From assembly GCA_026461075.1 (NCBI GenBank), contig JAPJNH010000053.1, forward strand, positions 1 to 46,727: a stretch of 46,727 nucleotides of DNA, read 5' to 3'. The notes beneath the pieces are model-generated. The model searched no databases. It was not told the origin of the DNA and saw only the letters and a list, made by a program, of their open reading frames with translations. The translations under genes were made by a program, and so were the position numbers. Positions 1 to 46,727 of this stretch are shown here, piece by piece; position 1 is the first letter of the stretch, and each line of letters starts with the position of its first letter. The stretch comes from Chitinophagales bacterium (GTDB taxonomy: Bacteria > Bacteroidota > Bacteroidia > Chitinophagales > CAIODY01).

Positions 1-360
<360 letters not shown>

Positions 361-425
361 TATTTTTTTTTCTAATTACTTCAATCTTATATTGATTCGT
401 TATTTACCAATATGTCTAACCTTTT

Positions 426-536
426 TATGGCGACTATGCAGTGCGTGTTCACCCCTTCCCATTCCGAACAGGGTCGTTAAGCCGCACATGGCCTATGGTA
501 CTGTACAACAATACGGGAGAGTGGGTTGTCGCCAAC
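426..536 (+). rRNA. 5S ribosomal RNA
   Basis: The terminal helix TGGCGAC (428-434) pairs with GTCGCCA (528-534). Between them are the conserved internal block CCATTCCGAACAGGG (about 459-473) and GGGAGAGT near the 3' side, both diagnostic of 5S rRNA. The length of about 107-111 nt is normal for Bacteroidota. It follows 23S rRNA in the same direction and is closed by a strong intrinsic terminator. Confidence 0.93.
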
Positions 537-546
537 TCTTTATTTT

Positions 547-579
547 AAAGCCGATAGCTAATAACTATCGGCTTTTTTT
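547..579 (+). terminator. Intrinsic terminator of the rRNA operon
   Basis: A perfect 11-bp stem, AAAGCCGATAG (547-557) with CTATCGGCTTT (565-575), encloses a 7-nt loop and runs into a T tract. It sits just after 5S and separates the rRNA operon from the downstream dehydrogenase gene. Confidence 0.92.
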
Positions 580-601
580 ATGCCCATACATCTCATTTCT
601 C

Positions 602-609
602 TATATTTA
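602..609 (+). promoter_or_regulatory. Candidate -7 box for the SerA-like gene
   Basis: TATATTTA fits TAnnTTTG except for the last base. It ends 17 bases before the ATG at 627 and follows the rRNA terminator, so the dehydrogenase probably has its own short-leader transcript. No convincing -33 TTG was identified. Confidence 0.4.
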
Positions 610-626
610 CAAGCGAAACCGCTCCT

Positions 627-1580
627 ATGTCCAGTAATATTCGCTTCAAAGCCCTAATCCTCGACGATATTCATCCCGTATTCTTTAGAGAACTTAAAGA
701 TTATAAGCTTGTCTTTCATAGACATTTTGATTGGACCTATCCCGAAATTTTACAAAAAATTCATCTGTACGACATTCTGGTCGTTAATTCTAAGACCAAT
801 GTAGATGCAAATTTATTGGATCATGCCTCCAAGCTTAAGGTTATAGCTCGTCCAGGAAGTGGCATGGAAAATATTGATCTTGCCTACGCCTTTAAAAAAG
901 GGATTACTTGCTTTAATTCTCCCGAAGGGAACGCCAACGCCGTTGCAGAACACGCCCTCGCCCTTTTATTGACACTTAGTAATCGATTACACATCGCACT
1001 CCCTGAAGTTAAAAGTAAATTATGGCTTCGCGCAGAGAATACAAGCTTCGAACTCAGAAATAAAACAATCGGAATAATAGGCTTCGGTCATACAGGTTCT
1101 GCTTTTGCAAAACTCGCAAACGCCTTTGGGATGGAAGTTCTAGCATATGATAAATATCGCTCAGATTTTAATTGTGATTATGTCGATAAGGTTGATATTA
1201 ATGAAATTTATAAGCGTTCAGATGTCATTTCTTTCCATTTACCATTAACAGCTGAGACTACTTCTTTCTTTAATAAAACGACGCTAAAAAAAATCAAAAA
1301 AAACACAATTTTAATCAATACGTCTCGAGGGAAAGTGCTCGATTTGCTTGCTTTAAAAGAAGGTTTTGCGTCAAAAAAAATCCTAGCCGCAGCCTTAGAT
1401 GTATTACCTATGGAACCGCTCAAAGCCTTTATTAAAGCCTATCCTGAGCAATATAAGTGGTTGCAGCAAAATCAAAATATAATACTCACTCCACACATCG
1501 CAGGATGGTCGCATGAAGCCAAATTTTTAATGGCAAAAATTTTAGCGGAACGCCTCAAAAAAAGTTTAATTTTTCATTAA
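627..1580 (+). CDS. D-2-hydroxyacid dehydrogenase, SerA (phosphoglycerate dehydrogenase)-like
   Basis: A 317-residue NAD-dependent D-isomer-specific 2-hydroxyacid dehydrogenase. The most likely reaction is 3-phosphoglycerate to 3-phosphohydroxypyruvate in serine synthesis, but glyoxylate or other 2-oxoacid reductases share the fold. The Rossmann glycine motif IGFGHTG is at 151-157. The catalytic triad is visible as Arg234 in NTSRG, Glu263 in PMEP (the E. coli SerA pattern is PTEP) and His290 in TPHIAG. There is no C-terminal ACT or regulatory domain, so this is a short form without serine feedback through ACT. The gene is rich in A runs (for example near 1287-1311) and uses more GCC, CTC and AGA codons than the receptor gene after it. 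It follows the rRNA terminator, and the next promoter begins only seven bases after its stop. Confidence 0.82.
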   Translation: MSSNIRFKALILDDIHPVFFRELKDYKLVFHRHFDWTYPEILQKIHLYDILVVNSKTNVDANLLDHASKLKVIARPGSGMENIDLAYAFKKGITCFNSPEGNANAVAEHALALLLTLSNRLHIALPEVKSKLWLRAENTSFELRNKTIGIIGFGHTGSAFAKLANAFGMEVLAYDKYRSDFNCDYVDKVDINEIYKRSDVISFHLPLTAETTSFFNKTTLKKIKKNTILINTSRGKVLDLLALKEGFASKKILAAALDVLPMEPLKAFIKAYPEQYKWLQQNQNIILTPHIAGWSHEAKFLMAKILAERLKKSLIFH

Positions 1581-1587
1581 CATAAGT

Positions 1588-1595
1588 TATCTTTG
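1588..1595 (+). promoter_or_regulatory. -7 promoter box of the TonB / secreted protein / PorV unit
   Basis: TATCTTTG is a perfect TAnnTTTG element placed directly after the stop codon of the dehydrogenase and 24 bases before the ATG at 1620. Its last three bases form the in-frame TTG at 1593 that would otherwise look like an upstream start codon. Confidence 0.7.
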
Positions 1596-1619
1596 GCAAC
1601 CTATAATCTATCTTTTCGT

Positions 1620-4600
1620 ATGGCCTTATCTAACTCTATTTTCAAGCGCCTGTTGCTATTAGCAATATTCGTGACTGTCGGATTCGCTGCGTTCGCTCAA
1701 AAAGGTTCTATCACCGGTACTGTATTAGATGCAGCTACTGGTAAGCCATTAGACTTTGCCTCTGTAATGGTATTACAAGAAGGCTTGTTGAAAGGTGGTA
1801 ACTACACTGAGACTGACGGTAGCTTTATTGTTAAGCCTTTGGATCCAGGTTCTGGTTACACCGTTGTCATTACCTTCACTGGTTATGATACAATCAAACA
1901 ATCAGGTATCCTAGTGTCTGCCGATCACGAAACACGTTTAGGTGATTTGAAAATGTCAAAGCCTACTGCTGGTGGTAAAAGCCTCGGTACTGTAAATATC
2001 GTTTACACACGTAAAGCGGTTGACCCCGATCATACGGAAGATAAAAAGGTGGTTTCTCGTGAAGAGATTAAGCAAATGGCCGTTCGTGGCGTAAGTGATA
2101 TTGCTGCTGCTGGTACAGCGGGTACTTACCAAAAAGATGGTGGTTCTGGTATCTCCATCAAAGGTGGTCGTGATAATGCAACGCGTGTTATCGTCGATGG
2201 TATTCCGCAACGTGCGGGTATTGGTCTACCACAAGGGGCCTTAGAAGCCGTTGAAATTGTAACTGGTGGTATCCCTGCGAAATATGGTGATGCGATTGGA
2301 GGTATCATCAACGTTACCACTCGTGGCGCCTCTAAGAAATTCTCAGGTGGAGCGGAATTAGGAACTTCTAAATTCTTGGATCCTTATGGATTCTATCTTG
2401 CTTCATTAAACTTGAACGGACCTTTATTGTTCGATAAAAGAGATCCAAACGCAAAAGATCGTAAGCCTTTAGTTGGTTACAACTTGTCAATGGAATATCA
2501 ACACGACAAGGATCCTAACCCATCTGCAATTGGAATGTGGAAGGTGAAAGACACCATCCTAGAAAAAATTCAAAAAGCTCCGCTTTTGTTGAACCCTCAA
2601 ACTGGTCTTGGATATGTTCGTAGCGCAGATACCCTTTCTTACTATTCAATGGAGAAAATTGCCTACAAACAAAACTCTGCGAATGATGCAGCACGTATCG
2701 CTGGTAAATTAGATTTTAACGTGAAGCCAGGTTTGATTCTTGCTGTAGGTGCAAATGCATCCTTTACACGTTATCATCAATACATTCGTGAATACGCATT
2801 ATTCAATCCTGAGAACAACCCGGAAGTACGTGATTTCTCATGGCGTGTATTCGCTCGTATGACTCAAAAATTGGGTCAGCAAACTTCTGATCGTTTAGAT
2901 GCTGCTGGAAACAAAACACGTAGCACCTCTCCAATTCAGAACGCTTACTATACTTTACAATTCGACTATTCTCAAGATAACCACAAACGTTGGGATGATT
3001 CTCATCGCTTCAATGCATTCAACTATGGTTATGTTGGAAAATTCGAAACAAGAACACAACGTGTTTATATCGACTCCGTTTCAGCAGAAACAGGACAAGT
3101 ATTCAAAGTGCAAGGTTTGGATCGTGACACCTTAGTGGTTTTCACTCCTAGCTCAGTCAATCAAACATTGAGTAACTACACTGATCAATACATGGGTATT
3201 GTTGGTGATTCACGTTCAAACATGTTCAACTCAAGTTTGGATAATATCATGTTCTTTGGTGCGATGGTGAATGGCCGTCGTCCAGGTGATGTCAACAGCT
3301 TGTGGTACAACACGGGTCGTCAATATGCTGGTTATGATTACTACCAAAACCAACAGATTCGTGTAATGGTAGACGGTTCGCTTGACTTAAAAATCAAGGG
3401 TGCAAGAAAACCGCATGCAATTGAATTCGGTATGGTATACGAACAACGTATCGACCGTGCATATAGCCTTAGCGCATCAAGTTTGTGGACACAAATGCGT
3501 TTGTTAGCAAATCGTCAATTGGCTTCTTTAGATAAGAGCAATCCTCATTATGTAATGGCAAACGGAGTATTCCAAGATACCATTAACTACGATCGTCTTT
3601 ATATCGCTAAGGATCAAACAACCTTCGATAAAAATTTACGTCAATCACTTGGATTAGCGGTTGATAGCAAGGATATCATTGATATTGATGCTTTGGATCC
3701 TTCACAGTTCGCTTTAAATATGTTTGCTCCTGATGAGTTATTAAATCAAGGTAATTCATTAGTGTCTTATTATGGTTATACCTATACTGGAGAAAAATTA
3801 AAAGGAAACGTTTCTTTCAACGACTTCTTTACAAAGAAAGAGAATGGAATTTATAAGCGTGAAATTGGTGCTTTCCGTCCAATTTATAATTCTGCATACA
3901 TCCAAGATCGTTTCTCTTTCCGTGATTTGATATTCAATGTCGGTTTGCGTGTAGATCGTTTCGATGCGAATACGAAAGTATTGAAAGATCCATATTCACT
4001 TTACTCCATTCGCAGTGCAGGTGAAGTTGAAGGTTCTCAAAACACAATCAATGGCGGTTCTCACCCTGAGAATATCGGTTCTGATTATGCTGTTTATGTT
4101 GACGACTTCTCTGATCCTAAATCGGCTAACGTTATCGGTTATCGTAATGGCGATAAGTGGTACGATGCAAAGGGTGTTGAATTAAGTGATCCTAGCATTT
4201 TGGCTAAGATGTCTGCTACTAATTCAATTTCTCCATTCTTAAGCAATCCAAAAGATAAGATTACGGATTCATTGTTCGATCCAACTTCTTCATTCAAAGA
4301 TTACGATCCGCAAATTACGATCATGCCGCGTATCTCTTTCTCTTTCCCTATCAATGATGGGCAAGCGTTATTCTTCGCGCACTATGATGTATTAGCTCAA
4401 CGTCCTCAGTCTCGTAGCTACATCACGCCTGATGATTATTTGTATTTCGAAAATATCGTTGTAGACGCTACCTTGAACAACCCGAATTTGAAGCCAGAGA
4501 AGACCATCGATTATCAAATCGGTTTCCAACAAGAGGTTTCTAAAACAGCGGCTTTGAAATTGTCTACGTTCTATCGTGAATACAAAGACATGATTCAAAT

Positions 4601-5405
4601 TATGCGTGTCGTTCAAGCGTATCCTAAATCATATCGTACGTTTGGTAATCGTGACTTCGCAACTGTAAAAGGTTTTGAATTGTCTTACGATCAACAAAAA
4701 ACGGATAACCTTCGTTTCAACGCAGCGTATACTTTGTCTTTTGCAGATGGTACAGGTTCGAACGACGTTTCACAAGCAAACATGATCAACAACGGTATGC
4801 CTAACTTGCGTACCATCTATCCATTAGCTTACGACGTTCGTCATACTTTCTCAGGAAACATCGACTATCGTTATGGTGAAGGAAAGAACTATAATGGTCC
4901 ACGTTTGAAAATCCGTGGCAAATCATACAATATCTTCGAAAACGCTGGTATCAACTTGATTGGTCGTGCTCGTTCAGGTGAGCCTTATACTCGTCAAGGT
5001 CGTGCTCGTAACGAAGCTTTGTTATCACCAACAGGAACATTGGTATTGGTAGGAACAGTGAATGGTTCTCGTTTACCATGGAACTATAAGTTCGATTTGC
5101 GTATCGACAAAAACTTTACTTTGAATGGTGCAACTAAAACAGAAGGCAAAGCTAAAAAGCCATTGTTCTTGAATGCATACTTAACGGTTACCAACTTGTT
5201 GAACACGAAGAATATTCAATCGGTTTATAACTATACTGGCAACCCGAATGATGATGGTTATTTAGGAAGTCCTGGTGCTGCATCTCAGATTGCGGCTCAA
5301 ACTTCGCCTCAAGCTTTCATCGATCAGTATAATATCAAAGTGAATAATCCAGACAACTATAGCTTACCACGTCGTATTCGTGTAGGTGTTGTGTTTAACT
5401 TCTAA
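1620..5405 (+). CDS. Large TonB-dependent outer-membrane receptor with N-terminal CarboxypepD_reg-like domain
   Basis: A 1261-residue outer-membrane receptor. A signal peptide (cleavage near AFAQ, residue 27) is followed by a carboxypeptidase-regulatory-like beta domain (about 28-110), a plug domain (about 140-235, with the VEIVTGGIPAKYGDAIGG block) and a long 22-strand barrel ending in the aromatic terminus VVFNF. Substrate is not predictable; the SusC-like length and N-terminal domain are usual for Bacteroidota. I start it at the ATG at 1620 because the in-frame TTG at 1593 is part of a promoter box. No SusD-like gene follows. Instead a secreted giant and a PorV-type porin do, with gaps of 26 and 22 bases, so the three form one transcription unit. 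Strong preference for CGT and GGT codons suggests high expression. Confidence 0.88.
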   Translation: MALSNSIFKRLLLLAIFVTVGFAAFAQKGSITGTVLDAATGKPLDFASVMVLQEGLLKGGNYTETDGSFIVKPLDPGSGYTVVITFTGYDTIKQSGILVSADHETRLGDLKMSKPTAGGKSLGTVNIVYTRKAVDPDHTEDKKVVSREEIKQMAVRGVSDIAAAGTAGTYQKDGGSGISIKGGRDNATRVIVDGIPQRAGIGLPQGALEAVEIVTGGIPAKYGDAIGGIINVTTRGASKKFSGGAELGTSKFLDPYGFYLASLNLNGPLLFDKRDPNAKDRKPLVGYNLSMEYQHDKDPNPSAIGMWKVKDTILEKIQKAPLLLNPQTGLGYVRSADTLSYYSMEKIAYKQNSANDAARIAGKLDFNVKPGLILAVGANASFTRYHQYIREYALFNPENNPEVRDFSWRVFARMTQKLGQQTSDRLDAAGNKTRSTSPIQNAYYTLQFDYSQDNHKRWDDSHRFNAFNYGYVGKFETRTQRVYIDSVSAETGQVFKVQGLDRDTLVVFTPSSVNQTLSNYTDQYMGIVGDSRSNMFNSSLDNIMFFGAMVNGRRPGDVNSLWYNTGRQYAGYDYYQNQQIRVMVDGSLDLKIKGARKPHAIEFGMVYEQRIDRAYSLSASSLWTQMRLLANRQLASLDKSNPHYVMANGVFQDTINYDRLYIAKDQTTFDKNLRQSLGLAVDSKDIIDIDALDPSQFALNMFAPDELLNQGNSLVSYYGYTYTGEKLKGNVSFNDFFTKKENGIYKREIGAFRPIYNSAYIQDRFSFRDLIFNVGLRVDRFDANTKVLKDPYSLYSIRSAGEVEGSQNTINGGSHPENIGSDYAVYVDDFSDPKSANVIGYRNGDKWYDAKGVELSDPSILAKMSATNSISPFLSNPKDKITDSLFDPTSSFKDYDPQITIMPRISFSFPINDGQALFFAHYDVLAQRPQSRSYITPDDYLYFENIVVDATLNNPNLKPEKTIDYQIGFQQEVSKTAALKLSTFYREYKDMIQIMRVVQAYPKSYRTFGNRDFATVKGFELSYDQQKTDNLRFNAAYTLSFADGTGSNDVSQANMINNGMPNLRTIYPLAYDVRHTFSGNIDYRYGEGKNYNGPRLKIRGKSYNIFENAGINLIGRARSGEPYTRQGRARNEALLSPTGTLVLVGTVNGSRLPWNYKFDLRIDKNFTLNGATKTEGKAKKPLFLNAYLTVTNLLNTKNIQSVYNYTGNPNDDGYLGSPGAASQIAAQTSPQAFIDQYNIKVNNPDNYSLPRRIRVGVVFNF

Positions 5406-5431
5406 AATTGCAAACCATCAACGTTAGATAT

Positions 5432-8400
5432 ATGAAGAGAATAGCTAAATTTTTGTGGTTGACGCTTTTAGTAGCAGGAGTTGCTACAGCGTCTAAGGCC
5501 GATCAGATTCATGGTATGAAACCTAGTCGTCCTGTAAACACTAAGGCATCTGCCTGTGCATCTGCAACAGCGCAAATTGATTTGGACATCAACAACGTTC
5601 GTGCATTGATCATGAATGGTGGTGATATGTGGTGGGATCGTGGCTTGCAGGTAGCTCGTTACGAAGTTCCAAAAATTGATCCGCCAGGATCTGCTCAATC
5701 AGTAAGCTCTTTATTTGCGGCTTCAATTTGGGTAGGTGGTATCGATAACGCGGGTAACTTACGTGTTGCCGCTCAAACGTATCGTCAAGGTGGTAATGAC
5801 TACTATCCTGGTCCTTTGGATGCAACAGGAACGGTAGATCAACAAACTTGTACAAACTACGATCGTTTTTGGAAGTTGAATTTGACGGATATCCAAACGT
5901 ACAAAGCATTAGGTACTAAAACTGTTTCTAATGTTCCTAAAGCAATTTTGGAATGGCCAGCTAAAGGCAATCCTTATGCGGTTGGTACTAACAGCACTTC
6001 CTTAGTGATCAATGATCAATTGGCTCCTTTCTTTGACGTAGACAATGATCAAAACTATGATCCGTTATCAGGAGATTATCCTGCATTCGACCCTACAGAT
6101 ACTACTGTTATGCCTGACCAAATGATTTGGTGGGTATATAATGATAAAGGAAACATTCACACAGAAACAACAGCTGATCCTATCGGCTTACAAGTAAATG
6201 CTACAGCGTTTGCTTATTCTACGAATGATGATATTAATAACATGACGTTCTATCGTTATGATTTATTCAACAAGGGTAACTATACTTTGGATAGTGCCTT
6301 CATCGCTCAATGGGTTGATCCAGACTTAGGTTGTGCGAATGATGACTATATTGGTTGTGATACTTCAGGAACTGCTATGGGTAGCGGTACAGGATTAGGT
6401 ATTTGTTATAATGCGGATGCATTTGATGAAGCTTGTCCTGCAGGTTACTTAAGCAATGTACCTATGGTTGGTATCGACTTCTTCCAAGGTCCGAAAAATG
6501 CGCAAGGTAAAGTTTTAGGAATGACTGGTTTCTACTACTATTACAATACCACTCCTTCTACACAGGCGGATCCTCAAAACGCGGTTCAGTTCTACGGTTA
6601 TATGACAGGTACTTGGCGTGATGGTACAGCCTTCACTTACGGAGGTAATGCCCACCTTGGTGCTTCAACAACACATTTCGTTTATGCAGATGCGCCAAAC
6701 TTGACAGGTACAAAACCTGGTTCTGGTTTGCCTTATTGGTCAATGTGTAACCCTACGGTTACTCCAGGTGACTTGCGTGTAGTTGAATCTTCTGGTCCAT
6801 TCCAATTGATTCCTGGTGCAAAACAAACGGTTACTGTCGGTGTGGTTTGGGTTCGTCCAATCCAATACCCTTGTCCTTCTTTCGCTGCTATCTTGAATGC
6901 AGATCGTAAAGCGCAAGGTTTGTTTGATGCGAACTTCCGTATCTTAAATGGTCCTGATGCTCCGGATATGTCTGTTAAAGAATACGACAAGCAATTGGTT
7001 ATTACATTGTCAAACCCTGCTTCTTCAAATAACTATGGAGAGAAGTATACGGAGTTTGATAATACGATTTTGCCTTATGTTGCCGCAAACCCTGCAGCAC
7101 CAACACATCAAGATACTTTAGATGCATCTTATCGTTTTGAAGGATATCAAATTTTCCAGTTGAAAGACAATACTATTTCAGCTGCTGAATTACATGATAT
7201 GAGTAAGGCACGTGAGATTGCGCAAGTAGATATCAAAAATGGTATTACAAAGATTGTGAATTTCACTAAAGACCTTAACATGAACGCAAACGTTCCTACA
7301 TTGGAAGTGAGCGGTTCAGATCAAGGAATCAAGCATAGTTTCGTAGTTAATACGGATGCCTTTGCTACAGGTAATACAGATTTGATTAATCATAAGACGT
7401 ATTACTACATGGTTATTGCGTATTCTCACAATAACTACAAGCAATTCTCTGACGCAGATCCTACTTCTCAAGATGATCCTTATAAGCCATCTCGTCGTCG
7501 TGTTCGCGTGTACAGTGCAATTCCTCACATTGTTGATCCAGAAATGGGTGGTACTGTATTGAATTCTAAGTATGGCGATCAACCAATTATCACTCGTGTT
7601 GAGGGATATGGTAATGGCGGTAACTTCTTGAACTTGTCTCAAACATCAATTGACAAGATCATGAAAGATAACTTTGCGGATCGTTTGGTTTATGATACTC
7701 TTGGTGGACCAGTAAACGTGATGGTTACAGATCCTAAGAACGTTAAGCCTTATAAGTATAATTTGTATTTGATCGACTCAGTAGAAACTCCAATCGTTCC
7801 AAACAAGAAGGATAGTTTGATTGCTACTGCTTATTGGAAGTTGGTGAATACAAGTACAGGTGAGGTTCGTTATTCAGAAACAGATATGCAATTAGCGAAT
7901 GAGCAAATCTTCGATGATTGGGGCTTCTCTGTGAACGTAAAACAAATTGCTTATGCGGGAACTAAGTTCAGTACTGGTTCTGGTTCTTTTGTAAACATGG
8001 CAGAAAAGAACGGCTTTATTGGATCTGAAGTTAAGTTCGATGTAACGAAGATTTGGTATGGTGGAGTTCCTGATCAAGATGGAGATAATGAAATGAACTG
8101 GATTCGTTCAGGTACTTATAAATCTTCAGCAAGCGCATCATGGTCTGACTATGATATGGCTTCATCTAATCCGGTGGATAAAGACGCAGATTATGAAAAG
8201 GTGGTTGATGGAACTTGGGCTCCTTACCGTTTGTGCGCGCAACAAAATGCGTTCCCAACGAGTGGTGCTGATTTGTCTGCTGCAATTTTACCAGCATATG
8301 ACGCAACTTCTGTAAACTCAAATGCTCATAAGTTAAATAACTTACCAAGTGTTGATATTGTATTTACAAGTGATAAGTCAAAATGGACGCGTTGCGTGGT

Positions 8401-9424
8401 AGTAGAAACAGATCCTGATCCGGTACGTGTTGGTTTTACGAATGGATTGAAATTGCAAGCACGTTCTCACGATAGCTGGGTTTCTCCTAGCGATTTGAAT
8501 GCGGATGGTTCTCCTAAGTATACTGCAGAATCCATTCAACATCCTTCAGGTTTGTCATGGTTCCCTGGTTATGCCATCAACTTGGAGACTGGTGAGCGTT
8601 TGGATATTATGTTCGGTGAAGATTCATGGTTGTTGAGTGATAATGGTAATGACATGTTATGGAATCCAACCTCAACCATGTTTGGTAAAACAGGTGAAGC
8701 GAAATATGGCGGACGTCATTACATCTACGTGATGAATCATCGTTATGCATATAACGGAGATGATCAAGATGGTAACCCTGCGACGAACTCTCCAGTAGCT
8801 TACTTAACCAACTTAAAGTCAGGTAATGCAAATATCATTCGTACCGTTTATGAAGATGCACAATGGGTGAATGTTCCATTAGCAATTTCGGCGTTCGGTA
8901 TTAATTTAAAATCTGCAAGAGAAGGTATTATTCCTTCAGATGTGACGGTTAAGTTGCGTGTTGCAAAGCCTTACGGCAAGTATACCACTTTGTTGAATGA
9001 TGAGCATCCTAACTATCCTTTATATTCATTTGATATGGGAGATTTAGCTGCGAAAAAGAATGATACTTTACAAGCTAAGTCAGCGCTTGATTTGGTGAAT
9101 GTAGTGCCGAATCCTTATTATGCCTATTCAAATTATGAGACAAGTCAAATCGATACACGCGTAAAGATTACCAACTTACCTCCTAAGTGTACTGTGACTA
9201 TTTACTCGGTAGATGGAACGATGATTCGTCAGTACAAGCGTGATAATGATTCGGAGACCTTCTTGGATTGGGATTTGAAGAACAGTGCGAATATCCCTGT
9301 ATCTAGTGGATTATACTTAATACATATCTCTGCACAAGGTTTAGGTGATAAAGGAAATGCTCCTGCACAGCGTGTCATCAAATGGTTTGGTGTTATGCGT
9401 CCAATTGATTTAAATACTTTCTAA
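5432..9424 (+). CDS. Large secreted protein with C-terminal type IX-like sorting domain
   Basis: A 1330-residue exported protein of unknown activity. It starts at the ATG at 5432 (MKRIAKFLWL...), which gives a clean signal peptide ending near KADQ; an in-frame TTG at 5408 is not needed. The N-terminal section (about 35-100) has a conserved-looking block with NNVRALIMNGGDMWW and SSLFAASIWVGG, which I recall from abundant Bacteroidota surface proteins. The middle is rich in Asp, Asn, Tyr and Gly and looks beta-structured. The last 100 residues resemble a T9SS type A sorting domain: VVPNPYY, then VTIYSVDGTMIRQY, then SSGLYLIHI. It lies between a TonB receptor and a PorV-family porin, so it is probably exported by type IX secretion and held at the surface. 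No catalytic motif was recognised. Confidence 0.75.
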   Translation: MKRIAKFLWLTLLVAGVATASKADQIHGMKPSRPVNTKASACASATAQIDLDINNVRALIMNGGDMWWDRGLQVARYEVPKIDPPGSAQSVSSLFAASIWVGGIDNAGNLRVAAQTYRQGGNDYYPGPLDATGTVDQQTCTNYDRFWKLNLTDIQTYKALGTKTVSNVPKAILEWPAKGNPYAVGTNSTSLVINDQLAPFFDVDNDQNYDPLSGDYPAFDPTDTTVMPDQMIWWVYNDKGNIHTETTADPIGLQVNATAFAYSTNDDINNMTFYRYDLFNKGNYTLDSAFIAQWVDPDLGCANDDYIGCDTSGTAMGSGTGLGICYNADAFDEACPAGYLSNVPMVGIDFFQGPKNAQGKVLGMTGFYYYYNTTPSTQADPQNAVQFYGYMTGTWRDGTAFTYGGNAHLGASTTHFVYADAPNLTGTKPGSGLPYWSMCNPTVTPGDLRVVESSGPFQLIPGAKQTVTVGVVWVRPIQYPCPSFAAILNADRKAQGLFDANFRILNGPDAPDMSVKEYDKQLVITLSNPASSNNYGEKYTEFDNTILPYVAANPAAPTHQDTLDASYRFEGYQIFQLKDNTISAAELHDMSKAREIAQVDIKNGITKIVNFTKDLNMNANVPTLEVSGSDQGIKHSFVVNTDAFATGNTDLINHKTYYYMVIAYSHNNYKQFSDADPTSQDDPYKPSRRRVRVYSAIPHIVDPEMGGTVLNSKYGDQPIITRVEGYGNGGNFLNLSQTSIDKIMKDNFADRLVYDTLGGPVNVMVTDPKNVKPYKYNLYLIDSVETPIVPNKKDSLIATAYWKLVNTSTGEVRYSETDMQLANEQIFDDWGFSVNVKQIAYAGTKFSTGSGSFVNMAEKNGFIGSEVKFDVTKIWYGGVPDQDGDNEMNWIRSGTYKSSASASWSDYDMASSNPVDKDADYEKVVDGTWAPYRLCAQQNAFPTSGADLSAAILPAYDATSVNSNAHKLNNLPSVDIVFTSDKSKWTRCVVVETDPDPVRVGFTNGLKLQARSHDSWVSPSDLNADGSPKYTAESIQHPSGLSWFPGYAINLETGERLDIMFGEDSWLLSDNGNDMLWNPTSTMFGKTGEAKYGGRHYIYVMNHRYAYNGDDQDGNPATNSPVAYLTNLKSGNANIIRTVYEDAQWVNVPLAISAFGINLKSAREGIIPSDVTVKLRVAKPYGKYTTLLNDEHPNYPLYSFDMGDLAAKKNDTLQAKSALDLVNVVPNPYYAYSNYETSQIDTRVKITNLPPKCTVTIYSVDGTMIRQYKRDNDSETFLDWDLKNSANIPVSSGLYLIHISAQGLGDKGNAPAQRVIKWFGVMRPIDLNTF

Positions 9425-9446
9425 AGAATTCAAACGCACGATCAAT

Positions 9447-10535
9447 ATGAAACTAATTAATAAAATTGCTTTAGGTCTTGCTGTTACAGCTTTAAGTTGT
9501 GTTACAACTGCACAAGCTGGAAATAAGGATCGTACCGGTCAGGCCGGCGCATATGAATTGCTTATCAATCCTTATGCACGTAGCGGAGGATGGAGTGGTT
9601 TGAATACTGCTTGTATCAAGGGTATTGAAGCTTCGCGCATCAACGTAGCAGGTTTGTCTTTCACAGAAAAAACTGAAATCGTTTTCGCACGTAGTAGTTA
9701 CTTAGCGTTGAAAGGTAGCGATATGGCTATTAACAACTTCGGTATCGCTCAACACGTAGGTGGAGAAGATGGCGGTGTTATGGGCTTATCGGTTATGTCA
9801 ATGACTTTCGGTGAAATTCCAATTACAACAACTGAAGTTCCGGATGTGGTGAACGGTGTGACTACTTTAGGTACTTTCAAACCGCAGTTCATGAACATTG
9901 GATTATCGTATGCGAAGAAATTCTCAGACGCGATTCAAGGGGGAATGGGTGTTACGATTATTTCAGAAGCTATTCCGAACGCTAAGGCACAAGGTGTGGC
10001 TTTGGATGCGGGAATTCAATATGTAACAGGACCAAAAGATAATATTCACTTTGGTATTTCATTGCGTAACGTTGGTACGCCAATGCAGTTCCGTGGCGAC
10101 GGTTTGTCTTTTTCTAACATTGCTTTGAATGGTCGTTATTTGTTGACGCAAGAGATGCGTTCACAAACGTTTGAATTACCTTCTTTGTTGAATATCGGAT
10201 TGGCGTATGATTTTTACCCAGTTCCTAAAATGGCAGACGTTCATCGTTTGACAGTTGCTGGTAACTTTACTTCTAATTCATTCACGAAGGATCAATTCGG
10301 TTTAGGAATGGAATACGCTTATCGTAATACCTTGATGGCTCGTGTAGGTTATCGTTACCAACAAGGTGGCTTGAACGTAGAAACGCGTGGCAATGTGTAT
10401 AACGGATTGCGTGCGGGTATTACATTTGAAACGCCTTTGAAAAAGGATGGTCCTGTCTTCGGGTTGGATTATGCTTACGGAGCAACGAATCCGTTCAATG
10501 GTACTCATACCATCGGCGTTCGCTTAGGTTTGTAA
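9447..10535 (+). CDS. PorV/PorQ-family outer-membrane beta-barrel protein
   Basis: A 362-residue protein with a signal peptide (about 1-24, TAQAG) and FadL-like barrel features. The opening INPYARSGGWSGLNTA, the block GLSYAKKFSDAIQGGMGV and the terminal GVRLGL match the PorV/PorQ family of type IX secretion. PorV carries T9SS cargo from the translocon to the attachment complex. This copy lies 22 bases after a gene for a large secreted protein with a sorting-like domain, so it could be a dedicated shuttle for that cargo. That role is inferred from position only. It is the last gene of its unit and a strong terminator follows. It need not be the housekeeping PorV of the cell. Confidence 0.78.
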   Translation: MKLINKIALGLAVTALSCVTTAQAGNKDRTGQAGAYELLINPYARSGGWSGLNTACIKGIEASRINVAGLSFTEKTEIVFARSSYLALKGSDMAINNFGIAQHVGGEDGGVMGLSVMSMTFGEIPITTTEVPDVVNGVTTLGTFKPQFMNIGLSYAKKFSDAIQGGMGVTIISEAIPNAKAQGVALDAGIQYVTGPKDNIHFGISLRNVGTPMQFRGDGLSFSNIALNGRYLLTQEMRSQTFELPSLLNIGLAYDFYPVPKMADVHRLTVAGNFTSNSFTKDQFGLGMEYAYRNTLMARVGYRYQQGGLNVETRGNVYNGLRAGITFETPLKKDGPVFGLDYAYGATNPFNGTHTIGVRLGL

Positions 10536-10558
10536 TTAACAATCAAAATTTATACTAG

Positions 10559-10598
10559 CAGGGTGCTTGTTCGCAAGTACCCTGTTTTCTTTTTTTTA
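10559..10598 (+). terminator. Intrinsic terminator after the PorV-like gene
   Basis: The stem CAGGGTGCTTG (10559-10569) pairs with CAAGTACCCTG (10574-10584) around a TTCG tetraloop, with one G-U pair, and runs into a long T-rich tail to 10598. It closes the 1620-10535 unit and isolates greA downstream. Confidence 0.93.
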
Positions 10599-10617
10599 TC
10601 AAATAACACAAATTCAT

Positions 10618-11088
10618 ATGGCTTACATTTATTTGTCGCAAGAAGGAATGGATAATTTGAAAAGCGAGTTGAACGAATTGCGTACTAAGGGACGTCAAGA
10701 AATAGCTCGTCAAATTGCAGAAGCGCGTGATAAAGGGGATTTAAGTGAGAATGCTGAATACGACGCAGCAAAAGAAGCACAAGGTCACCATGAGGCTAAA
10801 ATCGCTAAATTGGAAGACATGTTAGCGAATGCTCGCGTAATGGATACAGCCTCTTTAGATCTTTCAAAAGTGTCTGTCATGTGTAGTGTACGTGTGAAGA
10901 ATTTGAAGATTAAAAAAGAACAAGTATTTCAATTGGTTTCTGAAAAGGAGGCAAACTTGAAAGAAGGTAAAATTTCTGTTAATTCACCGATTGGTAAAGG
11001 TTTGTTAGGTAAGAAAGTAGGTGAGAAAGCTGAAATTACAGTGCCTGCAGGCAACCTAGAATTTCAAATTTTAGAAATCTTCGTTTAA
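10618..11088 (+). CDS. greA: Transcription elongation factor GreA
   Basis: A 156-residue GreA, which stimulates RNA cleavage by backtracked RNA polymerase. The N-terminal coiled coil (about 10-75) carries the acidic tip Asp41 and Glu44 in DLSENAEYDAA, and the C-terminal FKBP-like domain contains SPIGKGLLGKKVGE. The start is the ATG at 10618 (MAYIYLSQEG); the in-frame ATG further upstream lies inside the preceding terminator. The stop is two bases before the HIT gene, so the two are co-transcribed. Confidence 0.95.
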   Translation: MAYIYLSQEGMDNLKSELNELRTKGRQEIARQIAEARDKGDLSENAEYDAAKEAQGHHEAKIAKLEDMLANARVMDTASLDLSKVSVMCSVRVKNLKIKKEQVFQLVSEKEANLKEGKISVNSPIGKGLLGKKVGEKAEITVPAGNLEFQILEIFV

Positions 11089-11090
11089 TT

Positions 11091-11483
11091 ATGCCTAGCA
11101 TTTTTACTCGAATCATTAATAAGGAAATCCCTTGCCATCTCATTGCTGAAAACGAGCAATACATGGCCTTTTTGGATGTGATGCCTTTACGCGAAGGACA
11201 TACCTTAGTTGTTCCGAAGAATGAGGTAGATTACATCTTTGATTTATCTGCCGAAGACTTGGCTGGCTTATTAGAATTCGCTCGTCCGATTGCTAAAGCA
11301 ATTGAAAAAGTAATTCCTTGTCAGCGTGTTGGGTTGAGTGTTATTGGATTAGAAGTTCCGCATACACATCTTCATTTGGTGCCGATTGATACTGCGAATG
11401 ATTTGAATTTTACGCGCAGTAAAATGCCTGCCGACCAGGCTAAGTTAGCAGACACCGCTGCTTTAATTCGTTCACAACTGTAA
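11091..11483 (+). CDS. HIT family nucleotide hydrolase / transferase
   Basis: A 130-residue histidine-triad protein with the signature HTHLHLV at 91-97 (His91, His93, His95), plus LREGHTLVVPK at 34-43. HIT proteins of this branch hydrolyse purine nucleoside phosphoramidates or dinucleotides; the true substrate is unknown. It sits two bases after greA, a pairing I recall from other Bacteroidota genomes, and 16 bases before the TonB receptor gene, so all three may share a transcript. Confidence 0.9.
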   Translation: MPSIFTRIINKEIPCHLIAENEQYMAFLDVMPLREGHTLVVPKNEVDYIFDLSAEDLAGLLEFARPIAKAIEKVIPCQRVGLSVIGLEVPHTHLHLVPIDTANDLNFTRSKMPADQAKLADTAALIRSQL

Positions 11484-11499
11484 GAAAAAATGATTTATA

Positions 11500-13875
11500 A
11501 TGAGGGTTAGAAGCATTCTTATATTTTCGGGAATTCTTTTGACCCTTTTTCTTTTTGGGTCATTAGAAGTCAGTGCACAATCTTGTTTAAAAGGGCGCGT
11601 TGTTTTTAAAAAATTAGAGCTTAAAAAAACAGAAGCTACCTTAAGTAATGAGGTTCCTCCGGCAGATATTTATGCCAACGATTTACAAGTAGGAACGAGC
11701 ATTGATTCATTAGGTCGTTTTCATATTTGCGATATCCCTACCGGAGAACATGTGTTTACTGTTTCAAGTATTGGATACGAAAGTGTTCGTTTCACTTTAA
11801 AAACTCAATTAGATACGAATGTAGAAATTGTTTTAATACAACGTGTATTAGAAACTGCCGAGCTCACGGTAACGGGTATTACGCGTTCAGGAGATGTGAA
11901 GACGAATGCGCAAGCTTTACAAATTATTGATGCGCGCGTTTGGCAGCGTAATACCTCCCAAGGCTTGATACAGCTTTTAGCTAACCAGCCAGGTATTGCT
12001 TCTATTAATACAGGCGCTGCCATCGCGAAGCCTGTCATCAGAGGCTTGGGCTATAATCGTATTGTCACGGTGAGTGATGGGGTGCGACAAGAGGGGCAAC
12101 AATGGGGTGATGAGCATGGAATTGAAATTGATGATTTCGGTATCTCTAAAGTGGAGGTGTTGAAAGGGCCTGGTAGTCTGATGTATGGCAGTGATGCAAT
12201 TGCAGGGGTTATCAATATCATAGATCCATTGCCTGATCGTAAGCAGTTAATACGAGGCAAGGTAATGTTAGGATATCAATCGAATAATGGTCAGCGTAAT
12301 ACGGCTGCGGTATTAAGTGGTGGCAAGAATCGCTGGTCGTATTTAATACGCTCCTCATCAAAGGATGCACATTGTTATCAAAACGCGCGCGATGGTTATG
12401 TGGCGAATAGTGCTTTCAATAGTTCCGCTGCAAAAGCGATTATCACGACCCATCGAAAGTGGGGTTATAGTCAGATTATTTATTCAGGATATCGCATGAA
12501 CTTAGGATTGATTGAAGGGGAGCGCGATAGCCTTGGAAGATTTCTTACGCCGCAAATGGTAAATGGACAGCTCCTTTCGGAGATTAATACAGATAGTGTT
12601 TATCTGTTATATAAATTACAGTATCCACAGCAAGACATCTTACATCAAAAATACGTTTCCAATACGCGCATCTATTTCGGCAAGCGAAATTTAAAGATGG
12701 TCTATGCTTATCAAGAGAATGTACGAAAGGAGATGGCCACAGAATTTCAGCGCAATGCACCCGACTTATGGATGCGACTACGAACAGGGACTTATCAGCT
12801 ACAATTGAATGGCGAAACAACAAAAAAAATGAGTTGGTCGATTGGGAGTAGTGGTATGTTACAAGCGTCTAAGAACTTCGGAGCTGAAGAATTAATTGCT
12901 GATTATCGTTTGCTGGATGCGGGCGTGTATGGATTATTGTATGGCAATTGGAAAAGCTTGTATTGGCAGGGAGGACTTCGTTACGATCATCGTTGGATGG
13001 AGTGGCAATCGAATCAAAAAGAGTTTGGCGGTGTTTCAGGAAGTATAGGAAGCAGTTATCAATTTGCGAAGTCGCATTATGTTAAGGTAAATGTTTCAAA
13101 AGGTTATCGTTCGCCGAACGCTGCTGAGTTGACCAGCAATGGAGTGCATGAAGGTGCCTTACGTTATGAAATTGGTAATGCAAGGCTGAAGCCTGAAAGT
13201 TCTATTCAGACGGATGTTCAGCTTATGTTGAATTGGAGTCATTTTTCTTTGACGAGTTCTTTGTTTCAAAACAACGTACATAATTTTATTTATATCAATC
13301 GGTTGGAGAATTGGAATTTTACTGATTCCAATCTACAAGGGATGCCTGTATTTGAATTCAAAGAGCAAGATGCTATTTTACGTGGCTTTGAGTTGCAATA
13401 CGATTATCATCCACATCCATTGGATTGGTTACATATTGGGCAGAGCCTGTCTTATGTGACAGCTCATTTTGTAGGAGCAACAAATACGGATCAATATTAT
13501 TTACCAAACATTCCGCCGATGCGTTTAGTGAGTAATGTGCAGGCAGAGTTTCCGAAGTTTGGTCATTATTTACAAGACCTAGAATTAGGTGTGAACTATA
13601 TGTATGTTTGGCGTCAAACACAGATATATAGTGCCTTTCAGACTGAGACGAATACAAAGGGCTATGGCTTGTTGAATGCTAAAGTATCTGCGAAAATGAA
13701 TATTCGTTGGTTTGAAAGTTTGGACGTGGTGGTTAGTGGAAATAATTTATTGAATACAGTTTATCAGGATCATTTAAGTCGATTAAAATATGCTCCGTTA
13801 AATACTGCGAATGGTTATAGTGGTGTTTGGAATATGGGGAGGAATATATCGGTTCAGGTAATGATAGGGATATAA
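11500..13875 (+). CDS. TonB-dependent outer-membrane receptor (metal or metal-complex uptake likely)
   Basis: A 791-residue receptor with a signal peptide (about 1-27, VSAQS), a carboxypeptidase-regulatory-like domain (about 30-110), a plug domain (about 125-240) and a barrel. The plug holds PVIRGLGYNRI, a WGDEHGIEID stretch and VEVLKGPGSLMYGSDAIAG, a TonB plug pattern seen in Cir/FepA-like and heme or metal receptors. Substrate is a guess: the acidic/His-containing loop hints at a metal, but no operon partner supports it. It follows greA and the HIT gene. Codon use is less biased than in the first receptor, suggesting lower expression. A bidirectional terminator follows. Confidence 0.87.
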   Translation: MRVRSILIFSGILLTLFLFGSLEVSAQSCLKGRVVFKKLELKKTEATLSNEVPPADIYANDLQVGTSIDSLGRFHICDIPTGEHVFTVSSIGYESVRFTLKTQLDTNVEIVLIQRVLETAELTVTGITRSGDVKTNAQALQIIDARVWQRNTSQGLIQLLANQPGIASINTGAAIAKPVIRGLGYNRIVTVSDGVRQEGQQWGDEHGIEIDDFGISKVEVLKGPGSLMYGSDAIAGVINIIDPLPDRKQLIRGKVMLGYQSNNGQRNTAAVLSGGKNRWSYLIRSSSKDAHCYQNARDGYVANSAFNSSAAKAIITTHRKWGYSQIIYSGYRMNLGLIEGERDSLGRFLTPQMVNGQLLSEINTDSVYLLYKLQYPQQDILHQKYVSNTRIYFGKRNLKMVYAYQENVRKEMATEFQRNAPDLWMRLRTGTYQLQLNGETTKKMSWSIGSSGMLQASKNFGAEELIADYRLLDAGVYGLLYGNWKSLYWQGGLRYDHRWMEWQSNQKEFGGVSGSIGSSYQFAKSHYVKVNVSKGYRSPNAAELTSNGVHEGALRYEIGNARLKPESSIQTDVQLMLNWSHFSLTSSLFQNNVHNFIYINRLENWNFTDSNLQGMPVFEFKEQDAILRGFELQYDYHPHPLDWLHIGQSLSYVTAHFVGATNTDQYYLPNIPPMRLVSNVQAEFPKFGHYLQDLELGVNYMYVWRQTQIYSAFQTETNTKGYGLLNAKVSAKMNIRWFESLDVVVSGNNLLNTVYQDHLSRLKYAPLNTANGYSGVWNMGRNISVQVMIGI

Positions 13876-13878
13876 AAA

Positions 13879-13905
13879 AAGCCGAACGTTTGTTCGGCTT
13901 TTTTT
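13879..13905. terminator. Bidirectional terminator between convergent genes
   Basis: The stem AAGCCGAAC (13879-13887) pairs with GTTCGGCTT (13892-13900) around a GTTT loop. A runs on the left and T runs on the right let it work on both strands, ending the TonB receptor on plus and the DUF1015 gene on minus. Confidence 0.9.
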
Positions 13906-13922
13906 ATTGCGTAGTTGATGAA

Positions 13923-15170
13923 TTATTTGATGCTGTGCATTACTAAGCCATCACGTAATTTAGGTTCGAACCAAGTTGATTTAGGAGGCATTACATTGCC
14001 ACTATCAGCGATGTCGAACAATTGAGCGATGGTAACAGGATACATCGAGAATGCTGCTGCAAATTCGCCGTTATTAACGCGCTTTTCTAATTCAGCAAGA
14101 CCACGAATACCACCGATAAAGTCAACACGCTTATCAGTGCGAGGATCATGAATTTCAAGCATGCCTGACAATACATTATTTTGAAGGATGCTTACATCCA
14201 AAATTCCGATTGGATCTTCTGTATACGTACCTGGCTTAGCTGTGAGCTTATACCATGCATTGTTAATGTATAAACCGAATTCATGAAGCTTAGCAGGACT
14301 TACTGTAGCGGAGCCGCAATTTTCGATATCGAATTGGCTTGCTAATTTTTCCAAGAATTGTTCAGTCGACATACCATTTAAATCTTTAACTACACGGTTG
14401 TAGTCTAGGATTGCTAATTGGTCTTCAGGGAAAATAGTTGTGATGAAGTAATTATATTCTTCTGTACCGTTATGATTCGGGTTGTTTTGTTTTGCAGCAT
14501 CACTTACGCGGTTTGCACTTGCTGCACGGTGGTGACCGTCAGCGATATAAGTGAAAGGAACTTTTGAAGCGAAGATTTCTGTAATTTGATTTACAGCAGC
14601 TTCTTCGTTTACTACCCAAATAGTATGACGAACACCATCATTCAATTCGAAGTCGTATTCAGCTGCATGGTTTGCAATCCAGTTGTTTACTAGAGAATCC
14701 ATATCCGCTACGTTACGGTAAGCAAGGAATACAACCCCACTTTGACATTGCGTATAAGTGATGTGGTTGATACGATCTTGTTCTTTCTCAGGACGAGTGA
14801 ATTCGTGTTTTTTGATGATATCGTTCTTGTAATCTTCAACGCTAGAGCCACATACCAAACCTGTTTGTGTACGGCCTTTCCAAGTTAAAGAATAGATATA
14901 ATAACAAGGTTTTTCGTCTTGGATCAAGACGCCATTGTCTAAGAAGATTTCTTGGTTCTCAGCTGCTTTTTTGTAGACAGCGACATCATGAATATCTACT
15001 GAATCTGGAAGATCGATTTCAGCTTTAGAGATATGGTAGAATGAGTATGGGTTTCCATCAGCTTCAGCACGAGCTTCTTGACTGTTTAAAACGTCATACG
15101 GTTTTGCAGCCACTTGGGATGCCAATTCTTTTTTCGGGCGAATGCCGCGGAAAGGAGCGATTTTAGCCAT
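13923..15170 (-). CDS. DUF1015 family protein
   Basis: A 415-residue cytoplasmic protein matching the DUF1015 (COG4198) family from end to end. Recognisable blocks are the opening PFRGIRP, KPYDVLN at 23-29, KKHEFTRPEKEQDR at 120-133 and ADGHHR at 210-215. The DGHHR block recalls the DGxHR motif of ParB-like serine kinases (SerK/SbnI), and the family is often found near serine-synthesis genes, but I know of no firm activity, so function stays open. A SerA-like gene lies in this window 12 kb away. The gene is transcribed alone, from a visible -33/-7 promoter and towards a strong bidirectional terminator. Confidence 0.85.
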   Translation of the reverse strand: MAKIAPFRGIRPKKELASQVAAKPYDVLNSQEARAEADGNPYSFYHISKAEIDLPDSVDIHDVAVYKKAAENQEIFLDNGVLIQDEKPCYYIYSLTWKGRTQTGLVCGSSVEDYKNDIIKKHEFTRPEKEQDRINHITYTQCQSGVVFLAYRNVADMDSLVNNWIANHAAEYDFELNDGVRHTIWVVNEEAAVNQITEIFASKVPFTYIADGHHRAASANRVSDAAKQNNPNHNGTEEYNYFITTIFPEDQLAILDYNRVVKDLNGMSTEQFLEKLASQFDIENCGSATVSPAKLHEFGLYINNAWYKLTAKPGTYTEDPIGILDVSILQNNVLSGMLEIHDPRTDKRVDFIGGIRGLAELEKRVNNGEFAAAFSMYPVTIAQLFDIADSGNVMPPKSTWFEPKLRDGLVMHSIK

Positions 15171-15191
15171 GATATTATTTTTTTTGCATCG

Positions 15192-15219
15192 CGAATATAC
15201 GAAATTGCTAACGGAGCAA
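15192..15219 (-). promoter_or_regulatory. Promoter of the DUF1015 gene
   Basis: Read on the minus strand, TTG (15219-15217) is followed after 17 bases by TATATTCG (15199-15192), a close variant of TAnnTTTG. The box ends 21 bases before the ATG at 15170. This lies in the 71-base gap between divergent genes. Confidence 0.5.
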
Positions 15220-15241
15220 GGATTTTTTGTTTCTTTAAAGT

Positions 15242-15664
15242 ATGAAGAAAGAAACTACCGCCATATTTCAGTTGGATAAAATAGAGAGTCGGAAAAGTAA
15301 AATTTCAGGGATGGGTGCGTTTGCGATAAAGCCCATTAAAGCTCGTTCTAAGATTGGGAACATGACCGGTGAATTGATTAGTACGCGAGAAGCAAGAAAG
15401 CGTGTGAAGCAATTGAAGGTGATTAAGATGGTGGAGTTTGATGAGCATGTTGCTCTAGATGCAACGCATAGTAATTCATTAAGTCATATCAATCACTCCT
15501 GCGATGCGAATTGTTATATTCGTTTAATTCATCATAAGGTTGAGTTTTATGCGAAGCGAAATATTAAGGTTGGGGAAGAATTGACTGCTGATTATGGTGA
15601 AACCCAACATGAGGAGCAATTAAAGTGCCGTTGTGGAGCAAAAAATTGCAGAGGCTGGTTGTAG
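15242..15664 (+). CDS. SET-domain protein (lysine methyltransferase-like) with post-SET cysteines
   Basis: A 140-residue stand-alone SET domain. The S-adenosylmethionine-binding and active-site blocks are NHSCDANC (84-91) and GEELTADYGE (111-120, with the catalytic-type Tyr118). The C-terminus KCRCGAKNCRGWL has the post-SET pattern Cys129-x-Cys131-x4-Cys136, which with a cysteine of NHSCDANC (Cys91) can bind one zinc. It probably methylates a protein lysine; the substrate is unknown. It is divergent from the DUF1015 gene and convergent with the MFS gene, so it is a single-gene unit. It is not clearly foreign: codon use resembles neighbours. Confidence 0.85.
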   Translation: MKKETTAIFQLDKIESRKSKISGMGAFAIKPIKARSKIGNMTGELISTREARKRVKQLKVIKMVEFDEHVALDATHSNSLSHINHSCDANCYIRLIHHKVEFYAKRNIKVGEELTADYGETQHEEQLKCRCGAKNCRGWL

Positions 15665-15721
15665 ACCTAGCAAACAAGCTTTATTTTTTTTGAACAATTT
15701 GCTAAAAATCCGTTTTACGAA

Positions 15722-16945
15722 TTAATTACTATTCCTTTTCTTCCAATGTAAGTCCCACCAGGTAATGATTGCAGCAGCACAAACTAAGATGGCTCCGGCA
15801 TAAAAAGGTGCGCCAGGAATGATAGGATGATTCGATTCTTTCTTCGTATAATAAGTAAACAAACCAGTCATCAGCATTGGTCCGAATATACTGGTGATAC
15901 TCATTAAACTAGTTAAACCACCTTGTAAGGCTCCTTGGTGTGTCGGAGGAACACCTTTACTCATAAGTGCTTGTAACGAAGGGCCACAAATACCACCTAG
16001 GCAATAAGGAATTAGAAAGGCATACATCATCCAGCTTTGTGTGGCGGAGGCGAATAAAATCATTCCAATGGTATATAGTGAAAGTCCGACATAGACGCTG
16101 CGTTCGTTGCCAAGCCACTTGGAAGTGAACTTGGTTAAACCGCCTTGTATCGCGCCCACTAATACGCCCACAGCAGCTAAAGAAATACCTACTTCTTTCG
16201 GCGACCAATTGAATCTATAAATGGTATAATAATTCCAATTACTTTGAACAGCATGTCCTCCCAAGAATATCAACGTATAAGCTACTAATAATCCTGCGAT
16301 GCTTTTATAATTAACGAGTGTTCTGAAGGTGCTTACTGGATTGGCTTTCTTCCAGTCGAATGCACGACGATTTTCTTGTTTTAATGATTCCGGCAAAACG
16401 AAATAGCCATAGAAGAAATTGAGTAAGCATAATGCAGAAGCTAAGAAGAAGGGTGTTCGTTCCCCAAATTCAGCACAGAAACCACCTATTACAGGACCTA
16501 ATACAAACCCCGCTCCGAAAGCAGCGCCTATCATGCCAAAGTTCTTCGCGCGATTGCTATCGTCACTTATGTCGGCGATATACGCAGAAGCTGTTGTGAA
16601 GCTTGCGCCTGTAATTCCTGATAGTATTCTACCAATTACGAGCCAGGCATAGGTGGGTGCAAAGGCCATGATGAGATAGTCGATTGAAAACCCAAACATG
16701 GAAAAAAGTAGTACGGGTCGACGACCGTAACGATCGCTTAAGTTTCCTAGAATAGGTGAAAACAGAAATTGCGCAATGGCGAATGAGGCGATTAATAAAC
16801 CTCCCGATTCACTTGCTTCGTTAATAGGAATGCCTCTTAAATCTGCGATTAGTTTGGGTAATACGGGGATGATGATCCCTAATCCGGTGACGTCTAGAAG
16901 TAGCGTCACAAAAATAAATCCGATGCCGGCTTGTTTGTTTCTCAT
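15722..16945 (-). CDS. MFS transporter, TetA/TCR-like drug efflux family
   Basis: A 407-residue, 12-helix major facilitator. Motif A GNLSDRYGRRP is at 67-77, the first helix carries LLLDVTGLGIIIPVLP (with Asp18), and the antiporter motif C region is GFVLGPVIGG. These are features of the 12-TM drug/H+ antiporters that include TetA. Without experimental data it should not be called a tetracycline resistance gene. I chose ATG 16945 because TACCTTAG (16958-16951 on minus) lies five bases upstream, the same arrangement as other leaderless-type starts here; ATG 16975 is an alternative. Convergent with the SET gene and divergent from the flippase. Confidence 0.8.
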   Translation of the reverse strand: MRNKQAGIGFIFVTLLLDVTGLGIIIPVLPKLIADLRGIPINEASESGGLLIASFAIAQFLFSPILGNLSDRYGRRPVLLFSMFGFSIDYLIMAFAPTYAWLVIGRILSGITGASFTTASAYIADISDDSNRAKNFGMIGAAFGAGFVLGPVIGGFCAEFGERTPFFLASALCLLNFFYGYFVLPESLKQENRRAFDWKKANPVSTFRTLVNYKSIAGLLVAYTLIFLGGHAVQSNWNYYTIYRFNWSPKEVGISLAAVGVLVGAIQGGLTKFTSKWLGNERSVYVGLSLYTIGMILFASATQSWMMYAFLIPYCLGGICGPSLQALMSKGVPPTHQGALQGGLTSLMSITSIFGPMLMTGLFTYYTKKESNHPIIPGAPFYAGAILVCAAAIITWWDLHWKKRNSN

Positions 16946-16950
16946 TATTG

Positions 16951-16958
16951 CTAAGGTA
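16951..16958 (-). promoter_or_regulatory. Candidate -7 box, MFS gene (leaderless-type spacing)
   Basis: On the minus strand TACCTTAG is followed by five bases and the ATG at 16945. One base differs from TAnnTTTG. If it is active, the transcript would start at or within a few bases of the ATG, and the upstream ATG at 16975 would not be in the mRNA. Confidence 0.45.
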
Positions 16959-17001
16959 TATAAATTATCCTGCATCAATGAAATTGACTTTTGAATAATT
17001 G

Positions 17002-17009
17002 TATCTTAG
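17002..17009 (+). promoter_or_regulatory. Candidate -7 box, flippase gene (leaderless-type spacing)
   Basis: TATCTTAG, one base off TAnnTTTG, is followed by four bases and a GTG codon at 17014 in the flippase frame. The divergent MFS box lies 43 bases away on the other strand. Confidence 0.42.
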
Positions 17010-17013
17010 TGAT

Positions 17014-18456
17014 GTGAAGCGTACCTTTTTTGTCAATTTGGTTTTCGTCGTGTTGCTTAATTTATTGATTAAGCCACTCTGGGCATTAGGCGTAGAACGG
17101 GGCGTACAGAATACACTGGGCTTCGGCGACTATGGTGCGTATTATGCCTTGTTGAATTTGAGTTTTTTATTCGCGGGTTTATTGGATTTCGGTATACAAG
17201 CATATACATCACGTTTGGCAAGTAGGGAAGAAGCAGGCCTAGATCAATTGTTTTCGCAGGTCTTAGTCTTGAAGATAATCGGCTTCGTTATTTATGCTGT
17301 GCTCTCTTGGGTCTTGGCCATGAGCTTGGGAATCCCTTCTGCACAATGGATTTGTCTCACTTTTTTATTGGTGTCTCAGGCCTGTGCGCAGTTCATTTTG
17401 TTTTTACGAAGTGGTATTGCTGGCAAAGGGAATTATAAATGGGATAGTCTCTTATCTGTATCTGATAAGGCATTCATGATTTTGTTCGTCGCAGCCGTTT
17501 TGTATTTGCCGAGTTTGAAAAGTTATTTGAACATAACTGTATTCGCTTTTTTACAATGCCTTGCTTATGTGATTACATTAATTATAAGTTTGATTTTATT
17601 TCGACTGTCGAAAATACCTATGCCGCGTCCACAGGATTTTTCTGGCATAAAAGAACTAATTCGTAAGGCCTTTCCTTACGCATTGATTGGTTTGTTGATG
17701 ACGATTTATTTCCGCGCAGATACCTTGATGATTCGTTCCTTTTGTGGAAATAAGGAGAATGGTATTTATGCCGCGGCCTATCGATTGTTGGATATTTTGA
17801 ATATGTTTTCTTATCTCTTTGCGGCGCTCTTACTTCCGATGTTTGGGAAATTGTTGCGTAAAGGAGAATCTGTTCGTCAATTGAGCTCGCTTGCAGCACG
17901 TCTACTCTTTGGGGCTACTTGGTTAATTGCTTGTATCGTATTTATTGAACGAGATGCTATTTTTAGTTTATTGTATAAGACCCCTAATGACTATGGCGCC
18001 GATGTGATGGGCTTTTTGCTATTTTCACTACCTTTCGTAGGCTTACTCTATGTTTATGGAACCTTATTGACTGCCGAAGGAGATATCTGGCATATGAATA
18101 AAATGGTGGGCATTGCCGTAGCGTTGAATTTAGTTGGTAATTATTTATTCATTCAACATTATGGCGCTTTGGGTGCTGCTTTTGTGGCGGTGTGTACACA
18201 TGCTTTCGTGGGTGTAATGAATTTTAATCGTGTCTTTACAAAGTTCAATTGGGGTATTAAATGGACAGCTTCCTTACGAGTTTTTTCATTGGTTATCCTA
18301 ATGCCTGTTGGCCTATATCTTGTTGATCAGCTGTTTGCTAACTATGTGTTGGCATTACTTATGATGGCGTTAGCAGGAGTTTTATTTTTATTTGTAATGC
18401 GATGGTGGCGATTTGCAGAAATGAGGGAACTTGTTTTAGAAAAAACAAAATCTTAA
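17014..18456 (+). CDS. Polysaccharide / lipid-linked oligosaccharide flippase (MATE/MOP superfamily)
   Basis: A roughly 480-residue integral membrane protein with about 12-14 hydrophobic segments and the Wzx/RfbX layout: an N-terminal helix ending in a polar turn with LGFGDYGAYYALLNLSFL, a central RADTLMIRSF block and repeated GLDFGIQAYTSR-type loops. It probably flips a lipid-linked glycan across the inner membrane. The start is uncertain. GTG 17014 sits four bases after a -7 box, while an in-frame TTG at 16999 overlaps that box. One base separates its stop from the next ATG, so it forms an operon with the YgiD-type dioxygenase, an odd pairing for a flippase; no glycosyltransferases are nearby. 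Confidence 0.8.
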   Translation: MKRTFFVNLVFVVLLNLLIKPLWALGVERGVQNTLGFGDYGAYYALLNLSFLFAGLLDFGIQAYTSRLASREEAGLDQLFSQVLVLKIIGFVIYAVLSWVLAMSLGIPSAQWICLTFLLVSQACAQFILFLRSGIAGKGNYKWDSLLSVSDKAFMILFVAAVLYLPSLKSYLNITVFAFLQCLAYVITLIISLILFRLSKIPMPRPQDFSGIKELIRKAFPYALIGLLMTIYFRADTLMIRSFCGNKENGIYAAAYRLLDILNMFSYLFAALLLPMFGKLLRKGESVRQLSSLAARLLFGATWLIACIVFIERDAIFSLLYKTPNDYGADVMGFLLFSLPFVGLLYVYGTLLTAEGDIWHMNKMVGIAVALNLVGNYLFIQHYGALGAAFVAVCTHAFVGVMNFNRVFTKFNWGIKWTASLRVFSLVILMPVGLYLVDQLFANYVLALLMMALAGVLFLFVMRWWRFAEMRELVLEKTKS

Positions 18457-18457
18457 A

Positions 18458-19288
18458 ATGACTTTAAACGAATTGAGTGCGGCGGCAGAAAGTTTTCCTT
18501 TGACACCAACTTTTCCAGTATTATTCTTGGGACATGGTAGTCCGATGAATGCGATTGAAGAGAATTCTTTTGTTGCTTCCTTTCGCGCTTTAGGAAAGGA
18601 GTTGCCACATCCAAAGGCCGTGCTTTGTATTTCGGCACATTGGTATATTAAAGGTACGAAAGTGTGTCAGGTAGCACATCCTGAGACGATACATGATTTC
18701 TATGGTTTTCCAAAGCCGTTGTTTGATGTACAGTATCCGGCTCCGGGATCACCTTCTCTAGCTAAAGAAACGCAGCTGCTATTAGCACCCTTAGTGCAAG
18801 CGTCCTTGACAGATGAGTGGGGCTTAGATCATGGTGCCTGGTCGGTTTTAAAGCACGTATTCCCCCATGCTGATGTACCTATTGTGCAATTGAGTATTGA
18901 TTATAGTTTGCCTCCTGAAATGCATTTTGAAATAGGTAAGCAATTGAAAGCTTTGCGTCAACGCGGAATTCTAATTGTCGGTAGTGGCAATATCGTTCAC
19001 AATTTGGGATTGGTAGATTTCGCGCGTATCAATGATGAAGGCTACGGATTCGATTGGGCGGTAGAGGCGAGAGCAAAAACGAATCAATGGATTATGGGTG
19101 GAGATATAGAATGTTTAATTCATTATCAAAAACAAGGACGTGCACTTCAACTCGCGGCTCCGACACCAGAACATTATCTGCCACTGCTCTACGTTTTAGG
19201 AGCTGCCGATAAAAAGGAAAGTCTGACACTCTTCAACGATAAGCTTCTTGCGGGTTCGCTCAGCATGACCTCTGTCAAGATTGGCTAA
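18458..19288 (+). CDS. ygiD: YgiD-type extradiol dioxygenase (4,5-DOPA dioxygenase family)
   Basis: A 276-residue LigB-family metalloenzyme. The four expected metal ligands are in place with E. coli YgiD-like spacing: His26 in GHGSPMNA, His61 in ISAHW, His181 in GNIVHN and His239 in PEHYLPL; the catalytic-type His125 is in GLDHGAWSVL. Family members cleave catechols such as L-DOPA, giving betalamic-acid-like products, though the physiological substrate in bacteria is not settled. It is co-transcribed with the flippase upstream and closed by a strong terminator. Confidence 0.88.
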   Translation: MTLNELSAAAESFPLTPTFPVLFLGHGSPMNAIEENSFVASFRALGKELPHPKAVLCISAHWYIKGTKVCQVAHPETIHDFYGFPKPLFDVQYPAPGSPSLAKETQLLLAPLVQASLTDEWGLDHGAWSVLKHVFPHADVPIVQLSIDYSLPPEMHFEIGKQLKALRQRGILIVGSGNIVHNLGLVDFARINDEGYGFDWAVEARAKTNQWIMGGDIECLIHYQKQGRALQLAAPTPEHYLPLLYVLGAADKKESLTLFNDKLLAGSLSMTSVKIG

Positions 19289-19290
19289 AT

Positions 19291-19323
19291 AAAAAAGCCT
19301 CCTAAGTGTTAGGAGGCTTTTTT
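19291..19323. terminator. Bidirectional terminator between convergent genes
   Basis: The stem GCCTCCTAA (19297-19305) pairs with TTAGGAGGC (19309-19317) around GTG and is flanked by A6 on the left and T6 on the right, so it can end both the YgiD unit and the minus-strand secreted protein gene. Confidence 0.92.
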
Positions 19324-19340
19324 GCTTTTTCAGTTATTTA

Positions 19341-21143
19341 TTATTTGTATTCAATCTTATAGAAATAGAATACCTGACGGCGTCCGCCGATTAATTTACC
19401 TTTTGTCTTGATCGATTCATAACCATACGCGATGAAGTAATTATCAAACCAATATTCCACATTACTTCCCGAAGTACTTACTACTTTATCTGTTTCTTTA
19501 CCTGTATTGATCGCTGCGGTGAAAGTACCATTCTGCATCTTACCATTGTTCACCACTTTAGAGCGCAAGGATTTTCCATCATTATAAACGATTACGATAT
19601 CTTCATCATCAGGATTACTCATCACTGTTGTATGCGGATATAAGCCATAAGGCGGGGTATAGAAATTGATTGGGAATACATTATTCCATAGCATGTCACC
19701 ATTCTCAGGATCGAAACAAGCTACTAATGCTTTTGTGAAAACATAACCATCAAATACCTGGCGCGTATGCCAAGCCTTTCCATCATAATAGGTTTCTGTG
19801 TGATAGTGCTCATAGTAGAATTCACCAATCATAATGATACCTTCTTTGGTTTCGATAGGGTCGTGGAATAAAACTTCCTGACTAGTAGAGTAATCTATAT
19901 CCTTGTTGCCACTCTCTGCATCTTTAAAGAAGTTTTTGAAAGGATAGCAACGTAAGAATTTCTGTTTTCCTTTTACCAATTTAGAGATATAAAAACCGGT
20001 AGTTAATAAACCGTCGGTGATATGACCGTGTTTTAGTTTTTTACGTGTGAAGCCTTTAATGTTTTCTCCATATTTAGAGTAAGAGCCAACAGCTAAAATA
20101 CTTTTATCGCCTAGGGTGCTTACTGCAACTTCATTTAAGCCGATGCCTTGTTTTGCAGGGATTTCATATTCACGACCTTCTTTACCACCTTGTCCCATCA
20201 ACTTTACGTATTGCACGAAAAGATCTTTTTTAGTGGCTTGTTTGCAGAAAGAAACCGCTACGTTAGACGAGTCGATACCACGAGAGATATTGCTTACAAA
20301 TCCTTTATTGTCGTTTTGAGAAATAGGGAAAGAAGAGATTTGCTTGCCTTTGAAATCAGCATAGTACAGCATTGGGTGGAACTTCACGGCATTGTCGCCA
20401 CCTACTGCACAATAGTAGATACCGCAGGTCATTAAGGTAAGGATGGTACGACCACAAATTTCCTTTTGGGTTGGATTGGAGAAACCGCCGAAGTAAACCG
20501 TGCTTTGCGACATATACATGTCGGTGATAGTTGTTGGGGTAGGGAGTAAGCCAGTAACGGAGTTGCACTTGTTCTTACGAACATTGTACTGCACCATTTC
20601 CACTTCCTTGCTGTAGCCATTGGCCATGCCTGTATTTACAGGTACCGCTAAAAGGATATAAACCATCTTACGAGACTTATCATAAATTGCTTTTACGAAG
20701 TTTACTTTTTTGCTCGCCATGTATTCTGTGCGCGCTACTTCTTTAAAGTCGGTATTGTATTTTACAAAGATCCATTTCTTCTGACCATCTTTGCTGCGTT
20801 CGTCAGATTCATAAAAAAGAATAATCCCTTCGTCTCCGGTAGGAACGAGGTTGATATTGTCGGAATTGAAGGAAGCTTCGATTTCTACACGGTTTTTGCC
20901 TTTTTTCTTTGGCTTTACTTCTTCTTCGTCGCCTTCTTCACTTGTGCTTTTTGACTTTTTCTTGCTGATTTCTGGTGCAGCTTCACCTTCATCGCCTTGG
21001 TTTTCGTCTTCGGTACTACTTGTAGTGGCAGAATTTTCTTCAGTATCGGCCTTTTTTGTCTTTTTCGACTGAGCCATGCTCGGTGTGCCCATGAAGCATA
21101 AAAGCGTCAAAATCAGGCTAAAAATCAGGGTACGTTTAAACAT
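19341..21143 (-). CDS. Secreted protein of unknown function with charged low-complexity linker
   Basis: A 600-residue exported protein I do not recognise. A signal peptide (1-24, ending SMAQ) is followed by a Lys/Glu/Ser-rich linker (about 26-84), then about 500 residues of beta-rich sequence with repeating strands such as GIILFYESDE, VYILLAV and GIIMIGEFYYE, suggestive of a beta-propeller. No catalytic motif or T9SS sorting domain is apparent; the protein ends FYFYKIEYK. ATG 21143 is chosen because the longer frame opens with a TTG (21164-21162) that is the end of a TATTTTTG promoter box. It is a single-gene unit with its own promoter and terminator. Periplasmic or outer-membrane-associated location is a guess. 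Confidence 0.72.
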   Translation of the reverse strand: MFKRTLIFSLILTLLCFMGTPSMAQSKKTKKADTEENSATTSSTEDENQGDEGEAAPEISKKKSKSTSEEGDEEEVKPKKKGKNRVEIEASFNSDNINLVPTGDEGIILFYESDERSKDGQKKWIFVKYNTDFKEVARTEYMASKKVNFVKAIYDKSRKMVYILLAVPVNTGMANGYSKEVEMVQYNVRKNKCNSVTGLLPTPTTITDMYMSQSTVYFGGFSNPTQKEICGRTILTLMTCGIYYCAVGGDNAVKFHPMLYYADFKGKQISSFPISQNDNKGFVSNISRGIDSSNVAVSFCKQATKKDLFVQYVKLMGQGGKEGREYEIPAKQGIGLNEVAVSTLGDKSILAVGSYSKYGENIKGFTRKKLKHGHITDGLLTTGFYISKLVKGKQKFLRCYPFKNFFKDAESGNKDIDYSTSQEVLFHDPIETKEGIIMIGEFYYEHYHTETYYDGKAWHTRQVFDGYVFTKALVACFDPENGDMLWNNVFPINFYTPPYGLYPHTTVMSNPDDEDIVIVYNDGKSLRSKVVNNGKMQNGTFTAAINTGKETDKVVSTSGSNVEYWFDNYFIAYGYESIKTKGKLIGGRRQVFYFYKIEYK

Positions 21144-21161
21144 TTTAAGGAATTTGAGCGT

Positions 21162-21169
21162 CAAAAATA
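21162..21169 (-). promoter_or_regulatory. -7 box of the secreted-protein gene
   Basis: Perfect TATTTTTG on the minus strand, 18 bases before the ATG at 21143. Its terminal TTG is in frame with the gene and could be mistaken for a start codon. Confidence 0.6.
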
Positions 21170-21255
21170 CATATTTTTTTGCCTGGATTTGTGGATTATA
21201 TAGAATTTAGGTCAAGTTCTTAATGTAGAATTAATCTAATAATGAGAAAAAGTAT

Positions 21256-21263
21256 TATCTTTG
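21256..21263 (+). promoter_or_regulatory. -7 box of the candidate small RNA
   Basis: Perfect TATCTTTG in the 224-base gap between divergent genes. The next structure downstream is a terminator at 21304-21344 rather than an open reading frame, and the peptidase gene has another box of its own at 21356. No clear -33 TTG is present. Confidence 0.5.
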
Positions 21264-21267
21264 CACT

Positions 21268-21344
21268 CTGAGGCTAACCGCCCCAAAACGAAACCCGAGT
21301 TCGAAATCCGTCAGTATGTGGTTGTACTGACGGATTTTTTTTAT
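21268..21344 (+). ncRNA. Candidate small RNA of about 75 nt
   Basis: A -7 box (21256-21263) and a strong terminator bracket about 75 bases with no start codon followed by a sensible frame. Besides the terminator hairpin, a small hairpin CGAA(89-92)/TTCG(300-303; positions within 21289-21303) can form. The element is unlikely to be an attenuator of the M1 peptidase gene, because that gene has its own box immediately after the terminator. It does not match preQ1 or SAM-II riboswitch patterns I know. The class and the 5' end are unproven. Confidence 0.4.
21304..21344 (+). terminator. Intrinsic terminator of the candidate small RNA
   Basis: A perfect 13-bp stem, AAATCCGTCAGTA (21304-21316) with TACTGACGGATTT (21325-21337), has an 8-nt loop and a T8 tail. 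No gene on the plus strand ends upstream of it within 2 kb, so it needs an independent transcript. Confidence 0.88.
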
Positions 21345-21355
21345 GCTATTAATTT

Positions 21356-21363
21356 TATCTTTA
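21356..21363 (+). promoter_or_regulatory. Candidate -7 box, M1 peptidase (leaderless-type spacing)
   Basis: TATCTTTA, one base off TAnnTTTG, is followed by exactly four bases (GCCT) and the ATG at 21368. An active promoter here would give an mRNA beginning at or next to the start codon. Confidence 0.5.
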
Positions 21364-21367
21364 GCCT

Positions 21368-23797
21368 ATGAAAAACTTGCTCGCGTTATTGTTGCTGTCC
21401 ATTTCCATTTTTACAGCTAATGCTCAGTCCTTTATTCAAACTACCATAGGCGAACCCTATGCACATCCAGTCGATATTACGCGACTAAAACTCGAAGTGT
21501 CGTTCCAATTAGCAGAAGGCATTGTCAATGGTGAGGTGACACATTATTTCACCGCATTGCAAAATACAGATACCTTGTTTTTGAATGGCATTGATATGCA
21601 GTATGAAAAAGTAATGTATCATGGAAAAGAGCTGAAGTATTCCGCTACTAGCACAGGTATTACTTTGCGTTTCCCAAAAACATTGAAAGTGGGTAGTAAA
21701 GATTCTGTCTATATTCAATATCAATGCACGCCACGCAAAGGAATTTATTTCATCGGATGGAAGCCAAATCAAGGCGGACGCAAACAGATATGGACGCAAG
21801 GTGAAGGTGAAGACAATCGTCATTGGATACCGATGTATGATGGACTCAACGATAAGATGATAACGGAGACAATCGTACATTTTCCAGCAGCCTATGAAGT
21901 ATTATCGAACGGAACTTTAATTTCTTCCACCAAGGATAAAAAGAATCCTGCGATGAAGATATGGCATTATCGCATGCAACATCCGCATAGCACGTACTTA
22001 ATCATGCTCGGTATCGGAGAATATAAAATCGAACATCGCGTAACGAAGTCGGGTGTGCCTGTTAACCTTTATTATTATCCAGATCAAGCGGATCGTGTAG
22101 GACCAACCTATAAATACGCTACCGAAGCCATCGACTTCATGGAGCAACAAACCGGTATCCGCTATCCATGGGAAAGTTATAGTCAAATTCCTGTACAAGA
22201 CTTTATGTATGGTGCTATGGAAAATACCACAGCGACGATATTTGGCGACTTCTTACAAAATGATGCGCGTGGCGCCATTGACAATACCTATATCGGTGTG
22301 GATGCACATGAGTTGACGCATCAGTGGTTTGGAGATTATGTCACAGGGAGAAGCTGGAAGCAAATTTGGTTGCAAGAAAGTTATGCTACCTATTATCCAA
22401 AAATCTTTACGCGTCAACTATACGGACGTGATTATTACGAATGGAATCGTCGGAACGAACATCGTGCAGCATTATCCTTAGCGGAGAACAATCAATTGCC
22501 AATTGTACATCCTGGTCCGGGCACCGCACGTATTTATCAAAAAGGTTCAGCGGTAATCGACATGCTAAATTATGTGTATGGGGAAGAATCTTGGAAGCGC
22601 GTCATTCATTATTATCTTACACATCATCCATATTCAAACGTTGAAACAAACGATTTATACCAAGCTTTTCAAGATACCTTAGGAGTAGTACCTGATTGGT
22701 TTTTCAATGAATGGTTGTATAACGGAGGCGAACCGAAATATGAAGTAAGTCATAAACAAATGGTTCAAATGGATGGTCATTATACCACTCAATTCACCGT
22801 AGAACAAAAGCAAGAATTGAAGGAAGGTGTAGGCTTATTCAAGATGCCTATTGATGTAGAAGTATTCTATAGCGATCGTAGCTACGACTCCGTTAGAGTA
22901 TGGGTCGACGAGGCACGTGAGGTGTTTGACATTCCGAATCCAAAGAACAAACAAGTGTCATTTATTTTGTTTGACCCAGGATCTTATATTTTAAAGAAAG
23001 TTACGGTTAAGAATACCGACGAGCAATGGTTGAATCAAGTGATGTTATCTCCACACATGATTGATCGTTATGATGCTGTTCTTGCATTACGCAGCGCGCC
23101 TTTATCTTTCAAACGAGCTACTTATTTGGCACAGTTAAAGGCCGAGCATTTCCATGCGGTGAAAGTAGAAATCATGAATCAGTTGAAAGGAGATACAAGT
23201 CGTACAACAAATGAAGCATTTGCATTTTATATGCATGATCAATACAGCGAAGTTCGTCAAGCAGCTATACGAAATATTGATTTAAGCGGACCTTCGCTTA
23301 TGAAGAATATCGATTTAATTGAATCGATGTGCAAGGACTCTTCCTATGTTGTAATCAGTGTTGCCTTAGATCGTTTGCAGGAAGTTGAAAATGTGCATTC
23401 TACCATAAAGGTATTACAAGAACTCCGTAAGGAAGGTGTTTGTGGGGTAGGGAATAGTTTGCGTATTAAAGTATTAGAACGTTTAGCTGCGAATGAAAAA
23501 GAGTTCCCAGCATGCCGTGATACCTTGATCAGTCTTTGTTCTCCGGCTCATGAATTTCAGACTAGAAGAAATGCAGCAGAGGCTTTGAAGCGTTTAAAAG
23601 TTTTAGATTCTGATTTGTTTGTTTATCTACTAGAAGCGAAGTGCTCTTTCAATACACGTTTGAGCGGTCCGATTGATAATGTCTTAAAGTATTATTTAGA
23701 CAGTACGGAAGGTCGCCGTTATGTCGAATCTGTTTATCGCGCGAGTAAATGGACAGAACGCGAGCGAGCAATTTTGGAACCGATGTTTAAACGTTAA
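21368..23797 (+). CDS. M1 family metallopeptidase (aminopeptidase N-like), exported
   Basis: An 809-residue zinc aminopeptidase with a signal peptide (1-20, ANAQ). The exopeptidase motif GAMEN is at 282-286. Zinc ligands are His314 and His318 in HELTHQW and Glu337, exactly 19 residues on (QESYATYY). After the catalytic domain, residues about 560-800 form helical repeats resembling HEAT, as in other M1 enzymes. It probably trims peptides in the periplasm. It carries its own leaderless-type promoter and lies 15 bases before the Ig-like lipoprotein gene, which also has a box of its own. Confidence 0.92.
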   Translation: MKNLLALLLLSISIFTANAQSFIQTTIGEPYAHPVDITRLKLEVSFQLAEGIVNGEVTHYFTALQNTDTLFLNGIDMQYEKVMYHGKELKYSATSTGITLRFPKTLKVGSKDSVYIQYQCTPRKGIYFIGWKPNQGGRKQIWTQGEGEDNRHWIPMYDGLNDKMITETIVHFPAAYEVLSNGTLISSTKDKKNPAMKIWHYRMQHPHSTYLIMLGIGEYKIEHRVTKSGVPVNLYYYPDQADRVGPTYKYATEAIDFMEQQTGIRYPWESYSQIPVQDFMYGAMENTTATIFGDFLQNDARGAIDNTYIGVDAHELTHQWFGDYVTGRSWKQIWLQESYATYYPKIFTRQLYGRDYYEWNRRNEHRAALSLAENNQLPIVHPGPGTARIYQKGSAVIDMLNYVYGEESWKRVIHYYLTHHPYSNVETNDLYQAFQDTLGVVPDWFFNEWLYNGGEPKYEVSHKQMVQMDGHYTTQFTVEQKQELKEGVGLFKMPIDVEVFYSDRSYDSVRVWVDEAREVFDIPNPKNKQVSFILFDPGSYILKKVTVKNTDEQWLNQVMLSPHMIDRYDAVLALRSAPLSFKRATYLAQLKAEHFHAVKVEIMNQLKGDTSRTTNEAFAFYMHDQYSEVRQAAIRNIDLSGPSLMKNIDLIESMCKDSSYVVISVALDRLQEVENVHSTIKVLQELRKEGVCGVGNSLRIKVLERLAANEKEFPACRDTLISLCSPAHEFQTRRNAAEALKRLKVLDSDLFVYLLEAKCSFNTRLSGPIDNVLKYYLDSTEGRRYVESVYRASKWTERERAILEPMFKR

Positions 23798-23800
23798 TCG

Positions 23801-23808
23801 TACCTTTG
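23801..23808 (+). promoter_or_regulatory. Candidate -7 box, Ig-like lipoprotein (leaderless-type spacing)
   Basis: Perfect TACCTTTG followed by exactly four bases (CGCC) and the ATG at 23813, inside the 15-base gap after the peptidase stop. Confidence 0.5.
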
Positions 23809-23812
23809 CGCC

Positions 23813-25438
23813 ATGCGTGTTTTGAGAAACGTTTTATGGGTGACTTGTTTGGCAGTAATTTATTCCTGCGCACATGTGGTGAATCCAGATGGCGGCGCAA
23901 AGGATACGAAATCGCCTTCATTAGTGAAAGCCATTCCTGCTAATGCTTCTACGGCGATTCAGCCAAAAGAGATTCGTTTACAGTTTGATGAGTATGTGCA
24001 ACTATTAAATGCAGATGCAGTAATTATTTCTCCGCCATTGGCGAATATTCCTACTATTAAAGCAAAGAATAAATCTATACGTGTCGCGTTGGAGGATACA
24101 TTGCTTCCTAATACTACCTACAGTATTAATTTCGGAGACGCGATTACGGATATCACAGAGAGAAATCCTGTGAAGAATTTTTCTTATGTATTTAGCACAG
24201 GCACTTTTTTAGATACTGCTTTTGTGGCTGGTACTTTAAAAGATGCGTATTCAGGAAAAGCATTGAAGGATTATCTAGTAATGCTGTATATGGATTTTGA
24301 CGATTCAGTGCCCGCGAAACATATGCCGTATTATTTCACGAAGACCGATGCAGAAGGGCGTTGGCGTATTAACAACGTAAAAGAGACTCAATATCGCGTA
24401 TTTGCGTTAAAGGATGAGAATAGTGATTTTCTGTTCGATCAAGTGACGGAGCCGATTGCTTTTGCAGATACACTCATTAAGGCTACAGCTAATGGCACCC
24501 TCGTACCGCTTTTCGCTTTTAAAAATGAAAGTGATAAAGTACGTTTAGAGTCAAATAAAACTATCGCTGCTGGCATACAGCAATTGATATGGTCGAAGTC
24601 CTTAGGAAGCTCAACTCCGAACATACGATTCTTAAGCACGAAAGCACAAGGTTCTATTTGTTTCTCGCGACACATGGACACGGCCTATGTATACACATCT
24701 TCTTACGCAAGAGATTCGGTGATACTTGAATTGAGTTATGCGAGTAATCGAGACACTATCGCTTGGGAGATTCGTGCCGATGAAGACAGTTTGCAATGGA
24801 GAAAGAAATATAAAGCAAGTGCGCTGTTAAATACGCAGGTGGCTTCGCGCATGACGAAGAGTAATGTGACGGTTCAATCTTTCTTGCCAAATCAGGATAT
24901 TAGTATTCGCTTCAATCGTCCTATGCAACGCGATTTAATTAACGCGAGCGGAGTTTATCTCGTGAAGGATTCAAGTACTAGTATTCGTATCAATATCGAT
25001 AGCACTATGCTTTCTGCAGATGGCATGCAATTACAAATTGCGAATACTCGCCTTAATTCTTGGAATGATTTTAAATTAATTTTGCCTGCCAATAATTGGT
25101 ACGATACCTTGAAATTTAATTTGCATCGGGCAACGGAAGAAGAACGAGCTTCATTACAATTACATTTTGACAAAACCTCTTCGAAGGCAATTGTTTTTTT
25201 GTCATTGAACGAACAAGTTGTTTATCGCTTCTCCGCAAGCAGTGCTGATATTTCCTTGAAACACGTTTGGCCAGGCACGTATAAGGTGATGATTTTGCAA
25301 GATGAAAATGCGAATGGCAGATGGGATACTGGAAATTATTTCCAACATCGTCAATCAGAAAAAATACAATTCTTGCCTAACACCATTCAGGTGAAAGGAA
25401 ATTGGGAAGTGGTACAAGAAATTAAAATACCTGATTAA
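23813..25438 (+). CDS. Lipoprotein with SbsA-type Ig-like domain
   Basis: A 541-residue lipoprotein. The lipobox IYSC puts the acylated cysteine at residue 19. Residues about 32-130 match the Big_5 / SbsA Ig-like domain (PSLVKAIPANASTAI, IRLQFDEYVQL, PNTTYSINFGDAI), followed by a carboxypeptidase-regulatory-like section (FVAGTLKDAYSGKALKDYLV) and more beta-rich sequence with two DENSD/DENANGRWD-type loops. A surface or periplasmic structural role is likely; no enzyme activity is visible. Its stop overlaps that of the convergent MMPL gene by four bases with no terminator. Confidence 0.82.
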   Translation: MRVLRNVLWVTCLAVIYSCAHVVNPDGGAKDTKSPSLVKAIPANASTAIQPKEIRLQFDEYVQLLNADAVIISPPLANIPTIKAKNKSIRVALEDTLLPNTTYSINFGDAITDITERNPVKNFSYVFSTGTFLDTAFVAGTLKDAYSGKALKDYLVMLYMDFDDSVPAKHMPYYFTKTDAEGRWRINNVKETQYRVFALKDENSDFLFDQVTEPIAFADTLIKATANGTLVPLFAFKNESDKVRLESNKTIAAGIQQLIWSKSLGSSTPNIRFLSTKAQGSICFSRHMDTAYVYTSSYARDSVILELSYASNRDTIAWEIRADEDSLQWRKKYKASALLNTQVASRMTKSNVTVQSFLPNQDISIRFNRPMQRDLINASGVYLVKDSSTSIRINIDSTMLSADGMQLQIANTRLNSWNDFKLILPANNWYDTLKFNLHRATEEERASLQLHFDKTSSKAIVFLSLNEQVVYRFSASSADISLKHVWPGTYKVMILQDENANGRWDTGNYFQHRQSEKIQFLPNTIQVKGNWEVVQEIKIPD

Positions 25439-27786
25439 GCTTTCTGCTCTTCTTTCTCCGCTTTCTTCGTTACACGTTTATCCACCCACAATAATAATGC
25501 GGGCAATAAGGTAAGGTTGGCAATCATTGAGAACACGAGGGTTAAAGAAGTCAATAATCCCAATGCTTTTGTTCCCCCGAAATCAGAGACCACGAAGATG
25601 AAGAAGCCTGCAAACAATACTAAAGAAGTATAGATAATACTAACCCCTGTTTCTTGAATGGTACGGATCACCGTTGGTTTGATATGACCACCATGGAAAG
25701 GTAATTCTTGTTTATAGTTTACTAAGAATCGAATGGTCACATCGATTGCAATTCCTAGTGAAATACTGAAGATAAGTACCGTAGATGGTTTGAGTGGAAT
25801 GCCCATCCAACCCATGATTCCAGCCGTCATTACCATTGGTAGAATGTTTGGTAGCAGCGATACTAAAAGGATACGCATTGAACGGAACAACCACAACATA
25901 CAGAAGATGATTGTGATGAATGCGTAAATCAAACTTTCTCTTAAGCCGTTAATAATAAACTTACTTCCTTCTAAGAATATCACCGATGCTCCGGTAAGTG
26001 TTACGGTATATTTCGAAGTATCGAAGATGGCATTTACTTGCGGACGGATGCTATCTAACAGTTGTGGTAATTTCTGACTGCCCACATCTTTCATCGTTAA
26101 GCTAACGCGAGCCGTTTGTTTGTTGCTATCCAAGAAAGCGGTCAGCATATTAGCACCTTTAGTGTTCTTGTCTTTTTTCTTAATTAACGGATCGTAGACG
26201 AACGCTTGTTCGAATCCTTCTGGTAAACGATAATTTTCTGGGTCGCCACCGAAATAGGCTTGCGTAGCGAATTTCAAGCCTTCAGTTATACTTAAGGTTG
26301 GTGAAAATTCAGGATACTGTTGTAAGGCTGTTTCGAGCTCTTCAATCTTTGCAAACATCTTTGGATTTGTCGCTCTGTTTTTCTTATGCGCATCGATAAT
26401 AACTTCAAATGGCATAATACCATGAAACTGATTTTCAAACCATTTAAGATCTAAATAGATAGGATCCTTTTGTGGTAAGTCGTCTACGATATAAGCGAGT
26501 GAATGTAAACGGAACATGCCTGCAATCCCAATCAAGCCAACAATTACGGAGGTAAGATAAATGGCTTTGCGTTTGTGTAATACTATATGTTCTAGCCATT
26601 TGATAATGCGCTGTAAAAAGCCCATTTCCAAATAGTTTGTATCCTCTTTATGTGGAGGTGCGATGAAGGAGAAAAGGATAGGAATTAAAATCAAAGACAA
26701 AACGAAAATGACTAAGATATTAATACTCGCAATCCAACCGAACTCCGTTAGCAAAGCTGATTTGGTGAAGATGAATACGAAGAATCCGATAGCGGCAGTA
26801 AGGTTCGTAAATAAAGTAACGATCCCCATTTTCTCTACAACCCCTTCTAAGGCAAGACGGCGATCTCCGAGATGCGCGTATTCTAAATGATATTTATTAA
26901 TGAGGTAAATACAGTTTGGAATACCAATTACCACAATCAGCGTTGGCACCAATGCTGTTAAGATGGTTACTTGATAGCCCATTAAATGTATACTTCCAAG
27001 GGTAAATATTACACCTACTAAAACAACAATTAATGAGAAAAAGGTTGCTAAAATAGATCGGAAGAAAAGGTACAGAATGATGGCAGTTAATAGCAAAGAA
27101 AGGATGGTGAACAAAGTTCCTTCCGCCGCTAATTTCTTCGCAATTTGTGTACGGATATAAGGCAAGCCGCTGTAATGTAATTCTGTGTTGTGTTTTGCAC
27201 TGAATGCATCACTCACCGTTTTGATTTCTGCCACGATACGTTTACGCTCATCGGTATTCATCAATTCCTTACGAATCTTTACTGCAACTAAGGTTGCATG
27301 TGTTTGTGTATTATACAAACGATCACCATAGAAAGGTAATGACATAAACAAATCCTTTGCAGAATCTAAAGATTCTTGCGAAGCATAGTGTGCTGCGAAA
27401 ATCGGCTTCACTTTATAATCGGCACTTGCCGTATCATAAATAACAGTGATACTATTTCCTACACCTAATACACTTTCAATACCCTTGATTTTTTTCAAAT
27501 CAGCCATCCATTGTTGATAGTCGTTGAAATAAGTGGTCGAAAACAATTTCTTAGTATCTTCTTTAAGTCCGATTACCAAAGCGTTTCCGTCTTCCCCAAA
27601 TTTTTGTTTGAACTTTTGATATTCTACAAATTTTGAATTATCCGTTGGAATACTTCTATTGAATTCGTTACTAATATGAATTTTCGTGGCATGGTAGCCC
27701 ATGAAGATCGTAGCAGCAGTGATGATACTGATCCAAGTCCATTTATTATTCAATATTAGTTTGGCGAAAAAGCTCCAGATTTTCAT
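25435..27786 (-). CDS. RND/MMPL superfamily transporter
   Basis: A 783-residue inner-membrane protein with the double RND layout: one helix at about 13-30, a large periplasmic loop, a helix bundle at about 220-400 (FSLIVVLVGVIFTLGSIHL and NLTAAIGFF), a second loop, and a final bundle at about 610-765 (SISLGIAIDVTIRFL, with Asp in the helix). This is the MMPL-type exporter family that moves lipids or hydrophobic compounds using the proton gradient. It has no adaptor or outer-membrane channel gene beside it. It starts 32 bases after the M32 gene on the same strand, so the two may be co-transcribed. Confidence 0.86.
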   Translation of the reverse strand: MKIWSFFAKLILNNKWTWISIITAATIFMGYHATKIHISNEFNRSIPTDNSKFVEYQKFKQKFGEDGNALVIGLKEDTKKLFSTTYFNDYQQWMADLKKIKGIESVLGVGNSITVIYDTASADYKVKPIFAAHYASQESLDSAKDLFMSLPFYGDRLYNTQTHATLVAVKIRKELMNTDERKRIVAEIKTVSDAFSAKHNTELHYSGLPYIRTQIAKKLAAEGTLFTILSLLLTAIILYLFFRSILATFFSLIVVLVGVIFTLGSIHLMGYQVTILTALVPTLIVVIGIPNCIYLINKYHLEYAHLGDRRLALEGVVEKMGIVTLFTNLTAAIGFFVFIFTKSALLTEFGWIASINILVIFVLSLILIPILFSFIAPPHKEDTNYLEMGFLQRIIKWLEHIVLHKRKAIYLTSVIVGLIGIAGMFRLHSLAYIVDDLPQKDPIYLDLKWFENQFHGIMPFEVIIDAHKKNRATNPKMFAKIEELETALQQYPEFSPTLSITEGLKFATQAYFGGDPENYRLPEGFEQAFVYDPLIKKKDKNTKGANMLTAFLDSNKQTARVSLTMKDVGSQKLPQLLDSIRPQVNAIFDTSKYTVTLTGASVIFLEGSKFIINGLRESLIYAFITIIFCMLWLFRSMRILLVSLLPNILPMVMTAGIMGWMGIPLKPSTVLIFSISLGIAIDVTIRFLVNYKQELPFHGGHIKPTVIRTIQETGVSIIYTSLVLFAGFFIFVVSDFGGTKALGLLTSLTLVFSMIANLTLLPALLLWVDKRVTKKAEKEEQKA

Positions 27787-27818
27787 GTGAATTGTTTCGG
27801 TGGTGTTCGGGAATATAG

Positions 27819-29315
27819 TTAGAAAGGATAGATGGCTTTATATTTAGCCTCTGCGTAGTTTAGGAAATAAGTTGGGTTGAGCGATTCTCCGCCTATGCGT
27901 TGACAAAGTTCGTCTGCAGTATATTGACGGCCGTATTGATGAATATTTTCACGCAACCAACCTAAAAGGGTAGCGCAATGACCACTTTCAAGTTGCGATG
28001 CTAATTCAGGAATAGCTTGCTCAGCGTAGTAGAAAAATTGAGCCGCATAAAAAGAGCCAATGCTGTAGGTTGGGAAGTAACCGAAGCTACCATGCGACCA
28101 ATGAATGTCTTGCAGACAGCCTTTCAAATCGTTTGGCACTTCTACTCCGAGATATTCTTTATACTTCGCATTCCAAGCCTCTGGTATTTGAGCAACTTCT
28201 AAACTGCCTTCTATCAGTGCTTTTTCAATTTCGAAGCGAATTAATACATGAAAGTGATACGTCAATTCATCCGCTTCGATACGAATAAATGAAGGCTCTA
28301 CTTTATTCATCGCCGCATAGAAATCTTCTAGCGCCACACGCTTCAAGGCTTCTGGAAATTGTTCCTGCAATGAGCTATAGTGGCATTTCCAATAGGTAAG
28401 ACTTCTGCCCACCATATTTTCCCATAAACGACTCTGTGATTCATGAATGCCGAGTGATACCGCTTCTCCGCCCGGTAATCCATATTCTTCTTCCGGCAAT
28501 CCTTGTTCGTATAATCCATGTCCACCCTCATGCAAGCACGACCAGGTCATGGCATTAAAATCTTCTTCGTCTACTTTGGTTGTAAGACGTACATCGCTAG
28601 AAGCGAAGTTGGTAGTGAAGGGGTGAATGGAAAGATCTTGACGACCTGCCTCGAAGTCGAAGCCGATATTTTTGAGCAATTTCATTCCGAACTCCCACTG
28701 TTTGTCTTTATCGAAGGTTTCGCGCATGAAATCGTCGTTCACCTGCTTTTGCGTATTGATTTTGGCCAACAAAGCTTTAAGCGGTTCCTTAACGGAGTCG
28801 AACACGCGCGTCATTTCGGCGGTAGTGAGCCCTGGTTCGTATAAATTCAACAAAGCGTCATAAGGATGATCCTTGTAGCCAAGCATTTTAGCTTCTTCGC
28901 GTTTCATGTCGACCAGCTTCGCCAAGGAAGGTGCGAATTGCTGAAAATCATGGTTCTCTCGTGCAGCCACCCAGTTGTGATAGGCTTCGGCAATCGTTTG
29001 AGAAAGGCGAATAACCCATTCTGTTGGGTATTTCTGCTCGCGGGTATAGTCTTCTAAACTGAGCTTTACATTGCTTAGTTCTTTTTCAGATAGCTCAGCA
29101 TTAGCTGGATTCAAGGCTTGAAGGATTTCTCCGAAAGCCTTATCTGTAAACATTTCATGGGCGATGCCACTCAATGTTGACAGTTGTTGAGCGCGTATAC
29201 CTGCCGCCTTGGAAGGAAGGTAGGTTTCTTGGTCCCAGTTGAGTACGGCAGCTGCCATTCTGACATCTGCGATCTTCTGCAACTGGCGTTTGTATTCTTG
29301 GTAATTTGTTTGCAT
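27819..29315 (-). CDS. M32 family metallocarboxypeptidase
   Basis: A 498-residue cytoplasmic zinc carboxypeptidase without signal peptide. The HExxH motif HEGGH is at 262-266 with the family context LHEGGHGLYEQG, and the third ligand region HESQSRLWEN is at 291-300. The length is that of thermostable carboxypeptidase 1 relatives (about 500). It removes C-terminal residues from peptides. I start it at ATG 29315 because the longer frame opens with TTG (29342-29340), which is the end of a TATTTTTG promoter box. It is followed by the MMPL gene on the same strand. Confidence 0.93.
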   Translation of the reverse strand: MQTNYQEYKRQLQKIADVRMAAAVLNWDQETYLPSKAAGIRAQQLSTLSGIAHEMFTDKAFGEILQALNPANAELSEKELSNVKLSLEDYTREQKYPTEWVIRLSQTIAEAYHNWVAARENHDFQQFAPSLAKLVDMKREEAKMLGYKDHPYDALLNLYEPGLTTAEMTRVFDSVKEPLKALLAKINTQKQVNDDFMRETFDKDKQWEFGMKLLKNIGFDFEAGRQDLSIHPFTTNFASSDVRLTTKVDEEDFNAMTWSCLHEGGHGLYEQGLPEEEYGLPGGEAVSLGIHESQSRLWENMVGRSLTYWKCHYSSLQEQFPEALKRVALEDFYAAMNKVEPSFIRIEADELTYHFHVLIRFEIEKALIEGSLEVAQIPEAWNAKYKEYLGVEVPNDLKGCLQDIHWSHGSFGYFPTYSIGSFYAAQFFYYAEQAIPELASQLESGHCATLLGWLRENIHQYGRQYTADELCQRIGGESLNPTYFLNYAEAKYKAIYPF

Positions 29316-29339
29316 ACCTATAGTTGGGGTCGTAACCGT

Positions 29340-29347
29340 CAAAAATA
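29340..29347 (-). promoter_or_regulatory. -7 box of the M32 / MMPL unit
   Basis: Perfect TATTTTTG on the minus strand, 24 bases before the ATG at 29315, in a divergent intergenic region shared with the PorP/SprF gene. Confidence 0.6.
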
Positions 29348-29415
29348 AGAAAAATAAGCCTTTTTATCCCTTAAAAAAAGATAGGGCAAAGGCCTTAACT
29401 TATGGGATAAATTTT

Positions 29416-29423
29416 TATTTTTG
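29416..29423 (+). promoter_or_regulatory. -7 box of the PorP/SprF unit
   Basis: Perfect TATTTTTG, 36 bases before the ATG at 29460. With the minus-strand box at 29340-29347 it makes a divergent promoter pair about 70 bases apart. Confidence 0.6.
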
Positions 29424-29459
29424 TTAGTGGAGTAAAATCCGATTAGACCTCTGTACCCT

Positions 29460-30500
29460 ATGACTATGAATCGAACCAATATATTTCGATGCGTTGTGGT
29501 GTTTTTCTTGTTGCTGAGTGGCTATGCTACGCAAGCGCAAGATATACATTTGACGCAGTTTTATCATAACCCAATTTTATTAAATCCTGCTCAAGCGGGA
29601 TTGGCCTGCAACTGGCGTGTAGGGGTTAATTATCGTAGCCAATGGGGCAGTGTAACATCGCCTTACAAAACGACTGCAGCGTATTATGATATTCCGGTTT
29701 ATCTTAACCGTAAGCGTTCTGCGGCACTAGGCTTGGGAGTTGGTATTTTCAATGACGTTGCTTCAAATGTTATCTCTACGATGGAGGTTACGCCAACATT
29801 TGCCTTGCATCTAGGCTTTGGCGAGAACTATCAACAGTACAAATTATCCTTCGGCGCACAACCTGCTTTCCGCCAACGAAAGGTGGATGTAGGTGCTTTA
29901 ACTTGGGAGACCCAATGGGACGGAAATTATATTGACCCATATCGTAACTCTTTCGAAACCAATTTGAACACTGGAACCTCTACTGTTTTCGACATGAATG
30001 CAGGTTTACAGTTTTCTGGGGTTGTGAATGAGCAATTAAGTTTCTATTCTGGATTGGCCTTGTTCCACGTAATGAGTCCTGTAGAGTCTTTCTATAATGG
30101 TTCATCTAATGAATTGAATTCTCGTAAAGTTTTTCATGCAACGGTACGTTATAAGATGAATGAGAATTTGAGTATCATCCCGAACATTTTATACATGGCG
30201 CAGTCAAGAGCGAGCGAGTTTAACTTCGGAGGAGAAGTGAACTACAATGTAAATAATGATGAAGATGGATTAGCCTATTTCGGAGGCGTTTATTATCGTA
30301 TGAAAGATGCGACCCAGTTTATGGTTGGAGGGGAAATGAATCGTTTCCGCGCAGCTATCTCCTATGATGTGAATATGTCTGGTTTACGTTCTGCATCGAA
30401 ATATCGCGGAGGCTTTGAATTTGCGATTATGTACAAGGCGCCGTGTTACTCAACACCGCCACCACCACCGCCGCCATTCTTCGTTTGTCCTCGTTTTTAA
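29460..30500 (+). CDS. PorP/SprF family type IX secretion membrane protein
   Basis: A 346-residue outer-membrane barrel with a signal peptide (about 1-27, TQAQD). The family opening DIHLTQFYHNPILLNPAQAG and NYRSQWGS are the PorP/SprF signature. PorP/SprF proteins anchor or assemble T9SS parts in the outer membrane, often together with a PorE-like OmpA protein, which is the next gene 33 bases downstream. The C-terminus carries a run of seven prolines (30458-30478) and a CPRF end after the last strand, which is unusual for a barrel protein. ATG 29466 is an alternative start. Confidence 0.88.
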   Translation: MTMNRTNIFRCVVVFFLLLSGYATQAQDIHLTQFYHNPILLNPAQAGLACNWRVGVNYRSQWGSVTSPYKTTAAYYDIPVYLNRKRSAALGLGVGIFNDVASNVISTMEVTPTFALHLGFGENYQQYKLSFGAQPAFRQRKVDVGALTWETQWDGNYIDPYRNSFETNLNTGTSTVFDMNAGLQFSGVVNEQLSFYSGLALFHVMSPVESFYNGSSNELNSRKVFHATVRYKMNENLSIIPNILYMAQSRASEFNFGGEVNYNVNNDEDGLAYFGGVYYRMKDATQFMVGGEMNRFRAAISYDVNMSGLRSASKYRGGFEFAIMYKAPCYSTPPPPPPPFFVCPRF

Positions 30501-30533
30501 TAATCATCTATCATCTAATCGAATTCGCTTAAT

Positions 30534-32987
30534 ATGAATCGAATATATACTATTGCATTATTGTTTTTTGCGTTGTTGGCTTCCAATCCAATTTTCGCTC
30601 AAGACGTGCAAGATCCTATGGATATTCCAACAAAACGTAAGTTGGAAATTGCTGATAATTTGGCAAAAATCGGAAGCTATTATAACGCAATCGATTATTA
30701 TAAATCCTACATGAAGGATGAAAAAGATGATGCAGATGTTGCGTTTAAGTTAGCGGATGCTTACCGTAATGCCCGCGACTATGTGAACGCGGAGGAATGG
30801 TATAAGAAGGCATTTGCGATGAATAAGACTGAAAACATGAACGCACAGTTTTTCTATGCACTCATGATGAAATATAATGGCAAGTACGATCAAGCTAAAA
30901 CGTTGTTTGATAAGATCGCGAAGTCGTATAAAGGCGATGAAGAAGATCCAAAGGCTGCCGTTATTAAAATCGCGAAAGAAGAGTCTAAGGGTTGTGAGTT
31001 GGCTTTGAAAATGATCAATAACCCATTAAAGTTGGTGGTAAAGCATCTTGGTAAAAATGTAAACAACCATTACTCTGATTTTGGACCTGCAGCTGTAACA
31101 GATTTGAAAATGATTTATTCCTCTATCAAATCAGATACCGTAGTAGTTGTCGGAGGAACCGATCGCGCTTCCTATGTGTCGCGTATTTATGAGACCTCTC
31201 GCAAAAATAAAAATGGTGCTTGGGGTAAGCCTAAAGAATTTGGGGATGGAAATATTAATAGCAATATGGATCATACCGGTAACGGTAGCTTTAGTCCTGA
31301 CGGTAAATATTTCTTCTTCTCTCGTTGTCGTGAAGTATCTCCAACTGATTTGCACTTGCATTGCGATATTTATTTCTCAGAACGTAAAGGCGAGTCATGG
31401 TCAAGCCCATCACGCTTATCAAGTAATGTAAATAAGGCAGGAACGAATAATACACAGCCTGCTGCTGCTAAGGGAGGGAAGCCAGGTGAAATCATTCTTT
31501 ACTTCGTTTCTGATCGTGAAGAGGGAAGTGCAGGCGGACAAGATTTGTATTATACTACGTTCAAAAAAGACGGCTCATGTACAGCGCCAGTAAATCTTGG
31601 CAAGAAAATTAATACGGCTGGTGACGAGGTAACTCCTTACTATGATGAAAAAGAAAAGACCTTATACTTCTCTTCGAACGGACGTGTAGGCATGGGTGGT
31701 TTTGATATCTTCCGTGTAAAAGGAACTACAAAAAAATTTGAAGATCCTACCAACGTAGGTTATCCAATCAACTCTTCTGTAGACGATCGCTATTTCTCCC
31801 ATTGGCCGAATCATCGTGGTGGCTTCTTCGTATCTAACCGCCCAGGAGGTTATGAATTGAAGAGCGCTACTTGTTGCGATGATATCTATCAATTCGACTA
31901 TATCATCATCCCTCACTTTGCAGTGAAAGGACGCATCTACGATTCTGAAGATAAGAAGAAAAAGAATCCATTATTAACTGCCGTGGTTCAAATCACTTGC
32001 GACTCCGCAGAGAAAGATGCGATGCGTTATGATACTACGTTCTCTCGTAACAAAGCAACGTATATGTTCAACCTTGCACGCAATCAATCGTACAAGATTC
32101 ACGTAACGAAGGATGGCTATTATGCAAACAACGCTACATGTTCGGTGAAAGGGATGGATGAAAGTGATACAATGACAGTAGATATCTTCATCGAGAAGAT
32201 CAAGCCTAAATCAGTGCGTATCGAAGGTATTTATTATGCATACGACCGTGCTGAATTGCAAGCTGAATCTGAACCAGCCTTGAAACAATTGTTGGGGATT
32301 TTGAATGACAATCCTGTGATTAAAGTTGAAATCAGTTCGCATACGGATAACCGCGGTAATGACGCGTATAACATGAAGTTGTCACAAGCGCGTGCGGAAA
32401 GTGTGGTGAAATACTTAATCACAAATGGTATCGATAAACAACGTCTGGTTGCGAAAGGATATGGTGAAACACATCCGGATACGATCAACCAAAATCCAGA
32501 TGGTAGCGACTGTCCTGTATGTCGTGCCCGTAACCGTCGTACCGAATTTAAGATCATTGGTCAGATTGCTAATACAACGATCATTTACGACCAAGCAGCG
32601 CCTATTACAGTAGATTCAGCAACGACTACGCAAGAGGTAGAAGCGCGTGAGAAAGAAGGTAAGGGTGCTAACTTTATTGGCAATCCAACTAACAAACCTG
32701 CCACAGATAACCCTGCTCCGGCAGGTACTGGAACGGGTACTAAAACAACCCCTGCGAAAGCAGCTCCGAAGACCACATCAAGCGAAGACAACGAAGAAGC
32801 TAGTTCTGATGAGTCGAGCGATGATAGCGCTGATGTGGCTCCTGCAACGAATGATGACGAAGACAGTAGCGCTTCTAAGTCGAAGTCGAGCGGCGCCAAA
32901 ACAAAAACAACAACTCCTGCTACTAAATCGACTACTTCCAAGAGCAGTAGTGGTAGCAAGAAAAAAGGATCTGTTGAAGAAGACTAA
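30534..32987 (+). CDS. PorE-like OmpA family protein (TPR, PD40 propeller, carboxypeptidase-regulatory, OmpA_C)
   Basis: An 817-residue exported protein with a signal peptide (1-22, IFAQ). Domain order: TPR-like helices (about 35-135), a WD40-like PD40 propeller (about 190-450, with FSPDGKYFFFSR and TLYFSSNGRVGMGGFDI), a carboxypeptidase-regulatory-like domain (about 460-550), an OmpA peptidoglycan-binding domain (about 570-680, with SSHTDNRGNDAYN and LSQARAESV) and a Thr/Ser/Ala/Lys/Asp-rich tail (about 700-817). The first four match PorE, which ties the type IX machinery to peptidoglycan. PorE is a lipoprotein, whereas this copy has a type I-like signal and an added tail. It follows PorP/SprF and ends at a terminator. 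Confidence 0.85.
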   Translation: MNRIYTIALLFFALLASNPIFAQDVQDPMDIPTKRKLEIADNLAKIGSYYNAIDYYKSYMKDEKDDADVAFKLADAYRNARDYVNAEEWYKKAFAMNKTENMNAQFFYALMMKYNGKYDQAKTLFDKIAKSYKGDEEDPKAAVIKIAKEESKGCELALKMINNPLKLVVKHLGKNVNNHYSDFGPAAVTDLKMIYSSIKSDTVVVVGGTDRASYVSRIYETSRKNKNGAWGKPKEFGDGNINSNMDHTGNGSFSPDGKYFFFSRCREVSPTDLHLHCDIYFSERKGESWSSPSRLSSNVNKAGTNNTQPAAAKGGKPGEIILYFVSDREEGSAGGQDLYYTTFKKDGSCTAPVNLGKKINTAGDEVTPYYDEKEKTLYFSSNGRVGMGGFDIFRVKGTTKKFEDPTNVGYPINSSVDDRYFSHWPNHRGGFFVSNRPGGYELKSATCCDDIYQFDYIIIPHFAVKGRIYDSEDKKKKNPLLTAVVQITCDSAEKDAMRYDTTFSRNKATYMFNLARNQSYKIHVTKDGYYANNATCSVKGMDESDTMTVDIFIEKIKPKSVRIEGIYYAYDRAELQAESEPALKQLLGILNDNPVIKVEISSHTDNRGNDAYNMKLSQARAESVVKYLITNGIDKQRLVAKGYGETHPDTINQNPDGSDCPVCRARNRRTEFKIIGQIANTTIIYDQAAPITVDSATTTQEVEAREKEGKGANFIGNPTNKPATDNPAPAGTGTGTKTTPAKAAPKTTSSEDNEEASSDESSDDSADVAPATNDDEDSSASKSKSSGAKTKTTTPATKSTTSKSSSGSKKKGSVEED

Positions 32988-33006
32988 TTCAATTTTTTAA
33001 AAATAG

Positions 33007-33034
33007 GCCCGTTGACGACAGTCGACGGGCTTTC
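33007..33034 (+). terminator. Intrinsic terminator after the PorE-like gene
   Basis: The stem GCCCGTTGAC (33007-33016) pairs with GTCGACGGGC (33021-33030) around GACA, with one G-U pair. The following T tract is short and interrupted (TTTCTTATT), so read-through into the DUF4292 gene 12 bases downstream is possible. Confidence 0.7.
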
Positions 33035-33045
33035 TTATTCTTATT

Positions 33046-33837
33046 ATGCGTAAGTTATTTTTATTATTTGTTTTTATAGGGCTCCTTTCTTCTGCTTGCA
33101 AAACAGTGCATCAGACGAAGACGCGTGTGGAAGGGGAAAAGACGTCTACCGCTGATTTGTTGAAGAAATTGGAGCAGCCAGATATCCCGTACAAGTGGTT
33201 TTTTGCCAAAGCGAAGATTCAAATTGAAGATTCGCATAATGATAATACGGTGAATGCCGTTATCCGTATGAAGAAGGATAGCGTGATTTGGATTTCACTT
33301 AATGCGTTGGTAGGAATTGAAGTGTCACGTATGCTGATAACGCCTGATTCGGTAAAGATGTTGGATCGTTTTAATAAGCGTTATTATGCACGTTCATTTA
33401 GCTATGTACAGCAGATGACTGGCGTAGACGATTTGAACTTTGCCCAGTTGCAACGCATGATTATGGGCAATGATATGCAAGCAATGGATCCTACTAAAAC
33501 GGAAGTGGTCAAGACAGATAGTAGCTATCAGGTTAACAGTCATGAAAGCCAGATAGAGAGCGTGATTTGGATCAACGCCTTGAATTTCACAATGGCGAAA
33601 AAGGAATTGAAAAACAAAGTGATTAATCAGTCGTATGAAATGGATTATGACGATTATCGTTTGTTGGCGGATCGCTTATTCTCGTATAGAAGAAGGGTGC
33701 GTTTGGCTACGAAAGAAGTGTATAATTTGAATATAGAATATCAGAAGGTGACTTTAGATGAGCCACAGAAGTTTCCGTTCAATGTGCCTGATAAATATTT
33801 AGTGGTTAAGCCAGAAACGAAGGAAGAAAAGAAATGA
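33046..33837 (+). CDS. DUF4292 lipoprotein
   Basis: A 263-residue lipoprotein (lipobox LSSAC, Cys18) of the DUF4292 family. The family fold is thought to be LolA/LolB-like, based on a curved beta-sheet with lines such as NAVIRMKKDSVIWISLNALVGIEVSRMLITPDSV, so lipid or lipoprotein handling in the envelope is plausible, but no activity is established. Its last four bases (ATGA) overlap the lptC start, showing translational coupling. The terminator just upstream leaves only 12 bases for a promoter, so expression may depend on read-through. Confidence 0.8.
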   Translation: MRKLFLLFVFIGLLSSACKTVHQTKTRVEGEKTSTADLLKKLEQPDIPYKWFFAKAKIQIEDSHNDNTVNAVIRMKKDSVIWISLNALVGIEVSRMLITPDSVKMLDRFNKRYYARSFSYVQQMTGVDDLNFAQLQRMIMGNDMQAMDPTKTEVVKTDSSYQVNSHESQIESVIWINALNFTMAKKELKNKVINQSYEMDYDDYRLLADRLFSYRRRVRLATKEVYNLNIEYQKVTLDEPQKFPFNVPDKYLVVKPETKEEKK

Positions 33838-34373
33838 GTGGGGTACGCACCTTATGGATTTTGCTGTTAGTGGGCTTTCTGCAAGCTTGTGTGAATGATA
33901 TGGCCAAGGTGAATCGTATTGCCAGTGATAAGGAGGCGAGTTCAGAGGTGGTGAAGAATGTGTTTACAACCTATAGCGTAAAGGGGCATTTAAGAGCCAA
34001 AATGCGTTCTCCTGAATTGGTGGTGACAACTATGCCAAAGCCAGGCAAAGAGATGCCTGCGGGCTTAGAAGTGCAGTTTTATGATGACAGTTTGCGTGAG
34101 AATGGGAAATTAAGCGCGAAATACGGTTTCAACGACGAATTACATAATACGATTACCGTTCGTAAGAATGTAGTGGTGGTGAATGTAAAGGGTGAACAGC
34201 TAGAAACGGAGGAGCTCAACTGGGATATGAATAAGCATATCTTGTATACCGATAAGTTTGTAAAAATCACCACCGACGGAGAGCAACTCTTCGGCGAGGG
34301 CATGGAGGCCCAAGAAGATTTTACCAACTATAAAATCAAAAAGCTTCGCGGTACGGTGAAGGTGAAGAATTAA
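33834..34373 (+). CDS. lptC: LPS export protein LptC (lipoprotein form)
   Basis: A 179-residue LptC-like protein. LptC receives lipopolysaccharide from LptB2FG and passes it to LptA across the periplasm. The lipobox FLQAC gives acylated Cys19 in place of the usual N-terminal membrane helix. The beta-jellyroll core is seen in AGLEVQFYDDSLRENGKLSA, ITVRKNVVVVN and LETEELNWDMNKHILYTDK, the last being the family's most typical block. It is coupled to the DUF4292 gene by a 4-base overlap and its stop overlaps the murA stop on the other strand. Confidence 0.85.
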   Translation: MSGVRTLWILLLVGFLQACVNDMAKVNRIASDKEASSEVVKNVFTTYSVKGHLRAKMRSPELVVTTMPKPGKEMPAGLEVQFYDDSLRENGKLSAKYGFNDELHNTITVRKNVVVVNVKGEQLETEELNWDMNKHILYTDKFVKITTDGEQLFGEGMEAQEDFTNYKIKKLRGTVKVKN

Positions 34374-35680
34374 TTATTAATCCGTTTAATATTTGCTCCG
34401 ATCGCATTTAAGCGCTGGTCGATAAACTGATAGCCTCTATCAATTTGCTCAATATTATGGATAGTCGATTTGCCATTTGCTGATAGCGCAGCAATCAATA
34501 AAGCCACACCGGCACGGATATCAGGAGAAGTCATGGAAATGCCTTTTAGCTGATGCTCTCTGTTCAAGCCCATAATACTTGCTCTGTGCGGATCGCAAAG
34601 AATAATCTGCGCACCCATATCAATCAACTTGTCGACAAAGAACAAGCGACTTTCAAACATTTTCTGATGAATCAATACGTTGCCTTTCGCTTGAATGGCC
34701 GTCACCAACACGATACTGATCAAATCGGGCGTAAATCCAGGCCATGGCGCATCGTCGATCGTAAGGATACTGCCGTCGATGAAGTTTTGTATTTCATAGT
34801 GTGCTTGCGCTGGAATCACGATATCATCGCCTTCGACATTCAATTGAATACCGAGTTTTCTAAAGGTATTCGGAATATTTCCCAAATGTTCGTAGCCAAC
34901 ACCTTGAATACGCATATTCGACTGCGTCATAGCTGCTAAGCCGATAAAGCTTCCTACTTCAATCATATCCGGCAACATGCGATGTGTGGTGCCACCTAAT
35001 TTCGTAACGCCTTCAATCGTCAAGAGGTTTGATCCGATACCAGTGATTTTCGCACCCATACGATTCAACATATTGCAAAGCTGTTGTAGATAGGGCTCGC
35101 AGGCTGCGTTGAAAATGGTCGTGGTGCCTTCTGCCAAAACAGCGGCCATCACGATGTTTGCGGTACCCGTCACACTCGTCTCTTCCAACAACATATACGT
35201 ACCTTTCAATTTTTTTGCTTCCATGCGGAAGAAATGCTCTTCGGAGTCGAAGTTGAAAGTAGCGCCTAAATTTTGAAAACCGATCAAATGGGTATCCATT
35301 CGACGGCGTCCGATTTTATCTCCTCCCGGCTTCGGTAGATACGCACGTCCGAAACGTGTTAATAAAGGACCTAATACCATCACCGATCCACGCAAAGAAG
35401 AGGCGCGCTTACGGTATTCCGGCGTGGTCATAAAATCCATATTCACATTCGCCGCCTTGAAACTATAGGTATCGTCGCTGATCTTTTTCACCTCCACACC
35501 CATCGAAGCTAATAAGTCGATCAATGCCAATACATCCGCTATTTGCGGGATATTGCTAATCACCATCTCTTGATCGGTCAATAATACTGCCGAAATGATT
35601 TGCAAAGCCTCATTTTTAGCGCCTTGCGGGACGATGGTGCCATTTAATGCTTGGCCGCCGATAACTTCAAAACTTGCCAT
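34370..35680 (-). CDS. murA: UDP-N-acetylglucosamine 1-carboxyvinyltransferase MurA (Asp-type)
   Basis: A 436-residue MurA, the first committed enzyme of peptidoglycan synthesis, adding enolpyruvate from PEP to UDP-GlcNAc. The fold and length are standard: opening GGQALNGTIVPQGAKNEAL with the active-site Lys/Asn pair, RASSLRGSVMVLGPLL at 92-107, and DTHLIGFQNLGA. The mobile loop reads KPGGDKIGRRR, so Asp121 (codon at 35318-35320) replaces the catalytic Cys115 of E. coli, the residue fosfomycin alkylates. Asp-type MurAs are active and fosfomycin-insensitive in other lineages. It starts after a repeat-bearing intergenic stretch downstream of DUF4290, a neighbour pairing common in Bacteroidota, and its end overlaps lptC by four bases. 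Confidence 0.95.
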   Translation of the reverse strand: MASFEVIGGQALNGTIVPQGAKNEALQIISAVLLTDQEMVISNIPQIADVLALIDLLASMGVEVKKISDDTYSFKAANVNMDFMTTPEYRKRASSLRGSVMVLGPLLTRFGRAYLPKPGGDKIGRRRMDTHLIGFQNLGATFNFDSEEHFFRMEAKKLKGTYMLLEETSVTGTANIVMAAVLAEGTTTIFNAACEPYLQQLCNMLNRMGAKITGIGSNLLTIEGVTKLGGTTHRMLPDMIEVGSFIGLAAMTQSNMRIQGVGYEHLGNIPNTFRKLGIQLNVEGDDIVIPAQAHYEIQNFIDGSILTIDDAPWPGFTPDLISIVLVTAIQAKGNVLIHQKMFESRLFFVDKLIDMGAQIILCDPHRASIMGLNREHQLKGISMTSPDIRAGVALLIAALSANGKSTIHNIEQIDRGYQFIDQRLNAIGANIKRINN

Positions 35681-35685
35681 AAGAA

Positions 35686-35713
35686 AATTAAGAATTAAGA
35701 ATTAAGAATTAAA
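35686..35713 (+). repeat. Short AATTAAG tandem array upstream of murA
   Basis: Three full 7-bp AATTAAG units (35686-35706) and one AATTAAA unit. A second array of the same unit lies at 45003-45034. It is directly upstream of the murA start on the minus strand. Confidence 0.75.
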
Positions 35714-35746
35714 AATTGGGAGAGAGCTAATCTTTAATTTATTCTT

Positions 35747-35783
35747 GGTGAATGATGTCCCGAAGTTTCGGGAGGTGAATGAT
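35747..35783. repeat. Palindrome flanked by 10-bp direct repeats
   Basis: TCCCGAA (35758-35764), GT, TTCGGGA (35767-35773) forms a near-perfect palindrome. GGTGAATGAT occurs on each side at 35747-35756 and 35774-35783. It lies in the 188-base gap between DUF4290 and murA. It could be a hairpin, an operator or the scar of a small mobile repeat; a terminator is unlikely because no T tract follows on either strand. Confidence 0.65.
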
Positions 35784-35868
35784 TATATGAAAATAGCAAT
35801 GAAAAACAAGAATGACTTGCTTTCACACCATAACCTATTCACTAAGACCTTGTTAACTGTCGAAAATA

Positions 35869-36612
35869 TTATCTCGGACGGTTATTGCGGTTATTATTGT
35901 TGTTGAAACGGCGTTTGCCATTAAAGCTGCCGCCACTGCTAGTGCCCGTGCCGCTAGTATCGCTGTTGCGATTGCGGTTGTTGTTCGGACGACCATTACG
36001 ATTACGGTTATTGTTTGGACGGCCATTGCGCATATTATTCATGCGACTTAAATCGGTATTATTACGCAACGGCATATTGTTGATGGTCGACTCATCATCC
36101 AAGCGTAATACGCCATTACTCATAAAGGCTAAATCTTCTTTAATCGTATCATCTACCACCGCATCATTGCTGAAATTACGGTAGGTCATTTTCATTACCG
36201 TTGCAATACCTTGTGCAAACTCCATCTGCTTCTCTTTATCCTCCATCTTCAACGCCTTGCTAATCAAAATTTCCACGCTCTTACCATAGTGGCGATAGCG
36301 GATATTTTGCTTCGGATATTTCATTCTTGCAGGACGTGCCGCCTTCTCCTCTGGTGTTGGCGTAGGATAAGGACAGTCGACATCTAAATCATAGTCGGCC
36401 AATATGAAAAGGTGATTCCATAGCTTGATACGATAGTCTTCTACCGATTTACTGGATGGAAATAAAATAGCCATCATCTCAATGATTCCTTTCGCAATTT
36501 TCGTTCTTTCCTCTTTTGTTTCTTTGGATTTCGCAAAATCAACCATTCCTTGAATGTATCGTCCGTACTCGCGGATCTTCATCTTTCCCCGTTGGGAATT
36601 ATACTTCATCAT
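35869..36612 (-). CDS. DUF4290 family protein with Asn/Arg/Gly-rich tail
   Basis: A 247-residue cytoplasmic protein. Residues about 3-175 are the DUF4290 domain ([49 protein letters not shown]), conserved next to murA in Bacteroidota and without known function. The tail (about 180-247) is disordered and rich in Asn, Arg and Gly, like RNA-binding tails, with the 10-residue unit [10 protein letters not shown] twice in a row (196-205 and 206-215). The first ATG (36612) lies exactly four bases after a TACATTTG box, so a leaderless mRNA is likely; a second Met follows at once. Confidence 0.83.
35968..36027 (-). repeat. Two 30-bp in-frame tandem repeats in the DUF4290 tail
   Basis: 35968-35997 and 35998-36027 encode the same ten residues [10 protein letters not shown] and differ at only a few positions, a recent duplication that could expand or contract. 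Confidence 0.8.
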
Positions 36613-36616
36613 AGAA

Positions 36617-36624
36617 CAAATGTA
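36617..36624 (-). promoter_or_regulatory. -7 box of DUF4290 (leaderless-type spacing)
   Basis: Perfect TACATTTG on the minus strand, followed by TTCT and then ATG 36612: the same four-base spacing as at 21368, 23813 and 17014. Confidence 0.55.
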
Positions 36625-36716
36625 AGGTTTTTATTCCATTTTCTTCCCTCCTATGTTCAAGGCCTTTTCTTCCGAATTATTGCTTCATTTAGCCATGTGG
36701 GTCTTCTTTTTTTGGT

Positions 36717-36724
36717 TATTTTTG
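36717..36724 (+). promoter_or_regulatory. -7 box of aspS
   Basis: Perfect TATTTTTG, 23 bases before the aspS ATG, in the 135-base gap shared with the divergent DUF4290 gene. No -33 TTG stands out. Confidence 0.55.
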
Positions 36725-36747
36725 CAATAATTAGCTTTTTTGAAATT

Positions 36748-38559
36748 ATGTATAGAACACATACTTGTGGCGAGCTTCGTGCATCGCATATCGGCGTTGA
36801 AGTAATATTGAGTGGATGGGTGCAGAAAGTCCGTAAAATGGGGGCTTTGACCTTTATTGATTTGCGTGATCGCTATGGCATTACCCAATTGACCTTAGAT
36901 GAGTCGAAGCGTCCGGAATTGTTGAACACTAGTTTAGGTCGTGAGTTTGTATTGCAAGCTAAAGGAATCGTTATCGAGCGTAGTAGCAAGAATGCGAATT
37001 TGGCTACGGGAGATATTGAGTTGGAAGTATTGGAGTTGAAAGTGTTGAACGCCTCTGTCACACCGCCTTTCACGATTGAAGATGATACGGATGGCGGCGA
37101 CGACTTGCGAATGAAGTATCGTTATTTGGATTTACGTCGTGCTGCGGTACGTAAAAATATAGAGTTGCGTTATGCCGTGAACCGCGCTGCCCGTGAGTAT
37201 TTGCACGAGTTGGGTTTCTTGGATATTGAGACGCCGTTCTTGATCAAATCTACGCCAGAAGGAGCGCGCGACTTCGTTGTGCCTTCTCGTATGAACGAAG
37301 GCGAATTCTATGCTTTGCCGCAATCACCACAAACCTTTAAGCAGTTGTTGATGGTGAGTGGTTATGATCGTTACTATCAAATTGTAAAATGCTTCCGTGA
37401 TGAGGACTTGCGCGCTGATCGTCAGCCGGAGTTTACCCAGATCGACTGTGAGATGGCTTTTGTGGAGCAAGAAGATATTTTGAACACCTTTGAAGGCATG
37501 GTAAAACATATCTTCCAAGCGGTGAAAGGAATCGATTATACCGACGCGGTGCCGCGTATGACTTGGGATGAAGCGATGCGTCGTTATGGGAATGATAAGC
37601 CGGATATCCGTTTTGGGATGGAGTTGCAGAACTTGAAAGTGAAAGGCGAGGCTTTATATGCGCCTTTGGCCAATAGCGGTTTCCAAGTATTTGACGGAGC
37701 GGAGACTGTTCTAGCAATTAATGTTCCTGGCTGTTCAAACTATACGCGTAAGCAAACGGACGAATTGATCGAGTGGGTGAAACGCCCTCAAATTGGAATG
37801 GGTGGAATGGCTTTCGTGAAAGTAGGTACAGATGGCAGTTTCAAGTCGTCTTTCGATAAGTTCTTCGGTGCAGCTGCATTAGAAGCTCTTTCAAACCATT
37901 GCGGCGCACAAGCGGATGATTTGATTTTGATTTTGGCAGGTACGGAAGAGAAAACGCGCAAAGCTATTTCTGAATTGCGTTTGGAGATGGGTAACCGTTT
38001 GGGCTTGCGTAAGAATGATCATTTTCAGTTGTTGTGGGTAATGGACTTTCCATTGTTTGAATATGCAGAAGAAGAGAATCGTTGGGTAGCTCGTCACCAT
38101 CCGTTTACTAGTCCGAAGCCGGATCATATTCAACGTATGATTGAGAACAGTCCGGTGATTACGGATCCTGCGAATTATTTGAATCATCCGTATGCAGATA
38201 TCAAGGCGAACGCTTATGATATGGTCTTGAATGGTAATGAAATAGGGGGCGGCTCGATACGTATCTTCCAAAAGGATTTGCAGCAGAAGATGTTTGCGGC
38301 TTTGGGAATGAGTGAAGAGGAGGCGAATCATAAGTTTGGGTTCTTGTTAGGTGCGTTTGAATATGGAGCTCCGCCACATGGAGGTATTGCTTTCGGCTTC
38401 GACAGATTATGTGCCTTATTGGGTGGAAGTGAAACGATTCGCGATTTCATCGCCTTCCCTAAGAACAATAGCGGTAGAGATGTGATGTTGGATGCACCGT
38501 CAACAATTGACGACAAACAGCTGAATGAATTGGGGATACGTTTACAAGCTAAAGGATAA
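36748..38559 (+). CDS. aspS: Aspartyl-tRNA synthetase
   Basis: A 603-residue bacterial-type class IIb synthetase that charges tRNA-Asp. Order: OB-fold anticodon domain (about 1-110, [15 protein letters not shown]), catalytic core with motif 2 [18 protein letters not shown], the bacterial GAD insertion, and motif 3 GIAFGFDRL near the C-terminus. The start is ATG 36748 ([16 protein letters not shown]); the longer upstream frame crosses the promoter and encodes nothing AspRS-like. At the position that separates Asp-only from Asp/Asn enzymes (Leu30 in E. coli, His31 in P. aeruginosa) this protein has Met31, so specificity cannot be read simply. Confidence 0.96.
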
Positions 38560-38576
38560 ATTATAAGAAATCGACT

Positions 38577-38584
38577 TAGGTTTG
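38577..38584 (+). promoter_or_regulatory. -7 box of rodA
   Basis: TAGGTTTG fits TAnnTTTG and ends 15 bases before the rodA ATG, just after the aspS stop. It predicts a leader of only about 11 bases. Confidence 0.5.
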
Positions 38585-38599
38585 AGTTGAGAAAATACT

Positions 38600-39886
38600 A
38601 TGTATCAAAAATCCATACAACAGAAAATTGACTGGTCGGTATTGTATATCTACCTCGCCCTGATTTTTATCGGGGTGATTACGATTTATGCTGCCGAGTT
38701 TCAAGACGGACATGGATTGGCGTTTAGTATGAGTAAGAGTTATAGTAAGCAGTTGATGTTTGCGGGTTTGAGTGTGATGGTCGGCGTGATGATTTTGTTG
38801 GTGGATAGTAAGTTGTTGACGACTTTACCACTGCCGCTTTATTTAGTATCGCTGTTTATTTTGGCCTTGGTAGCGGTTGTTGCGCGGGGGGTGAACGGGG
38901 CGAATGCGTGGTTGGAGTTTGGAGGCTTTAAGTTGCAGCCATCGGAGTTTGCCAAGGGCTTTACGGCCTTGTATTTAGCGAAGTATCTATCGCAGAATGA
39001 TGTGAACTTCAAGACGAATGCGGCGCGTATTAAGGCGATCGCGATTATTGCCTTGCCGGCTTTGATTATCATTGCGGAGAAGGATACGGGCTCGGCTTTG
39101 GTGTTTGGCGGTTTGATGATGGTATTATATAGAGAGGGCTTGCCAGGGGAGATTTTGATAGCGGGAATCGCTGCGATTGTACTATTGGTAACGAGTATAT
39201 TATTGCCGAAGTTCGTTTTGTTCGGCATTTTTACGGGAATCGTACTTTTTCTACTATACAATTGGCGCAAGAAGTGGCGTAGGATGCGTACGTATATCAC
39301 TTGGATGTTCGTGGCTTATACGATAAGTTCGGTGTTTGTTTTGTTTGGGAAGGACTATGTCTTTAATAAGGTATTGCAGCCGCATCAGCGCGAGCGTATT
39401 TTGATTACGTTTGGCGTGAAGGGGCAGGATAGTAAGATTGCGAAGGGAGCGGGTTATAATGTGATCCAGTCGAAGATTGCGATTGGTTCGGGTGGTTTCT
39501 TTGGAAAGGGTTATTTACATGGTACGCAGACGAAGTTCAATTTCGTTCCGGAGCAGACAACCGATTTTATCTTTTGCACGATAGGCGAGGAATGGGGTTT
39601 TTTGGGCGCATTGGTTTTGCTTGGGCTCTATTTGATGCTCTTGATGAAGATCTTGAGTATTGCGGAGCGGCAGCGTTCGCGCTTTAGCCGGGTTTATGCC
39701 TATGGGGTGGCGTGTATCTTTTTCATGCACATTTTGATCAATATTGGGATGACGGTAGGCTTGTTGCCAGTAATTGGAATTCCTTTACCATTCATTAGTT
39801 ATGGAGGTTCTTCGATGATCGGATTTTCGGTTATGTTGTTCATTTTGGTGAAATTAGACACCGATCGACTGGCTGTTTTGCGTTAA
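38600..39886 (+). CDS. rodA: Rod-shape glycosyltransferase RodA (SEDS family)
   Basis: A 428-residue membrane protein with about 10 helices. SEDS proteins polymerise lipid II into glycan strands and work with a class B PBP. The conserved blocks are NGANAWLEFGGFKLQPSEFAK (99-119), the extracellular VPEQTTDFIF with the essential Asp322, and IPLPFISYGGSS near the end. It is about 55 residues longer than E. coli RodA; the extra length lies in the middle (about 200-265). No mreBCD or PBP2 gene is in the window, so it stands apart from the usual cluster. Confidence 0.92.
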   Translation: MYQKSIQQKIDWSVLYIYLALIFIGVITIYAAEFQDGHGLAFSMSKSYSKQLMFAGLSVMVGVMILLVDSKLLTTLPLPLYLVSLFILALVAVVARGVNGANAWLEFGGFKLQPSEFAKGFTALYLAKYLSQNDVNFKTNAARIKAIAIIALPALIIIAEKDTGSALVFGGLMMVLYREGLPGEILIAGIAAIVLLVTSILLPKFVLFGIFTGIVLFLLYNWRKKWRRMRTYITWMFVAYTISSVFVLFGKDYVFNKVLQPHQRERILITFGVKGQDSKIAKGAGYNVIQSKIAIGSGGFFGKGYLHGTQTKFNFVPEQTTDFIFCTIGEEWGFLGALVLLGLYLMLLMKILSIAERQRSRFSRVYAYGVACIFFMHILINIGMTVGLLPVIGIPLPFISYGGSSMIGFSVMLFILVKLDTDRLAVLR

Positions 39887-39931
39887 AAAGTGCTTGCGTG
39901 ATAAATTCTAGCTTAAAAAATGATTTTTTTA

Positions 39932-39960
39932 TTGTTTTTTAATACAAATTCGTATCTTTG
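39932..39960 (+). promoter_or_regulatory. Promoter of the yceD-rpmF(-plsX) operon
   Basis: TTG (39932-39934), an 18-base spacer and a perfect TATCTTTG (39953-39960). This is the best complete -33/-7 promoter in the window, with a poly-T tract around the -33 element. Confidence 0.75.
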
Positions 39961-39993
39961 CCCTCCAATTTTTGCGGTATCGTGGAAAAAGCA

Positions 39994-40536
39994 ATGAGGC
40001 CATATGACATCCATTTTGTCGGACTAAGTCAAGGGCCGAACACTTTTCGATATCAAATCGATGATGCATTCTTTGCATTATTCCCTGATACTCAAGCAAA
40101 AAAAGGAAGCTGCCACGTGCAGTTGCTCTTTGATAAGCAGACCTCTCACATGGAATTAAACTTCACCCTTGACGGGTATGTTGAGATTGAGTGTGATCGT
40201 TGTACGGCAGATATGCATTACCCGATTCACAACCAGTTTCAGCTTTTCATCAAGTTTGAAGGCGGAGAGCCTGACGCGAATGAGGATACAGACGAGGTGA
40301 TTTTTATCTCCCGTTCTGAATCGAGCATTAACGTTGCGCAATATATTTACGAGTATATTCATCTCAGTGTTCCGATGGTCAAGAATTGTGATTATTTAGA
40401 AGAACGTTACAAGAACTGTAACAAAGAAGTACTAAAGCGATTACAAATTGAAGATCAAGAAGAGGAAGGTTCGGCCGATGATGCGATCATCGACGAACGT
40501 TGGGCTGCTCTCAAGAAGCTAAAAGACAAGAAATAA
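39994..40536 (+). CDS. yceD: YceD / DUF177 family protein
   Basis: A 180-residue DUF177 protein. In other bacteria and chloroplasts the family is needed for 23S rRNA accumulation and is encoded next to L32. The Cys-x-x-Cys block is ECDRC followed by TADMHYPI, and a late KNCNKE plus acidic DERWAALKKLK end match the family. ATG 39994 is used because the TTG at 39958 is part of the promoter box; GTG 39982 is possible. It lies 25 bases before rpmF. Confidence 0.87.
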   Translation: MRPYDIHFVGLSQGPNTFRYQIDDAFFALFPDTQAKKGSCHVQLLFDKQTSHMELNFTLDGYVEIECDRCTADMHYPIHNQFQLFIKFEGGEPDANEDTDEVIFISRSESSINVAQYIYEYIHLSVPMVKNCDYLEERYKNCNKEVLKRLQIEDQEEEGSADDAIIDERWAALKKLKDKK

Positions 40537-40561
40537 TTGATAACATAATAAACTAAAAGTC

Positions 40562-40750
40562 ATGCCTAATCCTAAACGCCGCCACTCAGCACAACGCCGT
40601 GATAAACGCCGTACGCACTACAAAGCTGTTGCTCCTACAGTAGCGGTTGACAAGGCTACTGGTGAAAACCACATGTCTCACCGTGCCTATGAGTTGGATG
40701 GAAAATTAATGTACAACGGCCAAGTTTTGGCTGAAAAGGGCAGCAACTAA
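40562..40750 (+). CDS. rpmF: 50S ribosomal protein L32, cysteine-free form
   Basis: A 62-residue L32 (opening [21 protein letters not shown], then the family ending [10 protein letters not shown]). Many L32 proteins have a four-cysteine zinc ribbon; this one has no cysteine at all, so it is the zinc-independent C- form. It follows yceD and precedes plsX, the conserved yceD-rpmF-plsX order. Confidence 0.95.
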
Positions 40751-40772
40751 GCTGTTTGTACTTTGATATTCT

Positions 40773-40831
40773 AAAAATTCCACAATCCTTCCGTATCTTA
40801 CGAATTGATACAGCAGGGTTTTGGAATTTTT
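40773..40831 (+). promoter_or_regulatory. Long stem-loop between rpmF and plsX
   Basis: AAAAATTCCA (40773-40782) pairs with TGGAATTTTT (40822-40831); the pairing continues inwards (AATCCT with AGGGTT) past one mismatch, and an inner GTATC/GATAC hairpin can form at 40793-40811. It ends in five T's, so it may act as a partial terminator, attenuator or RNase stop setting the rpmF:plsX ratio. Confidence 0.55.
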
Positions 40832-40862
40832 CATTTAACCTAACCCAGATAAAATCACAGAA

Positions 40863-41801
40863 ATGCGCATAGGATTCGACGTAATGGGTGGCGATTTCGC
40901 CCCAAAAGAAGCCATAAAAGGCCTTTTATTGGCATTGCCTGAATTAAATGCTGAAGAGCATGTTGTTTTAATTGGTCGTGAAGACGAAATCAAGGCAGCA
41001 TTGACAGCGGAAGGTGCCGATCCGGCAAGCTTTGCTATCGTGCATGCTCCTGATGTGGTGGAAATGGGAGAGCACCCAACTAAAGCGCTTACGCAAAAGC
41101 CTCACTCTAGCATCTCTATCGGTTTTCATCTTTTGAAAGAAGGGAAAATTGATGCATTTGCCAGTGCAGGTAATACCGGCGCCATGATGGTGGGCGCTCT
41201 ATTTAGTGTGAAAGCAATTGAAGGAATTTCTCGTCCTTGTATCTCTACGATCGTGCCGAAATTGGACGGTTCCTTAGGGGTATTGTTGGATGTAGGTGCT
41301 AACTCTGATGTAAAGCCAGAACACCTTAATCAATTTGCCATCCTTGGTAGTGTGTATGCAGAATCTGTTTTGCATAATAACGCCCCCAAAGTTGGCTTGT
41401 TAAACCTTGGAGAAGAGGAAGGTAAAGGAACCATGGTACTTCAATCTGCTTATCCTCTGTTAAAGGACAACAAAAGTGTCAACTTCATCGGAAACATCGA
41501 AGGACGCGACCTTTTCAATGATAAAGCCGACGTCATCGTTTGTGATGGTTATGTAGGCAACGTCGTATTGAAATTATGCGAAAATATCTATGAAATGCTT
41601 TTGCAGAAAGGCATTGAGAACGATTACTTCGCTCGTTTCAACTACGAAATATATGGCGGTATGCCAATTTTAGGTGTCAACGCTCCGGTAGTTATTGGTC
41701 ATGGTATCTCTAACGCGCGTGCTTTCAAAAACATGTTATTGCAATCCCGTGAAATGGTGCGCACTGATATGGTAGAAAAAGTTCGTAAGGCCCTCGTTTA
41801 A
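40863..41801 (+). CDS. plsX: Phosphate acyltransferase PlsX
   Basis: A 312-residue PlsX, which converts acyl-ACP to acyl-phosphate for the first step of phospholipid synthesis at the inner membrane. Typical blocks: DVMGGDFAPKEAIKG at the N-terminus, ASAGNTGAMMVGAL, VLLDVGANSDVKP, and IGHGISNARAFKNM near the C-terminus. It follows rpmF after a 112-base gap holding a strong stem-loop. No fabH follows; an outer-membrane barrel gene with its own promoter does. Confidence 0.95.
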   Translation: MRIGFDVMGGDFAPKEAIKGLLLALPELNAEEHVVLIGREDEIKAALTAEGADPASFAIVHAPDVVEMGEHPTKALTQKPHSSISIGFHLLKEGKIDAFASAGNTGAMMVGALFSVKAIEGISRPCISTIVPKLDGSLGVLLDVGANSDVKPEHLNQFAILGSVYAESVLHNNAPKVGLLNLGEEEGKGTMVLQSAYPLLKDNKSVNFIGNIEGRDLFNDKADVIVCDGYVGNVVLKLCENIYEMLLQKGIENDYFARFNYEIYGGMPILGVNAPVVIGHGISNARAFKNMLLQSREMVRTDMVEKVRKALV

Positions 41802-41825
41802 TTCCTCTATTTCGCGGATTTCTCT

Positions 41826-41833
41826 TACTTTTG
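41826..41833 (+). promoter_or_regulatory. -7 box of the outer-membrane barrel gene
   Basis: Perfect TACTTTTG, 18 bases before the ATG at 41852. Its last three bases form an in-frame TTG (41831) that could be mistaken for a start codon. Confidence 0.55.
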
Positions 41834-41851
41834 CAGGATACTAAATCTCTT

Positions 41852-42592
41852 ATGATGAAGCGTATCTTGTCGACTTTGGCTATTAGCCTCTCTGCTATAT
41901 TTTCTGTTCAAGCTGCTGGCTTCTTGCCACATACTAATCTGTTAGATACAAGCACTAACAAGACCATCACGAAGACTATCGTTTTGGACAATACCTATAA
42001 AAAAATGGACTATTTCCATTTTGAATTCGGTCATGATAACTGGATGAACCGTCCTACAGGAATCAATATCAAGCCTGTTTCTCGTGGTATCAGTACGTAT
42101 ATTACCTATCCAATGCATTTAGGGAAATCTCCCTTTGATTTCATTCTTGGAGCGGGAATCACGGTAGATAATATCTATACGAACGGAACTCCTAAAACAG
42201 ATTCTTTAGGGGCTACTTATTTCTCTCCTATCACGAAGTCATACAAGTTTAACAAAATTGCGAACACCTACGTGGAGGTGCCTTTATTGTTTTCGTATAA
42301 AACGAAGGCTGATCGTAATAATCGTTCGTTCAAGTTTAATGCAGGTATCCGTATGGGCTTGCATGTTGTCACTCGTCAGAAGTATAAAGGCAATGATGCC
42401 AACAATAATTATATCGCGGTGAAGTATTTGAGTGTGCCTAATATGAACCGTTTACGCGCCAATGCACAAGTAAGTGTGGGTTATGATTGGGTGTATTTGA
42501 TTGCAACTTATTCCGTGACACCGTATTTTACAAGTGGAAAAGGAACCAATATCCATCCCTTCTTCGTAGGAGTGGGTATCGTTGGATTCTAA
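41852..42592 (+). CDS. Predicted outer-membrane beta-barrel protein
   Basis: A 246-residue exported protein with a signal peptide (about 1-21, VQAAG) and alternating amphipathic strands (KMDYFHFEFGHDN, SPFDFILGAGITVD, KFNAGIRMGLHVV) ending in GVGIVGF, typical of an 8-12-strand barrel of the OMP_b-brl type. Ligand and role are unknown. ATG 41852 is followed by a second Met at 41855. It has its own promoter and is 15 bases before the PaaG-like gene. Confidence 0.72.
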   Translation: MMKRILSTLAISLSAIFSVQAAGFLPHTNLLDTSTNKTITKTIVLDNTYKKMDYFHFEFGHDNWMNRPTGINIKPVSRGISTYITYPMHLGKSPFDFILGAGITVDNIYTNGTPKTDSLGATYFSPITKSYKFNKIANTYVEVPLLFSYKTKADRNNRSFKFNAGIRMGLHVVTRQKYKGNDANNNYIAVKYLSVPNMNRLRANAQVSVGYDWVYLIATYSVTPYFTSGKGTNIHPFFVGVGIVGF

Positions 42593-42607
42593 TTAAAAAT
42601 TATCTTA

Positions 42608-43399
42608 ATGGAAAAGCAGTTTGAATGTCTGTTGATTGAAAAAAGCAACGGCGTTGCCACTATTACGTTGAACCGTCCCGATGTGTTCAATGCCTTCAAC
42701 GATACGATTTCGTATGAGATGCAAGAGGCTATGAAGCTAATGGATCGTGATAAGGAAGTGCGTGTGGTGGTGTTGACAGGTGCAGGAAAGGCGTTTTGTA
42801 GCGGACAGGATTTGAAGGCGATTAAAGAGGTGGCTGGCAAGCGTGATTTGAGCGAGTCGTTACATAAGCGTTATAATCCGATTATCCGTGCGATGCGTGC
42901 TTTACCGAAGCCGATCATTTGTCGTTTGAATGGAGTAGCTGCCGGAGCCGGATGTAGTATTGCTTTAGCTTGTGATTTAATTGTTGCTGCTGAGAATGCG
43001 TCTTTGATTGAAGTATTTGTGAATGTGGGTTTGGTATTAGATTCCGGTTCTTCTTATTTCTTACCGCGTTTGGTAGGATCAGCCCGCGCGTTTGAATTGT
43101 CTACGATGGGCTCGAAAGTGTCTGCGCAAAAGGCTTTGGAGTGGGGTATGGTGAATAAAGTAGTGCCTGCCGAAGAATTAGATACAGCAGTAAAATCGTA
43201 TACCGATTATTATGCAGCGGCGCCTACGAAAGCAATAGGATTGATGAAGAAAATGTTGAATAAGTCCTTTCATTCAGATTTGGATACGATGTTGGATTAT
43301 GAAGCTTATTGTCAGCAAATAGCAGGCAATAGTGCCGATAATGCGGAAGGCGTAGCTGCATTCAATGAAAAGCGTAAACCGATTTTTAAAGGCGAATAA
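42608..43399 (+). CDS. Enoyl-CoA hydratase/isomerase family protein, PaaG-like
   Basis: A 263-residue crotonase-fold enzyme. The oxyanion-hole blocks are FCSGQDLK (63-70) and GVAAGAGCSIALACD (109-123). The stretch GLVLDSGSSYFLPRLVG (141-157), with Asp145, resembles PaaG (ring-opening isomerase of phenylacetate catabolism), which uses Asp rather than two Glu residues. Other paa genes are absent here, so a general enoyl-CoA isomerase role in fatty acid metabolism is equally possible. It lies between an outer-membrane protein and an EnvC-like gene. Confidence 0.82.
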   Translation: MEKQFECLLIEKSNGVATITLNRPDVFNAFNDTISYEMQEAMKLMDRDKEVRVVVLTGAGKAFCSGQDLKAIKEVAGKRDLSESLHKRYNPIIRAMRALPKPIICRLNGVAAGAGCSIALACDLIVAAENASLIEVFVNVGLVLDSGSSYFLPRLVGSARAFELSTMGSKVSAQKALEWGMVNKVVPAEELDTAVKSYTDYYAAAPTKAIGLMKKMLNKSFHSDLDTMLDYEAYCQQIAGNSADNAEGVAAFNEKRKPIFKGE

Positions 43400-43408
43400 A
43401 TAATTATC

Positions 43409-44647
43409 ATGAAAAAAGTCTTCTTCGGTTTTCTAGCCATTCTATCCTTTTTGGTAATTGTTCCCGTATTGGCGCAGAAGCATGCAGCTAGTACGTCGAG
43501 TAATGAATCGCGTGATGAATTGGAGAAAAAGAAGAAGAGATTATTAGAAGAAATTGAAGACGCAGAAGATTTGTTGCGCAAGACACGTAATAGCAAGAAC
43601 GCCTCTGTGAGTGAGGTGCTTGCTTTAAAACAAAAAATTGCGGCCCGTCAGAAATTGATCGCCAATTATAATTCGCAGTTAGGTCAAATCGTGAGCGGAA
43701 TTCAATCTACTGAAAAGAATTTGAAGATGTTGGATATGCGCTTAGACAGTATGAAGGCTGAATATGCGCGTTTGGTGGTACGAGCCTATAAAACACATGG
43801 TGCCTTAGATAAGATTTTGTTTATTTTCTCGGCACGTGATTTTAATAATGCCTATCAACGTCTGAAGTATCTACAACAGTATTCCGACTATCGTATTGCG
43901 CAAGCACGTTTGATCAAATCCACTAAGCAAGAACGTTTGCAGACTTTACAATCTTTGAAGGGACAGAAAGAGGAGAAGGAGTCTTTGTTAGGAACGGAGC
44001 AAACGGAGAAGAATACTTTAGAGAAAGAACGTAAGGAAAAGGATAAGGTAGTTGCTTCTTTGAAAGGGAAGGAGGCGGAGTTGATGAATCAGATTAAGGA
44101 CAAGAAGAAGGCGGCAGCGAAGTTGAATAAGTTGATTGAAGATATTATCAAAAAAGAAATTGAGGCAGCGCGAAGAACGAGTGAATCGAATGGGAATAAG
44201 GTATTGACCATGACGCCTGAAGCAAAGGCTTTAAGTGAGCATTTTGCGGGCAATATTGGGCGTTTGCCGTGGCCGGTGGAGCGTGGTGTCATCACAGGGC
44301 ATTTTGGTCGCCATGAGCATGAAATCTTAGATCACGTGCAGGTGAACAATAATGGTATTGATATCAAGACGCAGCCTGGAGCTTCGGTACGTACCATTTT
44401 CGAAGGAACGGTGAAGGCGGTCTTGTTTAATCCAGCCTTCCAAAAAGCTGTCTTAATCAACCATGGTGAATACTTCTCTGTTTACTCCAACCTAGAATCG
44501 GTGAACGTTAAAATCGGAGATAAAGTAAGTACCAAACAAGTGATTGGAAAAGTATATACTAACACAGAAGAAGGAAAGAGCGAGGTGCATTTAGAAATCT
44601 GGAAGAATACGGATAAGTTAAATCCTGAAACTTGGTTATCTAACTAA
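43409..44647 (+). CDS. EnvC-like coiled-coil protein with degenerate LytM domain
   Basis: A 412-residue exported protein. A signal peptide (1-22, LAQK) is followed by coiled coils (about 33-120 and 160-258) and a C-terminal LytM/M23 domain (about 285-410). The metal site is broken: the first His is Asn314 in NNNGID, the HxH motif is Glu392-Val-His394, and the Tyr-x-His of active enzymes is YSN (Asn361); Asp318 and His352 remain. This is the pattern of EnvC and NlpD, which activate amidases during septum splitting rather than cutting peptidoglycan. It is nine bases after the PaaG-like gene and ten before gldC. Confidence 0.85.
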   Translation: MKKVFFGFLAILSFLVIVPVLAQKHAASTSSNESRDELEKKKKRLLEEIEDAEDLLRKTRNSKNASVSEVLALKQKIAARQKLIANYNSQLGQIVSGIQSTEKNLKMLDMRLDSMKAEYARLVVRAYKTHGALDKILFIFSARDFNNAYQRLKYLQQYSDYRIAQARLIKSTKQERLQTLQSLKGQKEEKESLLGTEQTEKNTLEKERKEKDKVVASLKGKEAELMNQIKDKKKAAAKLNKLIEDIIKKEIEAARRTSESNGNKVLTMTPEAKALSEHFAGNIGRLPWPVERGVITGHFGRHEHEILDHVQVNNNGIDIKTQPGASVRTIFEGTVKAVLFNPAFQKAVLINHGEYFSVYSNLESVNVKIGDKVSTKQVIGKVYTNTEEGKSEVHLEIWKNTDKLNPETWLSN

Positions 44648-44657
44648 AAGAGTAATT

Positions 44658-45008
44658 ATGGAAAAGAAAGTAAATAGTATCAAATTTGATGTGCATGTAG
44701 ATGATCAGAAGATGCCAGAGAAGATCGAATGGACTGCCAACGATTCTTCTGGAAAGCCTACTACAAAGGAATGTAAAGCTTTGTTGATCGGGATGTGGGA
44801 TGGTGAAGCACAGGAATCGATGAAGATCGATTTATGGACGAAGGAGATGCGTGTGGACGAGATGAATTTGCTATACTATCAGACCTTACACTCTATGGCT
44901 GATACATTAGAACGCGCAACGGGTAATGCCGAAGCCGCGCATAATATCAAGATGTTCGCGAATATGTTTGGGGAGAATACGGATGTGGTGAAAAAAGTTG
45001 AAAATTAA
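44658..45008 (+). CDS. gldC: Gliding motility protein GldC
   Basis: A 116-residue cytoplasmic protein without signal peptide. It matches GldC over its length: MPEKIEWTAND, CKALLIGMWDGEAQESMKIDLWTK, MRVDEMNLLYYQTLHSMADTLERATG. In Flavobacterium, GldC aids gliding and type IX function without being a translocon part. Its stop codon lies within an AATTAAG repeat array. It probably shares a transcript with the EnvC-like gene. Confidence 0.86.
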   Translation: MEKKVNSIKFDVHVDDQKMPEKIEWTANDSSGKPTTKECKALLIGMWDGEAQESMKIDLWTKEMRVDEMNLLYYQTLHSMADTLERATGNAEAAHNIKMFANMFGENTDVVKKVEN

Positions 45009-45034
45009 GAATTAGAAATTAAGAATTAAGAATT
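45003..45034 (+). repeat. AATTAAG repeat array at the end of gldC
   Basis: Units at 45003-45009, 45017-45023 and 45024-45030 with degenerate copies between and after. It is the same 7-bp unit as at 35686-35713. The gldC stop codon (45006-45008) is inside the first unit. A weak 6-bp hairpin TTGATA/TATCAA (45041-45058) followed by T5 comes next and may be a feeble terminator. Confidence 0.7.
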
Positions 45035-45082
45035 TCCTTCTTGATACTTCCATATCAATTTTTCATTTTTAATCTTTCATTT

Positions 45083-46727
45083 TTAATTATTCACCATCTT
45101 CACCATGCGTTGCAAATAGGCTTCTGCTTGTTGCAGATTGCTGATACTCTTCACCGTGATAATTAAATGACGCTCGCTTTGTTTCATGCCAGCGCGACTG
45201 CCTTCGCTTTGAATGAAGGCCATAGTTTTCATGAACTGTTCTGTTTCGAAGAACTTATTATCTTTCTCAGAGATGAAATAACCACGCATAATATTATCCT
45301 TCAGCTGAATACGTTCAAAGCCTAAAGATGTAGCACTCCAACGTACGCGTACCGCTTCAAATAATTCAAATACACTCGCTGGGATTGGTCCGAAACGATC
45401 TTTCAATGCCGCTTCAAAAGCTCGTAATGCCGCTTCATTCGCTACATCGTCCAATTGTCTATAAAGCTGTAAACGCTCCGCAATTGAATTGACGTAGTCG
45501 TCTGGAATTAACATCTCCGTATCTGTTTCAATCGCGCATTCACGAACGTAAGGTCCTAACAAAGAATCGGTATTGCTATCCGCAAAGAGCTCTTTGAATT
45601 CACCTGCTTTTAGTTCGCGTATCGCTTCATCCAAAATCTTGTGATACATTTCAAAACCGATCTCCGTGATGAAACCGCTTTGTTCGCCACCAAGCAAATT
45701 CCCTGCTCCACGAATGTCTAGGTCGCGCATCGAAATCTGGAAGCCACTTCCAAGGTCGCTGAACTGTTCAATCGTTTGTAAGCGACGGCGTCCTTCTGGC
45801 GTAAGCACGTGCATCGGCGGCGCAATCAAGAAGCAGTAGGCTTTCTTGTTATTTCTTCCTACACGGCCACGTAGCTGATGTAAATCGCTCAAGCCATGGT
45901 GATGCGCATGATTGATGATAATCGTATTTGCATTGGTAATATCCAAACCACTCTCTACAATATTCGTACAAACCAAGACATCATATTCTCTGTTGATGAA
46001 GCTCATCATACGTTGTTCGAGGGTTTCTCCATCCATCTGACCGTGGGCTACGCCTACTTCAAAACCAGGACAAGCTTTGCGAATCATTTCCGCCATTTCT
46101 CCAATGTCTTGCACTTTATTATGGATGAAATAAACCTGTCCGCCACGATACACTTCATTTTCAATAGCGCCTTTGATGAGCTCTATATCGAAGGTGCAGA
46201 CGCGTGTTTCAACAGGCTGCCTATTTGGTGGAGGCGTATGTATGACACTTAAGTCACGTGCACCCATCATACTAAACTGTAGCGTCCTCGGTATCGGCGT
46301 TGCAGTCAATGTCAAGGTATCGACATTCGTTTTGATGAGTTTCAATTTATCTTTCGCAGCCACGCCAAATTTTTGTTCTTCATCAATAATCATCAAGCCC
46401 AAATCTTTGTACTTCACTTTATTGCTGAGTAACATGTGGGTGCCGACAAGGATATCCACTTTTCCTTCTGCCAGACGTTCTATCGTTTCCTTTTGTTGCT
46501 TCGTAGTTTTGAAACGATTCAAGTATTCGATGGTACAAGGGAATTCCTTCAATCGTTCGCTAAATGTTTTTGCATGTTGCATGGCGAGGATTGTTGTCGG
46601 TACGAGTACCGCAACTTGTTTACCATCCGTTACTGCCTTGAAGGCAGCTCTGATAGCCACTTCTGTTTTACCGAAGCCCACGTCTCCGCAAACTAAACGA
46701 TCCATTGGAAATGGCTTTTCCATATCC
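45083..46727 (-). CDS. mfd: Transcription-repair coupling factor Mfd, C-terminal part (partial)
   Basis: The C-terminal 548 or so residues of Mfd, the ATPase that removes RNA polymerase stalled at DNA damage and recruits UvrA. Only the translocase and C-terminal domains are in the window; the 5' end lies beyond 46727. Visible motifs: Walker A GDVGFGKTEVA, Walker B DEEQKFG, TATPIPRTL, and the helicase C block GLDITNANTIIINHAHHHGLSDLHQLRGRVGR, then the TRCF domain. It converges with gldC across a 74-base repeat-bearing gap. Confidence 0.96.
   Translation of the reverse strand, partial: DMEKPFPMDRLVCGDVGFGKTEVAIRAAFKAVTDGKQVAVLVPTTILAMQHAKTFSERLKEFPCTIEYLNRFKTTKQQKETIERLAEGKVDILVGTHMLLSNKVKYKDLGLMIIDEEQKFGVAAKDKLKLIKTNVDTLTLTATPIPRTLQFSMMGARDLSVIHTPPPNRQPVETRVCTFDIELIKGAIENEVYRGGQVYFIHNKVQDIGEMAEMIRKACPGFEVGVAHGQMDGETLEQRMMSFINREYDVLVCTNIVESGLDITNANTIIINHAHHHGLSDLHQLRGRVGRNNKKAYCFLIAPPMHVLTPEGRRRLQTIEQFSDLGSGFQISMRDLDIRGAGNLLGGEQSGFITEIGFEMYHKILDEAIRELKAGEFKELFADSNTDSLLGPYVRECAIETDTEMLIPDDYVNSIAERLQLYRQLDDVANEAALRAFEAALKDRFGPIPASVFELFEAVRVRWSATSLGFERIQLKDNIMRGYFISEKDNKFFETEQFMKTMAFIQSEGSRAGMKQSERHLIITVKSISNLQQAEAYLQRMVKMVNN

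Follow-up and report, generated by a model that had tools for sequence, protein, structure and literature searches.

What might serve as the surface partner of a TonB-dependent receptor (TBDT) when its gene is followed by genes for a type IX secretion system (T9SS) protein and an outer-membrane barrel? In SusC–SusD and BtuB–BtuG, the partner of the receptor is a surface lipoprotein. The question is raised by a locus near the start of a 46,727-nucleotide stretch of DNA from a Chitinophagales bacterium (contig JAPJNH010000053.1), referred to here as the window.

Organisation of the locus

Open reading frames and profile searches bear out the gene set of the original prediction, namely a 1261-residue TonB receptor, a 1330-residue exported protein (the cargo) and a PorV/PorQ-family barrel (Table 1). 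All three genes of this trio lie on the forward strand, with intergenic gaps of 26 nt between receptor and cargo and 22 nt between cargo and barrel. The first gene product is assigned to the TBDT class by its plug and barrel domains, both above the Pfam cut-offs, and this description is also backed by a consensus across 96 trio receptors. The SusC/RagA signature is absent from the matches of the window receptor (E ≤ 1) and the neighbouring gene encodes a protein with a T9SS-type C-terminal sorting domain (CTD) rather than SusD, so the locus was rejected as a SusC–SusD locus. No relative of the receptor was found in the PDB by phmmer, and no Pfam or NCBIfam family scored above its cut-off in the cargo.

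Table 1. Features of the trio locus, in window coordinates.
Feature	Position	Strand	Details
Candidate −7 promoter element	1588–1595	+	TATCTTTG; Bacteroidota-type; weak, without matching −33
TBDT, trio gene 1	1620–5405	+	ATG start; 1261 aa
Receptor carboxypeptidase-regulatory-like domain (CarboxypepD_reg, PF13620)	1707–1955	+	44.6 bits; cut-off 32.3
Receptor plug domain (PF07715)	2043–2306	+	36.5 bits; cut-off 23.9
Receptor TonB-dependent barrel (PF00593)	3273–4934	+	43.1 bits; cut-off 27
Cargo (exported protein), trio gene 2	5432–9424	+	ATG start; 1330 aa
Cargo N-terminal domain	5546–6976	+	Residues 39–515; better conserved than the rest of the cargo; beta-rich by prediction, distantly supersandwich-like
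Cargo CTD	9077–9421	+	Residues about 1216–1330; type A-like, PorZ/PorU-like
PorV/PorQ-family outer-membrane barrel, trio gene 3	9447–10535	+	362 aa
Intrinsic terminator 3′ of the trio	10557–10586	+	13-pair stem, then TTCTTTTTTT

The −7 promoter element of Bacteroidota is TAnnTTTG, with a TTG expected at about −33. The element TATCTTTG, from which a promoter had been predicted at 1588, is present and agrees with this consensus; it is weak evidence for a promoter, because it lacks the upstream TTG and the same 8-mer occurs 23 times on the forward strand of the window. The terminator, expected at 10559, was recovered and ranks strongest within the first 14 kb of the window.

The proposed CGT/GGT codon bias also holds. 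CGT accounts for 0.87–0.91 of arginine codons in the trio genes; of 13 further genes compared, greA reaches 0.83 and the rest 0.18–0.69. The GGT fraction in the trio genes is 0.55–0.70. Such very strong bias in all three genes suggests abundance. It would suit a reading in which the cargo and its PorV paralogue make up an abundant coat or scaffold on the cell surface; the receptor would be merely co-expressed, without physical complex, because both are required at high level or simultaneously. This coat or scaffold is considered unlikely, though it is the most credible of the alternatives to the preferred account.

The window opens with the end of a 23S rRNA, a 5S rRNA and a 2-hydroxyacid dehydrogenase gene, which are followed by the trio and then by greA and a HIT-family gene (10618–11483). 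Among 99 trios, GreA is encoded downstream in 65 and a HIT protein in 57, as would be expected if the trio had been inherited vertically without changing its place in the chromosome. Downstream of the greA–HIT pair, at 11500–13875, lies the gene for a second TBDT, of the heme/zinc type (TIGR01785/TIGR01786, sub-threshold), which was excluded from the trio because its codon bias is much weaker. Further along the window (29460–32987), the gene for a PorP/SprF-family barrel (TIGR03519, 177.8 bits) is directly followed by that for a PorE-like OmpA protein; this is a known anchoring pair, and no type B CTD cargo adjoins it.

Conservation of the trio across Bacteroidota

Relatives of the locus were gathered by cargo similarity, so cargo-less receptors or barrels of trio type would go unseen; this yielded 120 loci with 124 full-size cargo genes. 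For 101 of the 124, the adjoining genes are a receptor gene on the upstream side and a PorV-family gene on the downstream side, all on one strand. Position by position, a receptor-like gene stands at −1 of the cargo in 86% (0–5% at other flanking positions) and a PorV-like gene at +1 in 85% (0–2.5% at the others), which rules out chance adjacency of independent genes. The original prediction would have been refuted by three families scattered independently across genomes; their adjacency proved strongly conserved. The order holds over cargo homologues down to about 25% identity, and the trio is an old, conserved unit. A second cargo gene directly follows the trio PorV gene in three loci, giving the order receptor–cargo–PorV–cargo (L105, 15512–19621; L113, 15439–19437; L119, 10001–14029).

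Sampling across the phylum recovered the cargo family from 151 of 297 genomes and 99 of 141 genera, some of the weakest of these matches covering the CTD alone. In an even sample of the class, 321 of 395 genomes and 152 of 197 genera carry it at E at most 1e-30. At least 573 cargo relatives were returned when named genomes were scanned. Saprospiraceae, which belong to the same order as the source genome, include the cultured trio carrier Membranihabitans marinus (locus L099). The 80 matches listed include Chitinophagales, Saprospiraceae, Flavobacteriales (Cryomorphaceae, Schleiferiaceae, Fluviicola and Crocinitomix), Bacteroidales, with rumen genomes among them, and others; the nearest relative among the matches listed is a Chitinophagales MAG (locus L071) with a cargo 77% identical to that of the window. 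The cargo is missing from several large families, apparently including, by the names deduced for them, those with the most laboratory strains, and it may have been overlooked owing to this absence.

Tree distances of receptor, cargo body and barrel correlate with r of 0.91–0.94, an agreement partly explained by shared species descent, and the highest value (r 0.94) is that between receptor and cargo body. A coat or scaffold with a bystander receptor would accommodate the cargo paralogues that occur without receptor or barrel, some of them in tandem arrays. It sits poorly with a receptor that is linked to the cargo as tightly as the barrel is, and with receptor and cargo-body trees that agree best. 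In genomes with two trios, the three genes are duplicated together in 3 of 3 informative genome pairs. Paralogue pairing was rejected as proof of co-evolution, since only these three pairs are informative, though all are concordant.

Association with type IX secretion

In a first sample of 56 genomes, SprA was present in all trio genomes and a separate canonical PorV in nearly all. Across the 395 genomes of the class, SprA is present in 318 of the 321 cargo-positive genomes (odds ratio 11, P 5e-4); the three without it are 56–95% complete, and no SprA-negative genome of at least 99% completeness carries the cargo. The source genome encodes the SprA translocon, a canonical PorV and about 100 type A CTDs. 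Export of the cargo by the T9SS is regarded as highly probable.

In Myxococcus, Oar reportedly takes part in TonB-driven export of the protease PopC. By a similar route, the trio receptor would itself export or assemble the cargo with TonB energy, and the T9SS would not be used. The N-terminal carboxypeptidase-regulatory-like domain of the receptor and the tight linkage of the cargo and receptor genes are compatible with such a route, but the CTD of the cargo is of the T9SS type, and the cargo co-occurs with SprA; this co-occurrence makes receptor-driven export very improbable.

The cargo CTD resembles those of PorZ and PorU

The type IX-like sorting domain of the original prediction stands as a type A-like domain at the profile level, while the cut-off of the general model was missed. 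The window cargo scored 20.8 bits against TIGR04183 (cut-off 23) in hmmscan and 24.6 bits in a six-frame search of the source genome, and 12 of 22 cargo family members match this model at E ≤ 0.01. Aligned by hhalign with 27 type A CTDs of the source genome, the cargo CTD profile reached a probability of 96.7% (P 4e-10), and three control segments of the cargo gave about 0. TIGR04131, the type B CTD model, is absent from the matches of the window cargo. A C-terminus unlike either TIGR04183 or TIGR04131 had been named as an outcome that would refute the prediction; the profile-level match speaks for a sorting domain, with the TIGR04183 threshold unreached in hmmscan, and neither of the two refuting outcomes was obtained.

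The NCBIfam model nearest to the cargo CTD is PorZ, matched through the end of its own CTD in 21 of 22 members. Matches to the PorZ and PorU models are confined to the CTD (at best 40.1 bits against a cut-off of 260, and 19.2 against 420), and the cargo was rejected as a full-length PorU or PorZ. In the PDB, the CTD profile matched PorZ (5m11) and PorU (6za2) best. The CTD tail is conserved as KWFGxxRPxDL.

PorU and PorZ retain their CTDs after export (PMC11285876), and are held at the cell surface by PorV and PorQ, respectively (PMC5562754). The resemblance to these two proteins argues against cleavage of the cargo CTD by PorU. It is a pointer rather than proof of non-cleavage, because the extra CTD hairpin common to PorU and PorZ is reported to be functionally not relevant (PMC11285876).

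The neighbouring barrel is a PorV paralogue

The predicted PorV/PorQ-family identity of the trio barrel is confirmed by a score of 129 bits against NF033709 (cut-off 90). Against NF033710, the model of canonical PorV, it scored 51.8 bits and did not reach the cut-off of 250; the canonical PorV of the source genome is encoded elsewhere (460 bits). The barrel also stays below the cut-off of TIGR03519 (PorP/SprF; 23.8 bits against 90.55), and with no TIGR04131 match in the cargo, a type B CTD and PorP/SprF system was rejected. The profile of the trio PorV matches the solved PorV of F. johnsoniae (E 1.4e-23). A tree groups 112 trio barrels apart from 20 canonical PorVs with weak support (0.52); given this value, and with two other paralogues of the source genome falling inside the group, the trio barrels were rejected as a clade of their own.

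The source genome encodes canonical PorV beside PorU, PorV2 beside PorU2, and also PorQ. The two adjacent pairs make the placing of barrels beside the proteins that they hold a pattern within this genome. In the second pair (L229, 1619–7920), the gene for PorV2 (NF052325) immediately precedes that for PorU2, a protein of 1729 aa whose end is CTD-like, and this PorU2 is likely the surface partner of the adjoining PorV2. At another place (L227, 8457–11856), a PorV-family protein of 330 aa (NF033709, 161 bits) is encoded directly downstream of the assembly lipoprotein TamL.

CTD type and the PorV-family gene go together

All 112 cargo family members that adjoin a PorV-family gene carry the trio-type CTD. 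Among members without such a neighbour, the trio-type CTD occurs in 22 and an ordinary type A CTD in 16, so that 0 of 16 ordinary type A relatives adjoin a PorV gene (Fisher 1.6e-11, from counts that lack phylogenetic independence). In nine genomes with both forms, the copy next to the PorV gene is the one with the trio-type CTD, and the copy with the ordinary CTD lies at another place. The 22 orphans mean that adjacency is not strict. It is the CTD, not the cargo body, that tracks the PorV gene, as expected if CTD and PorV bind each other. With this link and the PorZ/PorU resemblance, the role of candidate cargo shuttle proposed for the barrel gains support.

The same evidence bears on a reading of the cargo as an ordinary T9SS substrate, one that the general PorV handles and PorU cuts before it is linked to glycolipid or released, with neighbours that have other tasks. 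Its CTD falls within the type A superfamily and the source genome has both canonical PorV and PorU. Yet the domain resembles the uncleaved ones of PorZ and PorU and is sub-threshold for the general model, and beside the PorV gene it is always the trio-type form that occurs, never the ordinary one. An ordinary, processed substrate is improbable, and the cargo is probably retained by the neighbouring PorV, its predicted anchor.

The cargo body also occurs outside the trio, as orphan and tandem paralogues. Tandem arrays of two to four paralogues (L213, 1070–7149; L214, 1–12004; L212, 6754–16000) have no receptor or PorV gene adjoining, and those of their members that are complete at the C-terminus bear ordinary (or weak) type A CTDs.

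Structure predictions of the cargo body

An AlphaFold2 model of residues 43–1242 of a related cargo (L072), built from a 67-row alignment, reached a pLDDT of 88.8 and a pTM of 0.73. Foldseek matched it to PorZ at the top, and then, with low TM, to beta-supersandwich domains of GH15, GH94 and GH116 enzymes. The N-terminal domain of the window cargo, modelled alone (pLDDT 90.0, pTM 0.90), found the same supersandwich matches as well as amine oxidases, at E of about 1e-5. These models suggest that the domain may be remotely related to supersandwich domains, a hint of fold only, because TM to the query is at most 0.37. A glycan-binding cargo body was not adopted, as the GH15/GH94/GH116-type matches at this TM offer nothing firm on a ligand.

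A proposed surface assembly

It is proposed that the operon makes a single surface assembly that combines T9SS export, PorV anchoring and partnership with the receptor, and the odds on this whole account are put as even. Computation supports the conserved trio, the T9SS association, the CTD type and the link between CTD and PorV gene. The cargo would leave the cell via Sec and then through the SprA translocon of the T9SS. We infer that its CTD, of the PorZ/PorU-like kind, is not cut off after export, and would dock on the adjacently encoded PorV-family barrel, its dedicated partner, at the outer loops. The cargo body, of roughly 140 kDa, would thereby be held non-covalently at the surface, like PorU on PorV and PorZ on PorQ.

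The held cargo would then be the surface partner of the TBDT, probably capturing substrate, and would do for this receptor what SusD-type lipoproteins do for SusC. Anchoring by the barrel is well supported and is graded above this partnership, which we infer from the tight linkage of the genes and the SusCD analogy; a complex of cargo and receptor is given an equal chance of being right or wrong. Uptake is a plausible purpose of the trio, held with slightly less than even confidence. More tentatively still, the trio may represent a third way to give a TBDT a surface partner, in the form of a giant T9SS cargo on its own PorV paralogue instead of a lipoprotein.

Relation to known systems

Uncleaved CTDs on PorV and PorQ, cognate barrels for type B CTDs, and receptor–lipoprotein complexes are already known. 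The PorU–PorV and PorZ–PorQ pairs of the attachment complex share with the trio a barrel-held T9SS protein, whose CTD is uncleaved in those pairs (PMC5562754, PMC11285876), and the trio CTD is closest to those of PorU and PorZ. Unlike these pairs, the trio has a cargo without sortase or PorZ body, a barrel that is neither canonical PorV nor PorQ, and a TBDT in the set.

Type B CTD substrates are encoded in clusters with the cognate PorP/SprF barrels that secrete and anchor them, as in SprB–SprF and PG1035–PorP (PMC9143113, PMC12618676). In the trio, too, a dedicated FadL-like barrel is encoded beside the cargo, but the CTD is type A-like, the barrel belongs to the PorV family and there is no PorE in the operon. 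By analogy, the best-supported account of the trio would be that of a type A-like counterpart to type B cargo on PorP/SprF. For type A CTDs, a single PorV has been described as serving them all (PMC12618676).

With SusC–SusD and BtuB–BtuG, the trio shares a large Bacteroidota TBDT encoded with a dedicated surface partner; it differs in that this partner is a T9SS cargo with a predicted barrel anchor, not a lipoprotein. A literature search found neither a description of the trio nor a type A-like cargo with a PorV paralogue dedicated to it; the search covered few subscription papers, hence both are weak evidence of novelty.

Implications

The trio suggests a surface machine that has escaped study and that model species for the most part lack. 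Its cargo family is widespread in class and phylum although the body matches no Pfam or NCBIfam family. If the proposal is true, type A-like CTDs, described as using one general PorV, would have dedicated barrels, by a route that most of the sampled families of the class possess and those most used as laboratory models lack. It becomes testable whether particular CTDs have PorV paralogues as permanent anchors of their own, in the way that PorP proteins anchor type B cargo, and a ready-made test is offered by the CTD swap that has occurred naturally between paralogues of one genome. For the Bacteroidota that encode the trio, the T9SS may thus be a possible route to building receptor complexes.

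Follow-up and report, generated by a model that had tools for sequence, protein, structure and literature searches.

A predicted small RNA gene with a promoter and terminator of its own, and its paralogs, in a family of the Chitinophagales

Just upstream of an M1 family aminopeptidase gene of a Chitinophagales bacterium lies a short interval bracketed by a promoter box and a terminator, and the question is whether it encodes an RNA of its own or serves the genes beside it. The interval belongs to a stretch of 46,727 nucleotides that was analysed as a whole and is termed the window. Computation shows it to be a candidate RNA gene that is conserved, structured and present in several copies, and that has a promoter and a terminator. 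Conservation, a stable genomic place and the existence of paralogs support, at the level of sequence, the original prediction of a free-standing small RNA (sRNA). Positions 21268-21342 of the window are probably a free-standing sRNA gene with its own promoter and terminator, and the RNA, once transcribed, would most likely act in trans by base pairing of its open 5' end at start regions.

The element is headed by a -7 box, TATCTTTG, at 21256-21263 on the plus strand, which fits the Bacteroidota TAnnTTTG exactly, as had been claimed, and is identical in the sister species. From the position of this box, transcription would start at 21266-21270. The predicted RNA of about 73-75 nt (21268-21342, plus strand) is delimited by box, terminator, conservation and covariance search. 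Between box and hairpin are some 40 mostly unpaired bases, near the start of which lies the conserved 5' end GAGGCTAACCGCC (21270-21282, plus strand), a candidate seed identified from the alignments, followed by a variable A/C-rich linker (21283-21302, plus strand). The intrinsic terminator, defined by folding and alignments, is a hairpin at 21303-21338 on the plus strand with the apical loop GTGGTTG at 21318-21324 and a U tract at 21335-21342. The predicted terminator is thus present, but its stem comprises 15-16 pairs and not 13. The fold of 21266-21344 has a z-score of -4.5 and was equalled by none of 200 shuffles. A small peptide product was rejected, since no open reading frame of at least 60 aa crosses the interval, in keeping with the view that the element is non-coding. 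It was also correct that no plus-strand gene ends nearby; the closest one upstream (18458-19288) stops about 2 kb short of the element, at a terminator of its own (19290-19324). At the far upstream end of the window (1-537), the contig begins within a 23S rRNA gene, which is followed by a 5S rRNA gene.

Across the 46.7 kb of the window, a script found a single TAnnTTTG box with a strong terminator 20-90 bases downstream; 30 first-order resamples gave 0.03 such pairs on average and never more than one. In 20 further stretches of the same genome (399 kb) the script found three pairs. These three are an apparent tRNA gene, judged by eye, another copy of the RNA element and one without assignment. 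By these counts, the box-terminator arrangement is uncommon, and where it does occur it tends to point to an RNA gene. Two loci are recorded as side observations. In another family of the order (L121:1490-1571), a terminator, AAGTCCGCTTG..CAAGCGGACTT, follows a TAAGTTTG box by about 40 bases, and the pair may represent an unrelated small RNA; a second TAnnTTTG box without assignment, on contig C3 of the bacterium's own genome (L222:2277-2334), is followed after 28 bases by a terminator of 9 pairs.

Conservation in close relatives, which the original prediction made a test of the RNA, is evident in the sister species (G002), where the same element adjoins the same divergent gene. The RNA is identical at 65 of 71 positions, and box plus 5' end at 29 of 31, as compared with 49 of 75 in the intergenic sequence just upstream and 546 of 652 at the start of the divergent gene. 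R1, a covariance model made from four sequences, detected the element in all six genomes examined from the GTDB family, with E values of 4.5e-11 or better, and the result was repeated with a second model, R2. The bacterium's own genome has four copies, the sister four plus a short fifth, and each of the remaining four genomes one strong copy. R2 was built from 10 copies, with the window copy and its sister ortholog deliberately left out, and ranks these two directly after its training copies (E 1.4e-4 and 7.5e-4); within the GTDB family they score above every match other than the training copies. As both had first been found with R1, this ranking is a consistency test and not a blind discovery. 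The window copy is the most diverged of the four paralogs in its genome. The short fifth copy of the sister (L141:2369-2416, G002 contig C4), about 100 bases past another copy, has nearly lost its linker and has a poor -7 box, and it retains only GAGGUUAA (or GAGGTTAA) and the GTGGTTG hairpin; it is absent from all alignments and from the 12 copies counted below.

When R2 was run against 395 genomes of the phylum at E <= 0.001 with stricter filters, only the bacterium's own genome was matched. R1 gave 59 matches, 44 of them elsewhere in the order, outside the GTDB family, and among the 24 of these 44 that were re-scored with R2 and inspected, two have a TAnnTTTG box upstream. One of the 24 (L119) has a GUGGUU loop and no box, and apparently follows straight after a stop codon. 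The 24 inspected were read as ordinary gene-end terminators and not as members. A pattern search with the 5' end of the window copy in 396 genomes of the order returned four matches, two of which belong to the RNA family; the other two (L097, L100) have no terminator downstream and were dismissed as chance.

The 12 copies predict an RNA of about 65-75 nt whose single-stranded 5' end begins with GAGGYUA or slightly ahead of it; an A-rich linker then leads to a terminator hairpin with a GUGGUUG loop. Compensatory changes preserve the terminator stem. In A8, an alignment of the 12 copies, which was fitted to the R2 structure and therefore favours it, and in which identical rows were counted once (11 distinct of 12), 120 of 121 stem cells are paired, and five of the 11 pairs are changed on both sides, in 21 cells. 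The covariation score, 0.527, was reached by none of 500 shuffles, and the best slid control scored 0.177. A MAFFT alignment that was not fitted to any structure (A7) has 99 of 99 cells paired and a score of 0.520. The sister's window-type copy has one broken stem pair, a C.A mismatch. While linker and stem vary, all 12 copies share two heptamers, one (GAGGYUA) at the predicted 5' end and the other (GUGGUUG) in the loop of the terminator. The two are alike (G-A/U-GGUU-A/G), and their sole variation is the U/C in the first; the 5' end reads TTATAACCTC in G003-G005.

How such an RNA might act is suggested by its open 5' end, which, perhaps together with the loop, would pair with translation-start regions of mRNAs and block them. 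In the own and sister genomes together there are 28 occurrences of ATTAACCTC, the sequence complementary to the 5' end of the paralogs, and six of these are the RNA genes themselves. There is no genome-wide enrichment: with the RNA genes included, the own genome has 11 sites and the sister 17, whereas the reversed control has 29 and 48, respectively. Among the other 22 sites, only one, before an ECF sigma-factor gene, is intergenic and lies shortly upstream of a start codon on the same strand. In both species ATTAACCTC stands 21 nt upstream of the ATG of this gene (L171:1485-1530 and L189:1485-1530), within a 200-bp intergenic region; this leader is about 97% identical between the two species and about as conserved as its surroundings, so that conservation of the site says little. 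The C134 copy would form a duplex of -19.4 kcal/mol with the leader, including flanking A-U pairs, and ranks first for this energy among 360 sampled start regions; the site had been chosen for its match to the seed. The corresponding ranks are 6 for C98, 17 for C3 and 259 for the window copy. A search of stretches of G005, G001 and G003 for the sigma gene, guided by synteny, found none, and a weak match of 28% at L153 proved to be another sigma factor. The ECF sigma leader is a good lead as a candidate target of the paralogs, judged by sequence match. The window copy, with its changed seed, does not fit it, and the leader is not its target lead. Other copies could thus repress a conserved ECF sigma factor through such pairing; different targets would be expected for the window copy, whose 5' end and promoter have changed. 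A bolder version, in which the GAGGUUA 5' end and the GUGGUUG loop are both target-directed recognition heptamers with the ECF sigma factor as one target, and the window copy has diverged from the rest by acquiring a new seed and promoter, is conceivable but doubtful.

At the gathering level, Rfam returned no family in the whole window except the rRNA at its start, and none except tRNAs in the 11 loci that hold the other copies. A suggested kinship with Flavo-1 was not borne out, since no Flavo-1 row appeared in the window at the gathering level, nor in 21150-21450 when E values up to 5 were admitted. PrrF (23.9 bits, gathering score 90), NsiR1 (RF02399; 13.2 bits for the window and 20.9 for a paralog, gathering score 39) and eukaryotic miRNA rows, which were far below threshold, were rejected; NsiR1, of cyanobacteria, is a short RNA too. 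Nor did cmscan give a row for FopS or GibS at the gathering level or at E up to 5-10, the presence of FopS in this copy of Rfam being unconfirmed. A full-text literature search, for which subscription papers were mostly outside reach, found no account of the RNA family.

In its organization the family recalls sibling sRNAs, of which several similar ones occur per genome, as in the LhrC family of Listeria, Qrr and PrrF, all from unrelated hosts. Two traits of sibling sRNAs are present: several homologous copies in a genome, and, free of any reading frame, an own promoter and intrinsic terminator, here the TAnnTTTG-like box and the covarying terminator. The closest parallel in layout is FopS of Bacteroides thetaiotaomicron, a set of paralogous sRNAs described as having 12-15 copies, bands of about 65 and 70 nt, and a 5' seed followed by a terminator; FopS represses susC translation and is opposed by the RRM protein RbpB (PMC11697453). 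Like FopS as described there, the RNA is multicopy and of similar predicted size, has a single-stranded 5' stretch with a candidate seed and then a terminator hairpin, is preceded by a canonical Bacteroidota promoter, includes intergenic members, and comes from genomes with an RRM protein (PMC11697453). Judged by their sequences, RRM_1 proteins are indeed present in all six genomes of the GTDB family, and an RRM-type RNA-binding protein could be a partner, as in Bacteroides. Unlike FopS, the family belongs to a different bacterial family, has four copies here instead of 12-15, and has an invariant terminator loop, with FopS compared by description only. The resemblance is a likeness of layout, which does not establish membership. 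GibS of Bacteroides is an intergenic sRNA acting in trans, whose conserved 5' seed is single-stranded and pairs at start codons (PMC7366714), and the RNA is similarly intergenic with a conserved single-stranded candidate seed at its 5' end. GibS differs in being encoded by one gene only, and in its two seeds and its PM2 promoter. The best reading would be a new family of sibling trans-acting sRNAs of FopS-like build.

Invariant heptamers could also be read as protein-binding sites, with GAGGYUA and the GUGGUUG loop titrating an RNA-binding protein, such as an RRM protein, without pairing to mRNA. Such a decoy would be consistent with two similar heptamers, at the 5' end and in the loop, that are unchanged in 12 of 12 copies apart from U/C in the first, with several copies per genome, with RRM proteins in six of six genomes, and with a seed complement that is not enriched. 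Each RNA would offer only two sites, however, and known titrating RNAs carry many binding sites. An exposed 5' end followed by a terminator is, moreover, the layout of the FopS sRNAs, which act by pairing (PMC11697453). The decoy is accordingly held to be unlikely, and base pairing in trans is preferred.

The neighbours of the RNA bear on whether it is independent of them. Downstream in the window is the M1 family aminopeptidase gene (21368-23797, plus strand; Pfam PF01433 and PF17900), with a near-consensus box of its own outside the RNA, TATCTTTA at 21356-21363 on the plus strand. As the original prediction had noted, the peptidase gene thus carries its own box, which matches five of the six specified bases, lies 4 nt before the ATG, and is kept, identical and at equal distance, in the sister species. 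The RNA's promoter is therefore not needed by the peptidase, whose mRNA, given the 4-nt spacing, would be nearly leaderless. On the other side is a divergent gene (19341-21164, minus strand) of 607 aa with no Pfam or NCBIfam match, which stands beside the RNA in three of three genomes of the genus; its sister ortholog is 93% identical, and matches were found in 7 of 60 genomes of the order searched. In the sister, a gene for a 941-aa beta-propeller protein (SBBP) with a secretion-tail match sits between RNA and peptidase, and window positions 21343-21367 are the site of this additional gene of 2.8 kb. In a third species of the genus (G001), the RNA likewise has the divergent gene on one side and, on the other, a related SBBP gene (39% identity over 262 columns). 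Because G001 also carries such a gene, the simplest history is a deletion: the window lineage probably lost the SBBP gene and kept the RNA.

Among the 12 copies, the upstream gene is divergent in five, co-directional in six and unseen in one (contig start), and the downstream gene is co-directional in six, convergent in five and unseen in one (contig end). The six co-directional downstream genes encode the M1 peptidase, two SBBP proteins, two epimerases and one secretion-tail protein; the convergent ones include NADH-dehydrogenase and acyltransferase genes. The five copies with a convergent downstream gene cannot be leaders, and since neighbours change from copy to copy, the RNA is not the leader of any one gene. 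The view that it is not simply the peptidase leader is upheld, for the RNA remains where the downstream gene differs and its paralogs adjoin unrelated genes, which fits a free-standing small RNA. An attenuator, whose terminator would be conditionally bypassed for peptidase expression, is suggested by the peptidase ATG 25 nt past the U tract in the same direction and by the six co-directional genes, but is very improbable in view of the unrelated or convergent downstream genes, the different gene directly downstream in the sister, the peptidase box kept in both species, and folds that offer no alternative antiterminator pairing. Equally improbable is a mere terminator, or one that ends an upstream transcript, with box and 5' conservation incidental: intrinsic terminators are common and six copies follow a co-directional gene, but the five copies with a divergent upstream gene need their own promoter, so that at least these are not the 3' end of an upstream transcript, and box and 5' element are conserved separately from the hairpin and well above the sequence just upstream. 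An invariant loop is unusual for a plain terminator.

The paralogs' promoters have a further feature. Upstream of most paralogs, TACG/CGTA occurs at about -73, -62, -52 and -42 from GAGG, one helical turn apart, a spacing that tandem activator sites often have. The 12 upstream regions hold 32 such tetramers against a mean of 8.4, a count reached in none of 2000 resamples, in which orthologs are not independent. A strict motif, TACGN6TACGTA, showed no excess across the own genome (four sites against five in the control). A shared activator of the paralogs would be a lead only. The pattern is missing upstream of the window copy, its sister ortholog and the G005 copy, and such shared regulation therefore does not extend to the window copy.

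Taken as free-standing sRNAs that probably act in trans, these elements apparently form an undescribed sRNA family that is ordinary in kind, its points of interest being the invariant loop and the possible link to a sigma factor. If both heptamers do serve target recognition, with the ECF sigma factor among the targets, several small RNAs would set the level of one sigma factor. The experimental work on Bacteroidota sRNAs that was found centres on Bacteroides, and a multicopy family, supported by covariance, in an uncultured Chitinophagales lineage suggests that sibling sRNAs built from an open 5' end and a terminator are more widespread in the phylum.
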